NCBI GenBank assembly: GCA_963580285.1
Contig: CAUZLF010000205.1
Location: 103,784-167,783 of the forward strand
Source of the DNA: Lucinisca nassula
Taxonomy: Eukaryota > Mollusca > Bivalvia > Lucinida > Lucinidae
Length of the DNA: 64,000 bases
Direction: 5' to 3'
The notes below the pieces were generated by a model. The model searched no databases. It saw only the letters and a program-made list of their open reading frames with translations, and was not told the origin of the DNA. Within the stretch, counting starts at the first letter, position 1; every line of letters starts with the position of its first letter. This document shows positions 1 to 64,000 of the stretch, piece by piece. The position numbers and the translations under genes are program-made.

Positions 1-2037
1 TTCAGAGAAGAAGATTTTTGAAGATTTTCCCCATGTAAGTCTATGTAAAACCATAGGGCCCCAGAGTGGGGGCATTTTTGGCCCCAGGGCTATAATTTTA
101 ACAATCTTGGTAGAGGTCCATTAGATGCAACTTCATACCAAATTTCAAAGTCCTGGGCCTTGTGGTTTCAGAGAAGATTTTTAAAGATTATCCCTATATA
201 AGTCTATGTAAAACCAAAGGGCCCCGGGACGGGGCCACTTTTGGCCCCAGCACTATAATTTGAATCATCTTGGTAGGGGTCCTTTAGAAGAAGCTTCATA
301 CCAAATATAAAAGACCTAGGCCTTGTGGTTTCAGAGAAGAAGATTTTTAAAGATTTTCCCTATATAAGTCTATGTAAAACCAAAGGGCCCCTGAGCGGGG
401 GCATTTTTGGCCCAAGGGCTATAATTTGAACAATCTTGGTAGGGGTCCACTAGATGAAGCTTCATACAAAATATCAAAGTCCTGGGCCTTGCGGTTTCAG
501 AGAAGAAGATTTTTAAAGATTTTCCCTATATAAGGCCATGTAAAACCAAAGGGTCCCAGTCGGAGGCTTTTTTTGCCCCAGCACTATAATTTGAACAATC
601 TTGGTAGGGGTCCACTAGATAAAGCTTAATTCCAAATATCAAAGTCCTGGGCCTTGCAGTTTCAGAGCAGAAGATTTTTAAAGATTTTCCCTATATAAGC
701 CTATGTAAAACCAAAGGGCCCGGCGGCGGGGACATTTTTGGCCTCAGCACTATCATTTGAATAATCTTGTTAGGGGTCTTTTAGATGAAGCTTCATACCA
801 AATATAAAAGACCTAGGCCTTGTGGTTTCAGAGAAAAGGATTTTTAAAGATTTTCCCTATATAAGTCTATGTAAAAAAAAAGGGCCCCTGAGCGGGGGCA
901 TTTTTGGCCCAAGGGCGATAGTTTGAACAATCTTGGTAGAGGTCCATTGGATGAAGCTTCATTCTAAATATCAAAGTCCTGGACCTTGCGGTTTCAGAGA
1001 AGAAGATTTTTAAAGATTTTCCCTATATAAGTCTATGTAAAACCAAAGGGCCCCTGAGCAGGGGGATTTTTGGCCCAAGGGCTATAATTTGAACAATCTT
1101 GGTAGGGGTCCACTAGATGAAGCTTCATACAAAATATCAAAGTCCTGGGCCTTGCGGTTTCAGAGAAGAAGATTTTTAAAGATTTTCCCTATATAAGCCT
1201 ATGTAAAACCAAAGGGCCCCAGGTGGAGGCTTTTTTTGCCCCAGCACTATAATTTGAACAATCTTGGTAGGGGTCCACTAGATAAAGCTTAATACCAAAT
1301 ATCAAAGTCCTGGGCCTTGCAGTTTCAGAGCAGAAGATTTTTAAAGATTTTCCCTATATAAGCCTATGTAAAACCAAAGGGCCCGGGGGTGGGGACATTT
1401 TTGGCCTCAGCACTATCATTTGAATAATCTTGTTAGGGGTCTTTTAGATGAAGCTTCATACCAAATATAAAAGACCTAGGCCTTGTGGTTTCAGAGAAAA
1501 GGATTTTTAAAGATTTTCCCTATATAAGTCTATGTAAAAACAAAGGGCCCCTGAGCGGGGGCATTTTTGGCCCAAGGGCGATAATTTGAACAATCTTGGT
1601 AGAGGTCCAATGGATGAAGCTTCATTCTAAATATCAAAGTCCTGGACCTTGCGGTTTCAGAGAAGAAGATTTTTAAAGATTTTCCCTATATAAGGCCATG
1701 TAAAACCAAAGGGCCCCGGAACGGGGGCATTTTTTGCCCCAGCACTATAATTTGAACAATCTTGGTAGGGGTCCACTAGATAAAGCTTAATACCAAATAT
1801 CAAAGTCCTGGGCCTTGCAGCTTCAGAGCAGAAGATTTTTAAAGATTTTCCCTATATAAGCCTATGTAAAACCAAAGGGCCCGGGGGCGGGGACATTTTT
1901 GGCCTCAGCACTATCATTTGAATAATCTTGTTAGGGGTCTTTTAGATGAAGCTTCATACCAAATATAAAAGACCTAGGCCTTGTGGTTTCAGAGAAAAGG
2001 ATTTTTAAAGATTTTCCCTATATAAGTCTATGTAAAA
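1..2037 (+). repeat. Tandem array, unit about 166 bp
   Basis: About twelve head-to-tail copies of a unit of roughly 166 bp. Each carries the landmarks TTTCAGAGAAGAAGATTTTT, a GGGCCCC/GGGGGC block, CTATAATTTGAACAATCTTGG and AAGCTTCATACCAAATAT. The array is cut by the left window edge. A variant unit (GGCCTCAGCACTATCATTTG) recurs near 745, 1405 and 1900, so units are also arranged in a higher-order pattern of four and then three units. The same unit forms the core of the element at 5911-7489. No open reading frame of note. I read it as the core of a non-autonomous element that ends at 3026. Confidence 0.9.
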
Positions 2038-2910
2038 CTAGAGTGTTCACAAGTTTTTTCTTTAATTTGACCTACTGACCTACTTTTTGACCCGAAAAGA
2101 CCTTTATTCAAACTTAGCCAAGATATTGTCACAATGACCATTCTGAGCAAGATTAATGATTTAACCAAACTTGTGGCCTCCTGAGTATTCACAAGGTTTT
2201 TCTATGATTTGACCTACTGACCTACTTTTCAACCGGACATGACCCATATTCAAACTTGACCGAGATATTGTCATGATGATCATTCTGAGCAAGTTTGATT
2301 ATGATTGGACCAAAATTGTGGCCCCTAGGGTGTTCACAAGGTTTTTATATGATTTGACCCGCTGACCTACTTTTTAACCCGATATGACCCATATTCGAAC
2401 TGGACTGAAATATTGTCACAATGGTCATTCTGAGCAAGTTTCATGATAATTGGACCAAAACAGTGGCCTTCAGAGTGTTCACAAGGTTTTTCTATGATTT
2501 GACCTACTGACCTACTTTTTGACCGGACATGACCCATATTCGAACTTGACCAAGATATTGTCATGATGATCATTCTGAGCAAGTTTGATTATGATTGGAC
2601 CAAAATTGTGGCCTCTAGGGTGTTCACAAGGTTTTTCTATGATTTGACCCGCTGACCTACTTTTTAAGCCGACATGATCCATATTCAAACTTCACTAAAA
2701 TATTGTCACAATGATCATTCTGAGCAAGTTTGATGATGATTGGACCAAAATTGTGGCCTCTCGAGTGTTCACAAGGTTTTTCTATGATTTGACCTACTGA
2801 CCTACTTTTTTACCCGACATGACCCAAATTCGAACTTGACCGAGATATTGTCATGATTATCATTCTGAGCAAGTTTGATGATAATTGGACCAAAACTGTG
2901 GCCTCTAGTG
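2038..2910 (+). repeat. Second tandem array, unit about 146 bp
   Basis: Six copies of a unit of about 146 bp, unrelated to the 166-bp unit. Each starts near GTGTTCACAAGGTTTTTCTA and contains GACCTACTGACCTACTTTTT and GATATTGTCA. It follows the first array without a gap and runs into the hairpin terminus at 2911-3026. One element has therefore captured two different tandem cores, or one element inserted into another. Short ORFs here are by-products of the repeat. Confidence 0.88.
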
Positions 2911-3026
2911 TGTTCACAAGAAAAAGTTTACGCACGACGGACGACGGACGACGGACGACGCACGACGACGCCGGACATCTTACTGTCACAAAAGCTCACC
3001 ATGACCTTCGGTCAGGTGAGCTAAAA
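2911..3026 (+). mobile_element. Hairpin 3' terminus of tandem-core element
   Basis: The landmarks are AAAAAGTTTACGCACGACGG, a GACGGAC microsatellite, then GTCACAAAAGCTCACC, a hairpin, and AGGTGAGCTAAAA. The hairpin pairs GCTCACC-A-TGACC with GGTCAGGTGAGC around a TTC loop. The element at 5911-7489 ends the same way but with different stem bases. A conserved end with a hairpin and a tandem-repeat core resembles the pearl/DINE-1-like elements attributed to Helentron-type rolling-circle transposition; that assignment is inference. Confidence 0.75.
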
Positions 3027-4526
3027 ATATCACAATTTTTCATCATAAAATCGTCATTTTTTTGGCGAAAAAAATTACTACCGGGTATGTATTTGTATAG
3101 GTGTGTTTTCATAATGAGATGCTATGAAAGAAATGTCTGAGTAAGCAATGCATACCGACCAGTCAAGATCTATACTAGTGCTCATTCCTTCAGCACTGTG
3201 AAGAGTGGTTTTCCCTTGATACTCTGGTTTCCTGCACTATGTTAAACCACAATATGCAAAATAACCTCAACATTCAAGAATATTTAACCCCTGTCCTGCT
3301 GAATAAAATAATTTTGCCACACCCATTGCTGACTCTTAACCAATCAAATTACTTGACATAATGTATTTGTTGAATTCACAAACTGAATGACAGTGTAGAT
3401 CCTGATCAGATGGCTTCTTTCAGAAGTGTCCAATGAAGTTATTGCAAAAAAAAAAAGATAAAAAATCTACTTTAGTAATCATGGTGGAGAATTCAGAATA
3501 AACCCCCAACTGGTAAAGTCACAATATACACATACAGTGATTCTGTGAATATCAGGCCTCATACTGACAAAGTTTTTCTATGCCTGAAAGGCCTGATTTT
3601 GCAGCCTTAACCCTTATCCTGCTGAACATGACAACCATTCCCTTTGCAAACAGTGTAGATCCAGATCAGATGGCTTCTTCAAAGCCATCTGATCAGTATC
3701 TACACTATAATGCAGTTTGTGAATTTAATGAATACATTATATCAAGTAATTTGATTGACTGATAGTCAAAAATGGGCACACCGGTAGAGGTACAACGTGA
3801 CGCGACTGAGTACAACAAACGCTACCCTCTTTTTGTTTTGACAGGAGAAGTGTGAGTTCAATGTTTCCTTTATTTTGTCTAACATATCACGATTTACGTT
3901 TTTCTGTTGGTTTTGTGATGACAACAGATTGTGTTTTTGTTGTTTTGTCCAAATTTTAAGTTATGACACGGTCAGAGAAGGGAAATCAAAGCCATAAGTT
4001 AGGCCAAAATAGGTAGAAAAACAAAACGTCAAGTTTTAAGGGTCTATCAATCAGATATAAATGACATATATACGAGCATTCTTGGGTTTTTCATGCCTCT
4101 AGGCATCGAAGTAAGTATACTATTTTTAATAATTCATAAAAACATTTAGAATAAGAATCGTACCGATTTTTCTCGGCTCACTACCTTGAAACACGGGTAC
4201 ACCTTACCATGGATCATGTGTTGAGTCTGAGTACACTAAACACGGAACAAATGGAACAACAAACACGGATATGAAAAACCGAATCTGGACGTTTTTACCC
4301 ATTATAAGCGCCATTTTTCAAGAAACAGCCAAGAGGAACGATACATATTTGCCCTTTAGTTGAAAAATTACAATATGCACAGTATGCGCTTGGCCATTCC
4401 TAAAACAAAAAAGTGTTTTGGGTTGCAAGGTGTGTTTATGACATGGAGACAACTTTTTACAACAGATGCACAATAAACAGTCGCTCTAATCCATCAAAAA
4501 ATGTCACAAAATAACCTGTTGTTTGT
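3027..4526. other. No gene seen; repeat remnants
   Basis: Positions 3027-3120 match the flank of the foldback family seen at 51228-51266 and 51791-51835. They serve as an uninterrupted copy of the site into which a PLE fragment inserted near 51267. A short foldback lies at 3647-3708. Around 4190-4300 there is a diverged repeat also present near 11211-11290. Nothing else is recognisable. Confidence 0.6.
3647..3708. repeat. Short foldback MITE, GGCTTC subtype
   Basis: Inverted repeat: CAGTGTAGATCCAGATCAGA, an inner stem TGGCTTC/GAAGCCA type, then TCTGATCAG and ATCTACACT. It is the first of about sixteen copies in the window. All share the outer arms (CAGTGTAGA-CC-GATCAGA and its complement) but differ in the inner stem. 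They are probably non-autonomous DNA transposons (MITEs). No transposase is linked to them here. Confidence 0.85.
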
Positions 4527-4815
4527 TTGAACTGAGCTTTAACGTCCCCGTCGACACTATTAAGGTCATTTTGGAATTGTTTCCAATTTTGCAAGTCTTT
4601 TTATCCGTCATTGATATTTAACGACATCTCAAATCTGCCGCCCAAGGAGACTAATAGGGTTCACATGTATATGAAGGAACGGTCGGACTCGCACCACTTT
4701 GCCTGGGAAGACTAAGACCTTCTAAGTGGTTAACCAGTAGTCCTGTGCGACGGGATTCAGCTCTGTGTGGAAGTATCATGCAGTCCATTTATTTCCACAA
4801 GCAGCGGTGGATGGG
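4527..4815 (+). repeat. Family S interspersed repeat, about 300 bp
   Basis: Copy of a dispersed repeat. It starts near GTTTGAAC/GATTTGAGGTTTAACGTCCCC and continues through GTCAACACTGT, GGTCATTTTGGAGACGTTGC, ATGAAATGACATCTCAA, GGGTTTATAAGCATG, CTTTGCCTGGGCAGGCTTAG, GTTTACCAGTACT and GTGGAAGCATCATGCAGCCC. It ends near CAAGCCCCNATGGGCGGGG. About twelve copies in both orientations are present in the window. It is SINE-like in size and copy number, but I do not recognise a clear pol III promoter in it. Confidence 0.75.
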
Positions 4816-5039
4816 GCCCAAGAATAACTTGTACATAAACATGTAAACAATATAAAACTACAGAGGGACCTTCAAATAGCCAACAATGAGCTATACTGAG
4901 CAAAACCAACTTCAATGAGACAACACTTACAGTGCATCCACAAGAATCTGCAAAATAATTTGTTAGTACAGAGGTTGCGCATGCACATAGTCTGATCGCT
5001 GAAAGCGATCAAATTCTACGAGCAAAAAAAGACTAGCCC

Positions 5040-5345
5040 CGTTTCACAAGTTCTTGCACACCAGACGAGGAAATCCTAGATTTTATCCTGGGATAGAAAC
5101 TTTTATCCTACCCGGGTTTTCTACGAAGGGCTGGCACTGAAGTCTAGAATTATAAGGTGTTTAACTCAAAGGGTGTCTGATGTGCGCTATTTGTATAGGA
5201 AGTCGTGGACGCTGCCCCTAATGCGACGTCACTAAACGTCACAATGGACGTTAGCAGTCGAAGTGACCGCATATTCAAAATCTATGTTTTAAGATTTAAG
5301 TAATGCAAGAAAAAGAATCTGAAATGGGTGTGCCATGAAATGTTC
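5040..5345 (+). repeat. Dispersed repeat R1, copy 1
   Basis: Shares ordered blocks with 32940-33222: TTCTTGCACACCAGAC, AGGAAATC, TTTTATCCTGGGATAGAAA, CGTCACTAAAC, CGAAGTGAC and ATGCAAGAAAAAGA. It is clearly homologous but diverged between the blocks. No coding capacity. Confidence 0.7.
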
Positions 5346-5769
5346 TCTTTGGTAATCATTCTGTTTTACTCACCTCATAAACCAGGGGTCCTGGGAGTCG
5401 ATTTTTGGCTTCTCCAAACTTTCTGGCGAGTCGTTAAATGAGGCCCCCTCTCTGTATAACCTTAGGGGGTTGCTGAGATGTATAACTCAAAATACACACA
5501 CGGTCATTCTCTCCCTTTCACTGACTCAAGAAGGGTGGTTGTCAAATTCTGGCGTAAGAATATGCACAGTGCTGGTTTTATAAGCCTTCAAGGTAAACTA
5601 ACTGGCTCGATGTGACCTAAATAGTGCTTGCTGGGCTGTTAAACTCCCAACCAAACGAAGAAACAAGCCAGACAAAGAAATCAGTGTGAGGGATAGATAG
5701 GAAAGTTTGTCCATCATACCCAGGGGCGTAGCTACCTGTACGTAGATACGCACGTGCGTACACATTACA

Positions 5770-5908
5770 AACGTAAAAAGTAGACGTAGAAGAAAAAGAA
5801 GAAGAAAAAGAAGAGGAAGGAGAAGAAGAAAAATAAGAAGAAAAAGAAGAAAAAGAAGAAGAAGAAAAAAGGAGAAGAAGATGATGAAAAAGAAGAAGAA
5901 AAAGTATA
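5770..5908 (+). repeat. GAA-rich purine tract
   Basis: A low-complexity purine tract (GAA/AAG) on the plus strand. It resumes at 7490 after the inserted element 5911-7489, so that element landed in the middle of a microsatellite. The 126-residue ORF on the other strand is a poly-Leu/Phe artefact. Confidence 0.85.
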
Positions 5909-5910
5909 AA

Positions 5911-7489
5911 ACAAGAGGCCCAGAGGGCCCTGAATCGCTCACCTGAGAATTAGTGTCTCCAGTACATTCTAGGCCCAAGGGCTATAATTTGAACAAACTT
6001 GGTAATGGTCCACTAGATGAAGCTTCATACCAAATATCAAAGACCTGGGCCTTCTGGTTTCAGACAAGAAGATTTTTAAAGGTTTTCCCTATATAAGCCT
6101 ATGAAAAACAAAAGGGTCCCTGGGGTGGGGGCATTTTTGGCCCAAGGGCTATAATTTGAACAATCTTGAAAGAGGTCCACTAGATGAAGCTTCACACCAA
6201 ATACCAAAGATCTGGGCCTTGCGGTTTCAGAGAAGAAGATTTTTAAAGATTTTCCCTGTATAAACCTATGTAAAACCAAAGGCCCCCAGGGCGGGAGCAT
6301 TTTTGGCCCCAAGGCTATAATTTGAACAATCTTAGTAAAGGTCTACCAGGTAAAGCTTCACACCAAATATTAAAGACCTGGGCCTTGTGATTTCAGAGAA
6401 GAAGATTTTTTAATGATTTTCCCTATATAAGCCTATGTAAAACCATAGGCCCCAACGCTGGGGGCATTTTGGCCCCCAGGGCTATAATTTGAACAATCTT
6501 GAAAGAGGTCCACTAGATGAAGCTTCATACCAAATATCAAAGATCTGGGCCTTGCGGTTTCAGAGAAGAAGATTTTTAAAGATTTTCCCTGTATAAGCCT
6601 ATGTAAAACCAAAGGCCCCCGGTGCAGGGGCATTTTTGGCCCAAAGGCTATAATTTGAACAATCTTAGTAGAGGTCCACCAGGTAAAGCTTCACACCAAA
6701 TATTAAAGACCTGGGCCTTGTGGTTTCAGAGAAGAAGTTTTTTTAATGACTTTCACTATATAAGCCTATGTAAAACCATAGGCCCCCGCCCCGGGGGCAT
6801 TTTGGCCCCCAGGGCTATAATTTGAACAATTTTGAAAGTGGTCCACTAGATGAAGCTTCATACCAAATATCAAAGATCTGGGCCTTGCGGTTTGAGAGAA
6901 GAAGATTTTTAAAGATTTCCCCTGTATAAGCCTATGTAAAACCAAAGGCCCCCGGGGCGGGGGCATTTTTGGCCCCAAGGCTATAATTTGAACAATCTTA
7001 GTAGAGGTCCACCAGGTAAAGCTTCACACCAAATATTAAAGACCTGGGCCTTGTGGTTTCAGAGAAGATTTTTTAATGAATTTCCCTATATAAGCCCATG
7101 TAAAACCAAAGGCCCCCGGGGCGGGGGCATTTTGGTCCCCAGGGCTATAATTTGAACAATCTTGGTAGAGGTCCACTAGATGAAGCTTCATACCAAATAT
7201 TGAAGACCTGGGCCTTGCGGTTTCAGAGAAGAAGATTTTTAAAGTTTTCGTTTAAAAAATCTATTTTTAGCTCCTGTGACCTAGATGTGTAATGGACCGG
7301 AACCATTTGAACAACTTTGAAAGGGGACCACCTAAGGATCATTCCTGTGAAGTTTGGTCAAAATCCGATCAGTGGTTTAGGAGGAGATGTCATTTGAACA
7401 AAAAGTTTACGCACGCACACACGCACTGACGACGGACAAAAAGTGATCACAAAAGCTCACCTTGTCACTTCGTGACAGGTGAGCTAAAA
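5911..7489 (+). mobile_element. Complete tandem-core element with terminal hairpin
   Basis: Begins ACAAGAGGCCCAGAGGGCCC then TGAATCGCTCACCTGAG. It has a core of about eight 166-bp-type units (TTTCAGAGAAGAAGATTTTT to CTGGGCCTTG), then a unique 3' part starting TAGCTCCTGTGACCTAGATG. It ends with AAAAAGTTTACGCACGCACA, CACAAAAGCTCACC, a TTC-looped hairpin and AGGTGAGCTAAAA. The 5' GCTCACCTGA and 3' GACAGGTGAGC are complementary, giving subterminal inverted repeats. It sits inside a GAA tract, so both ends are visible. Like oyster pearl elements it has fixed ends and a variable tandem core. It encodes no protein and must be mobilised in trans. Confidence 0.8.
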
Positions 7490-7575
7490 GAAGAAGAGGA
7501 AGGAAAAAAAAAGAAGCAAAGAGAAGAAGTAAGAAGAAAAAGAAGAAGAAAATGATGATGATGATGATGATGATC
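7490..7575 (+). repeat. GAA/GAT microsatellite
   Basis: Continuation of the purine tract interrupted by the element ending at 7489. It finishes with a run of ATG/GAT triplets. Low complexity, no gene. Confidence 0.85.
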
Positions 7576-7585
7576 CTCTGCCACA

Positions 7586-7653
7586 GGGACCGCACTTACA
7601 GGAAAGAATTTGCTCCCTAATGGGAGCAAATTCTTTCCTGTAAGAGTGGTCCC
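7586..7653. repeat. 68-bp foldback, TTACAGG type
   Basis: A 32-nt arm (GGGACCGCACTTACAGGAAA onward), a 4-nt loop TAAT and a 32-nt complementary arm with two mismatches. A second member with altered but still paired arms is at 27787-27855. A foldback MITE is the likely origin. Confidence 0.85.
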
Positions 7654-7731
7654 CATTTGGTAAACGGAGTTATTATTTTTAGTATTTTCTTTGGTTTGCG
7701 TACAAATGATTTTCTTCCAGCTACGCCCGTG

Positions 7732-8046
7732 ATACTGTTACGTCCCACAACTTCTAATCATGAATTATCTTCCTTAGCCTACAGGCTTATAACCAATGAC
7801 AACTGCGTCATGGATACGACTCTTTCGCACAGAGTCGATTATTTTTTTTTCAGCTATGCTCCATTGCTTCATTATGGCTGTCATGTCGGAAGATGGTGGC
7901 TCGCCAGGGAATTGACTTTCTTCGCAAAAATGACCTCGCGTCAACATACGGACTTGAAAAAAAGGGGTGAGGTGTTACGGCCCGCAGCACCTAACCTTCA
8001 TTATACCTGCCTTGGTTGATTATGCGGAAGACAACTGAGGAAGACA
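7732..8046. other. No gene seen
   Basis: Unique-looking sequence with an 11-T run. The ORF that crosses it (7657-8019) has no recognisable domain and I do not call it a gene. Confidence 0.5.
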
Positions 8047-8125
8047 GTGGACTCTTTGGCTTAGTGCTTAGAGCAGTTGATTTTACCCGATTGTCCCAGG
8101 TTCGAATCTCACCATAAGCGATTTT
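8047..8125 (+). repeat. tRNA-derived SINE head
   Basis: TGGCTTAGTGCTTAGAGCAG resembles a pol III A box with the usual GG spacing, and CAGGTTCGAATCTC is a strong B box about 35 nt downstream. The aminoacyl arms do not pair well and no CCA-type end is present. I therefore call it a SINE head rather than a tRNA gene. Confidence 0.65.
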
Positions 8126-8289
8126 TCCCCTTTTTACAACTATGCTTCTCTCCATTGTTACGACATTCATGTCGTAAGAATACCCAAGTAAGAGTCTTAT
8201 ATTCTTTATTTCAGAAAGATACATTATGGCTGAGTTTGAGTTTAGTGATTACCCCAACAACATGTATACTTTTGCCGAACCTAACAGTG

Positions 8290-8392
8290 AAACTTAGGAT
8301 TGGGCTCAAGTTTTGTCTGGTGTCTCACAAGGTGCCGTTTTCGGTCCAGTTTTGTTCTTCGTGGACATTAATGACATTTTTACTGCCATTGT
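8290..8392 (+). pseudogene. LINE reverse transcriptase fragment
   Basis: Translates in one frame to QVLSGVSQGAVFGPVLFF then DINDI. This is reverse-transcriptase motif B (SGVPQG-VLGPLLF) and the start of the segment leading to motif C. Only about 30 residues are left. It is on the opposite strand from the RT remnants at 9040-9940. Confidence 0.75.
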
Positions 8393-8407
8393 GTAACAGG
8401 TGACAAA

Positions 8408-8510
8408 ATGCTACACACCTTTGGCCCGGCCGGGGTTCGAACCCGGGCCGACGGATTGATAAGCAAATCTACCACGTTGCTGTTAAAGCCGGCTTGTACC
8501 GAAAGGCAGA
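8408..8510 (-). repeat. tRNA-like SINE head
   Basis: On the minus strand, GGCCCGGGTTCGAACCCCGG forms a perfect B box/T-arm, with CAACGTGGTAGATTTGC upstream as a weak A box. The anticodon arm is not convincing, so a functional tRNA gene is unlikely. A SINE head or tRNA-derived remnant is the better reading. Confidence 0.5.
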
Positions 8511-8801
8511 ACAAGTGTGCTATATACCTATACGTTATGATATTCTCCCCCTCCACATTGAAATTCGCCCTCGAATTTCTGGGAGTCCGAGAATCATGTG
8601 AAATGACACACAAGGAGTTTTAATGCACGAACCCTCAATTTTATTGGTTCTCTGCCTAGTTATCTGCTTAATGTATTGCATTAAACGGCCTTAAAACTCA
8701 CTCCAGTAACACACCCGTGCGACATAGTGTATTTTTTCACATCTCCTAAATGGCTACTTCTCTGATGAAAATCCGTGATATGTTTCTTATTTATACTGCA
8801 A

Positions 8802-8871
8802 ACATAGGTTGTGGGTGCTCATTAGAATCGTCTCAAGGAGGCGGTTCTAACGTGTACTGCACAACCTATGT
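8802..8871. repeat. Foldback of the TAGATTGTGGGTACTC family
   Basis: ACATAGGTTGTGGGTGCTCA and AGAATCGTCTC pair imperfectly with GGCGGTTCTAACG and TGCACAACCTATGT. It belongs to a family with members at 13506-13572, 30009-30115 and 51147-51228, plus degraded pieces near 44098, 57235 and 57605. Confidence 0.75.
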
Positions 8872-9106
8872 CTTATAGCAGATATAATAAAAAAGTATGT
8901 ATATCCCCTTAAATCACAGTTTTCTCTATATAAAGTAAGGAGTGTTCATTTCACGGACTTGTTCGCATGATGTCATGCGACATTTTCATGTCTATCCATT
9001 TGGTTCCGAAGTTTACGTTAGTCCTCTGTAACTCTAATTTCCCGGCAGTATACCCAGTCGCCTGCGAACAGTCTTATTTCTGAGTCAATGTCGGTGGAAA
9101 AATGTA

Positions 9107-9420
9107 TATTTGTTTGTTTGTTTGATTTCAGGTTTATCGTCCCCGTCAACACTGTAAAGGTCATTTTGGAGACGTTGCTTCCAATTTTGTGGGACTTTTA
9201 CCCGACATTGAGATGAAATGACATCTCAAGCCCTGTCGCCCAATGAAACCAATAGGGTTTATTAGCATGGACGGTCTGCCTCGCACCCCGGTTCCTGGAC
9301 AGGCTTAGATCCTCTAAGCGGTTTACCAGTACTAGTGTGCGGGCCGGATTCAGCTCTGCGTGGAAGCATCATGCAGCCCATATATTTCTTCAAGCCCCTA
9401 TGGGCGGGGCCTTGAAAGTA
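9107..9420 (+). repeat. Family S repeat inserted in LINE remnant
   Basis: Full-length family S copy (TTTGATTTCAGGTTTATCGT to TGGGCGGGGC) lying between two blocks of one LINE remnant. The LINE text breaks after GTGGAAAAATGTAT and resumes at ATGATTAATATACAGGGAG. Both ends of this S copy are therefore defined by the host sequence. This shows that family S is mobile rather than part of a larger array. Confidence 0.75.
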
Positions 9421-9515
9421 TGATTAATATACAGGGAGTATAACAGAGGACTAAGAACAGACCCGTTCGGGACCCAGACAAAACTGGAACACACTCCATA
9501 TAATCGCCATTAACT

Positions 9516-9734
9516 TATATTAGGTCCATACATATCATTTACAACAATAGCTGAAACTTTAGGTGACCAATGCTCCCCGTGGGAGCCAATTTCTGAGTTT
9601 TTGCAAAATTTCAAGGGGAGATAATTCAGCCAAAAATTAGATATGGCCCTTGGTCAGAATGGGCAAATATTATATCCCCCCCCCCCCCCCCCCCCGAATC
9701 AAAGATTCTTGGGGGTGGGGGATGGCATAAAACT
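9516..9734. repeat. Insert with poly-C run
   Basis: Sequence absent from the related LINE at 25666-27452. It has about 21 consecutive C near 9677-9697 followed by GGGGGTGGGGG. No coding potential. Confidence 0.5.
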
Positions 9735-10082
9735 TACTATTTTCAGTAGCAAAGAAAGGAATCTATAAATTCAAGAGTTTCACCTCCCCAACAATGCCGA
9801 AACTAAATAAGTTGGGTTTCAGTTGTTCATAAGTGGGGATGTGGTAAAAACATTCTGGAAAGCCAGAATAAATGTGTTCACCCGTCCCCTTTGTCCAAGA
9901 TTTTTACCCAACCCTTTAAAATTCGCATGTGTATAAGTTCGGAGATCATATTGAGAATCAAACAGGCATTAAAGAGTATGTAACAGCAAAATGGATCGTT
10001 TTGAATTAAAAACAGCATCATGTATCATGCCTTCGCTGGCGTATTAAAGAGTTTTATTATTGCCACGCTTTTCGAAGAAAAA

Positions 10083-10800
10083 GTGGGGATATTGTAATGG
10101 TCTTCGTCGTCCGTACGTACGTCCGTACGTACGTCAGTCCGTCCGTCCATCTTACCGGATAACTCCTCCTATATCAAAGCGAACGGCATGATGAGTAGAA
10201 AACATTACAACCAAAATTTGACCCCTGGGGTCAATTTTGTGGTCACCAGAGGTCAAAATCTGATTTTGACCCCTTTACCGGATAACGCCTCCTTTGGGAA
10301 CTGATAGATCTTTGGTCTGGGGAGTGCATGACACGTTTGGAATTTTGATCACCCCTACGGGTGGGCCCAGGGGGTGGGGCCCGCGGGGGTCAAAAATCAA
10401 AATTTCGAGAACATGGTAGTGTAATATATCAAAGCGAACGGCATGATGAGTAAAAAACATTACAACCAAAATTTGATCCCTGGGGTCAATTTTGAGGTCA
10501 CCATAGGTCAAAAACTGATTTTGACCCCTTTACCCCCATACATTGCTGTTACCGGATAACTCCTCCTAGACCGTTATAGATAGAAACTTGAAACTTTGGG
10601 AACTGATAAAACTTTGGTCTGGGGAGTGCATAACACTTTCGGAATTTCGATCCTACCCCTGAGAGTGGGGCCAGGGGTGGGTCACCTTGGGGATAAAAAA
10701 TCAAAGTTTTCAGAACATGGTCGTGTAGCATATTAAATCGAACGGCATGATGAGTACAATACATCACAATCAAAATTTTACCCCTCGGGTCAAACACCCC
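10083..10800 (+). repeat. Imperfect tandem repeat, about 250-300 bp unit
   Basis: Starts with a GTACGTACGTCC/GTCCGTCC microsatellite, then three copies carrying ACCGGATAAC-CCTCC, TATCAAAGCGAACGGCATGA (10171, 10425 and a diverged copy near 10731) and GGTCTGGGGAGTGCAT. It resembles the tandem-core elements elsewhere, but I cannot see a terminal hairpin. The 78- and 82-residue ORFs on the other strand are repeat by-products. Confidence 0.7.
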
Positions 10801-10884
10801 TAGGGGATGGCCCAGGGGGTGGGGCTCGCTGGGAAGCGTGGGGATATGCGATGGATTGTCATCGACTGCGCGATTCTAGTTTCA

Positions 10885-11172
10885 ATTTGTTTCGCCCCCG
10901 CCCATCGGGGCTTGAGAAATAAATTGAGCTGCATGGTGCTTCCACGCAGAGCTGAATCTGACCACAAACGAGTACTTGTAAACCGTTTAGAAGGACTAAG
11001 CCTGCCCAGGCAAAGCGGTGTGAGCCAGATCGTCCAATGCATATAAGCCTTCTGGTTTCATTGCGCGGCAGGGCTTGAGAAGTCATTTCATCTCAATGTT
11101 GGTTAAAAGTCCCACAAAATTGTAAGCAACGTCTCCAAAATGACCTAAAATGTGTTTACGGGGACAAAAAAT
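10885..11172 (-). repeat. Family S repeat, reverse orientation
   Basis: Reverse copy from CGCCCATCGGGGCTTGAGAA through ATGGTGCTTCCACGCAGAGC to TGACCTAAAATGTGTTTACG. It explains the 70- to 80-residue ORFs on both strands here. Confidence 0.75.
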
Positions 11173-11849
11173 CCCAATTCAAACAAATATTTCAATTTAT
11201 GAAGAATATAATCCGTGTTTGTTGTACCCAAATTGTGCTGACTAACCGCGTTATGGTGTATCATAACCCTTGGTAAGGTGTACCCTAACAAAAAATCAAC
11301 CATTGAACCATCCACGGATTCAGTGGGTATTGACATGAACTGGGGCTCAAGCAAATGCATCAATGGATGCTCTGAAATCGCAATAACATATAAATCACAA
11401 AATCATGTGCACAAAAGATGTGTTACTGTCAAAAAACATTTACCGAAGTATGCTGGGGTTGGTGAAAACACACTAGACAAAAGAAAATTGTTTGTGTTTT
11501 CGTTAAAAATGAACAGAATTCTCTGCAACTGTATCAGTAAATGGTAATACCATTACTCTGCAGCTATGCAAAATAACCACCGAAAAAGATTAGGATCTGG
11601 GCTAAAATAAACCTTTTTCTTACCGAAAATACTGCTGTGACATCATAATTTCTGTAGCGTTCGTTGTACTGCGGTAACCGGTGCGGGGTGTCTCTCATTA
11701 AAATCATTATGCAGGATAAGGGTTAAATGGTAACTTTTAAAAGAATAACGGAGGAAAAATCTAAACCTGAAGCCTGAAATCAAGAAAAATTCAAGCTCTA
11801 AAAGCCTGAAAATACCTGAAAAATATGAGGGCTGGAATATAAGCAGTAC
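11173..11849. other. No exon recognised (NDST intron 7 side)
   Basis: Lies just downstream of the last NDST exon I can identify, so it should be intron. It holds a repeat shared with 4190-4300 and unique sequence. I searched by eye for the next sulfotransferase exon (after the PAPS-binding GPQKTG) and did not find one. Confidence 0.5.
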
Positions 11850-11946
11850 CTGTTTTCTGGGGTCCAACCACTAAGAACTTCGGGAACCTTTCACATGTCT
11901 TATTAGCAGACCAGATTTCTAGATGACGATCATAGTCACAAGGATT
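11850..11946 (-). CDS. NDST: NDST exon 7 (start of sulfotransferase domain)
   Basis: 97 bp, residues 591-622 plus one base. The acceptor is TTTCAG/AATCCT and the donor ACAG/GTACTG. The peptide starts [12 protein letters not shown] and ends [13 protein letters not shown], the 5'-phosphosulfate-binding loop (GPQKTGT in the family) that opens the sulfotransferase half. The family would continue with about 260 residues holding the catalytic and 3'-phosphate-binding segments. These are not visible in the window, so the gene is cut by the left edge or the next exons escaped me. Confidence 0.93.
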
Positions 11947-12119
11947 CTGAAATTACAGAAACAAAATAAGGGGAGTTAATCAAGTTCCATCAAATAATAA
12001 GTTACTTTAATAACATTATGTTGCCAACTTCTGCTTGCTTTTACCAACCCAAATGTTTGAAATTACTCATTTTTATTCAACCCTTTCAACCCTGTATATC
12101 GGTAAAGATAGCTATACAA

Positions 12120-12178
12120 TCAGTGTTGATCCAGATGAGCTGACTCATGATGAGTAATCTCATCAGGATCTACACTAT
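12120..12178. repeat. Short foldback MITE, diverged
   Basis: Outer arms as at 3647 (CAGTGTTGATCCAGATGAG, CATCAGGATCTACACTATTT) with a diverged inner stem TGACTCATGATGAGTAA. In NDST intron 6. Confidence 0.7.
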
Positions 12179-12422
12179 TTGTACAGCAATGTCAATGATT
12201 ATCCAATAAACCCCTTATTTACAAACATGGGCATGTCCAAATTCAAAGAAGGAAGAGTCCACTTCAGTAATTCAGCAATGAAAGGCATAAAAACTATCAT
12301 TGACATTGTATACTAGTTGACACTTCCATTGCTATATGTTGGACAAATCCAATTTGCCATATAAGGGGTGGTAGGCCTATTATTTCATTTTTGTTCTATT
12401 TTTAACAGGAAGTTCTGTTAGC

Positions 12423-12489
12423 AAATATTGCAGGCCCTGATCAGATGCTGCATTCTGCGGCATCTGATCTGGGTCTGCACTGTTTGCCA
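12423..12489. repeat. Short foldback MITE, GCCGCATTCTGCGGC subtype
   Basis: Arms TGCAGGCCCTGATCAGATG and CATCTGATCTGGGTCTGCA around a CTGCATTCTGCGG centre. In NDST intron 6. Confidence 0.8.
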
Positions 12490-12925
12490 AGGCACCCTTT
12501 AGGGGTTTCGCGCCTACAGGATACATAGATACTGGAAACAGGACTTCAACATATTCTTCATATAAACATAACTCTGTCTAATGACTATTCAATAAAATGA
12601 TGAAATGAAATCATACCAACACATCTGGAAGACATCAGGCTTGTAACAGCAGAACATGTTTTAAAATTTTGGTTTGGTTAAAGCCCAGTCAACACTATTT
12701 AGGTCATGTCTTTTTCTGGACAGGCTCATACATAAGCAGTTAGCTACTGCACTGCACATTCTTTTGCCCCAAGCTGACAGTGGAAGAGAATGACCATAGA
12801 AAATAGTGAAATTCTGCTATTAAGACCATCTAAAATTGAGACTAATTCTGCTTTAAAATTCTTATTTAGACGGGTGCAGTTATTCTTTCTTTGTTTTTTT
12901 CTGAAAAAAGTGTCTTCTGGTCAGG

Positions 12926-12990
12926 GACCACCTTTGGGACTGTTCAAAAGTGGTCTTAAAGACCACTTTTGAACAGTCCCAAAGGTGGTC
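12926..12990. repeat. Perfect 65-bp palindrome
   Basis: The 30-nt arm starting GACCACCTTTGGGACTGTTC is an exact complement of 12961-12990 around a 5-nt loop TTAAA. Two relatives are at 33762-33828 (imperfect) and 38248-38345 (right arm duplicated). In NDST intron 6 just downstream of exon 6. Confidence 0.9.
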
Positions 12991-13065
12991 TTAATATAGG
13001 AATTTTACTGTATTTCAAGATCAGAGTTTTTGAAAAACTTCCATGTAAACCTTTTCCTCACTTAC

Positions 13066-13248
13066 TCTCCAAACAGGGCTTGATTCTTCGGGAAACATGT
13101 CAAAATATTTCATCGCCATGTCAATCGGAGTGGCCTGCTTCAGCTTGAGATTTGTCCAACAATCCAGGAACTTTATTGCACTTTCAAACACGTACAGAGC
13201 TAACCTGTCATTACCATAGTTTGACAGATGGGTCATGAAGATATTGAA
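13066..13248 (-). CDS. NDST: NDST exon 6
   Basis: 183 bp, 61 codons, phase 0 (residues 530-590). The acceptor is TTTTTCAG/TTCAAT and the donor TGGAGA/GTAAGTG. The peptide FNIFMTHLSNYGNDRLALY is a strongly conserved NDST segment at the C-terminal part of the deacetylase half. It continues into CWTNLKLKQATPIDMAMKYF and FPEESSPVWR. Confidence 0.95.
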
Positions 13249-13505
13249 CTGAAAAACAATGGCAGTACAATATAAATGAAATTTATCAAAAAAATATCCC
13301 TATTATTTAGTGGATAGCATTGTGTCATAAAAATCACATGAGCACACCATACATGATACAGTAGAGCTACGGTGGCTAAAACACCGATTACTCATTTACA
13401 ATGGCGGAGTTGAATCCATTCTTGAATCCCTAGGAAATGTCTATACATAAAAAATAGTGAGGGAACGTTTACTAAAATTTTAGGATATTTTCATATTTTT
13501 CTTGC

Positions 13506-13572
13506 AAATGTATGTTGTGTGTACTCATTAGAATCACCTCAATGAGGCAATTCTAATGAGTACACATACATT
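13506..13572. repeat. Foldback of the TAGATTGTGGGTACTC family
   Basis: TGTACTCATTAGAATCACCTC, a 3-nt loop, and GAGGCAATTCTAATGAGTACA with flanking AAATGTATG/CATACATTT. In NDST intron 5, about 260 bp upstream of exon 6. Confidence 0.85.
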
Positions 13573-13852
13573 TATATTATAGAACACCGAAAAGAAGTCG
13601 CAAAATTATGCCAGTTATACCTCCTGGAAGTAGCCCTCAGAGGCTCGAACTATTCTTGTCTTGAACAGAGTTTTGTCCCAAAGGTGTTCGAGCCATTGAA
13701 ATTTGACTGTAACAACACATGGTTACTGGGTGTAACATCATGAACCCATATGTGAAAATTCTTTAGAACTTCTTCAACAAAAAATCTGATCTAAAATTGT
13801 TATATGATACCGTAATGATCTGAAGTATTGGGACAGACAGGCCTAGGCAAAC

Positions 13853-13905
13853 ACTGCAGACCCAGATCAGACTGCTCCTGATCAGGATCTACACTGTTTG
13901 CCATT
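13853..13905. repeat. Short foldback MITE, CTGCTCC subtype
   Basis: CACTGCAGACCCAGATCAGA, centre CTGCTCC, then TGATCAGGATCTACACTG. The inner right arm is lost here; compare intact copies at 23417 and 35057. Confidence 0.75.
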
Positions 13906-14186
13906 CAATCAGCACTTTTTGGACTCCTTGTTGGATTGTGAAACAAGTTTGTTAAAACCTTAGGAGAATTACAGCAAGTCTTTTTAGGATTTTTACAGTA
14001 AACAGTCTTACACATGTAGTCATTTTACACAGGACCCTCGTTACAACGACCGTATCTGTTCCCTTTCACCTTGCCGTTATGAAGAATTTGCCGCTATAAA
14101 GAATCCCTATAAGGAGTAGTATAATATATAAAAGGTCTTTTCACCTCAGTTACTCCAAGAAACAAATGTTGTGGACATTTGTTAAT

Positions 14187-14283
14187 GGTTTGTTTGTTTG
14201 ATTTGAGGTTTAACGTCCCTGTCAATACTGTAAAGGTCATTTTGGAGATGTTGCTTCCAATTTTGAGGGACATTTACCTGTTA
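14187..14283 (+). repeat. Family S repeat, 5' fragment
   Basis: TTTGATTTGAGGTTTAACGT to TTTTGAGGGACATTTACC, then unrelated sequence. In NDST intron 5. Confidence 0.75.
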
Positions 14284-15796
14284 TTTGTTAAAATCGCCTC
14301 AGTTCTAAAAATACAACATTTGTTTCTTGGCGTTATAAATCTATATTTTTTTTTAATATCTTCATTAACCCCTTCGATCTTGAGCTAATGATTTGCTTCA
14401 ATGAAATTGTCATTGTAAAGAGTTTTGTCATTATATGAAATGGGCCCCGTCAAACGATTTTGGTACTAACTACTTATCGCCTATGCGAGCAGCAAAGGTT
14501 CAGGTGAGCCTGCGCATCCGCGCAGTCTCGCCAGAACCTTCGCTGCTCGCTCATACAAGCAGTGAATCAAGAGGAACCTTCAGACAGAAAGCCATATCCC
14601 TGGCCCCTCTCAATGGCTGGGCATGCGCAGTTAAAATTTGTCATGACGGAATGCTCGAAGACACAAATTCGCTTGGCGGGGCTCAAATGTGTGTGTAAGG
14701 AGGGTTATCTGTACAGTCAAAATCGCCGAATCGGCCACCTTTATAAGAGCGCCTCCTGTGTAAAAGCGCCGGTATGAAACATTCCCGATGATTTTCACTA
14801 TATAATTTAACTGCATAAAAGCGCCACCTCTTTAAATGCGCCATCGGCCAGTAAATCAATTCCCAAAACGCTAATTGTTCTTCAAAAGCCAGCCACCCCA
14901 TACCTGTTGAATTCGATAATCCAATTATCTAGTTGGATAATTGCTTGGTGTTGACAATTGAATCCAATTATGTCAACAAAATGTGTGAAAGTTGGATACA
15001 GGTAGATATGCCTTCAGGGAAAACGGTCTGCAGTTAACTCACTCTCGCGAACTCGCGTTATTTCTTGCATAGTCACGTGTGATTTGAAAGGAAATTTTAC
15101 CTGTGTTTACTCATTCTCGCGAACTCACGTTACTTCTCGCATGGTCTCGGGCGATTTTACAAGAAAAGTTTGACAGTTTTGTGAAAAGAGAGAAAAAAAA
15201 ATCGGTATGTATTATAAATCTCTAATTCATAAAGAATTGACCTTCTAATGGTGTTTTTGGTATAAAAGTTCCTTGATCGTAATAAGGCCGAAAGCCGAAG
15301 TTGTCGGACGGTCGGCGGGCCGAAAAAACGTTTCGATGGAAAACACATTGAACTGCCTTACTTCGTGTTGTTGGCTAGATCTTACATAAAATACATGATT
15401 TTTAACATTAATACTTGTTTCTATTGAGGATTACACTAATTTTTCATAGCTCATATTTGTGATTTCGAGAATCAAGTCTAGACGTTTCGCCCCCATGTTT
15501 TTCGGCCTTGATGACGCCAAGACGGCCCAAAGTCAAAACAATTAAAAATAACCAATAATAATAGTAATAGTGCGGCGACATATTTCATTAAGAATTTCAT
15601 TTCTGGCTGAACCTCCATAAGACAACCACCTGTGTATAACAGCCAATTCCTCCATTCCCAAAAGTGGCTCTCTTATACAGGTTTGACTGTATATGAAGCT
15701 TATGATACTCGCCAGAGGCTCTTTTCATAAATTTCATGTGAAACGACCTCTCTTGTAAACTACTCAACATAATAATGTTTCATTTTCAATATGAAA

Positions 15797-16060
15797 TTGA
15801 ATTCAGGTTTTACATCCCCATCAACAGTATTTAAATCAATTTGGAGATGTTGTTTCCAATTTTGTGAGACTTCTACCGACAATGAGATGAAATGACATCT
15901 CAAGCCCTGCCACGCATTCAACCCGACTCGCACCACTTTGCCTTGGCAGACTCAGTCCCTCTAAGTTGTTTACCAGTAGTCATGTGTGGTCAGTTACAGC
16001 TCGGCGTGGAAGCATTGTGCAGCCCAATCTATTTCTGCAAGCCCCAATGGATGGGGGCAT
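15797..16060 (+). repeat. Family S repeat, diverged
   Basis: From TTCAGGTTTTACATCCCCAT to AAGCCCCAATGGATGGGGGC. It is a diverged copy in NDST intron 5, immediately upstream of a short foldback at 16244-16307. Confidence 0.7.
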
Positions 16061-16243
16061 GTATAATTTTCAATAGTGTATACATTGGTAATAGAGAAAA
16101 ATACTTCATCTGTCTTCATACCCTTGTCATGCTGAACCTTGATAAACCCCTACCTCAGCAAACAATGTAGATCCGAAAGAAAATTAGAATGTCGCCTTGT
16201 TTGCAACTCTGCTTGGTACTTATGACCTTTAAGACAGGAAACT

Positions 16244-16307
16244 CTGCAAACAGTGCAGGCCCAGATTCGATGCTGCAGAATGCAGCATCTGATCAGGACC
16301 TAAACTG
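16244..16307. repeat. Short foldback MITE
   Basis: AACAGTGCAGGCCCAGATTC and GATCAGGACCTAAACTGTTT around TGCTGCAGAATGCAGCA. In NDST intron 5. Confidence 0.75.
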
Positions 16308-16562
16308 TTTGCAAAAAAAAATCAGTTATTTTCCAATTGAATTTCTCAAAATAACTCAGCCACACACTTCTAAATTTATGAATGGACACCTGATATGTAG
16401 TGAGCAATGTGTGTGGCGAAATTAATTTATTCAGAAGGGCAAAGGTTATGAATAAAGTAAACAGTACATTATACCACATTTACCCTAAGCATTTGGACAC
16501 CAAACACCAAACCATACTTGTTCTATTATTACTCAATGTTGTTTTAAAATAGCTGGATAAGT

Positions 16563-16613
16563 GACAAACAGTGTAGACCCTGATGAGACGCCGCATTCTG
16601 CGTCTACCCTGTT
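16563..16613. repeat. Short foldback MITE, shortened
   Basis: AACAGTGTAGACCCTGATGAG then ACGCCGCATTCTGCGT and CTACCCTGTTT. In NDST intron 5, about 70 bp from the donor of exon 5. Confidence 0.7.
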
Positions 16614-16679
16614 TGATCAGATCTGCTTGTCTGAATACATATGGAAAATACGATAAGCTATAGCTACTGTTCTACTTAC

Positions 16680-16808
16680 TGGATTGTACAAAAAGGTCTG
16701 AAAGAGTTCTCCCCCTTTAATACTCCTCTCCAATCTTTCTGGTCCCCCAGGATACTCATCTAGGAAGAAAGTATGAGTAAACAGCCCACAGGTCTGACGG
16801 GGCAGCAC
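16680..16808 (-). CDS. NDST: NDST exon 5
   Basis: 129 bp, 43 codons, phase 0 (residues 487-529). The acceptor is TTATTCAG/GTGCTG and the donor AATCCA/GTAAGTAG. The peptide [20 protein letters not shown] continues [16 protein letters not shown] and [17 protein letters not shown] is an NDST signature following the deacetylase histidine motif. Confidence 0.96.
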
Positions 16809-16924
16809 CTGAATAAAGAAATTTCAATCTTATAGTCATTTCCCACAAATGATTAAGATAAGTTGTAGATCCAAAACAATTTTTTATCCAATCATGTGAC
16901 AAACAACTTACACTGATTGTTTTG

Positions 16925-17115
16925 AAGTTTTGTTTGTATGTATTGGAGTTTAACGGCCCAGTCAACACTATTTTAGGTCATTTTGAGCCGGTCAGTTTAC
17001 CTATCCACACTTTTCCTGGGCAAGCTTATACGTAAGCGGTTAACCAGTACAGTGCACATTCTTTCCCCAGAAACTGACGACTACAACTGCCCTTCTTGAA
17101 TCAGCGGAAGGGGAT
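16925..17115 (+). repeat. Repeat related to family S
   Basis: GAGTTTAACGGCCCAGTCAA then CTATTTTAGGTCATTTTGAG and TTCCTGGGCAAGCTTATACG. It is a shorter relative of family S; similar pieces lie at 12660-12790 and 17515-17600. In NDST intron 4. Confidence 0.6.
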
Positions 17116-17640
17116 TGTTTTGAAGTAGAATGGCCCAGTCAACACTATTTTGTATAACATCGCCGTAAAATGTCGCTGTTAAAAGGAATCTGCGACTGTA
17201 AAACAGATCATATACCACCCCAAATGATAATTTTCAATACAGTTATCCGTATTCTAATGCAATTCATCGGTTTTGTTAAAAATTGTACTATTTTGCCCAA
17301 AGCGGCAAGCGTTGTGAGCTGTGTAAAACCAAATGTTACCCAATGAAAAGCGACATTACATTATGATGTCAGGTTTCAGAAAGTATATCACAGGATATAC
17401 TGTTGCAAATGTTTGACGTTATGCAATCGAATGTTGCGTAACATAAGAAAGTGCATTAGAATTAGGGGATAACTGTAACTGTAGAACACCATTTTAGACC
17501 ATAAAAAGCTTGTCAGTTTACCTAACCATGCTTTTCCTGGACAGGTATTAAACATTAACCAACACACTGTATATTCTTTTGTCAGAAACTGACAACTATT
17601 AACATAAGGCATATGAACCAGGAAATCATACTGGTATTAT

Positions 17641-17925
17641 TGGTTTTGTTTGTCTGTTTGATTTGAGGTTTAATTCCCCATCAACACTGTATAGGTCGTT
17701 TTGGAGACATTGCTTCCAATTTTGTGGGACTTTTACCCGACACCTGTCACCCAGTGAAACCAATAGGGTTTATAAGCATGGATGGGCAGACTTGCACCGC
17801 TTTGCCTAAGCAGGCTTAGATACTCTAAGCGGTTTACCAGTACTCATGTGTGGTCGGTTTCAGCTCTGCGTGGAAGCAACATGCAGCCCATCTATTTCTT
17901 CAAGCCCCGATTGGCGGGGGTGATG
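17641..17925 (+). repeat. Family S repeat
   Basis: From TTTGATTTGAGGTTTAATTC to CAAGCCCCGATTGGCGGGGG, near full length. In NDST intron 4. Overlapping 78- to 87-residue ORFs are by-products. Confidence 0.75.
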
Positions 17926-18331
17926 GTATTATTGGTACAATTAAAGACAACATTAAACAGCAAAATAACAGGAGTACAATGTACTATAGACAGCGTGACA
18001 CGCCATCTGAGATCACACAGAGCAGGGTTCCCACAAATACGGTGAACTTCAGACTTTCTTACTTTTATCTTGAAAATTTATTTTAAGTGAGATCATTAGA
18101 AGTAATTAGGTGATCCTAACGAGCATAAACAGCCTACCTTTATTTTACAGAAGATCAAAAAGATATTCTAAACTTTCCACATTGTACCTCTAGATTTGAC
18201 AACATGATTAACCCATTGTATACTAGTGGACTCTTCCATTGCTACATGTTGGACAAGTCCATTTGCTATATAAGGGTTGTCAGGCCTACTTTTCGTTTTT
18301 ATCCAATTTTTTGAAGGAAAATTCTGTTAGC

Positions 18332-18397
18332 AAATAGTGCAGGCCCTGATCAGATGCCCTATTCTGCGGCGTCTGATCTGGGCCTGTACTGTTTGCC
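18332..18397. repeat. Short foldback MITE
   Basis: GTGCAGGCCCTGATCAGATG, centre CCCTATTCTGCGGCG, then TCTGATCTGGGCCTGTACTG. In NDST intron 4. Confidence 0.8.
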
Positions 18398-18550
18398 AAG
18401 GTAGCCCTTTAAGGGTTTCCAAGATGCAATGGGTTAAGCAAGTGCAACTCAAACTACCCCTATCTGGAATAAATGTCTATAGTCACAAGGGTGTTACAGC
18501 TCTTGAAAATTTAGTGCAGGGGCGTAGCCAGGCAAATGTTGAAGTTGAAG

Positions 18551-18656
18551 CCCACGCCGAAGGCGTGGGTCGAGTGCCGAAGGCACGAGTGGGGGGAGAG
18601 CACGAGAGGGGGGTAACCCCCTCTCGTTGGTGGGGGTCCGGGGGGGCCTCCCCCGG
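18551..18656. repeat. Cluster of four GC-rich hairpins
   Basis: Consecutive inverted repeats: CCCACGCCGAAGGCGTGGG (18551-18569), GTGCCGAAGGCAC (18574-18586), CGAGAGGGGGG-TAAC-CCCCTCTCG (18603-18626) and CCGGGGGGGCCTCCCCCGG (18638-18656). They lie just inside the left end of the hAT-like element, where subterminal hairpins could bind a transposase. The role is inferred only. Confidence 0.75.
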
Positions 18657-19976
18657 GAAAATTTTGAAACTTTAATACGATTTGGTGGCCACTGGTGTCA
18701 ACTGGAGGGGTATTTTTACTTATCTCTTATCCAACATTTTCGCCAAGTTGTTTGAATTTTTCGTTTACTTTTACGTTTGTATGGAAGTCACACTTCAATA
18801 AAGCCAATACTCTCATTAAGGCCTTTTTGTGGTTTCGTGCATGTAAGTTGTTGGAATAGTTGGTTGTCGCAATATGATCCCCTGTTACGGGGAAGGAGTT
18901 GGTTGTTTGCTGTTAAGTTTTGGGATTTTGGTGGTTCATTTATGAAGAAGGGCACCACGATACGGACTGAACATTTGCTAATTAGATGAGCTGCACCAGA
19001 ACCACAACGAGGGTCGGGTACTAAGATCTCTTAAGGCAGCCTTCAAATGATTTTGTTGCTCACCCTTCCAATGTGTGTTCTCCCATCCCGTTTTTGGCTT
19101 GGATGGTTTGTGTCCTTGATTGTGGCATGTCCTGGGTATCTTCCTTTTTTAATTTTAAGTGTTAATTTCGTATTCATTCTTCCTCCTGATGCATGAGATG
19201 AGCTGTGTTCTTTAACTGTGGCTGTTTCTTGGACTTTCTTATTATCATTGACAGACTGTTTGAGTTTTCAACTCAAGGCTTTGCACGCTTTGCAAATAAG
19301 TAATTTTAACTGTATGCACGAAATGCATTTATTTCATTAACATGCTCGTTGAGACGCGATGACACAATGAGCATGGTCATCATATACCCGGCAAAAAAGT
19401 TCTGCACAACTGGGGTTTTTGCCAATTTATTTAACTCACATGTAGTATCTGTTTACATATTACATATCAGCTTTTCGCTTACCCTTTTGGAAACAGTTTG
19501 CTAAATTAAACAGAATCAAACTCGCACAAGATATGCTGGAGATTTTGGCTTGACAAGGCACCAGGGGTCGGCATTCAAAAACGACAAAATTATCGATTTT
19601 CAATGCGATCGTTTGTTACCTGTCCGTCTGTTGGCTTAAGACGTTTAAACGCGTATAGGACAAAAGGCATTATTTTAATGGGTCTTTGGTTAATTTTGGT
19701 AAAATGCTGCTCTTGTTGTTGCTGCTACTGCTGCTGCAGACGTTGGTTTGTGATGTTCTATTACCTGGCTTTTGTAATATTGGTGCTGCATGCGATTTTA
19801 AGAGTGAACATTTCTGCCAAAAGTCACCATCAAATTTCTTATCCAATAACATGCATGGAATAAAAAGTGCTCACCAGGTTACATTTCCAACTGATATTTT
19901 GCATGATTTTTTAATGATGTTCATCATTTCATTAAATCAATTTTAATTGCCCATTATTAAGCGTTTGGTTACAACA

Positions 19977-21043
19977 ATGGTGAATGCTAGACTTTTCCGA
20001 GCTTTGAGAAAGCTAACTGATGAAGAAAGAGCCCGGGCGCTTGGGCCTTTGGAGGCGGGGGGGGGGGGGGAGGGGCCATCCGCAAGATGTTGCTAATCAG
20101 TTCAACGTGCATCGCAGCACTATTGTCCGCATTCGTCACCGTCATCAAGCAACGGGGGCTGTTTCCGACCGACCCAGATCCAGAAGACCGAGAGTTCCCA
20201 CTCATCGTGAAGACCGATACGTTGCGGTAACTGTAGCAAGGCGGCGTTTTGTTGATGGTCCCAGTCTGGATAGAATGTTGAGACAACAACGGGGGCCTGG
20301 CGCACGTCGAATCTCGGTGCAGACAGTCAGGAACAGTGTTCGAGCCTCCGGGTTCAAATCCAGAAAAGCGGCTAGGAAGCCCCAGTTTTCTCAACGGAAC
20401 AGGGTTCTACGGCGCCAGTTTTGTGCACGACATGGCAGATGGAACCGACGGCAATGGTCGGAAGTTCTTTTTTCCGACGGGTCGAGATTTTGTCTTCGGA
20501 AGATTGATGGTCGGATCAGAGTTTGGCGTCGCGCTGGGGAGAGGCACCTTGAGCTAATGTCCTACCAACAACAGCTTACAACGGCGGCAGTGTAATGGTT
20601 TGGCAGGTATCATTTCTAGTGGCAGAACTGCCCTTGTCGTATTGCCCGGAAACTTGAATGGTCGTCGGTACATTGACGAAATTCTAAGACCTCATGTTGT
20701 ACCGTATCTCAGACAGATGGGCCACAACTCCATCTTCCAGGACGACAATGCGATACCACATCGTGCCAGGATGGTCGATGCTTTCCTGCAGAAGAATGGT
20801 GTGCAGAGACTTGAGCGGCCACCGATGTCACCTGACTTGGCGTGCATTGAACATTTGTGGGATATTCTTGGTCGGGCTGTAAACAAACGGGTCAATCAAC
20901 ACACAAGACTTCCAGACTTGCAGAGACTTCTACTCCAAGAATGGGATGCGATTCCTCAGTATCATATACAGAGACTGGTGAATTCCCCGAGGAGGAGACT
21001 TGACGAGTGTCGTATGAATCTTGGTGGCTATACCAATTATTGA
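19977..21043 (+). pseudogene. Tc1-type transposase (DD34E), frameshifted
   Basis: The ATG at 19977 opens MVNARLFRALRKLTDEERAR. A run of about 14 G near 20058 breaks the frame. The next frame gives the helix-turn-helix region VANQFNVHRSTIVRIRHRH and the RSRRPR basic patch, then the first catalytic Asp in VLFSDGSRF. Frame breaks follow near 20555 and at TTTGGCAGG near 20600 (GGSVMVW then AGI). The last part has the second Asp in FQDDNAIPHRA and the Glu in SPDLACIEHLWDILGR, with 34 residues between them (DD34E). At least three frameshifts make it inactive. Confidence 0.92.
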
Positions 21044-21171
21044 TTATTGAGTTACAGTTCAGAAACTGTGATTTTGTCATTTTTGACAACCTACTCCGTG
21101 TGTCTTCGGAGAAGCATTATTCATGGCTCAGTGATGATATTCTTGTTTTGATTTCTGTTTCTTATCAGGAT

Positions 21172-22759
21172 TGCACGACCCGCAGAAAAAGCGACCGACT
21201 GAAGTCGGTTGATTTCTAAGAGTGCCCTAAAATCACCGTGTCATTCTGTCAGTCTGTCATTCTGTCAGTCTGTCAGTCTGTCATTCTGTCAGTCTGTCTG
21301 TCTGTCCGTAACCCGTTTGTGAAAATTGGTGATAGTGACTTAACCGCTTGGAATATTTAAACAATTTTTGGTATACCGATAGATATCAATGAGATCTAAC
21401 CAATAAAATTGCCAAATATTACATTCCAATAAGTATAGCCTCGCCGAGGCGAAAAATGTGAAAATTTTCGAACTGCTTCTCCTTGGAAACCGTTGGGCCG
21501 ATTGAAGTCAAATTTCATATGGAGCCTCTATGGGATGGGGGAAACCAAAATTTGCTCATAGGGTCCAGGTCACATGACCAAAATGGCCGCCAAGCCATAT
21601 ATGGTCTGTCTGTCTGTCCGTCCGTAACCCGTTTGTGAAAATTGGTGATAGTGACTTAACCGCTTGGAATATTTAAATAATTTTTGGCATACTGATAGAT
21701 ATCAATGAGATCTAACCAATGAACTTGCGAAATATTACATTCCATTTAGTATAGCCTTGCCGAGGCGAAAAATGTGAAAATTTTCAAACTGCTTCTCCTC
21801 GGAAACCGTTGGGCCGATTCAAGTCAAATTTCATGTGGAGCCTCTATGGGATTGGGGAAACCAAAATTTGCTCTTGGGGTCCAGGTCACATGACCAAAAT
21901 GGCCGCCAAGCCATATATGGTAATAACCCTTCAAAAATAGTTTTCTCCAGAACCACTGGGCAGATTTCCACGAAACTTGATAAATAGCATCTGGGACGTA
22001 GGCTCATCATAAAGTGCTAAAATGGTGACCCTGGGTTGACCTTGACCTTCTTTGTACCTAGGTCAACTTTTGACACATTCTTTGTATTGGAAAAGTGAGA
22101 ATGCATTTTATCCTGTTCAGAATACAGTACTAAAGTATAAGATATTTAAATAATTTTAGGCATACTGATAGATATCAATGAGATCTAACCAATGAACTTG
22201 CCAAATATTACATACCATTTAGTATAGCCTTGCCGAGGCGAAAAGTGTGAAAATTTTCTAACTGCTTCTCCTCTGAAACCGTTGGGCCGATTGAAGTCAA
22301 ATTTCATATGGAACCCCTATGGGATGGGTAAAACCAAAATTTGCTCATCGGGTCCAGGTCACTTGACCAAAATGGCCGCCAAGCCATATATGGTAATAAC
22401 CCTTCAAAAATAGTCTTCTCCAGAACCACTGGGCAGATTTACACGAAACTTGATAAATAGCATCTGGGACGTAGGCCCATCATAAAGTGCTAAAATGGTG
22501 ACCCTGGGTTGACCTTGACATTCTTTGTGCCTAGGTCAAACTTTGACACATATGCTTTTGTATTGGAAAAGTAAGAATGCATTTTATCCTGCAAACGATT
22601 CAGAATACAGTACTAAAGTATAAGATACATTTTTGCTCCTTACGATAAGGCGCATTTATTGGGGGGAACCGTTTTAGGTTCATGTCACATGACCAAAATG
22701 GCCGCTATACCCATATATGGTAACACTCATAAAGCTAAAAGCATCCGGCGGGTCGTGCA
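21172..22759 (+). mobile_element. Hairpin/tandem-core element nested in Tc1
   Basis: TGCACGACCCGC at 21172 is the exact complement of GCGGGTCGTGCA ending at 22759. Just inside the left end is a hairpin CCGACTGAAGTCGG. Then come a TCTGTCAGTCTGTC microsatellite and large imperfect repeats carrying GCCTTGCCGAGGCGAAAA (three times) and GGTAATAACCCTTCAAAAAT (twice, 473 bp apart). It has the same architecture as the other tandem-core elements here, with a different end sequence. It inserted between the transposase stop and the right TIR of the Tc1 element. Confidence 0.8.
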
Positions 22760-23416
22760 CTTCAGCTTGAGCACTGGTTGAATTTAATTTTCTAGTGGTG
22801 TAATTATTTTTTTCTGTATATTTATGTTTTAGGCAAACAGGTAAAAAAAAACCCAGTTGTGCAGAACTTTTTTGCCGGGTATATAAATGGACGGTAAATA
22901 AAGCAGACTAAAGACCTGCTGGACTGAGGGCTAATGACAAAAAAATACACTTTGAGGAATTTATTTCATGTGGTTTTCTAAAGGCCATTTCATTAAAATG
23001 TTGCTGTAATCATGCAGTGCAGACAACATTGTACACTAAAGATTCCCGACACTTCAAGATAAACTGCAAACTCGAAACACCTAAGAATCGTCTCTGACAA
23101 TAGCCATTTTCGATTATATACTGGAGTTTTATTCAGGTTTCATGATGTAGTCGCAGGTGCCTCCGGAAATGTGACATAATTTTGTTTTTGTAAATTCTTA
23201 TGTAAATGCATACTTGGCAAAATATTGTTGAAGCCCGGGCTTCCGGGCTTCCGCCTGGCTACGCGCCTGGAGTGTATGGAGACAAAGCTCCTTGACACTT
23301 TCCTGACTTCCCTGAAAAAATTATACAATTATTTTATGAAATTATTCAAACTTAAAAAATGTCCAAGACTACCATAATGATCCTAAGTATTGGGACAGAT
23401 AGGCCTAAGCTAACAG

Positions 23417-23478
23417 TGCAGACCCAGATCAGACTGCTGCTGAAGGAGCAGTCTGATCAGGGTCTACACTGTTTGCCA
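23417..23478. repeat. Short foldback MITE, CTGCTCC subtype
   Basis: CAGTGCAGACCCAGATCAGA, inner CTGCTGCTGAAGGAGCAG, then TCTGATCAGGGTCTACACTG. In NDST intron 4, about 120 bp from exon 4. Confidence 0.85.
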
Positions 23479-23600
23479 TTCCATCTGCCATTTTTTGACT
23501 CCTTGTTGGATCATGAAACAAATTTGTTAAAATTTTAGGAGAATTACAGCAAGTCCTCAAGGTGTCCAAATTTTTAGTATTTTTGTATTAATAAGCTTAC

Positions 23601-23786
23601 CATAACTCCTCTATGTATAAATCCCCTACGACCCCAGCTGGGGTACAGTTTAGGATATTCCTCTGTACTGGTGACCCTCACGTCCCATACTGTCTTCCAG
23701 GCAGTGTATAGTTCTTCATGAACAGGGTAGACCCCAGAGTGGTGGGGAGCCACGGCATAATGATAGTTGACCGGCAACTCGTAGTC
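23601..23786 (-). CDS. NDST: NDST exon 4 (deacetylase His motif)
   Basis: 186 bp, 62 codons, phase 0 (residues 425-486). The acceptor is TTTTGTAG/GACTAC and the donor GTTATG/GTAAGC. The peptide has [18 protein letters not shown] (His439 and His440) and [20 protein letters not shown] then FIHRGVM. The HHSG motif is an invariant feature of the N-deacetylase domain and probably part of its metal or catalytic site. Confidence 0.97.
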
Positions 23787-24217
23787 CTACAAAATATGGG
23801 ACATATCATGAGAAAATCTTACTTTGGAGTTCAGTACCAAGTGAAGATATTCATCAGCCCTTAGTGAATGTTTAGAATGATATGAGACAACAACATATCT
23901 AAACATCATTCCAAAAACGTTCATTTGGATATAATATAATTTAAAGACTGATCTCAAACCTCCTTAATGTGACTGGACGATACTGATGATATTATGTCAA
24001 ATTATGAAAAACGCTCCTCTGCAGTTGGTAGGAAAACTACATGCAATTGTTTTCTTGTTTCGATACACCTTCAGGGGAGGCAACTCCTGCAAAAGTATTT
24101 TTGAATCAGAATCAGAATCAGAATTGTTACTGGTGACACGTCAAATGACATTCATACACCAGGACCTGTGATATGGGAAGTTAGTCCCCAGCTCTAACCA
24201 AAGATGTAAACTTGGTT

Positions 24218-25664
24218 CAGGGGCTGACAAATCCATTGCCCGGCCGCCCGGGACAAGTCCAAAATCGCGCCGGGCAGGTGCACTTTGACCTTTCAACGCC
24301 CGGTCGGGCAAGTGCAAAAAAATCGTCTACAACTGTCAGTCTTTTGAGTCCTTAAATACGGTAAAACTAGACCCGTAAGTAAATCACAATAATATCCGCT
24401 TTGTCGGCAATTCAGAGACAAAACCATCTATGTTTTTATAACGGTTCAATTATGACACTTTTGTTAATCCCTGTCATATAATTACCAATTAAACACGATT
24501 GCCCGGCGGAGCGTGTCTTTCATTTCTGGTGAAGTGTGTACCACCAACGCTATCGATAAGCGTGACAAGGTGTGAAAATAAGATTAAGTTATGTCTCTAA
24601 TTTGCGTTTATCCCTGCCATAAAATTTAATCCACAATCAATGTGAAAATGATTTAATAGCTCCTAAGACGATTTGCTACATCTTACGGTAGTAAAAACGG
24701 ACTTTTCTACTATCTCGTGAATGGTTATGTTTTGGTGCCAAATAGCAGACGCTGGTGGGAAAAGTCGAATTTTTTAATGTTGGTAACCGGCCGCTGTTTG
24801 GTCGCGCCTCTATCCACAACCGTTTAGCTAGCGAGAAAATATTTTTACCGGTTCCAAACAGTTTTTTAATGAAAGAGATACGCCCCATTAAAATAAAACA
24901 ATGACGTTAAACACGTGTAGGGTTGCTGGGGTCGGATGACGTCATTTACCGATCGCATGCAGAAAAATGGGAGTGGTGGTTTATGGACGACGATTTGGAT
25001 GGCGAAAATGATGATCGCATTGAACTTGCTTGTAGGCCGGGTGCGAAAGTTTGAGTTCGTTTTGGGTCGAGGGGGTCCTCGTCTTGGATCGAGGGGGTCC
25101 TCGTCTTGTGGTTCAAGCTAAAAAAATTGCATTCTTTTAATTTTCTATCTCGCTGCCCTGACACTTCTGATCTTTTGAGTAGATCTATATCGGCTGCAGC
25201 TCTTGTTCACCATGCGTGTCAAGCTAAATGAGTTTATATAACTGTATCTTAAATTGCTAATCGGTAAAGGTATTATGTCAATTACCTTGAAAAGGTACCG
25301 TTATTGACTGTGACAACAACAGTATTTTCTACCATATTACCGCACACAGGGGAAGTATTAGAAGTGAATGCAATGATCAGGAATCGATACAATTAACCCT
25401 GAGCTCCCATCAGAGACACCAAAGAGAAAGAAACACAAACATGAAATAACTAGATCCTAATGGAAAGTGGTTGTGCTTGAAACTTGACAGAAACCTTGGA
25501 TTATATTTATAAATGTCGGTCGTCATCATCGTCACCAATGTCACCCCCACCCCCGCATCCAACTCCACTTTGAGTTCCAAAATCCTGGGCAAGTAGGATT
25601 TTGAGCTGGGCAAGTGCAAAAATATTTTACTTGCCCGGTGGGCAAGTGGAAAATTTTTGGATTT
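24218..25664. mobile_element. TIR element, CAGGG-CTGACAAATCC ends
   Basis: CAGGGGCTGACAAATCC at the left end matches the complement of GGATTTGTCAGGCCCTG at the right, about 1.45 kb apart, with one mismatch. Subterminal G+C-rich GCCCGG/GGGCAAGTG motifs appear near both ends (24240-24320 and 25590-25650). No transposase ORF is present. CAGGG ends suggest a hAT-like non-autonomous element, but I see no convincing target duplication. Its right end abuts and supplies the final codons of the LINE ORF at 25666. Confidence 0.7.
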
Positions 25665-25665
25665 G

Positions 25666-27452
25666 TCAGGCCCTGTTAGCTACACAATCCTCAGCACCTT
25701 CAGCCGTCAAAATAATAGAATCGGGAAGGGCATTCCAATCTCTAATGGTTCGGGGGAAAAACAATTCTTTATAAATATCCGTTCTTGCAGTAAGGGTCTG
25801 AAACGTCATTGAATGGTGTTTTCTACAGTGCCTAGCCGGGGGAACAAGGTCATCTGTTGGAATGCTGGCAGCACCCTTTAGACCTTTGTATAAGAGTATG
25901 AGCCTACTGTCTCTTCTCCTTTTCTTGAGAGACTCCCATCTTAATTTTCCTAGAATTCCAGTCATGCTCCCAGTTTCAAAGCAATAATTTCCAGTTACAA
26001 ATCTAGCAGCTCTATTCTGAACTTTTTCAATTTCTTCATTAAGGATCACTCCGCTTGGGTCCCAGATGCAACTACCATATTCCAAGATTGGGCGAACAAG
26101 TCCCCTGTATGCTGTCTCTTTCACATCCTGAGGACACTGATGAAGATTTCGCCTCAGGAAACCAAGTGTTCTATTCGCCTTTGTACACATATTGCTAATG
26201 TGTGTATTCCATCTCAAATCGTGAGTGATTGTCACACCAAGGTATTTAATGGAATTCACATTTTCGAGGACCGTTCCCTCTAAGGTGTAAGAAGCCTCAA
26301 CTTTATTAGATCTCTTCCTTGTTATCTGCATAATATTGCATTTAACTGGTTGAAATCTCATGCCCCATTTTCTGGCCCAACATCCTAATCTATCTATGTC
26401 AGCCTGAAGTTTCAGTGAGTCATCTGTATCTCTAATTTCCCGGTAACAAACACAGTCATCTGCGAACAGTCTCATTTCTGAGTCAATGTCAGTGGAAATA
26501 TCATTGATGTACATGGAGAACAATAGAGGACCAAGAACAGTCCCTTGTGGGACTCCAGACAAAACTGGCGCCCATACTGAAGATTCACCATTAACAACAA
26601 CACGCTGTTTTCTGTAGCAAAGGAAGAAATCTATCCAATTCCATAACCAAATAATTTGGATTTAAGTAGTTCATGAGGAGGGGTGTCAAAAGCCTTCTCA
26701 AAGTCCAGAATAAATGTGTCCACCTGCCCCCCTTTGTCCAGGATTTTTGCCCAATCATTAATAACCGTGCTCAACTGAGTTTCGCAACTATGCCTTTTCC
26801 TAAATGCATGTTGTCTGTCTGACAAAGTTTATGTTCATCCAAGTGGGCCATGATGATTGAGCAGACTATGTGTTCAAGCAATTTACATAGAACACAGGTC
26901 AGTGACACTGGGCGATAATTACTAGCAAGAGCCCTGTCCCCTTTCAGAGTCTGATTCAGCGACCCCGTTCCCTCCTCTTTTATTAAGGGGTGGGATACCT
27001 TGCTTATCTTTCTTCTGGCTATTGATATATCTGTAGAAGTCTCTGGGATTCGCCTTTACATCACCTACCAAGTTATTTACATACTGATCATGCTGATTTT
27101 TGATGTCATTTTTAATTTCTCGTCTCAAGTTTTCAAATTTTGCTCTGAGTTAACCACTTCCCGACTTTTTTGCCTTAGCATGAATCTTATTTCTCCTCCG
27201 AATTTTTCTTCTTATTTCTGGTGTGATCCAAGGAATTGAAGATACAGACCTGCTAGTTTTGGAGGGGATATGATTTTCGGACGAAGCTTGAATGAAAGAC
27301 TTTATCAAATCAAAGTTCTCCTGGACAGACCGAGCGTCTGAATGACCATTAAAGTATTTCTCTCTTGCAAATTTTAGGGCATCCATCCTCATAGTTTCAT
27401 AGTCTCCCTTTTGATATAAGTACACCTTTCTACGAGCTTTCCTTGATACTCA
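25666..27452 (-). pseudogene. LINE reverse transcriptase, main part
   Basis: Jockey/CR1-like non-LTR reverse transcriptase read in several pieces. Downstream of an EN-RT linker (KGDYETMRMDALKFAREKYF; WITPEIRRKIRRRNKIHAKA) comes QHAFRKRHSCETQLS, motif A LDFEKAFDTPPHELL, motif B SGVPQGTVLGPLLFSMYIND and motif C LFADDC, all on the minus strand. Thumb-type sequence follows: KYLGVTITHDLRWNTHI, NRTLGFLRRNLHQCP, VRPILEYGSCIWDP and NRAARFVTGNY. Stops separate the linker pieces and there is a frame change between motif A and motif B, so it is dead. It fills most of NDST intron 3. Its 5' portion continues in the opposite orientation at 27452-27786. Confidence 0.9.
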
Positions 27453-27786
27453 CCAACCACATCTTGTGGCTATTCCGGAAACAAAGATTGACAGTTAAAT
27501 TATGATTTCGGAGCTTTTCCCTGAAACTTGCAAATACAGTGTCTACAGAAAAGATAGAAACACTCATGGCGGCGGGGTGATGTTGCTCGTTCACAGAGAT
27601 ATCCCTCATATGCCATTCATGGAACTGGAAAACGATTCAGAATCTGTTTGGGTTAAGGTTTTTGCAAACAAAACTTCCCACTTTATTGCAAGTTGGTATC
27701 GACCACCTAACGACACTGTCGAAAACTTCCAGTTATTTAAAGATCAGCTTGATCGCATTAAGTCTCAGAATAAGGGTAATGTCAAT
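27452..27786 (+). pseudogene. Inverted LINE endonuclease fragment
   Basis: Plus-strand translation gives QPHLVAIPETKIDS, a stop (TAA), then SELFPETCKYSVYRKDRN, THGGGVMLLVHRDIPHM and SHFIASWYRPP. These are the N-terminal and middle motifs of an apurinic-type endonuclease of the same LINE class (ETK and YRKDR...GGGV). It lies head-to-head with the RT part, which ends at about 27450. This is the arrangement expected from 5' inversion during target-primed reverse transcription. It ends where a foldback begins at 27787. Confidence 0.8.
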
Positions 27787-27855
27787 AGGGGTCAACTCTT
27801 AAAGGAAAGAATTTTCTCCTGAGGGGCAAATTCTTTCCTTTAAGAGTAGACCCCT
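27787..27855. repeat. Foldback, TTAAAGG type
   Basis: Arm AGGGGTCAACTCTTAAAGG...AATTT and its complement (one mismatch in the outer 28 nt). It is related to 7586-7653, but the stem pair C/G there is A/T here, so the palindrome is kept by paired changes. Confidence 0.85.
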
Positions 27856-28192
27856 TTTCTAGAGGGACAAGGCTTATAGAAAAGCCAACAGGAAGTCCTG
27901 TAAGTTGTCTCCCTTTGAAAAATGGCGGACAAATCTGTCAGGTGTTCCCATTCTCCTTCAAGCCCTCAAAACTGAATTTTTCGCCACATAACGGATGGAA
28001 AATAATGTAACATCAGACATCAATCACTAACTTCGCTCATGACACGATGTTGTTCATACTTCAGTAAACATTAAAGAATTACTTTCATTTCTAAAGTGAA
28101 TTAACAAAGGGTCAGTTGTTCAAAACTAATGATGACGTTAGCTAACGTACCCTTAAAACTTGGATCATTTAGTAGGGCAAATATGCTAGTAT

Positions 28193-28251
28193 TTTTGCTG
28201 AAAAAATGTGAGCAGCAAAATGCAAAAGATGCTCACATTTTTTCAGCAAAA
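28193..28251. repeat. Perfect 22-bp-arm hairpin
   Basis: TTTTGCTGAAAAAATGTGAG plus CA is exactly complementary to 28230-28251, with a 15-nt loop. It lies in NDST intron 3, about 120 bp downstream of exon 3. The size suits a small foldback MITE; a microRNA-like precursor cannot be excluded from sequence alone. Confidence 0.8.
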
Positions 28252-28372
28252 GTATCAAAATTTTAGATATTGTACTTGCTAGAACAGTTAACAATATGAC
28301 CACTTACGAGCTTGTTAAGCTAATGATGCTTTGAACAACTTGGCCCAAATGTACATGTATGAATTATCTTAC

Positions 28373-28485
28373 TTTAGCAAATAGAAGGTTCTCCTTCATA
28401 TTTTTCATGAGAATGTCTAGGTTGAACTTGTGAGCTTGTTCATGTCGCCACATGTGTGGGAACCAGTAGAACTTTTTAGCATGTT
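28373..28485 (-). CDS. NDST: NDST exon 3
   Basis: 113 bp; completes the codon split from exon 2 (G/AA = Glu387) and codes to residue 424. The acceptor is TTTTCAG/AACATG and the donor GCTAAA/GTAAGA. The peptide HAKKFYWFPHMWRHEQAH carries the conserved WFPHMW motif of the N-deacetylase domain, followed by FNLDILMKNMKENLLFAK. Confidence 0.96.
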
Positions 28486-29529
28486 CTGAAAACAAAAAAT
28501 ACCACCATAATTATGCCAGCACAAATGTAAGATATTACATGTAACTATACTTAACGACTTAAATAACGCATAGTTACTGAATTTGCATATTTCTGTGATA
28601 AAAACGAACTAACCCAAAACTCGTATATTGAACATTCATAAGACAGACCTCTTTGAGCTAACGTGTCTAATGAGACATAAACACGCATAGGTACTGATGT
28701 AAGTTTGATGTTTATGTTTTTCTTAAAATGTTATCAAGCTTAAATTGTTAAATACCGGCGCTTCACTGATCATAAGCACAAAGGCACATTCGCTTGTCTT
28801 CAGTCCATCAAAAATTTGAAAAACATTTTCAAAATTGCATTTACAGCATCAATGAGGCCAACGTTACCAAAGGCAATTGACGTCAATGTGACGCTTACGT
28901 GTGCGATTCTGTGGAATAAAACTGTAACATTCAGAGACTCATGTCAAAAGACACTTTCTGTTATTTTCGGATAAACTGGTACCAATCCAAACATGCTTTG
29001 GATGTCATAACTTCCAAGTGCACTTAAAACCTCAAAAAACAGCTAAAACGTCTGACTTTCGGGTCACCATTTTTCACTAAGGGTAGTCTGTAACCACTTT
29101 TTCCTGGAAGACATTAGTATTACTTATTCCAAATTTATGCAAACATGTAATTTCGACAAGTTGTTAATTTGGTGTGTTTTACAGTGTCATAAAGAGATTT
29201 GTTTTCAATGCAGTTTTTGTGGTTGTGATTTTTAAAATTTAGGTGTGTCCATTCACGCATCGATTGACTTGTAACGAATGGCAAAAATTTAAAATCTTTA
29301 ATTTCAGTAAGTGGCAGAAACAATTTTCTTTCTTTATACCTGTATGTTTTGCGTTGAAAAATATCTGCTATAATTTTCGAGACATTTAACTTTTTGTCAC
29401 CTGTGCATTTTTAAAGTTGTTGAGTATATTTAATGGCATATCTAAAGGCATCTAATGCATTACGAAAACACGCATGTACAAATACATTGAAACCTTTATC
29501 GCCAAAAAAAAATTGAAAATTTTAAGATG
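28486..29529. other. NDST intron 2, no feature seen
   Basis: AT-rich sequence with no repeat or coding similarity that I can recognise. Confidence 0.5.
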
Positions 29530-29997
29530 AACTAGAGCTGCCGCCTAACGGGCGCCAATTATACCCCCGCATGCGTTGTCAGACAAATTTTTACAAGTAT
29601 TTGACCTTGAGGAAGGTCAACGTAAAGGTCAAGGTCAGGTTTGTGTATATCAATCTTAAGTACTAGTGGCAAGGTGTGTGGTGTGTGAATATTAAAGAAA
29701 TCGGTCAAAGAATAAGGAAGTTATGAGCAATGTTAAAGTTTTTTGTAACGGACCGACGACAGACGACATTTTTACAAGTATTTGACCTTGAGGAAGGTCA
29801 ACGTAAAGGTCAAGGTCAGGTTTGTGTATATCAATCTTAAGTACTAGTGGCAAGGTGTGTGGTGTGTGAATATTAAAGAAATCGGTCAAAGAATAAGGAA
29901 GTTATGAGCAATGTTAAAGTTTTTTGTAACGGACCGAAGACAGACGACAAGCTGATTCCTATATACCCCCTTCAAACTTCGTTTGCAGGGGTATAAA
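29530..29997 (+). mobile_element. Hairpin/tandem-core element, two 181-bp units
   Basis: The 5' end ACTAGAGCTGCCGCCTAACG leads to ATTATACCCCCGCA. Two copies of a 181-bp unit (29587-29767 and 29768-29948) differ at about one position. The 3' end is ATACCCCCTTCAAAC, TTCG-type loop, GTTTGCAGGGGTAT. The 5' ATACCCCCGCA and 3' TGCAGGGGTAT are complementary. It has the same plan as 5911-7489 with different ends. The near-identical units suggest a recent duplication. In NDST intron 2. Confidence 0.8.
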
Positions 29998-30008
29998 AAT
30001 TGTGATAT

Positions 30009-30115
30009 TTTTCTTATTTCTGCTCAAAATTTAGATTGTGGGTACTCGTTAGAACCGCCATTGAGGCAGTTCTAACGAGTATCCACAATCTACATTTTAG
30101 AGCAGAAATAAGAAA
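30009..30115. repeat. Foldback of the TAGATTGTGGGTACTC family, best copy
   Basis: TTTCTTATTTCTGCTC, TAGATTGTGGGTACTCGTTA and GAACCGCC pair with GGCAGTTCTAACGAGTATCC, ACAATCTA and GAGCAGAAATAAGAAA. The arms are about 45 bp. In NDST intron 2. Confidence 0.88.
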
Positions 30116-31365
30116 GGTTAACCCCTGTAAACCCCAGTTTTACTATATAAAAGTGGGGTTCGAGGGGGTCAAAATTATATAGGTGTGTTTTCGGGATGGG
30201 TGGTGTCTGAAATAATCAATTTCCAACCCCAAAAGATCAGGCCTCATTCAGATATTATTGTGTAGTGAACATTTCACACCAGACTGAATTTATGTGGGTA
30301 TAGGTGAATAAAAAGGTGTATGCAAATAATTAAGCATGTGTGTATATTGCAGGATGAAAGAGGTCATGCCAAGGTTTTAAAAAAAATCGCTAAGATGTTT
30401 GAAAATTAAATACATGTAAATGATTTGCATAAATTGTGCAAATTAGCAATATTTCAAACTGAATTATCCCAGCTTGTATTTAAGTGATTTAAAAAAGAAA
30501 AACATTTTTGAAGAGAGGACATGTTCAACAAGATGAGTGTAACTATAGTAATCAACTAACAGAGTTCTCGGAAACGCCGAATCCGGCGTATTTTTACGCA
30601 TGTTTTGGCTTTCGTACACGTAAAATTTCCTGCCATGGATTCTTAATTCCGCCATTTTTTTTTTGCCCGACGCATCCGTAATAGCGTGTAAAAATGACCA
30701 CAATCACATCAAAAGATGACAGCGGGTGTCCATTTGATCTCCAAATTTAGCTACCGCTTACAGATCAAAAGTTTACCGTTAATCATCGCCGCCAGGCTTG
30801 TTCAAGCATTACCTAGCTCGGACAGTCGTCTGTATTGCTCTCTTGGCCAATCAGAGCATCATGGCTAGAAGATTGACAGGTCAGATTTGCGGTTGTGTGT
30901 GATTAAATCAAGCACATGGCTGATTAACATTAAATTAATTGATTGTTTTGTTTCCGGATACTTGTATACACAGTTGGATTATCGGTAATTTGATTGTTGA
31001 AAAAATGTCGAAGGCATAATTGAAGGATGCGATAATCTAGTGTATAAATCTTTTTCTTTTCTTTTTCTCCTACATTACTGCCGCATTATGAGCAGGATTT
31101 CCTTGGTGGTAACCAGTACTTTTTTTTATTACAATTAAAGAAAATTATGACTCGAGTTTGTCGCACGTTCGTACATATTGTTTATGAAGTTACGACTAGG
31201 CCTAATTGAATAAAGAAATTAATTATCAGAAACCATGGAATAATATCGTGAGGAAGTGCTAAACTGCCTGCTAATAGTGGTGCTGAACAGACACCTGTGG
31301 CATCTGATCTGGGCCTGCACTGTTGGTGTTTTTTTTTTTTGTTTTTTTTTTTGTATGTGTGTGCG
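30116..31365. other. NDST intron 2, no gene seen
   Basis: Unique AT-rich sequence with foldback flank remnants near 30170-30200. A fragment of the short foldback MITE (CATCTGATCTGGGCCTGCAC) is at 31301-31323. Confidence 0.5.
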
Positions 31366-31390
31366 GGGGGGGGGGGGGGGGGGGGGGGGG
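31366..31390 (+). repeat. Poly-G run
   Basis: About 25 consecutive G, preceded by T-rich runs (31326-31353). Low complexity; length is likely variable or unreliable. Confidence 0.8.
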
Positions 31391-31787
31391 ATATTAGTGA
31401 CAAACTAGATATCAAATAAAAACAACAAAAGTTTTTTTTGTTTTTTTGTTTTTTAATGAAAGTCAAAATTTTCGAGTCATGTTCTTTTTCCATCTTATTT
31501 CTTCAAATCCTGGTTATTTTGAAGGAACAAAATGGACTTGACTGGAAATTTTGGCTAGTGTTACGTCTTTAATCATTATGCAAAATACTGTAAGAATCCA
31601 AAAGTTTCAGATGCCATTTTATGTACGAGGATGTAGTGAATGACCTGAACAGACTTGTCCTGTTGGAGCAGCCTGATCACATCCTGTACTACTGGTATCC
31701 TGATGAATAAATTAATACAGCTGCAGTCCACTCTATAAACTTTCAAAACCTGATGTAATTTATCCATTCAAATTCACAATCTGAGTG

Positions 31788-31840
31788 ACAGTGTAAATCC
31801 TGATTAGATGGAAGCCATCTGATCTGGATCTCCACTGCAA
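31788..31840. repeat. Short foldback MITE, diverged
   Basis: GACAGTGTAAATCCTGATTAG, inner ATGGAAGCCAT, then CTGATCTGGATCTCCACTG. In NDST intron 2. Confidence 0.75.
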
Positions 31841-32619
31841 GAAAATAGTTTATCATGTTAAGCAGGATAAGCGTTAAACCCCAAAGTCTTTTGGAGTCTT
31901 ACAGACACACTCTACAGCCGTATGCTTTTAGCAATAATTGACACATGTTTTTTTAGGTAAAACTCCAACTTTTAAAAATTTGACTCCAACTTTTCAGATT
32001 TGAATCCAACTTTTTCTATGGATGGATTCTTAAACTCCTGTTTTCAAAATCCTAGTGAGAACTCTGGACTAATTCAATTTTTTCATGTGCTTTTTAAAGG
32101 CTCAATTTCTTATCACCATATAATTCAATTCACTGTAAACTACATCTGAATGATGCCTGTATCTTGTTTGGTTCAAAGGTTGGCGTTTTTCCCTGATAAA
32201 TCACATATAGATGGAGTACATGTATTTCAGAAGTGTCAAATACAAAAGAATCTTTACTGTTTGTACATAGAACTATTTATAATACAGGTTCAGACAAAAC
32301 TTCAAAGAGCCCATGATCTGATGGACACTTGATGCAAAGTGCTTATCAAGGGAGTTGGCTTAAAATTTAGAAAATTCAAAGATTTGGGAGGAGAAAGTTC
32401 TGCCCTTCTGTGTTTCTAAATTATCTAGTGCCTGAACTTAAGTCTGGTAGCAAATTCATTCTTTTCAAAGCAGCCCTCCCCACGACCTCAACTTTTTTAA
32501 ATAGCTAAAATACTAGGAGAAACATTTCCTGTTTAAAAGAAGTTCTTTCTGTTTGAAAATTTTATAGTTTGGAACAAGATCTTTCAGGTACTATTCACTG
32601 TAACAATGGCACCACTTAC

Positions 32620-32746
32620 CAATAAGTTTCCGGTCCCCATCATCTTCTTCATCATTGCCATTGAGATAGTACCAGCCAGAGAATCCCAGAACAAACCGGA
32701 AACCATCTACCAACTCCTGTAATCTTGCCTGGCTTGATATTAAGGC
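32620..32746 (-). CDS. NDST: NDST exon 2
   Basis: 127 bp; residues 345-386 plus one base. The acceptor is ATTCAG/GCCTTA (reading TCAG/GCC) and the donor CTTATTG/GTAAGTGG. The peptide ALISSQARLQELVDGFRF leads to VLGFSGWYYLNGNDEEDDGD, matching the family segment LGFSG...G-DEED-GD in the N-deacetylase domain. The phase-1 donor matches the acceptor of exon 3. Confidence 0.96.
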
Positions 32747-32939
32747 CTGAATATTTTAGAATTTCAAAATGTAAAGAATGAACAAATAATTATGTATTTA
32801 TTTTCAATAAACTTATACATGTAACTATGTATTTATTTTTCATTAAAAAGAACACCTTTGGCAATTCTAAATGCACAAACATAGAACTTTACGGGGAATG
32901 GATACACATTTCAGCTACTTTAAACAGAAGTAGTCACAG

Positions 32940-33222
32940 TTTCAGAACTTGTTTTCTTGCACACCAGACAAGGAAATCTGTGATTTTACCCTGGGATAGA
33001 AATTTATGTTCTGACCATAGTGTTACGACCCTAAATCGAATATAATCGCGTGTTTGATAAGTGTACTGGTTGATTACAACCTCATGCGCGTCGTCGTCAT
33101 GCGCGACATCACTAAACATTTCTGTTGTGTCATCACAAAATGGTGGACGTCGGTAACCGAAGTGACAGCAGCATTAAAAATTCGCAATAGAAATGGAAGG
33201 TATGCAAGAAAAAGATTCCAAT
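32940..33222 (+). repeat. Dispersed repeat R1, copy 2
   Basis: Homologous to 5040-5345: TTCTTGCACACCAGACAAGG, TTTTACCCTGGGATAGAAAT, ACATCACTAAAC, CCGAAGTGACAGCAG and ATGCAAGAAAAAGATTCC. It is followed immediately by the GC-rich foldback at 33220-33350. Confidence 0.7.
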
Positions 33223-33350
33223 ATGGGTGTGAGGGGTGGATGGAAAAATCCGTCCCTCGGGATCACTGTCCGGCATCACTCGGCAAGCCTCGTGATGCCG
33301 GACAGTGTCCCTCGGGACAGATATTTCCATCCACCCCTCACACCAATATA
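33220..33350. repeat. Long GC-rich foldback
   Basis: Arms of about 54 nt (GGTGTGAGGGGTGGATGGAA at 33226 against CATCCACCCCTCACACC at 33344) with a 12-nt loop. The inner stem is TCACTGTCCGGCATCAC / GTGATGCCGGACAGTG. In NDST intron 1. It is the most stable-looking hairpin of its size in the window. Confidence 0.88.
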
Positions 33351-33540
33351 AGATTGTTATAGTCTCACATATGACCTGAGTGAGGTTTGAGCCCACAGCT
33401 GTGAGAGATCTTATGATTAACCCTTTTTGTACCAAATGGAATCTTCCTGCTTATAAATGCTAGAAGTCCATTTCAAAAATAAGGGGTGTCAGGTTGTGTT
33501 TTCTTCAAAATTGATTTGGAAAATGGCTGAAGTTTTTGCA

Positions 33541-33605
33541 AACAGTGAAGGCCCTGATCAGATGCCGCATTCTGTGGCATCTGATCTGGGCCTACATTGT
33601 TTGCC
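33541..33605. repeat. Short foldback MITE
   Basis: CAGTGAAGGCCCTGATCAGA, TGCCGCATTCTGTGGCA, TCTGATCTGGGCCTACATTG. In NDST intron 1. Confidence 0.8.
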
Positions 33606-33761
33606 CAGGTACCCCTTTTGGGGTTTCTGGTACAAAATGGGTTAATTCAACTTACCCACTAGACCAAAGAGGCCTGTCGCCCAACTGTAAGTCAATATCA
33701 GTTGGACGCCCAATGCCAAAGAGTGATCAGATGTAGTAAAATTATGTACAAGTATATAAAG

Positions 33762-33828
33762 AACACCTTTGGTACTGTTCAAAAGTGGTCTTTAAGACTA
33801 TTTCTGAACAGTCTCAAAAGTGGACTCT
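33762..33828. repeat. Foldback of the GACCACCTTTGGGAC family, imperfect
   Basis: AACACCTTTGGTACTGTTCA and AAGTGGTC pair imperfectly with GACTATTTCTGAACAGTCTC and AAAAGTGG. Diverged relative of 12926-12990. Confidence 0.75.
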
Positions 33829-33951
33829 TACTAGAGGAGATTGTGTATAGAAAACAAAAAGAAAAAATGAAATCTTAAATGAAGAATTAGTCATAATGTA
33901 AGCTAATAGTGATTTCTGTGTTACCCACCGAGTTGATACATTGATGAGTTA

Positions 33952-34726
33952 GACTAGAAATGTGTCCATAGGACACGGATGCCCCCTGCCTGAAAATATG
34001 TCCAAGTTTGTATTAATCCACAGAAAGTTATTGACAGTGTTTAAGTTCTGGACCCTTTTTTCACATTTAACCTCTAAGTATGACCTTGCCCTTGGAGGTA
34101 AGGACCTTAGTTTTGTGTGAGGCAGATTGTCTCATGATGGCCTATATTTCTGCCAAATAATTTCAAAATCCATCCAGAAATAAGAAATTTATTGCCTGTG
34201 TTTAAGTTTCGGACCCTTTCATTGATACATGTATTTGACCTATTGAATATTTGAAGTATGACCTTGACCTTGGAGGTACAGACCAGGATTTGCATGTGAC
34301 AAATCTTCTCATAATGGTTAGCATTTCTACAAAGTAATCTCAAAATCCATCCAGAAATAAGAAAATTATTGACTGCGTTAAAGTTTCGGACCCTTTTTTG
34401 ACATTTGACCTCTAAGTGTGACCTTGACCTTGGAGGTACGGACCTGGGTTTTGCACGTGACACATTGTCTCATAATGGTTAACATTTCTACAAAGTAATT
34501 TCAAAATCCATCCAGAAATAAGAAAATTATTGACTGCGTTTAAGTTTCAGGCCCTTTTTTGACATTTGACCTTGACCTTGGCTGTACGGACCTGAGTTTT
34601 GCCCGTGACACATCATCTCATGATGTTTAACATTTCTACAAAGTAATTTCAACGAACAAAACAGATGGATGGACAGGGGCAACGCTATATGCCCTTCCAC
34701 CATTCTTTGAATGGCAGGGGCATAAA
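33952..34726 (+). mobile_element. Hairpin/tandem-core element, about 180-bp units
   Basis: The 5' end ACTAGAAATGTGTCCATAGG leads to GATGCCCCCTGCC. About three and a half units follow, each with AAGTTTCGGACCCTTTTTTG, GTGTGACCTTGACCTTGGAG and AATCCATCCAGAAATAAGAA. The end is a hairpin ATGCCCTTCCACCATT / AATGGCAGGGGCAT. The 5' GATGCCCCCTGCC and 3' GGCAGGGGCAT are complementary. The unit is unrelated to those at 1-2910 and 29587-29948. Minus-strand ORFs of 104 and 118 residues are by-products. In NDST intron 1. Confidence 0.8.
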
Positions 34727-35056
34727 AACCTTCGCATGGACTGAACAAATACACATCTGAACCACAAAGTGAGGGTGACGGTTGGGATCCCTTAAAGTAT
34801 AGATACTTAAATGCACCAGTAATTTTTACTGACCGTTCCAAGTCAGTGCTTATGCTGTGGTTCCCTCCTGTTTACTGTTTGTTACTTTACTCTACCCTTA
34901 GAATCCCATAATCAAAAGGGCCCAGTTTGTTCAAAATGAAAAAAATACCGCAAAAATCCTAAAAATTTTAGACACCTAGAGAACTTACTGTAATTCTCCT
35001 AAAATTTTAACAAACATGTTTCATGATCTAGAATAAAGTCAAAAAGGTGCAGACAG

Positions 35057-35130
35057 AATGGCAAACAGTGTTGACCCTGATTAGACTGCTCCTTCAGGAG
35101 CAGTCTAATCAGGGTCTGCACTGTTTGTTT
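35057..35130. repeat. Short foldback MITE, CTGCTCC subtype
   Basis: AACAGTGTTGACCCTGATTA, inner CTGCTCCTTCAGGAGCAG (perfect), then TAATCAGGGTCTGCACTGTT. In NDST intron 1. Confidence 0.85.
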
Positions 35131-35289
35131 AGGCCTATCTGTCCAAATACTTAGGTCATTATGGTTAGCACTGATTATTAGATACCCACCGCAAGGTAAT
35201 AACCGCATTTTTCTCCTAGCAAAAAAACATCTATCAATATCAACATTAATGCAAAATACTACAAGATTCCTAAAATTACTATGCAAGAG

Positions 35290-35575
35290 ACCCGGGAACA
35301 AGACTTGTGTCCATAGCACACCGATGCCCGTTAAATGACATAGGATATAGAAATGATCAGTGTTGTGTGACAAACACAATGTGAATACAACATATTTACC
35401 CTAGACCTACGGACCTGAGTATTGCACCCAACACATCGTCTTGTGATGGTTAACATGTCTGCCACATAATTTCAAACTCCATCCAGGAATGACAAAGTTA
35501 TATGCCAGATATGAAAAATAGACCCTAATTTTGACCTTTGACATCTGAGTGTGATCCTAGTTACTCCCCATTAAA
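35290..35575 (+). repeat. Diverged relative of 33952-34726
   Basis: ACTTGTGTCCATAGCACACC and GATGCCCG at the left resemble the 5' end at 33952. GGACCTGAGTATTGCACCCA and CCATCCAGGAATGACAAAGT resemble its units. No 3' hairpin remains. It ends about 20 bp before the donor of NDST exon 1. Confidence 0.6.
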
Positions 35576-35594
35576 TAGATCAATGGTGGCTTAC

Positions 35595-36626
35595 CTCCAC
35601 ATCCTGGGCTTTCATTCTGGTTCCTGCTTTCCCGACAAAAATATCATCAATATCTATCTGAAGATATCTTTCCAGTGGAACAGTCAGTTTCCCACGAGAC
35701 AAGTACGACAAACAGTCTAACAACATAGGCTTATGAAGCCAAAAATTGAATAAATTCCCAAAGAACACTCGCTTAATCCCATCATGAAGCCCACGGTCCA
35801 AAACTGCCGCAATAACAGTAGCATTTTCTTGAAAATATGAAATTTCATTTTCGTAAAATGAAGGGGCAACTTTGGCAAAAGCAAGAGGTTCATAACTTGT
35901 ATGATTTATTAGAAACACTGTCCAGTCCTCATGTGGAGAACTCCCTGTGATTATTTCCCCTGGTCTCGTTACTCTCCAGACATCCGAGACTGGGTTCAGT
36001 CTATAGTCTTTTAATGCTACATTATATTGCAGGCTTAACGGAAAGCCAGGCACTTTTTCAAATGATTTTGCATAATCGTCTTGAGGCTTGACAAATATAA
36101 CCATCCCAATATCATATTCTCGGCAATATTTCTCCAGCAATTGTTTGTTCCAATAGTCCAGATCTAAATACAGCTGTATCCGCTCAAATATTATTGCACT
36201 AAACCTGCCTTTATCCATATGAGTAAGAATAGGCAGTGATTTCTCACCCATTACAATTTTGTATGGAAATCTTGAGGCCTCTAGTGAATTAACAATTTCT
36301 TTGGCATGTTTTGTATATGGAGATTCAACAAACACTAGAACTCTTTTACCAGTTCTTGTATTTTCAACTAACCCATGATTATTTGGACCGCGGTCTTTGG
36401 TAGTTCTGAAGTTAAAGTAATTACATGAGGTAGATGGGACTGGCGGGTTGGCTGTCTTTGTCTTTATTGTCATACTGCCTTGATGATAGTTGAGAGCAAT
36501 AAAAGACGTGAAACTGATGACCACAATAATGACCAGTACCCTTGTCAGTGTACATCTTCTCTGACAGAACAGTCTCTGTACCACTTTCCTCATACACTCT
36601 AGCTGTTTTCTTATATACACCTTCAT
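35595..36626 (-). CDS. NDST: NDST exon 1: heparan sulfate N-deacetylase/N-sulfotransferase
   Basis: First coding exon of the bifunctional Golgi enzyme. The enzyme removes acetyl groups from N-acetylglucosamine in heparan sulfate and adds sulfate from PAPS, the step that commits chains to further modification. 344 codons, phase-0 donor GTGGAG/GTAAGC. The ATG at 36626 is preceded by an in-frame TGA at 36654-36656, which supports it. The N-terminus is a short basic cytosolic tail (RRCTLTR) and one membrane helix at about residues 30-45, giving a type II Golgi protein. Family landmarks are VLVFVESPYTKHAKEIV, FLINHTSYEP, DRGLHDGIKRVFFGNLFNFW and DIDDIFVGKAGTRMKAQDVE (ends at 344). Seven exons give 622 residues against roughly 880 for the full family. 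Which vertebrate paralogue it resembles most I cannot tell. Confidence 0.97.
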
Positions 36627-37437
36627 TGTTTGCCCAACATCAGATCTGATGAATCATGTACCACAGTTACTTTTAGCATTATCAATTTAAATGTTATTAT
36701 CCAAAATTATCAATTTCAAAGTTAAGCATTTACCGGTACATTATGAAACACTAACATTTTCCAACTAAACTGCTACAAAATCTTTTTATATTGTCCGTCA
36801 AAGTATTCTTGGTGAAAGTGAGACGCCAAACACACCTTATTCAAAAACCAGTGACATCTACACATATAAATTCCAAAGATGAGACAGGTTCCATGTCTGC
36901 TTCCAAATCTTTTATTGCGTGTCTCCCGGGCCCACTGGTTTGTCAATTAACCATGAATGCTTTTAACATTCAAGTACTTCTAGTATTATCCATGCTTTGA
37001 GTTTTATTTAACTTCTACCAGTTTCCAGAAACTGCTGCTTCAAGTTCCAACAAGCAATATACTGTTCTTCCTTGAGGCCATGCCTATGGCAGAAAAAGAT
37101 GTTGCATCACATACTAGCATTTCCAGTGCTCTAGTTGTTGCTTCTCACAGTACTTACAGTTACATGTACTTGGTCTAGTACCTGAAAGAAAGGACAAGAG
37201 TGCCAATTACATGTACCGTAAATACCCTAAAAATTCGGACACCTTGAGGACTTGCTGTAATTCTCCTAAAATTGTAATAATTTTGTTTCGTGATCCAGCA
37301 AGGAGTCCAAGAAGTGGACAAACAATAATTTTTTTTATCGAAAGGCACTTAAGAAGTTAATCTACTATTACGCTCATTGTTCTTGCAAAGAAATACATTC
37401 TCTACTGAGAAACCCATATTTTCTTTAAATTCCATGT
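36627..37437. other. Upstream of NDST start; no further exon called
   Basis: Immediately upstream of the NDST ATG, so it should hold 5' untranslated sequence or a 5' intron. I see no coding similarity and cannot place a promoter. A fragment shared with MITE flanks (TGTAATTCTCCTAAAATT) is near 37255. Confidence 0.4.
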
Positions 37438-37590
37438 TCCTTTTGTTTTATTTGAGATTTAATGTCCCTGTCAACACTGTTTAGGATATTTTGGAGATGT
37501 AGCATCTAATTTTCTTGGACTTTTATCCTACACTGAGATGAAATGACATCTGAAGCCCTGCCGCCAAATGAAACCAACAGGGTTTATAAG
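37438..37590 (+). repeat. Family S repeat, 5' half
   Basis: TTATTTGAGATTTAATGTCC to CAACAGGGTTTATAAGG, then cut by the start of the next tandem element. Confidence 0.75.
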
Positions 37591-37593
37591 GTA

Positions 37594-38050
37594 AAGGTCA
37601 TAAGGTCAAAATATATGGCATCAGTTGAAAGGTCTTGTGACACAGAATGCATATGTGAAATATGAAAGCCCTATCGCTTACCAATCGAAAGTTATAGCCG
37701 ATGTTAAAGTATTTGAAAATATGTCAAAGGTCAAGGTCACAAGGTCAAAAATTATGGTACCCTTGCACAGGTCTTGTGACATAGAATGCACATGTGAAAT
37801 ATGAAAGCTATCGAAAGTTATGGCCAATGTTAAAGTTTTTAAAAAGTAGGTCAAATGTCAAGGTCAAGGTCATTAGGTCAAAAATTATGGTACCCCTGGA
37901 AAGGTCTTGTGACAAGGAATGCACATGTGAAATATGAAAACCCTATCAGTTACCATTCAAAAGTTATGCCCAATGTCAAGGTTTTTGCAGATAGACAAAC
38001 AGACAGACAGGCCAAAAACTACATGCCCCCGATTATATGATTAAGGGGCT
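37594..38050 (+). mobile_element. Hairpin/tandem-core element, about 150-bp units
   Basis: Three units with AAGGTCAAAAATTATGGTAC, GGTCTTGTGACATAGAATGC and ATGTGAAATATGAAAGC. An ACAGACAGACAG stretch follows, then the terminus ATGCCCCCGATTATATGATTAAGGGGC. It has the same overall plan as 33952-34726, with a weaker hairpin and an uncertain 5' end. Confidence 0.65.
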
Positions 38051-38247
38051 GAATCTTTGATTCCTGGGACATAAAAAAAGGAGCTGCTGTTATTGTGGCT
38101 AACGATGTTCCTTCTCAGAGCTGACCACTTTTGTAAACTTTTTAAACTTACCCCAATGAACAACCCAATTTTTTTCTTTTTTTTTTTTTTGGGAATAAAA
38201 ATTTATTTTCAATCATGTAAATGTTAAAACAAACCTTTATAGAGTAA

Positions 38248-38345
38248 GACCACCTTTGGGACTGTTCAGAAGTGGTCTTTAAGACCAATTTTGAACAGTC
38301 CCAAAGGTGGTCTAAGACCAATTTTGAACAGTCCCAAAGGTGGTC
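38248..38345. repeat. Foldback with duplicated right arm
   Basis: The left arm GACCACCTTTGGGACTGTTC and AGAAGTGGTC is followed by two tandem copies (38283-38312 and 38316-38345) of its complementary arm GACCAATTTTGAACAGTCCC plus AAAGGTGGTC. Same family as 12926-12990. Confidence 0.88.
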
Positions 38346-38762
38346 TCTGACCAGAGGACACTCTAAGCAGAAAACACAAAGAAAGAATAATTGCAACTTA
38401 CCAAATAAGCTTTTTATAGCAGAATTAGTCTTAATTTTAGGTAGTTTAAACAGCTGAATTTTACTGTATAGAGAAATTTCAGAAATTGTTTATCTTTTTT
38501 CAAACATTGAACAGACATAAAATCAATTTTGCAAAATATATTTTGCATATTACATAACAAGAAATATGTCTAATGTCATTATAAACAGGTTTTTCAAGAA
38601 AAGGATATCAAAATGGTAAACCTGCCAGATGCCACCGGCCCGACAGACTAGACACTGCTATTAAAACCCTTCCTCCTTATATATCATGTCCATTTCAAAA
38701 TTTAGGTTTGTAAGTTTGTGTTTTCTTCAAAACTGATTTGGGAAATGGCTTAACTTTTTGAA

Positions 38763-38829
38763 AACAGTGTAGGCCCTGATCAGATGCCGCATTCTGCAGT
38801 GTCTGATCTGGGCCTGCACTGTTTGCCAA
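38763..38829. repeat. Short foldback MITE
   Basis: AACAGTGTAGGCCCTGATCA, inner TGCCGCATTCTGCAGTG, then TCTGATCTGGGCCTGCACTG. Confidence 0.8.
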
Positions 38830-38959
38830 TTACCCGTTTTGGGGTTTGGGTTAAAGGATGGATTTTTGAAAAACCTGTCCAAAAATAAAATGACCTCTAT
38901 AAAATCTTCTTTTTAACCCATTTTGTACCAGAAACCCTAAAATGGGTACCCTGGCTAAC

Positions 38960-39015
38960 AGTACAGGCCCAGATCAGATGCTGCAGAACGCGGCACCTGA
39001 TCAGGGCCTCTACTC
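38960..39015. repeat. Short foldback MITE, opposite orientation
   Basis: ACAGTACAGGCCCAGATCAG, TGCTGCAGAACGCGGCA, then CTGATCAGGGCCTCTACTCT. A reverse-oriented partner of the copy 200 bp away, so the two can also pair with each other. Confidence 0.75.
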
Positions 39016-39553
39016 TTTGCTAAAAGTTCAGTCATTTTCCAAATAAATTTTGATGAAAACACAACCTGACACCCCTAAATTTTTAAATGAACTCCTGCTA
39101 TATATAAGGAGGAAGATTCCATTTGGTACAAAAATGGCTAATCCATCTTTAAACTGTGTCATATCCAAAACTGTGTTATAATGTATAGTGTTATAAACAG
39201 ATTTATAAATTTTGACAATTATTATTTGAAATAGCCATTTCTATCTTTACATGTATATTACATATACCCGCTACAGGAAAATATTTCCTGACAGAAAATA
39301 AATCTTCTTAGGCCAGAGGTGAATATCGTTTTTAATTCATTGAGAAATCATGGTATTTCTTCATTATGTTAATGCATGTTCTACTTTTCCAATGCAATTG
39401 TTATATTTAGGTGCGGGAAAGTTAAATTCATGTTGACATGTTGTTCTTGACGCAAAATCAAAGGCATCTCATAAGATGTCATCAATGTTCAGAATGTATG
39501 ATGTTAACCCTTACAATGTATCTTGCTGTTCACGACAACCCCTATCTTTGCAA

Positions 39554-39612
39554 ACAGTGTAGATCCAGATCAGATGGCTTCTGAAGAAGCCATCTGATCA
39601 GGATCTACACTT
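39554..39612. repeat. Short foldback MITE, GGCTTC subtype
   Basis: CAGTGTAGATCCAGATCAGA, TGGCTTCTGAAGAAGCCA, then TCTGATCAGGATCTACACT. Best copy of this subtype. Confidence 0.85.
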
Positions 39613-39897
39613 TTTGGCATTCAGTTTATGAATTTGTAGCAATAAATTACATCAAGTAATTTGATTAGTTGATAGACAGAAATGGGTGTGGCTTAGATGA
39701 ATATTCCGCAAGATAAGGGTTAAACTCGGAGGCAGCATTGAAATAAAGAGTACATGGACATAACCACTGAAAGAGGCATGAGTTTGGTTACTGTACACTC
39801 ACATTTTTAACCCCTATCCTGCTTAATATTCATTCTATCTATCTATCTATCTACTGATACTGTGTAACCATGTAATTACTTATCACTTAACTTTTTG

Positions 39898-39963
39898 CAA
39901 ATAGTGTAGGCCCTGATCAGACGCTGCGGTCTGCCTCGTCTGATCTGGGCCTGCAATGTTTGC
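39898..39963. repeat. Short foldback MITE
   Basis: ATAGTGTAGGCCCTGATCAG, ACGCTGCGGTCTGCCTCGT, CTGATCTGGGCCTGCAATG. Confidence 0.78.
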
Positions 39964-40002
39964 CCTGGTACCCGTTTTGGGGTTTCCGGTACTAAATGGG
40001 TT

Positions 40003-40092
40003 TGGTTTGATTTGAGGTTTAGCGTCCCCGTCAACACTGTAAAGGTCATTTTGGAGACGTTGCTTTCAATTTTGTGGGACTTTTACCCGACC
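40003..40092 (+). repeat. Family S repeat, 5' fragment
   Basis: TTTGATTTGAGGTTTAGCGT to GGGACTTTTACCCGACCTGG. Confidence 0.75.
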
Positions 40093-41264
40093 TGGTCTGG
40101 AAGTCTGCATTCTGTAGACCATTCTGTTGTCAGGTTGTGTATGTCGACAACTTAGTCCTGAACTCATGACCTTCCCTACATTATGATATGCTGCTTTCCT
40201 GTAAGGTCATGGGTCCCCACTGTGTGAAAACATGAAATTCCTTTAACCCTTTACCGCTCAGGGATTTTGTGAATTTCGCTGATTTTCACAGTGTTGTACC
40301 TGACAGCAACTTCAACTAGCCATTGTTTTATAATGGATGGTCTGTTTTACACCAAACTCGGTATGAATGTTCATTGGGCAGTAGCCTTTCAAATGCAACC
40401 TTTCATGACTTGATCATTGTTGTCATGGTAAAGAGGGGGCATCTCAAAGTTGGCAAAAAGTGTGTTTTCACATGAATTTTTGACCACATTTTAATCTTCA
40501 CACAGCTGTCAAGGCAACAATTAAGGTGTTTGGCACTGGCCATTTTCACTGTTTGCAGCATGTTTTATCAGCATCAATTTTCAGGCATTTTTTGACCCCA
40601 GACACCCTCAGATATAAATTTTGGCGGCTGGTTGGGCCATACACCCAAAATTTTTCGGGATGTGAGGGGGGGAGGGGCATTCCCCCCAGAATACTTTTAG
40701 TGGGGAGGTACGCGAAAAAACAGGTCACTTTTTTGGCCAACAAATCCTAAAGCAAACATGCAGATTTTAGGTGCTTCTGGAGCTTAAAATGGGTGGGGGG
40801 TGCAGACACGTAAAAACATGTATCTGAGTGGGAAATGTAATGGGAAAATCACTGTTTTATGTTGTCATCTGATGTAAGTCACATAACTGTATTGTTCTGT
40901 TTCTTTATCTGTTCAAAATAAGCCCAAAAACATATAATATTATCCTAAAAATGTCCCCAAAGCGGTAGGTACTGTATTTTATATGTCCACCATAATGGAT
41001 TTCGTTTCGGAATGTTTCGATTCCTGTCAAAACCAATGACGTCACTGAAAGTCAGTGTTCGCAAACTGATCTGAATAGAATAACATCAAACATAGCCCAG
41101 AGAACATGGACGTTGTGTGCGTTGCGAGTTCCCGGGGATTTTTTAAGAGAAACAGAGGTTTTAAGCATTTTGTCACTCATTTCAAAATAGAAGCTGTAGT
41201 GGTTTCAACTATATCACATTGTTTTCCTTTGTCTGTGTAGTAGTAAAAGGAAAGATAGTTTGTT
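40093..41264. other. No gene seen
   Basis: Mixed sequence, with G-rich stretches around 40660-40800 and no recognisable coding or transposon similarity. Small ORFs on both strands at 40526-40750 are not supported. Confidence 0.5.
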
Positions 41265-41715
41265 CAAGGAAAGACTCAAGCAAGGAGACACCCTATCCAA
41301 CTCTACCATATACCCTACCCACCCTTCCCTATACCCTACCCTACAACTACCCCACTCACGTCCCCTACCCACACGTCCCCTACCCAGCCCTACCGCTACT
41401 CCACCCCCTACCCCTTCCCTATCCCTTACCATACCCCCAACCTCTACACCTACCCCACCCCTACCCAATCCCCTTCTCTTACCATATCCCCTACTCCTTA
41501 CTCCTACCATACCCCAGTCCCTACCCTACCTACCCCACCCCCTACACATACCCTACCCATGCCCCCTACCTTACCCTCTTCCCATACCCAACCCAGCCCC
41601 TACACTACCCTTACCTCTACCCTTCCCCCTAACCTCTACCCAACCCCCAACTCCACACTCCCCCACCCTTACTTCTGCCTTACCCTCACTCCTATCCTAC
41701 CCGACCACTACTGTT
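41265..41715 (+). repeat. Degenerate CCCTACC pyrimidine tract
   Basis: About 450 bp of irregular CCCTAC/CCCTACC/CCCTAT repeats, C and T rich on the plus strand. It resumes at about 41910-41942 after a family S insertion. The 177- and 137-residue Pro/Tyr/Leu-rich ORFs are by-products. It resembles a decayed telomere-type or simple satellite, but no regular period is kept. Confidence 0.85.
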
Positions 41716-41718
41716 AGA

Positions 41719-41906
41719 AGGTCTAAGCCTGCCCAGGCAAAGTGGTGCAAATCGGTCCATGCATATAAACCTTTTGGTTTCATTGGGATTTAGATATCAT
41801 TTCATCTCAATGTCAGGTAAAAAATTACCATATCCCCCACAAAATTAGAAGCGACTTCTCCAAAATGTCCTAAATAGTGTTGATGGGGATGTTACACCTC
41901 AAATCG
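41719..41906 (-). repeat. Family S repeat, 5' part, inverted
   Basis: Reverse copy (GGTCTAAGCCTGCCCAGGCA to CACCTCAAATCGAACAAAA) inserted into the CCCTACC tract. The tract continues on its right as CTACCCCTACCTTACCCC. Confidence 0.8.
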
Positions 41907-42236
41907 AACAAAACTACACTACCCCTACCTTACCCCATACCCATGTGCCAAAGTTCACATTAGCCAAGCAGACAGAAAATTCTCTTACACGGTACGGAGA
42001 ATCAGAATTGGGTCTCATCTTTGCCTATATGATCATCACCAGACAAATTACGGATATGAGCGACCATATTGTTTACATCGGCGACCGCGGATAGAGTCAC
42101 GTTTTTTGAAAAGTTAACGTTTACAACGTTTACATTCGCCATTAGTTAAAAACATGGAAGTTGCTTTGTCAAACGTAAAATTTGTATGATATTCATCATA
42201 TGATTGTATAATTTTTTTTAACATGGCAACAATAAT

Positions 42237-42495
42237 CAGGGATTTTCCTAGTGCAACTTTGGGGCCGGTAACCAGCCCCTATTATTCCCAATTTAGAGAC
42301 AGATATTCCCAAATTTTATAACAAATTTCCCAATTTCTGATGTTGTGCTACATTTTAATAAAAATTTCATGAAAATTGAACCAAAATTGACAAAGTTACA
42401 GCTGATTTAAATTCCCAACTATAAATATTAGCGAGCTGTTTTTCCCAAACCCAGCGGCCCCTGGACCCTGATTCTGAAGGGTAGGAAAATCCCTG
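42237..42495. mobile_element. 259-bp MITE with perfect 14-bp TIRs
   Basis: CAGGGATTTTCCTA at the left and TAGGAAAATCCCTG at the right, flanked on both sides by ATAAT (42232-42236 and 42496-42500). Inside are TATTCCCAA and TTCCCAATTT repeats. CAGGG ends suggest hAT, but the visible duplication is 5 bp rather than 8. Confidence 0.85.
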
Positions 42496-42858
42496 ATAAT
42501 GCATACTGATGTGATTTTCAGAATTTCAAGTTTTTTTCCATAGAAGGAAACAAGACTCTACGGAGTGACTAAATGTCAGTAGTGTCTTCTTGTGCAGGTA
42601 ATGGCCATGTATGACCGACTCAGTATATAAAGATAGATAGGACTAGTCGACAAATGAATCCGGGTCAACTCGGCCCTGAGTCAAGTCGGCCTGGTCAAGT
42701 CGGACACTAATTATATAAATTTAGCCTGACGGATGTGTCCTTTATAAAATCATATGCTATATGTCTTATGTAATATATTATCTGTGTTATCCTTTCGTCT
42801 TTCTGTAATTCATATTCCATACATCTTTTCCAGCAGACCTCGATGGCACGGTTGGATT

Positions 42859-43686
42859 GTCACAAGAGGTAACGGGACAACTCGACACATAACCAACTCG
42901 GCCCATACAAACTCGGCACATAGTAAACTCAGCCCACAATAGTTATACTGCATATTAACTGTACATTTATACTTTACTGTCTGTTTTATTATAATTATTA
43001 TTTTATAATATTTATAAATATGCATATTCAATAAAATAGTTTATAGTTTATTTTTTTTTTCTTTGTGCATTTTCAAATCATCTTAATAGGCTCTGAATAT
43101 GGCTTCATTGTTACACTAATTATCTGATTAATCCGAAGATTACTGGAAGTTAATTCATAAAAGCTGTGAATATGATGTTCGGGATACATTGCCACCCATG
43201 ATTACCCAGCTGAGCTGAACAGACATTATTGCACAGGTGTTTCAACGTAATGTGAAGCTGCAGTAGGTACGCCACAACTGACCAACCCGAAAACAAAAAC
43301 TGTCGCTGATACAACAAACTAGTAAAAAAAACAGTATTGTATTCCCCAGTAACAGGAAAATGCTGATAAATCAATTAGACATTTTTAAAGCTTTATTCGC
43401 TGGTCAATTTAAGAAACAACTTAAATACACTGAAAAAAGCTAGATATACTCCATTAAACATTGATGTAAAATTTGTCTTATTAAGTCTTATAGCCCTATT
43501 TAGTTGGTCCCTTTTTCATAGGTAACTTTAATTTGATTGTTTGTTTGGTTATGTAATTATCATAACAATAGATAATTGACCTAATCAGCTAATTATGCGC
43601 CGAGTTTGTATAGGCCGAGTTGGTCATGTGCCAAGTTTGCTATGTGCCGAGTTTGCTATGTGCCGAGTTGTCCCACAACCTCACAC
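42859..43686. mobile_element. Inner TIR element, CTCGGC-repeat ends
   Basis: Left end GTCACAAGAGGTAACGGGAC, AACTCGACACATAACC, AACTCGGCCCATACAAACTC, GGCACATAGTAAACTC. The right end mirrors it: CGAGTTTGTATAGGCCGAGT, TGGTCATGTGCC, TATGTGCCGAGTTGTCCC, ACAACCTCACAC. Inverted repeats of about 85-95 bp made of AACTCGGC(ACATA) units. The interior is AT-rich without an ORF. Confidence 0.7.
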
Positions 43687-44991
43687 GATATTATCATTTT
43701 GCATCAGTTTGTGGACAGCGGGTTAATATCATTTAGAATAACTCCTAACAAAGACTTAAGATGTGGTGTGGTATTTATACTAGACTGGAAAACTACTCAA
43801 AGGACCAGAAATGAATGTTACCCTTGATGTGAATATATACATTTGATGTGAACTAAATACTTTTTTTGATCAATACAGCTTGAAAATGTGCATTGAAGTC
43901 CGATTCCCAACTAATAATTTTCAGAAAATATAACTTTGGTCCAGAGCTCTCACTAGGATTTTGAAAACAGGATTCCAGGAATCCTTCCTTGTAAAAAGTT
44001 GGATTCACACATAGAAAGTTGGATTTCTTGATTGCGCATAGAACATACACAAAAATTTCTTATTATCAGGCTACACATCCATATGAATGACTGACCTGTA
44101 GATTGTGGGTACTAGTTAGAACTATTTCACTGATGCGTCTAAGAAACAGTCACAATCTGATGTTTTGTAGAAATATTAGGAAAATAATGTATACCCCAGT
44201 AAACCCCCTCTCCTCCCCCCCCCAAAAAAACAAAAAACACGCAGTTGCTCCGATTTATTCTCACACTTCTTGCCAAATAAGATGAAATAACGCCACATCA
44301 TTAAAAACATGTTGAGTTAGGATAACAGCAGATATAATGTAAACCCGGATCAGAAAAAAAACATTCTATACAGCCATGTTTGTGCTTTCAAATGATCGTG
44401 ACACTAGCTCACAACTACGTAGGGGAAGCATCCTAACTAACTCTGACTTCCTGTAATTGTTAAAATGATTGCATTTTGAAGAATTACACATAATTATGTC
44501 ACCAGTAAACATCAAAACACTCTTTGACCGACCTATTAAAAGTATGATCGTGTAGTCGCGAAAATACATGACATTGGTAATTTGTCAATTATATCGTCTT
44601 CGCCGTAACCCTGGTTTAACTAAATGTGATATTTTACCGACTAATGTTAATCCGTTGATGGTTCATGCTTACATCAATCAGTAAACTAATTAATTGTAAT
44701 CCGTAATAACACAGGGATTAGCGCGGCACGGTTAAGAAGGTACAATCATTTTTAACATGTGCCGCAAACCGACCACCTGCAAAAATTCCTGTCAGTATGT
44801 GGCACGTGTGCATTCAACACAAAAAGCGGCGCCGCATTTGATCTTTTACTGGTATAGCGTAAGCAGCCTAAATAAGCTTCTGATTTTACCGCTTCTGTAA
44901 TTTTGGACGCGTGTCGCAATAAAAACGCGCGTGCATAAGAATCGGCGATAGTGAATTTTAAGCGTACAACGGCAAAAAGTTGGCGTAAAAT
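43687..44991. other. No gene seen
   Basis: AT-rich sequence within the outer TIR element. A degraded foldback remnant (TAGATTGTGGGTACTAGTTA) is at 44100. ORFs of 65-99 residues have no recognisable domain. Confidence 0.5.
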
Positions 44992-46039
44992 ACGCAGAAT
45001 CCGGTCGGGTATAAAAGCCAAGGCCGCGCCGGGCCAAAAAATGCCGATCCAAAGATTTTATATTTCGTCTCTTGTCACAATGTAGATATATATTGTAGTC
45101 AGTTTGGTATAAAATTATTATGAATAACATATTCGATAACTGCATGAAGGTTCATCTCTCTACATTGTTTTATTTTTTTAAATGGCTATTTTTCCGAAAT
45201 CGAGGGGTATAAATGCCAAGGCTGAGAAAAATGGGAATATTTCTTACGATTTTATCGGTTAAGGAAATTCTTTTTGTCCTGATGATGTTTAAAATTGATT
45301 ATTATTGTCATGTGCTTATAGATAATATAATAAACATATCAAAATCATCTTAAATGATCAAATTTCTTATTTTCTAATTGTTTCTATCTTTAGATTATCT
45401 ATATTTAAGGAAACGACCTAAATGTACCCAATCGGAAAAAACAGTATTTAACTACTAGCTGGAATTAAAGAAATCTGAAAACTGACTGTTATACTTGTTA
45501 ACATGTATGTGTATATTAAAATGATAAAGAGAAAAAAAGTTTTTTTTTTATTTTTCTATAATTCCAGCTATCAGTAAACAAAACTGTCTTCCCTTTCGGT
45601 CCTTTTCTTTAATTATGTCAATCTAAAAATAGAAACAATTAGAAAATAAGAAAATTGATAATTTAAGGTAGTCTTATATATTTGTAATATTTTTCTATGG
45701 ACAAACGATGACAATAATCAAATGCAAATATTTTCAGAACTAAAAAAAAGTACTTTAACCTGTAAATTTGCAAGAAATTAAGAAACATTATCATTTTTCC
45801 CGGCCTTGGCTTTTATACCCCTCTTTTTCGGAAAAACGGTTATTACAAGAAAAATAAACAATGTAGAGAGATAAACCTTCGTGCAGTTATCAAATATGTT
45901 ATTTATAACAATTTGATACCAAGTGGACTACAATATATATCTTAATTATACCAAGAGACGAAATATAAAATCTTCGGATCGGCATTTTTGGCTCGGCGGC
46001 TCGGCCCTGGCTTTTATACCCGACTGCAGAATCCTGCGT
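44992..46039. repeat. Giant foldback, 1.05 kb
   Basis: The left arm 44992 to about 45240 and the right arm about 45790 to 46039 are inverted copies: CGGGTATAAAAGCCAAGGCC against GGCCCTGGCTTTTATACCCG, and ACAATGTAGATATATATTGT against the complement of ACAATATATATCTTAATT. Inner arms also pair: TTCTAATTGTTTCTATCTTT at about 45373 against TAGAAACAATTAGAAAATAAG at about 45629, and CTAGCTGGAATTA against TAATTCCAGCTA. The whole segment is therefore one large imperfect palindrome centred near 45515. Confidence 0.85.
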
Positions 46040-46624
46040 TTCCGAGAGCTCTGTTTGGTCAAAGGTGAAACACTAATGATTTGTCATACAATGCTTGATA
46101 AATGCAGGCCGAGTTGACCCGGCTGAGTTGACTCAGGGGCCGAATTGGTAACAGGCCGAGTTGACCCGTTTCCCGACAACTAGTACTGACCGATCATTGC
46201 AAACGTACCTAGATTTTTCCAATCAATAATCAGCATTTATCACAGAAATTAAAATGCAAGGACTTTATCACTTTGAACGAGGCACACTACTCTCTGATTA
46301 TTGTTAATTTAGTTTCAATTTAGGACTGGTAAAAACGGCTAAAACGGATAAATGTGTAAGAATATTCCCAGTTTGTTGTCAATTCGCCATTTTGTTTAGG
46401 GTACGGACAAACACCGAATCGGACCGGATCGGATTGGATTCAATATTCCGGATCGGACCCTACGGTCATGTTTGGCCATTACTGTTTACTGTTTCCAATA
46501 TTTTCTGCCAGTTAAGGCACACCTCTGTCGCCAGAGTAATCTTCTTAAGTGGGGGGTCTTAACTTCACGGTGGGTTGAGCTGACTGTCTTACATCACCCT
46601 ATGTACAACTATTTTACATATTAT

Positions 46625-49033
46625 TTACAGGTTCCTGGAGTTTGTGCTGGAGCCTACTTTTCTGCTTTGACCCTTCCTTTTTGTAACCAATTGGGGGAGT
46701 CTTTTGAATCTTTCAACATGTAGTGTGTGACAGAGTCGTCTATTGTGTCTTTCTAGTCGATCAAAGTCTATACTGTTTAATTCTGGGTGTTTGTTAAATA
46801 AGGATGTACTGTCTAGTATGAGCTGAAGCATGCATTTGCTGTCCTCAAAGTCAGTTTCTATACCAAGGCTTTGGCATATCTGCTTTATGTCTTCTAGAAT
46901 GGGCTGTCTGGCATGATTTAAGGCTGGACATTGTAGTATAAAGTGTTCTGTGGTCTCATCATCCTCTTTACAAAGGAGACATGTTGGGTTTACCCCATTC
47001 TGATTAAAAGCAGCTCTGTTGACTTGCAGAACATATACTCCTGTAAGAACTCTGACTTTCGTATGTATTCGGGGGATATCTTTCACACCATGAGCCTCCT
47101 GTATGACTGGGTGCTTTTTGCCCGGGACATAACTATCTGTTTTGAGGTACTCGAGGCTGGGATATAGGGCAGCTTTCGACACTAGCGCATCAGCCCAATA
47201 AGAATCTACTTGTTTCTTGACTTGTCTTTTCCAGGAGAACTTCGTAGGTGTGGACTCCATTATCTCCCAGGGGGAGGGCAAGCCATACTTGATGAGAATA
47301 TGTTTCACATCTATGAACCAACTGTGTGAGTTTTCTCCTTTCACAGACAATTGCCGTACAGCTATTTTCTTCTCCACAGAATCGTCTGGGAGGCGACTGA
47401 TGTTCCCGATCAGAGTTAATGCTCTTTTGTGTATGACTCCTTCTAGATAGGGATTGTGCCTGAGAGAATGTAGATAGCTGGGTCTGCTGTGGAGTTGGGC
47501 AATGACAAGATCTGTTTAAGAAACTTCTTGTAGGCACGTTCTAATTTGTCTAGCAAGGTCTTTCTTGGCAATAGCACCTCCAACCCGTAAACTAGTAGGG
47601 GAAGCACATAGGTCTGCAGGATATGGATAGATGAATCAGGGTCTAGACCATTTTCCCCGTGTAGTCCGGCTCCCATCAGACAGTATATGGTACGCCGTGC
47701 CTTTTCAATATTCTGCTTGACTGTAGATTCTTGACTGTCAGCTGATCTGATAATGCCCATGTGTGCTGCCTCCTGAACCACCGGCATGCGCACACCATTC
47801 ATGTGTATGTCAATATCAACAGGGTTCTGTCTTTTCTTGCTCTTATTTGGTAGGGCCACTATCACGCTTTTGACGGGCTGAAGAAGGTAATTCTCCATCA
47901 AACTATAGTCCACGGAGGTGTTAACAAGACGCTGTAATACCGTCAGTTCTGAAGCTACTAGAGCCATGTCATCTGCCGTTGTAGGTGCTACACAAGAAGT
48001 TTCTCCAATATGCGCTCCTATTGCCAAATCGGTCAGCCTGTTAAGCAGGCTGTTCCCATACAGCTTATACAAATCTGTACTCAATATGCCTCCCTGTCGG
48101 ACACCCTGTTGTACTTGAAATGGGTCTGATGTTGCTCCCTTCCACTTTACCACGGACTCGGCTCCTACGTGCATAGAATGTATGAGTGACCATTCGGGAC
48201 CTTCTATGCCTATATGGAACAGCTTACGTAGCAGGCTAGCATGGAAGACGACATCAAAAGCTGCTTTTACATCCAGGAAAGCTATGTAAAGGGGTTCTTT
48301 CAGGTCTTTAGCCTCTCTGATAACTTCTTCCAATATGAGAGACCAATTAATTGGAGAGGAGTTCTGTGTGAAACCTCGTTGTAGATTATTCTGACACCTT
48401 TCCACTGCAGGCCTTACTGTTTCTTTCAATACTGTCTCTAATATCTTTGTCAGTGTATGGAGTATTGTTATTCCTCTATACTTCTTCACGTCATTGGGTG
48501 AACCTTTCTTTTTAAAAACAGGGGTGAGAACTCCAGTCTTCATACTCTCTGTCAGCTGGCCAAATTTGTGTAAATTATTTAAGATATCTGTTGTGGTGCG
48601 GAGCAATTCCTCTCCACCATATATAAAGTGTTCAGCAGTAACTCCGTAAAAATCTGCCGCCTTTCCCTTGTTCAATGATTCTATTGCTTTCTTCACTTGA
48701 TCCATAGACAATGGGTCTGGATGGCTATACTTAGCGTTGTTACATAGGTCGATGATTTCCAGAACTTCCTCGCTAACGATGTCACAGTATCTCTTGTCCA
48801 TTCCAGGCACCTCACTAGAAGCAGCCAGAGATTGAAAATGCTCACGAAATCCCTGCATGATGTCGATTTCTGTGTGGTAGATATTACCGTTGACACGAAG
48901 CTCGTTCACACACTGTCCCAGTCTTCCTCTCTGCCTCCTGATCAGGCGATGAAACAGACCATTGTCCTCGTACTTCGCGTCCAGGATTTCTTGGCGCCTC
49001 GCCTCCCTCTGCCTGGCACTCTCCATCCTGCAC
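46625..49033 (-). pseudogene. Non-LTR retrotransposon RT with C-terminal zinc knuckle
   Basis: Minus-strand reverse transcriptase, 530 residues in the first frame. Motif A is FLDVKAAFDVVFHASLL, motif B QQGVRQGGILSTDLYKLYGN and motif C TADDMALVAS (an ADD core with Thr before it). A 2-bp insertion near 47443 (ATC-TA-GAAGGAGTC) shifts the frame; the other frame continues EGVIHKRALTLIGNISRLPD and 250 residues to the stop at 46625. It contains a CCHC knuckle CLLCKEDDETTEHFILQC (C-x2-C-x8-H-x4-C). There is no endonuclease domain, so the copy is 5'-truncated at 49033 next to a 21-bp hairpin. The clade is not certain. Confidence 0.9.
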
Positions 49034-49061
49034 ATTTTACGTGCAGGATGGAGAGTGCCAG
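49013..49061. repeat. 21-bp perfect hairpin at LINE 5' junction
   Basis: CTGGCACTCTCCATCCTGCAC, 7-nt loop ATTTTAC, then the exact complement. The left arm is the first coding sequence of the truncated LINE (MCRMESARQ on the minus strand). The right arm lies just outside it. Confidence 0.88.
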
Positions 49062-49200
49062 TTGATTCATATTGGGTGGTAAAATTTAGACTTTAGCTGA
49101 AAAAAATTAGAAGAGTCATGGATGCGTCCTTAAAACTATTTACAATCTGCATAACAGAGGTATCCTAAAACGAATATATATATACCTCCGAGTCTCAATC

Positions 49201-50936
49201 TTACACTGTACGGGCTTTGAACTCTTCTGCGGACTTGGCATTCACCACAGAGGAGGGAAGACTGTTCCATTGAGGAATGGTTCTAGGAAAGAATGAGTTC
49301 TTCAGGGCATCGCTATAGGACGGGTACCTATGATATTGTGAGTTGTTTACTTTTGATGCCCTTGTTTGTGTTGACGCTGTTACAGGGGTCAAGTACCTAT
49401 CTTTATTAATAGACACTGTAGCAGGGTGTATCTTATAGAATAAGGTTAAAAATGACTGCTCACGACGGGCCTCAAGGGACGGCCCCTCTAGCTCATTAAG
49501 CATGTCACCGACGCTACTGCCTGCAGGTCCATCGAGTACGTAGCTGTCCTCTGCACCTTCTTCATCCGCTGAATCTGAGTTTTAACATAGGGATGCCAAA
49601 TTGGTGGTGCATATTCAAGTGAAACATTTGTGATCTTGTAGAGCATCATTAGCTGTGCCTTTGCACGCCTAGATTCCAGGGTCTCCCATTCCAGATGGTC
49701 CAGCATGCTGTTAACACTACTGGTGTTGTGAAATCTGTTGGTGGCATAATGGGGAGCTCTCCTCTGCACCATCTCAACCTTCCTGGTCTGTTCCTTGGTG
49801 TGGGAATTCCATACTGTGGAGCAGTACTCCAAGGTTGGTCGCACGATTGTCTTGTAAGCCTGACTCTTCAGTTCCTCGCTCTTAACGTTCAAGTTTCTAC
49901 GAAGGAAGCCTAGGGTGTTATTCCCTTTCTTCACGGTCCTGTCGATGTGCTAGTTCCAGGAGAGGTTTTCTGACAGATGGACTCCAAGGTATTTTGAGTG
50001 TGTTTCGCTGCTCAGCTTGTGGCCCTTCAAGGAGTAGTCATACACCAGTGGATCCCTCTTCCTGTGAACGCGTAGAACTGAGCACGTTTCCGGCTGAAAG
50101 GACATACCCCACCGCTGTTCCCACTCAACAAGGTGATCAAGGTCAGCTGGTAGTGCTTCACAATCGTCTGAGTTGTTGATTTCCCGGTATACGACACAGT
50201 TGTCAGCAAAAGGCCTAGTTTTGGAGGAGACTTGTAGCGGCAGTACGTTGATGAATAGTAGGAAAAGCAACGGTCCGAGAACATTTCCTTGAGGGACTCC
50301 GCTTACAACGGGTACTGGGTCGGATGTTGCTCCATCTACAACCACCTGTTGACCACTGTCTGACAAAAAGGCCTCAATCCAGCAAAGATTGTTGCCCCTA
50401 ATCCCGTAGTGGTCAAGCTTCTTGATTAGTCGCTGGTGAGGCACCCTGTCAAAAGCCTTACTGAAGTCTAAGATCGCGAGGTCATGTTGCTTTCTTTTGT
50501 CCATGGAGTTTACTAGCTCGTCTGTAAGCGTGAGTAGCTGGGTCTCACAGCTCCTTCGCCGCCTGAAGCCATGTTGACAGTCTTTCAAGATATTGTGCCT
50601 ATCAAGGTGTTTCATCATGTTACTCACCATGATGTGCTCCAACATCTTGCAGGCTATGCATGTGAAAGAATCCGGTCGATAGTTGGATACCTTGAATCTC
50701 TCCCCCTTCTTGAAGATTGCCGAGACATTCTCAGTCCTCCACACATATGGCATCGATTCGCTTGACGATTCGCTGGACAGACTTTTCTCGAAGATGATGG
50801 CAAGATATGGGGCACACTGCTCAGCCATCTCCTTGAGGAGGCGTGCAGGAATCATGTCTGGTTCCGTTGCTTTATGAGGATTTAGCTTCCGAAGTAGTGC
50901 TGAGACGCCTTCAGAGGTGATGTCGATATCTGGCAT
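49201..50936 (-). pseudogene. Jockey/CR1-like RT, defective and chimeric
   Basis: Minus-strand reverse transcriptase without an endonuclease domain. From the N-terminal side: LRKLNPHKATEPDMIPARLL, VSAIFKKGERFKVSNYRPDS, HGFRRRRSCETQLLTL, motif A AILDFSKAFDRVPHQRL, motif B SGVPQGNVLGPLLFLLFINV and motif C PFADNC. The second catalytic Asp of FADD is Asn (GAC to AAC). A TAG interrupts LSWN/HIDRTVKKGN, and a frameshift near 49500 precedes DMLNELEGPSLEARRE. The thumb/tail contains two diverged versions of the same segment in succession (LEYCSTVWNSHTKEQTRKVE and LEYAPPIWHPYVKTQIQRMK). Confidence 0.9.
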
Positions 50937-51146
50937 TGTGGGGTAAGGGTCTCATTATATTTTTATAGAACTTTTTCATGTTCGGGTCTGCTCATAAATA
51001 CAAATGAAAGATGCTCTACACTGTTTGCCAAACCTAACGCATGATTTCAGTCTACATGTATGCATAGTCACATCGCGAAAACACGCCTACATAATTTTGT
51101 TCCCTTCGTAGGGGTAAACCATATTTTTCTTTGTAGCGGTAAACCT

Positions 51147-51228
51147 TATTTTTCTTATTTCTGCTCTAAGATATAGATTGTGGGTACTCGTTAGAACCGC
51201 CTCATCGGTTGAGCAGAAATAAGAAAAA
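51147..51228. repeat. Foldback of the TAGATTGTGGGTACTC family, short right arm
   Basis: CTTATTTCTGCTCTAAGATA then TAGATTGTGGGTACTCGTTA, GAACCGCCTC, a short turn and GAGCAGAAATAAGAAAAATA. The inner right arm is deleted. Its downstream flank continues to 51266 and is resumed at 51791 after a PLE insertion. Confidence 0.75.
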
Positions 51229-51266
51229 TATCACAATTTTTCATCTTAAAATTTTCATTTTTTCGG

Positions 51267-51790
51267 CGATAAAAGTAGAAGTAAAACAAAGATCAGGAAT
51301 TGATACAATTAACTTACTCCATCCATAAAAGACACCAAAGGGAAAGAAATACAAACATCAAGCGACCAGACCATAATGGAAACCTAAACAAAGGAAGGCC
51401 ATATGAACAGTTACTTTCCCACAAAATGGCCATATGGCCATCCAAAATTAAAAGACACAAGTGATACACACAGTAAGTAACAAACAACAACATAAATAAA
51501 TCGCCACAGAAGAGCCGCCTAGGAACGGTCAGTGGAAGATTTCCACTGGGGGGCTTAAATCGATTTTACGTGGCCACAATCCTCGCCCTTACTTCCGTCG
51601 CGATTTAGACAAATAATTTGTTCAGTCCGCATGAAGGCCTCCTAACTCATCAGTGCAACATCTCCGTGAACACAGAAATCAAAGAACCACAGAGGTGAGA
51701 CAACGGTGAGGACTCGACAGCAAGAAACCACTGAAATGCTGGAGCAAAAGAAAACCAACAGTTAGACTCCGATGAGCCCGACCAGAGACA
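51267..51790 (-). mobile_element. Inverted, truncated PLE 3' end
   Basis: Reverse copy of the 3' untranslated region of the PLE at 52242-56422, from AGTAGAAGTAAAACAAAGAT (its 3' end) to GAGCCCGACCAGAGACAG. It stops just short of the SECIS-like stem. It interrupts a foldback-family flank: the same flank is uninterrupted at 3030-3120, which serves as an empty-site reference. Confidence 0.85.
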
Positions 51791-52049
51791 GATTTACAAT
51801 GTATTTGTATAGGCGTGTTTTCGTAATAGGAACAAATTACATGGATATTTTGTGTCGATTGTTTGTCAACTAACTAAAGTTACCAAGCAGAAAAGCTCTT
51901 CAGTCCACGTGACTATCACTGACGTATCGGAATAACTTTTTATATAGAAAATAGCCGCAGTGACCGAGGGCAGAGTGTTGCGTAAGAGGGACATTTTTAA
52001 TCATAGTTGGGCTTGGCAAACAGTGTGGACCAGACGCCTCAAAAACTAT

Positions 52050-52241
52050 GTAAAGTAGAAGTAAAACAAAGATCAGGAATCGATACAATTAACTTACTCC
52101 ACCCATCAAAGACACCAAAGGGAAAGAAACACAAACATTAAGCGACCAGACCATAATGGAAACCTAAACAAAGGAAGGCCATAAGGACAGTTACTTTTCC
52201 ACAAAATGGCCATATGGCCATCCAAAAAAAAAAGACACAAG
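52050..52241 (-). mobile_element. Short inverted PLE 3' fragment
   Basis: AAAGTAGAAGTAAAACAAAG to AAAAGACACAAG, reverse orientation, directly abutting the plus-strand 3'-end fragment at 52242-52289. Tail-to-tail inverted pieces at the 5' side of a copy are frequent in Penelope-like elements. Confidence 0.85.
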
Positions 52242-52524
52242 TAAGTTAATTGTATCAATTCCTGATCTTTGTTTTACTTCTACTTTGCATATCAAGGCTG
52301 TTTTGTTTGTGCCGTGTGGCGGCTGTAAAAGGTCTCCCCGTACATGCATTTAATGCTCTTATTTTTCCAATCCTCAGGGATTGCTTATGCAATTGCTTTT
52401 CACTGTTCCATCAATTGACATCCTTTAGATAGCTGTTGAAGGTCATTATTAAACCGATGTTCGTTCCTCGTTGTATAACAACTGCTTGTTTGACATCCCT
52501 GTACTTTAAGTAGACTAGGATGTT

Positions 52525-53572
52525 TTGTGGGCTTTTGTTGTACCTTCCTTCTATTCGAAGGAATCTTCTTCAGTAATTTTATGTGCTGTTTTATATTTAT
52601 TTAATAACCGGTATGAACATCGCTTTGGTTTTGACGGTATCACAACCTTATTAACCAAAATGAGTATTACAAATACATTTAAAATATCAATATCACCCCT
52701 TAGGTTACACTCTGCTTCTTCTGTACGGATTCCCCATTCTATTAAGAACTTTAATACTATGTTGCCTTCGGTATTGGTTAGACCCTTAAATTTGTCTTCT
52801 GTAACTTCAGTTAATCTCAAAGGAGCAGGCAATACCAATGTTTTTGTGAGTAGTCTTCGTATAAGACTATCTCCACTCAAATCGCACATCCTTCGAAAAT
52901 ATACTAATCCGTGGAAAAGAAGTGGAATGTATCCTAGTATTTCTAAGTGCAATGCCAAGAGGTGCAGATGTTGTTCGCATTTAAGCACTGCGTCTACCGT
53001 TACTTCATCTGTAAACGGTAGACGCTTCTCTGTAGTTAACATGTCTGATTTGACATGACAGTCTACAGATTTAATTTATCTAATTACTTGACGTGCTGCA
53101 AACTGTAATATGCAGTACGTCGGTCAAACTAACCGCATGCTTAAAACTAGCATTATCGTAGAATGAGTAAGCCTAAGAAAACTGACACTTTCTTGTACCG
53201 TCACTTTCGACGTACAGGTCATTCTGTAAATAACATTGTTATACAACCAGTGGAAAAACTTTATTACGATGCAAATTCTACATCTAGATTCAAAATAATC
53301 AAAAGACATGAAGCTGAACTGAAATGGATTAAATTTTTACAGACCCCTTTTCCACTGGGATTTAATGACAATATTTATCACGAGGGTAATATTTCCAGAA
53401 TGCCGGACTTTGATATTTTCTCACTTCTGGAATGTCGAAAACGCAGAACTAGATCTCACGGCACCAGGAAAAATGGTAACTTTAAACGTAAATCACGTGC
53501 GTTTAAACGAAACAATACTAGACTTAAGTGACTGTCAATTATATCATGGACGCCACTCTATGCTTTCTTTTT
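52525..53572 (+). pseudogene. PLE N-terminal and GIY-YIG region with in-frame TGAs
   Basis: Frame from 52525: a Ser-rich region, LRIRLSPLKSHILRKYTNPW and the Cys cluster KCNAKRCRCCSHL. Then MSDLT, TGA (53056-53058), QSTDLIYLIT, TGA (53089-53091), RAANCNMQYVGQTNRMLKT. LIY and QYVGQT are the GIY and YIG motifs. A small deletion near 53130 shifts the frame; the next frame reads MSKPKKTDTFLYRHFRRTGH and KRHEAELKWIKFLQTPFPLG, then YHEGNISRMPDFDIFSLLE, a conserved end of this nuclease module. Two more shifts (about 53500 and 53572) lead to GRHSMLSF and then GSLPVSVLRLLDTEANKFYD. In relatives the two TGA sites are, to my recollection, cysteines. A decayed pseudogene is the alternative to selenocysteine recoding. 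Confidence 0.8.
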
Positions 53573-55853
53573 AGGTTCATTACCCGTTTCTGTTTTACGT
53601 CTTCTGGACACCGAGGCGAATAAATTCTACGATAGTTCTCATCAGTTATATGATGCGGCTCTCTTAACTAGAGGCTATACTCAGCATACTCTCCGTCCTT
53701 ACATTGACTCTGAAATTAATCATAAACGCCATTTCTTCAAAATATCCTTCATTAATAAGGGTATGGATTTTATAGATTTGCCCAGTATCTTCCGTGAGAG
53801 ATCGGTGCTTTCTTCCATTCCTGCTTATTTTCAAAATACTGAAACACCTATAATTTGCTATAAATATAACAAACCTGTTAGATCTATCATTTTTAATTTC
53901 AATAAATCTTGATATTGATACTAATACTCCTGATTCATGTGATTGTAAAAACTCAAAGTATTGCTATCCTGCTGCTGGTCATGTAATTACTGGCAACTTG
54001 AAAATTATTCCTGATTCTAGGATAAGGAATATAATTTCTAAAGGACCGAAATATCGGTTTCCTTCTAATATTGATTTCAGAAAATGTAGAGATGAAATCG
54101 CTGCTTCCTTGAATGAATTCGGTAATCGATGGTGTAAGCGAGAGTATGTTGAGCATAAAGCCCTTAAGGACTGGAAACTTAGCATTTTAAAACTAGTGAA
54201 TAAACGCATTTCTTTCTATTCTCAAAATACTAACTTATTACCTCCTAAGCCCAAGACGTCTTTACGTCATCTTAAACTAGGTATTCAAGAATTTCATAAG
54301 AAGTTTGTTTTGGCCCCTGCAGACAAGGCCGCTAACAACGTCGTCGTTGTGTGACGGCTCCACTATGTTAACACGCTTAAGCAGGAGCTTGGTAGTACTA
54401 AGGCCTATGAACTTCAGCCTTTAACTGAAGAGAGAGCTATAGTAGATAAACATGTTTGTCTTTCAGCCACCAAGTTTCCTGTGTGTGTTAACGAAGGCCA
54501 AGACAAGCTTCCTACGCTGTACTGGTTACCAAAACTTCATAAAAAACCTTACAAAGCACGGTTTATTGCAAATTCTAGCTCTTGCACTACCACTGAACTT
54601 TCTAAATTATTAACTTCCTGTCTTACTGCTATTAAAACGCATGTAATTAAATATTGTGATAAAGTCTTTGAAAGATCAGGAAGAAATCTGTTTTGGTCTA
54701 TAAAAAATTCGAATGAGGTTTTAAATAAATTGAAATCTAGACATTTTCGTGCTTCTAGTCTGTCTACCTACGATTTTTCCACTCTTTACACTACACTTCC
54801 TCATAATCTTATAAAAGAAAAGCTTAATGATTTAATTGAATGGGCTTTTCACAAAGAAGATTCTCTCTATCTTGCATGTAATGTCAGAAATGCATTTTTC
54901 ACTTCTAAAGAGCAAAAGAATTATACACTTTGGTCATGTCAGAAAGTGTGTGATGCCCTCACCTTTCTACTTGACAATATTTATATTAGATTCGGTACTA
55001 AGTTATTTAGACAAATTGTGGGTATTCCGATGGGTAGTAATTGCGCACCTCTTGTGGCTGATCTGTTCTTGTATTGTTATGAAAGAGACTTCATTTTGTC
55101 CCTTTCCATTGATAACCAATCTGAAATTATTGAAGCTTTTAGCTCTACTTCTAGATATTTAGATGATTTATTAAATATTGATAATACCTATTTTGATGGT
55201 TTGATCAGTCAGATTTACCCCCTAGAACTTCAGTTAAATAAAGCAAATTCTTCTGATACCGAGGCCCCGTTTTTGGATTTACATCTATCTATTGTAGATG
55301 GATTTGTTTCGTGCAAAATTTATGATAAACGCGATGACTTTGATTTTGAGATTGTAAATTTTCCTTTTTTGGATGGTGATGTTCCTCGGGCGCCATCCTA
55401 TGGCGTTTATATTTCGCAATTAATTCGATTTGCTAGAGTGTGTAGTCATGTAACTGACTTCAACACTCGTAATAAATTATTAACGGCTAAACTCCTTAAT
55501 CAGGGTTATCGGTACCATAAACTACGCAAAGCCTTTTCAAAATTTTATAGACGCCATTCTGATTTAATTTCAAAATTCAATATTGGACTTAAATCTCTTC
55601 TGCAACAAGGTCTATCGGAACCCGAATTTTATGGTGACTTAGTATATAATTCAGAAAAATATATAACCGCAATGACTTCAGCACCCAATTTCGTAAAATC
55701 ATTCTTCGATATAAAAAGATTGGGTACAACATGGATATTATACGACAGACTGCATGCATGGTAGTTAACCCAATCACGGTTGGCAACTTTGCTTCCCTCT
55801 TTCATTGCACGCCGGTGGGTCAGACCTCAGATTCTATGACGGCTCCAACGTAA
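53573..55853 (+). pseudogene. PLE reverse transcriptase, one in-frame TGA, late frameshift
   Basis: The upstream part GSLPVSVLRLLDTEANKFYD to KPVRSIIFNFNK is followed by a frameshift near 53907. From LDIDTNTPDSCDCKN one frame runs to 55764, broken only by TGA at 54352-54354 (NNVVVV-TGA-RLHYVNTLKQEL). RT landmarks are LYWLPKLHKKPYKARFIANS, motif A TYDFSTLYTTLPHNLI, motif B GIPMGSNCAPLVADLFLYCY, motif C RYLDDLLNID and PFLDLHL. The TAG at 55762 is reached only because of a 1-nt loss near 55648. The family frame continues KKIGYNMDIIRQTACMVVNP, ITVGNFASLFHCTPVGQ and SDSMTAPT, ending at TAA 55851-55853. The YLDD catalytic pair is intact. Confidence 0.88.
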
Positions 55854-55900
55854 AGGCTTATTGAAAATTAGAGAGATAATGTTGGTTGGTGCCTGATGCT
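55830..55900 (+). promoter_or_regulatory. SECIS-like stem-loop overlapping PLE stop codon
   Basis: ATGA (55836-55839), C, then GGCTCCAAC (55841-55849). This pairs with GTTGGTGCC (55885-55893) with one central U-U mismatch, followed at once by TGAT (55894-55897). AAA lies at 55852-55854, 12 nt after ATGA, at the start of the apical loop. A ministem TTATT (55858-55862)/GATAA (55875-55879) could form above it, as in type 2 SECIS. The left half also encodes the protein end SMTAPT and the TAA, so coding constraint alone explains part of it. Placement across a stop codon would be unusual. Confidence 0.45.
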
Positions 55901-56422
55901 CTGTCTCTGGTCGGGCTCATCGGAGTCTAACTGTTGGTTTTCTTTTGCTCCAGCCTTTCAGTGGTTTCTTGCTGTCGAGTCCTCATCGTTGTCTCACCTC
56001 TGTGGTTCTTTGATTTTTGTGTTCACGGAGATGTTGCACTGATGAGTTAGGAGGCCTTCATGCGGACTGAACAAATTATTTGTCTAACTCGCGACGGAAG
56101 TAAGGGCGAGGATTGTGGCCACGTAAAATCGATTTAAGCCCCCCAGTGGAAATTTTCCACTGACCGTTCCAAGGCGGCTCTTCTGTGGCGATTTATTTAT
56201 GTTGTTGTTTGTTACTTACTGTGTGTATCACTTGTGTCTTTTAATTTTGGATGGCCATATGGCCATTTTGTGGGAAAGTAACTGTCCTTATGGCCTTCCT
56301 TTGTTTAGGTTTCCATTATGGTCTTGTCGCTTAATGTTTGTATTTCTTTCCCTTTGGTGTCTTTTATGGGTGGAGTAAGTTAATTGTATCAATTCCTGAT
56401 CTTTGTTTTACTTCTACTTTGC

Positions 56423-57078
56423 GTAGTTTATGGGACCGACAACTTTGCTTCCCTCTTTAATTGCACGCCGGTGGATCAGGCCTCATATTCTATGACGGTT
56501 CCAGCGTAAAGGCTTAATGAGAATTAGAGGGAATCTTATTTTATGAAATGTTGGTTGGTGTCTGATGCTCTGTCTATGGTTGGGCCCATCGGAGTCTAAC
56601 TGTTGGTTTTCTTTTGCTCCATTTCAGTGGTTTCTTGCTGTCGAGACCTCGCCGTTGTTTCATCATTGTGGTTGGTTGATTTTTGTGTTCACGAAGATGT
56701 TGCACTGATGAGTTAGGAGGCCTCCATGCGGACTGAACCATGTATTTGTCTAAATCGCGACGGAAGTAAGGGCGAGGATTGTGGCCACGTAAAATCGATT
56801 TAAGCCCCCAGTGGAATTCGTTTCACTGACCGTTCCAAGGCGGTTCTTCTGCCGTGGTTTATTTTTGTTATGGCTTGTCTTTGAGTGTATGTATCGCTTA
56901 TATTATTTTGCTTTGGATAGGCAATTGGCCATTTTGTGGGAAAGTAACTGTCCTTTTGGCTTTCCGCTAGAGATGTTTCCATTGGGGTCTAGTTGTTTCG
57001 TGTCTGTGTTCCCCCCCCCCCCCTTGGTGTCTCGGTTAATTTTATCGATTCTTGATCATTGCTTCACTTCTATTTTGT
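56423..57078 (+). mobile_element. Second PLE copy, 3' end, head-to-tail
   Basis: Begins directly after the first copy's 3' terminus with the last about 25 codons (NFASLFNCTPVDQ, SMTVPA, TAA) and continues through the 3' untranslated region to TTGCTTCACTTCTATTTTGT. It is more diverged than the first copy (ATATTATTTTGC, poly-C at 57010). Head-to-tail partial copies are typical of Penelope-like elements. Confidence 0.85.
56488..56570 (+). promoter_or_regulatory. SECIS-like stem, second PLE copy
   Basis: ATGA at 56492-56495, GGTTCCAGC (56497-56505) against GTTGGTGTC (56554-56562), then TGAT (56563-56566). AAA follows 12 nt after ATGA as in the first copy. Changes from the first copy (C to T and A to G on the left, C to T on the right) keep pairing through G-U wobbles. 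The loop carries an insertion and the ministem is unclear. Confidence 0.4.
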
Positions 57079-57079
57079 A

Positions 57080-57480
57080 GCATTTGGATGTGGTTTTGAG
57101 GATACACCAAGTCAGCATCAAACAGAGGGCCAACGTCGGGCCGACAGCGATACGTTGCCACGCCGTATGGCCGCTTTTTGCTGACTGGGTGCAGCTTGAA
57201 AAGCATGAGATTCTATCAACCAATCTGTACCCACAATCTATGTTTTGAGCAAGCATAATAAGAAATATTTACCCCTTTAAATCACAGTCGAAGTCACAAT
57301 GATACATACGACGTTGCCACGTCGTATCGTCGTCGACCCAACGTCATGAATGTTGACCCGGCATTCTTTGCTGACTGGGCAGCTTCAAGCGCATGAGATT
57401 CTATATACCAATTTATTATGCCCAGTGGTTCTTATATTCTTAAACAATGGATGCACCCATGTCACTTAAGGGGTCCATTA
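57080..57480 (+). repeat. Diverged duplicated segment
   Basis: Two blocks, 57150-57220 and 57310-57400, share GTTGCCACG-CGTAT, TTTGCTGACTGGG, GCAGCTT and GCATGAGATTCTAT. A foldback remnant CCACAATCTATGTTTTGAGC lies between them. No coding potential. Confidence 0.55.
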
Positions 57481-57727
57481 CGAAAACACGCCTATTCAAA
57501 GTCATGCATATTGAAAATTTTACTTCAGAAAAAAATAATAATAATAAAAAAATAAATAAATCAAAATTATCAGAAATCAGAAAGAGTTTCGACTATTTTC
57601 TCCAAACATAAAATAAGTGTACTTGTAAGAGCCACCACGACGAGGCGTTTCTAACGAGTACCCTCAAATTATGTTTTGTGCAGACATGAGAAAAAATACT
57701 CCCCTGTGAATCTACCCCTTCCTGCTT

Positions 57728-57795
57728 TGGTGTCTTTTATGGGTGGAGTAAGTTAATTGTATCAATTCCTGATCTTTGTTTTACTTCTACTTTGT
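57728..57795 (+). mobile_element. PLE 3' end fragment
   Basis: TGGTGTCTTTTATGGGTGGA to TTTGTTTTACTTCTACTTTG, the last 68 bp of the PLE, followed directly by a family S repeat. Confidence 0.8.
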
Positions 57796-58076
57796 TTTGT
57801 TTGTTTGATTTGAGGTTTAACGTCCCCGTCAACACTGTAAAGGTTATTTTGGAGACGTTGCTTCCAATATTGGTGGACTTTTACCCGACATTGAGATGAA
57901 ATGACATCTCAATCCCTGTCGCCCAATGAAACAAGTAGGGTTTATAAGCATGCTTTGCCTGGGCAGGCTTAGGTCCTCTTACCGGTTCACCAGTACTCGT
58001 ATGCGGCCGGTTTCAGCTCTGCGTGGAAGCATCATGCAGCCCATCTATTTCTTCTAGCCCAGATGGGCGGGGGGCG
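57796..58076 (+). repeat. Family S repeat
   Basis: TTGTTTGTTTGATTTGAGGT to CCCAGATGGGCGGGGGGC, near full length with a small internal deletion. Confidence 0.8.
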
Positions 58077-58136
58077 CTACCCCTTCCTTCTACGATACAC
58101 ACGACATTGCCATGTATATTGAATATTTTACTTCAC

Positions 58137-58233
58137 TGTCCGTTCCTAGGCGGTTCTTCTGTCGCGGTTTATTTTGTTATGGTTTGTCTTTGAGTGTGTG
58201 TATCGCTTATATATATATATATATATATATATA
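58137..58233 (+). repeat. PLE 3' fragment running into (TA)n
   Basis: CTGTCCGTTCCTAGGCGGTT to GTGTATCGCTTATA, matching the second PLE copy near 56830-56900, then a TA microsatellite at 58206-58233. Confidence 0.75.
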
Positions 58234-59078
58234 ATCTGCATTAAGGAGAACACATGTACTATATTATCTGGATTAGGGTGACCGCAATGCTGGTCCCCCT
58301 AATGTTTCAAGCGCAAATATGAGAATACTCAATCCAGATAGTAATAGTTTCTTTCAAGTTTCTGTTAAATAAGGATGGTTTATTAATATTTTAAAGTTTT
58401 TAATTACTTGTCCGTTGTGTTTTGGACAAAAAAGGGTCAGTTTTAGACAACCGCTATATATTGTGGAATATTTTATTTTCTTCATTAGGGCGTCCACAGA
58501 AAAAGTGCTTATTCTACTGCTTTTTGACTATATATTCACACAAATATTTTTGAATGATGATATTCAATATGAGCATAAAGTTATTTAATATGTTATATCA
58601 TGGAAAGCCCTTTGTTTAAAAAAGTCGACGTTTCTTGGGCCCTCACGGTTTGAATGCGGCGGGCTGGTCAACGAAAGTACATACCGGTATTTGCCGGACT
58701 GGTACCGGATTTATGCAGATCTTGTTTTTTTCCTTCAAGGAATATTTTTTTTAACTTATTCTGTGTTGCTATATTTCTAATTTGACAATGAAGCACCCGA
58801 TTTTAAACCTTCTCTTCAGAGTTTGCTTATCTCCGTCTAATACAGATCGCCAAAGTATCGTTACTGGCAGCGCCATACCGGCAAATACACCGACAAATTT
58901 CGGATACGCCATTTTCGAGAAAATACATGCCTGACAACTTCCGAAGTTCCGTTGTAGAACAACAAACAGTAACTGTTTTGTCGATGAAACAGTAGTAGAT
59001 CTTCTGAATGCGTATGTTTTCTTATTGATAAGGGCAGATAGTCGATTTTCGTAGATTTATCAGGATAGTTGTGGCTTC
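58234..59078. other. No gene seen
   Basis: AT-rich sequence without recognisable features. Confidence 0.5.
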
Positions 59079-59430
59079 AATTTAAAACTAAGTTGGATCA
59101 GTATTGGATCAATAAGAGATGTGATGTCAGTGAAATATACTAGTTAATCATCTTGATCAGCTTCCAAGACATTTCTTATCTACTACATGTGTACTTCGCA
59201 ACCTTATAAACATTTAATATACAACTACTTATACAAGAAGAATAGGCTTTAACAAGTGTTATTCAATTTAAAACTAAATTGGATCAGAATTGGATCAATA
59301 AGAGATGTGATGACAGTAAAATATACTAGTTAATCATCTTGATCACCTTACAAGACATTTCTTATCTACTACATGTGTATTTCGCAACCTTACAAACATT
59401 TACAACTACATATACAAGAAGAATAGGCTA
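59079..59430 (+). repeat. Tandem duplication, about 185 bp
   Basis: CAATTTAAAACTAAGTTGGA at 59079 and CAATTTAAAACTAAATTGGA at 59264 start two copies that share TCAATAAGAGATGTGATG, TATACTAGTTAATCATCTTG and ATACAAGAAGAATAGGCT. Confidence 0.85.
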
Positions 59431-59550
59431 CACCGGGGACACCAATAATAGTTTAAAGAAGAATTACAGAGCGAGACGAAGAACCTTCGGGGTTCACCAT
59501 TCTCGATGTCGGAAATGGTATTCGGAAATGGTATTCGGGTCGGTTGATGG

Positions 59551-59574
59551 GTGGGGGGGGGGGGGGGGGGGGGG
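59551..59574 (+). repeat. Poly-G run
   Basis: About 24 G, following GGTTGATGGGT. Low complexity. Confidence 0.8.
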
Positions 59575-59734
59575 GTAATTTGTTGATTTAATGCTGCCGT
59601 TATCAGGTTATGATCAGACGAAGGTGCAGGGCACAAAATAACTGTAATGGTTCATACCTAATATTATATAGCCTTGGCTGAAAGATAGTTGGCTAGGATC
59701 CATGTCCATGTATTAGGTGAAGGCAGCAGGCAGA

Positions 59735-59878
59735 GTGTGATTTTTACCCGACATCTTACTGCCCCTGCCCATCAGGGCTTGGAGAAATAGATGGGCTGCA
59801 CGATGCTTCCACGCAGAGTTGATACCAACCGCACATTAGTACTGGTAATATGCTTAGGCGGTCTAAGCCTGCCCATTT
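59735..59878 (-). repeat. Family S repeat, fragment, inverted
   Basis: CGCCCCTGCCCATCAGGGCTT type start (CTGCCCATCAGGGCTTGGAG) through GCACGATGCTTCCACGCAGA to GGTCTAAGCCTGCCCA. Confidence 0.7.
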
Positions 59879-60059
59879 CATTTCATTTCATTTCAAAGCC
59901 TTCTACTGGCCGAGATAACTCACAAGTATAATCTTTCACAAGTAGTGTCTGCGTAATAACTCATAGTATAGAGGATTATTTATTTTTTTTTTTTTTTTCC
60001 CTCCCTCTTTCACCCAACATGATGAAAATCAGACATAAACAGCAATCAACAGGGTTAAG

Positions 60060-60405
60060 ATATAGATGAGACCATTAATCATGCACTCTAAATACATATT
60101 TATTGTTGCACTCCATCCTACAAAGAGACAATTATTATCATTATTATTATTTTGCAAATGTTCAGGGGATACTCATGTAATCATATCACATTTCCAGCTT
60201 CATTTGACTCTGCTGCATCTGCACCTCTCCTGGGCTTCATCAGTAACCATCCCGGCACCACTGCAAACTGAGGAGAAAAATTGTAAAGAAAAACACCAAG
60301 TGCCCCGACCGGGGACCGAGCCCACGACCCTGGGGCAAAAAGCAAGAGAGTCAAACACCAGGCCAAAAGGTTCGGGCCAGCCAGACCGGTCAGTAATGCA
60401 CTCCA
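60060..60405 (-). repeat. SINE with tRNA-like head, reverse
   Basis: Minus strand: TTTGGCCTGGTGTTTGACTC and GGGCTCGGTCCCC resemble A and B boxes. The body (TGTGATATGATTACATGAG...) shares CACATTTCCAGCTTCATTTGACTC (seen on plus) with the element at 60640-60905. An ATT-rich microsatellite lies at 60130-60155. Confidence 0.55.
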
Positions 60406-60639
60406 AATAAGGCGATTTATTATGGCGCGCTACTTCATTCCTCTATCCTACAAAGAAACCAATATTTTAATGTTTAAGAGAGACTCATTTAAACATGTCA
60501 TATTTTTAGATCCTCTTGACTCCGCTTAATCTGGTCCATCCATGGGCTGCAGCAATAATCATCCCGGCACCAGGCACCGCTGTAGTAGGAGAAAAAAAAA
60601 AAAAAAAAAAAAAAATCCAGTCTAGTGCCCCGACCGATG

Positions 60640-60905
60640 ATTAAAGGAGCGTGATAACTCAGTGGTTAATCCACTTGCCCCGGACACCATAGGTCCTGGA
60701 CTTGATATCGGCAGTGGCCACAAAAGGCCGACGCCCAAACACACTCCAACCGCACCACCTGCAGAATGAATCACATTTCCAGATTTCTTTGACTCCGCTG
60801 CATCCGCACCCACTCCAGGACCCACGGGCAACCACCCCACCAGATACCACTGCATCTGAGGAGAACAATCTGTGAAGAAAAACCAACCGAGTGCCCTAAA
60901 AATAA
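60640..60905 (+). repeat. SINE with tRNA-like head, forward
   Basis: GAGCGTGATAACTCAGTGGT is a good A box and GGTCCTGGACTTGATATC a weak B box. The body shares CACATTTCCAG and TTTGACTCCGCTGCATC with the copy at 60060-60405. The ORFs on the minus strand are by-products. Confidence 0.65.
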
Positions 60906-60984
60906 TGATTGATATATATATCAAAGAATATGTAGTAATTAAAGGTCAACCACACTCAGTCCCATAATGTATGATAAATTTATG

Positions 60985-61602
60985 TATATCCTCAGACCAG
61001 GTACAGCCGTGTCGGCCACTTCCCGCCGTTCAGATATAACCATGAATATAGATAATGATTACAATACATCAAAGAATATGTAGTACTTCATTAAACGTGA
61101 ACCACACTCATTCCCATAATGTTTAATGAATTTTGAAGGCCAGGTACAGCCGTGTCGGCCACTTCCTGTCCTCCAGACATAACCATGAAAACATGAACCA
61201 CACTCATTCCCATAATGTTTAATAAATTTTGAAGGCCAGGTACAGCCGTGTCGGCCACTTCCTGTCCTCCAGATATAACCATGAAAACATGAACCACAAT
61301 CATTCCCAAAATGTTTGATGAATTTTGAAGGCCAGGTACAGCCGTGTCGGCCACTTCCTGTCCTCCATATATAACCATGAAAACATGGACCACACTCATT
61401 CCCATAATGTTTGATGAATTTTGAAGGCCAGGTACAGCCGTGTCGGCCACTTCCTGTCCTCCAGATATAACCATGAAAACATGAACCACAATCATTCCCA
61501 AAATGTTTGATGAATTTTGAAGGCCAGGTACAGCCGTGTCGGCCACTTCCTGTCCTCCAGATATAACAATGAAAACATGAACCACACTCATTCCCATAAT
61601 GT

Positions 61603-61643
<41 letters not shown>

Positions 61644-61700
61644 GAAGGCCAGGTACAGCCGTGTCGGCCACTTCCTGTCCTCCAGCTATAACCATGAAAA
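60985..61700 (+). repeat. 96-bp minisatellite
   Basis: At least five units exactly 96 bp apart (GGCCAGGTAC at 61138, 61234, 61330, 61426 and 61522) containing AGCCGTGTCGGCCACTTCCT and TCATTCCCATAATGTTTGAT. Degraded units lie at both sides (about 61000, 61646 and 61800). A poly-T of about 37 interrupts the array at 61606-61642. Because 96 is divisible by three, a 168-residue reading frame of 32-residue repeats stays open on the minus strand. Confidence 0.9.
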
Positions 61701-61903
61701 CAAATGATGATTTCAATATATCAAGATAGATGAAGTAATTGAATGTGAACCACACCCATTCCCATGTATGATGAATGTATCATATACATGTATATCGTCA
61801 GGCCAGGTACAGCCGTATCGGCAACTTCCTGTCCTTCAGAAGAAATAATGATTGCATCACTCTTACGCCAAACAACCCCATTACCTTGAAATGTCCTAAC
61901 ATC

Positions 61904-61928
61904 ACCCCCCCCCCCCCCCCCCCCCCCC
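61904..61928 (+). repeat. Poly-C run
   Basis: About 25 C after ATCA. Low complexity. Confidence 0.8.
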
Positions 61929-62127
61929 AGTTAAATTTAAAATCTGTTTGTTGATGATATGAAAACATCTAATTGTTGGTAGATGTCTTCACGGTGAATT
62001 TTTGGTTCTTCATCATCTTTGTTTTGGTTTTCGTCAAAGAAAGTATTCAAGTCAAGGGCACTTGTACCCAAGTTTAATAAGAGCTCTTGCCTCATAATTT
62101 CTCTCTGAGCATCATAGAAAACTGCTG

Positions 62128-62295
62128 CGAGTCGGCCCGTCCATGCATATAAACCATATTGGTTTTATTGGGCGGCAGGGATTGAGATGGCATTTCATCT
62201 CAATGTCGGGTAAAAGTCCCACAAAACTGGAAGCAATGTCTCCAAAATGACCTAAACTATGTTGGCGGGGATGTTAAACCTCAAATCAAACAAAA
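62128..62295 (-). repeat. Family S repeat, 5' part, inverted
   Basis: GTCGGCCCGTCCATGCATAT through GAGATGGCATTTCATCTCAA to CCTCAAATCAAACAAAAC. Confidence 0.78.
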
Positions 62296-63073
62296 CCCGA
62301 CATCTTAATACAGTACACTCGGCGTGTAGTACAACACGTTAGACGATCACATGCACCCATTTAAAGATTTTTTTTTTTATTGTTGTGCACACGTTAATCC
62401 GAATAAAAACAAAAAACGTAAATATCAGCATATGAATGTAAAATATAAATGTCCGGAACGCAGAACTCTCATGTATGGGAGTACAGTCGAGTAAGGCTGC
62501 CACTATTAATCGGATAATCGATTAATTGATTGATACATTCAGGCCAAAATTAAAAAGGTGTTGGTTTGCTGTTTACCGACCGACCCGAAATTTTCGTGCG
62601 ACCCGAACTTTTTTTTTGCCGTCAAAAAAAAAAAAAAAATTTTTCCGACTCGTTCCGGTTACGTCCGGATTTTAGTCCCAACGTTTCTTTTTCCATATTT
62701 GAGTTCGTGTCGCATCATTGTAACTAGTGGTGTGTACTGGTATGCGGTTTTATCGAAATACCGGTATGTCACGTTTGATCAATATACCGAATCGAACGCT
62801 GCGTGTATCGATCAAAGTATCGAATCATTTACTACCTGTTTTTCCGCTGCGTTAAGCCTTCAATTTTCCGTAAAACCCGAGATAGTAGAGTAGTCGTAGC
62901 AACTCGTCTAAGGAGCAATTAAATAATTTTCACATTGATTGCGGATTAAATTTATGACTGGGGAATAAACGAAAATTAGAGACAAAACTTGACCATACTT
63001 TCACACCTTATCGACAATAACCGCAGGTGGCAACTATAACAATAGTGTCATAATTGAACCGTTATAAATCATC
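62296..63073. other. No gene seen
   Basis: AT-rich sequence with a short A run at 62625-62638. The 111-residue ORF at 62558 has no recognisable domain. Confidence 0.5.
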
Positions 63074-63147
63074 AAACAGTGTAAATCCAAATCAGACGTC
63101 TGCGGCATCTTTCTGAGGTGTCTGATCTGGGACTGCACTGTTTGCCG
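63074..63147. repeat. Short foldback MITE, diverged
   Basis: AACAGTGTAAATCCAAATCA, inner GCGGCATCTTTCTGAGGTG, then TCTGATCTGGGACTGCACTG. Confidence 0.75.
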
Positions 63148-64000
63148 ATGTCCCAAAAAAGGGCCGCGGGCATATGTGGGTTTACAAATAAATAACGATG
63201 GTGAACAGGTAAAGTTTTTCAACATTTTAATGTAAAAGACATGCTTCCTGGTGATACTCGCACGCACATGTATTTTTCCGCATTTTGAAGCAGGGCTTCC
63301 GTAAGGCGGACGTAAGGCGTATATTTTGTCCTGAAATCGCTTCCGGACGCCCAAATTAAACATCAATGGCGTCCCGCGGACTCCCGAAAATTTCTTTTGA
63401 TAGATTTCTCCCGAAAATTTCTCTGTACGGCCAAAAGTATTTACCGAGGCGTATAAACCCGCCCACTTTTAGCGGTTTGTAAAAAGTTTGCTCCGCCTTC
63501 TTAGCTGAAACCGCTTTCTGTGTTTATTGAGTACTAAGGACGTCCCATTTTCTATCTGCGCGGTATTATATTGACAGACAGAATCACGTGCGTCGGCACA
63601 CCTTTGATCGTCATCGGTGTGTGAAAAACGTGTCGTGGTGATTGCTCGGTGTTTGCATATAATTAAAGGGATTATTAGTTGAGGATAAACTAATTATCTC
63701 ATTGACGATAAGTGTTTTTTTAATCCTGTATAAATTAAAGCGGGTCGTAATTAAGGTGTTTGCTAGTGAGATTATCATTAGCGATGCAAAGTGTGACAAT
63801 ACTTTCAAAGATAGATACATTTTTTTTTCTTGAGTAAATAGCGGGTGCAGGTGTTCACTAGGTGAAATGACGAAAATAATTTATAAAATCCCAAAATGCC
63901 GCTGCGATCGACGTTTGATTTTGGCGCCTTGAAAATACGTAAAACCGGCGAATGTGACCAGGCCGTTTCGTCGGGGTCCGAGCTGCAGTCTGATCTGTCT
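63148..64000. other. No gene seen to window end
   Basis: No recognisable exon, repeat family or RNA gene. I cannot exclude a host 5' region beyond the right edge. Confidence 0.4.

Follow-up and report, generated by a model that had tools for sequence, protein, structure and literature searches.

The window (the whole 64,000-nt stretch of DNA analysed) very probably contains a decayed copy from a Naiad-type family of Penelope-like retroelements that has many copies and whose single protein, comprising a GIY-YIG endonuclease, a CxC linker and a telomerase-like reverse transcriptase (RT), would be a selenoprotein with four selenocysteines. The element RNA is predicted to carry a SECIS hairpin where its open reading frame (ORF) ends. 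The selenocysteine machinery of the host would bind this hairpin and read the four in-frame UGA codons as selenocysteine, and the endonuclease and RT would in this way be made as one protein. The first-pass annotation had proposed a candidate selenoprotein retroelement, and the proposal was supported by TGA codons in open copies, cysteine in relatives and a SECIS-like hairpin at the end of the ORF. Selenocysteine insertion, its efficiency, recent activity of the family and any benefit of selenocysteine over cysteine are what we infer.

Element unit, copies and domain order

The genome searched was the assembly containing the window (2.93 Gb, 696 contigs). The element and its domains were located as follows.

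52240..56425, + strand: full element unit of ∼4.2 kb; 52240-56420/56425 is matched at ∼97% in many loci, several of them head-to-tail
51272..51792, - strand: inverted copy of the 3′ pseudo-LTR region of the element, upstream of the unit (inverted repeat against 55900-56420, 521 nt, 98%)
52660..55853, + strand: ORF, with ATG at 52660 and stop TAA at 55851-55853; 1,074 codons long where sister copies are intact, frame broken in the window copy
53071..53127, + strand: GIY-YIG endonuclease core (LIYLIT ... QYVGQ), aligned with relatives matching PF01541
53938..53946, + strand: CxC motif (C-D-C) between endonuclease and RT; both cysteines in at least 90% of 42 sequences
54355..55764, + strand: telomerase-like RT region, with RYLDD at 55153-55167 and a weak RVT_1 match below cutoff

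The DNA query returned 40 scored places out of 5,604 candidates, the latter being loose matches and no measure of copy number. Scored copies were ∼97-98% identical, and the ∼4.2-kb unit was arranged head-to-tail in tandem at several other loci. A copy set was assembled from 28 loci, giving 44 BLAST pieces once those under 900 bases were dropped; the pieces are partly non-independent, with overlapping loci and with tandem neighbours (L013 with L014; L004 with L005 and L008).

Alignment to its sisters places five gaps in the window copy (10, 8, 1, 11 and 1 bases, after 53150, 53542, 53567, 53905 and 55647, respectively). All five indels are private to it, no other piece having or sharing them at those columns, in agreement with the earlier description of a decaying copy with about five frameshifts. 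Frameshifting as an integral part of the element was rejected because the frameshifts are present in the window copy alone. Seventeen pieces span the ORF; in 10 of these the only in-frame stops between ATG and TAA are TGA codons, exactly four per piece, and TAA and TAG are absent. Of the remaining seven, four contain one or two TAA/TAG codons (L027, L013, L014, L006) and three have lost the frame (the window copy, L025, L007). Within the ORF, private decay stops affect 13 codon sites (8 TAA, 2 TAG, 3 TGA), none of them in more than two pieces. Two additional decay-stop sites lie upstream of the ATG.

Naiads are characterised by an N-terminal GIY-YIG domain, a CxC motif, a telomerase-related RT with an insertion-in-fingers domain, a CCHH motif, pseudo-LTRs and a bias toward microsatellite targets, with no canonical hammerhead ribozyme. 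The PF01541 profile scored above cutoff in the relative P0020 and just below it in P0025, with no Pfam hit in P0001 itself; five pieces of the window searched against Pfam gave a sub-cutoff RVT_1 match in one only. The structure model (pLDDT 82, pTM 0.65) was matched to the PDB, and ranks 1-17 of the 52 matches at E ≤ 0.001 were all telomerases, with low TM-scores of 0.22-0.31 by query length. Cysteine and histidine columns are conserved in the endonuclease, two of the cysteine columns being occupied by putative selenocysteine sites, and these columns may correspond to the Naiad CCHH motif. Pseudo-LTRs with tandem and inverted copies are present. Rfam searches gave no hammerhead match in L017 (E ≤ 10), L002 (E ≤ 1) or the window (E ≤ 3). 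The order endonuclease-CxC-RT, the pseudo-LTRs, the lack of a hammerhead match in these searches and the telomerase-like fold fit the Naiad clade.

In-frame TGA codons, relatives and selection

Four in-frame TGA codons were located in the ORF (codon numbers are those of P0001).

53056..53058, + strand: TGA site 1, codon 176; a Cys position in relatives, replaced by TGT or TGC in three other copies
53089..53091, + strand: TGA site 2, codon 187; directly after the GIY motif, Cys in relatives
53529..53531, + strand: TGA site 3, codon 337; in the variable linker that joins endonuclease to RT, TGA in 28/28 pieces
54352..54354, + strand: TGA site 4, codon 618; in the RT, within its N-terminal part; relatives mostly have Cys, a few Trp

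The first-pass annotation had given three TGA codons, at 53056, 53089 and 54352; these positions were correct, and site 3 raised the count to four. Every covering piece of the copy set carries TGA at sites 1 (26/26), 2 (26/26), 3 (28/28) and 4 (31/31), although at a divergence of ∼1% per codon these 111 of 111 observations do not by themselves prove constraint. Because the sister copies hold the same TGAs, a chance origin is excluded. In line with the check proposed earlier, TGA is retained in sister copies that are otherwise open (the 10 of 17 above), and neither TAA nor TAG is fixed at any site in the pieces examined.

Protein queries were then compared with the whole genome by tblastn. With P0010, a relative that begins downstream of sites 1 and 2, exactly two TGA codons and no other stop were found in each of the 54 scored matches (out of 102,204 loose candidates, which again do not measure copy number). 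The full-length relatives P0025 and P0020 gave 38 and 33 family rows with six places in common, so that 65 distinct family places were scored. Four TGA codons were present in 62 of these and three in the other 3; none had TAA or TAG. Rows of other families, recognised by higher identity to the query, were set aside (7/45 in the first search and 3/36 in the second), several of them with TAA or TAG. One set-aside locus that was examined (L035, two rows) belongs to a different family with 30-47% protein identity to that of the window; its translation matches Cys to site 1, places another Cys beside the site 2 column of the alignment and a third one column away from site 4. No TGA-free family copy was found among the 65 scored places, and the bias of best-scoring places toward open frames applies equally toward TGA-free copies.

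All three of the three-TGA copies differ at site 1, with TGT in L029 (contig C6), TGC in L031 (contig C9) and TGT in L032 (contig C15). The two TGT copies lie on different contigs and are identical over 1,809 bases; the TGC copy differs from them at 25 positions and falls outside their group in a tree with weak supports. As the TGT copies are identical and the TGC copy groups apart, site 1 probably changed twice, one of the changes having then spread to another locus through transposition or duplication. TGT and TGC are Cys codons, as the replacement of a selenocysteine would be expected to look. These copies were recovered with queries having Cys at site 1, which favours such finds; the queries also had Cys at sites 2 and 4, yet no Cys codon was found at either site among the 65 family places. 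TGT, TGC or TGG in sister copies had been named at first pass as an outcome that would count against recoding. TGT or TGC did occur, at site 1 of three copies, but as exceptions to the TGA that prevails in the family. A sister family in the same genome, represented by L030, carries Cys codons at sites 2 (TGT) and 4 (TGC), and its site 3 is Val.

Of the 149 relatives obtained by searching 5.8 billion proteins, the 120 listed were used. In the wider alignment of these 120, for which the query carried C in place of selenocysteine and may have helped Cys to align, Cys was found at site 1 in 72/77, at site 2 in 74/77 and at site 4 in 103/119, with Trp at site 4 in 9/119, close relatives included. 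At site 3 this rougher alignment gave Cys in 10/76. In a cleaner alignment of 41 relatives chosen for coverage, Cys was present in 32/32 at site 1 and 34/34 at site 2, and site 4 was Cys in 37 and Trp in 4 of 41; none of the 38 relatives aligned at site 3 had Cys there. UGA thus stands at Cys positions of relatives at sites 1, 2 and 4 and not at site 3. The expectation of Cys in relatives for the TGAs flanking the GIY motif was borne out, as was that of Cys or, less often, Trp for the TGA in the RT. Since site 3 is non-Cys, and site 4 is Trp as well as Cys in close relatives, homology as judged from these alignments does not pin selenocysteine at sites 3 and 4. The closest relatives among the 120 listed of 149 (P0002-P0009, 74-79% identity) are without the GIY-YIG part, perhaps because gene predictors stopped at UGA.

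Selection on the ORF was estimated from variants counted against the commonest codon of each column, with assumed substitution weights and related pieces. Variants present in at least two pieces comprised 56 synonymous and 47 non-synonymous changes, against an expectation of 28% synonymous, corresponding to a crude dN/dS of 0.33. By stretch, crude dN/dS for shared variants was 0.25 (codons 46-175), 0.38 (176-337), 0.44 (338-617) and 0.30 (619-1098), based on 13, 12, 15 and 62 variants respectively, so that the middle values rest on few. With singletons included it was 0.74 overall and 0.51, 0.60, 1.00 and 0.70 in the same four stretches. The values for shared variants point to purifying selection in the stretches that separate and follow the TGAs. 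Constraint on shared variants together with relaxed singletons is what a once-active element with decaying insertions should show, and it implies translation past the TGAs. Over the final 19 codons, where ORF and SECIS overlap, there were 3 synonymous and 12 non-synonymous changes and no protein-level constraint.

SECIS-like hairpin at the end of the reading frame

The core letters of a SECIS are ATGA/TGA. Two SECIS-like hairpins were located at and downstream of the end of the ORF.

55826..55905, + strand: SECIS-like hairpin (Rfam SECIS_1), with 5′ core ATGA at 55836-55839, AAR overlapping TAA at 55851-55853 and 3′ core TGAT at 55894-55897
56482..56574, + strand: second, diverged SECIS-like hairpin, carried by another 3′ fragment

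The SECIS is defined by its core and the apical AAR motif (PMC3706390). By pattern, core and AAR were retained in 35 of 37 pieces. SECIS_1 was the best Rfam match of L017 among 4,227 families, occurring once per unit at 25.1 bits (gathering threshold 35; E 0.18), and the sole match of L002 at E ≤ 1 (24.1 bits). In the window the SECIS_1 match, likewise at 25.1 bits, had E 1.6 and ranked 27 of 33 by score, behind palindromes matching microRNA models. As a SECIS had been predicted in advance, a single-family value is apt; dividing E by the number of families gives ∼4e-4. Scanning both strands of the window with a simple pattern returned five such hairpins, two of which are the ORF-end site and the downstream fragment.

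Pairing of helix II was examined in 12 picked sequences and was present in 99% of cells, compared with 25-51% when the helix was slid. No covariation was found in the same 12 sequences: none of the 8 pairs had changed on both sides, six varied on one side, and 449-500 of 500 shuffles matched the observed measures. A 12-base insertion in the apical part lengthens the predicted stem. About eight of the last sense codons form the 5′ arm, and the stop codon of the ORF (UAA, 55851-55853) lies within the AAR motif. Many of the closest library proteins end in a similar C-terminus, SDSMMAPT or SDSMMVPT. Owing to the head-to-tail arrangement, the hairpin of one tandem unit is also upstream of the ORF of the next (L017). 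For the sister family with Cys codons, no SECIS match was found at E ≤ 10 in ∼1 kb of 3′ flank at 2 loci.

Competing explanations and known systems

The TGAs could be nonsense lesions of the usual sort, carried by a dead source element for which an intact relative supplied the copying in trans, and would then be fixed by inheritance. Copies as similar as these (∼97-98%) could share a TGA by descent, and private decay stops do exist in other copies; lesions of this origin would nevertheless have to include no fixed TAA or TAG, fall at Cys positions in three cases out of four, accompany a SECIS-like hairpin and leave no TGA-free family copy among the 65 scored places. The 10 ORF-spanning pieces that are otherwise open over 1,074 codons, and the enrichment of shared variants for synonymous changes in every tested stretch up to codon 1098 (by a crude test), also argue against it, and we regard this origin as very improbable. 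Simple decay was rejected because TAA/TAG are never fixed and shared variants are enriched for synonymous changes. An assembly artefact was likewise rejected, the identical TGAs being found at 65 scored places across many contigs.

Readthrough of UGA by a near-cognate tRNA (e.g. Trp or Arg), with no use of selenium and an incidental hairpin, is given equally little credence. It would accommodate the Trp residues at site 4 (9/119, close relatives included, among the 120 of 149 relatives), the non-Cys site 3 of the cleaner alignment and the sub-threshold SECIS score. It would leave without explanation the Cys found at sites 1 and 2 in practically all covering relatives, the TGT and TGC of the three within-family replacements at site 1 (recovered with Cys-biased queries) and the core and AAR kept in 35/37 pieces; four leaky stops in series would, moreover, be expected to give very little product. 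A four-selenocysteine protein remains the preferred reading. An elaboration of it, in which selenium supply acts as a switch, was judged unlikely as a whole: UGA at site 3 would either terminate, giving an endonuclease-only product, or be read, giving the endonuclease-RT fusion, and the stop within AAR would let the terminating ribosome interfere with the SECIS and so tune recoding.

Naiads in spiders and clams have reportedly evolved selenoproteins with several selenocysteines independently. Those elements reportedly share with the present family the order endonuclease-CxC-RT, pseudo-LTRs with tandem and inverted copies, the lack of a hammerhead match and several in-frame UGA codons. The kind is thus already known, and the family described here is a well-supported further example. 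Full-text literature searches gave no paper on selenoprotein Penelope-like elements among the matches listed. A stop codon inside the SECIS, a non-Cys linker UGA and Cys copies were also not found among those matches; the paper on the spider and clam Naiads, Craig et al. 2021 (Mol Biol Evol 38:5005), may describe them.

If the reading is true, retroelements that depend on selenium would link the invasion of genomes to the supply of a trace element. Gene predictors may misread such elements, the eight closest relatives (among 120 listed of 149) being without the GIY-YIG part that bears the first two UGAs. Ten open copies, natural Cys codons at one site and a stop embedded in the SECIS make it testable why a transposon would use selenocysteine and not cysteine.

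The GPX4 selenoprotein of fowlpox virus has a functional SECIS within the coding sequence (PMC8310308 and PMC6769590). The SECIS-like hairpin of the present family similarly overlaps the reading frame and is not solely in the 3′ UTR. Unlike fowlpox GPX4, a viral redox enzyme with the SECIS within the frame, the protein here belongs to a retroelement, only the 5′ arm is in frame and the stop lies at AAR. Selenoprotein P (PMC5133445) also has several UGA codons decoded as selenocysteine in one mRNA, as would be the case here; it has ten UGAs and two SECIS elements in the 3′ UTR, whereas each unit of this family has four UGAs and a single SECIS match. Canonical Penelope elements with a C-terminal endonuclease (PMC11167929) resemble the family in combining GIY-YIG and a telomerase-like RT in one ORF and in having a pseudo-LTR and tandem copies. 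They differ from it in their opposite domain order and in their hammerhead ribozyme, for which the family gave no match.

Pseudo-LTR fragments and a diverged hairpin

Repeat comparison located diverged 3' pseudo-LTR fragments directly downstream of the Naiad-type unit:

Window 56440-57010, 3' pseudo-LTR fragment
Window 57725-57802, 3' pseudo-LTR fragment

The fragments were 76-96% identical to parts of the unit, and one of them carries a SECIS-like hairpin. A diverged SECIS-like hairpin was also seen in L028:

L028:4837-4933, + strand, diverged SECIS-like hairpin

Substitutions in its helix II are one-sided, with pairing preserved at every one.

Other Naiad-like families and library relatives

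Loci of other Naiad-like families were found in the same genome (G000):

C5:124073208-124075799 (L030, L033)
C9:107855329-107857854 (L034)
C290:12147-14783
C2:206219569-206222253 (L035)

These families have Cys codons at or beside the Sec-site positions. One copy is stop-free across 885 aa and others contain a mixture of TAA, TAG and TGA.

In the protein-library match listing, relatives P0020, P0021 and P0022 carry a ubiquitin carboxyl-terminal hydrolase domain (PF00443) C-terminal to the EN-RT part; P0020 was additionally checked.

MicroRNA-model matches

The Rfam scan returned microRNA hairpin model matches (mir-9457, mir-153) on both strands:

Window 12920-12995
Window 33755-33831
Window 38243-38318

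The matching stretches are probably palindromic repeats.
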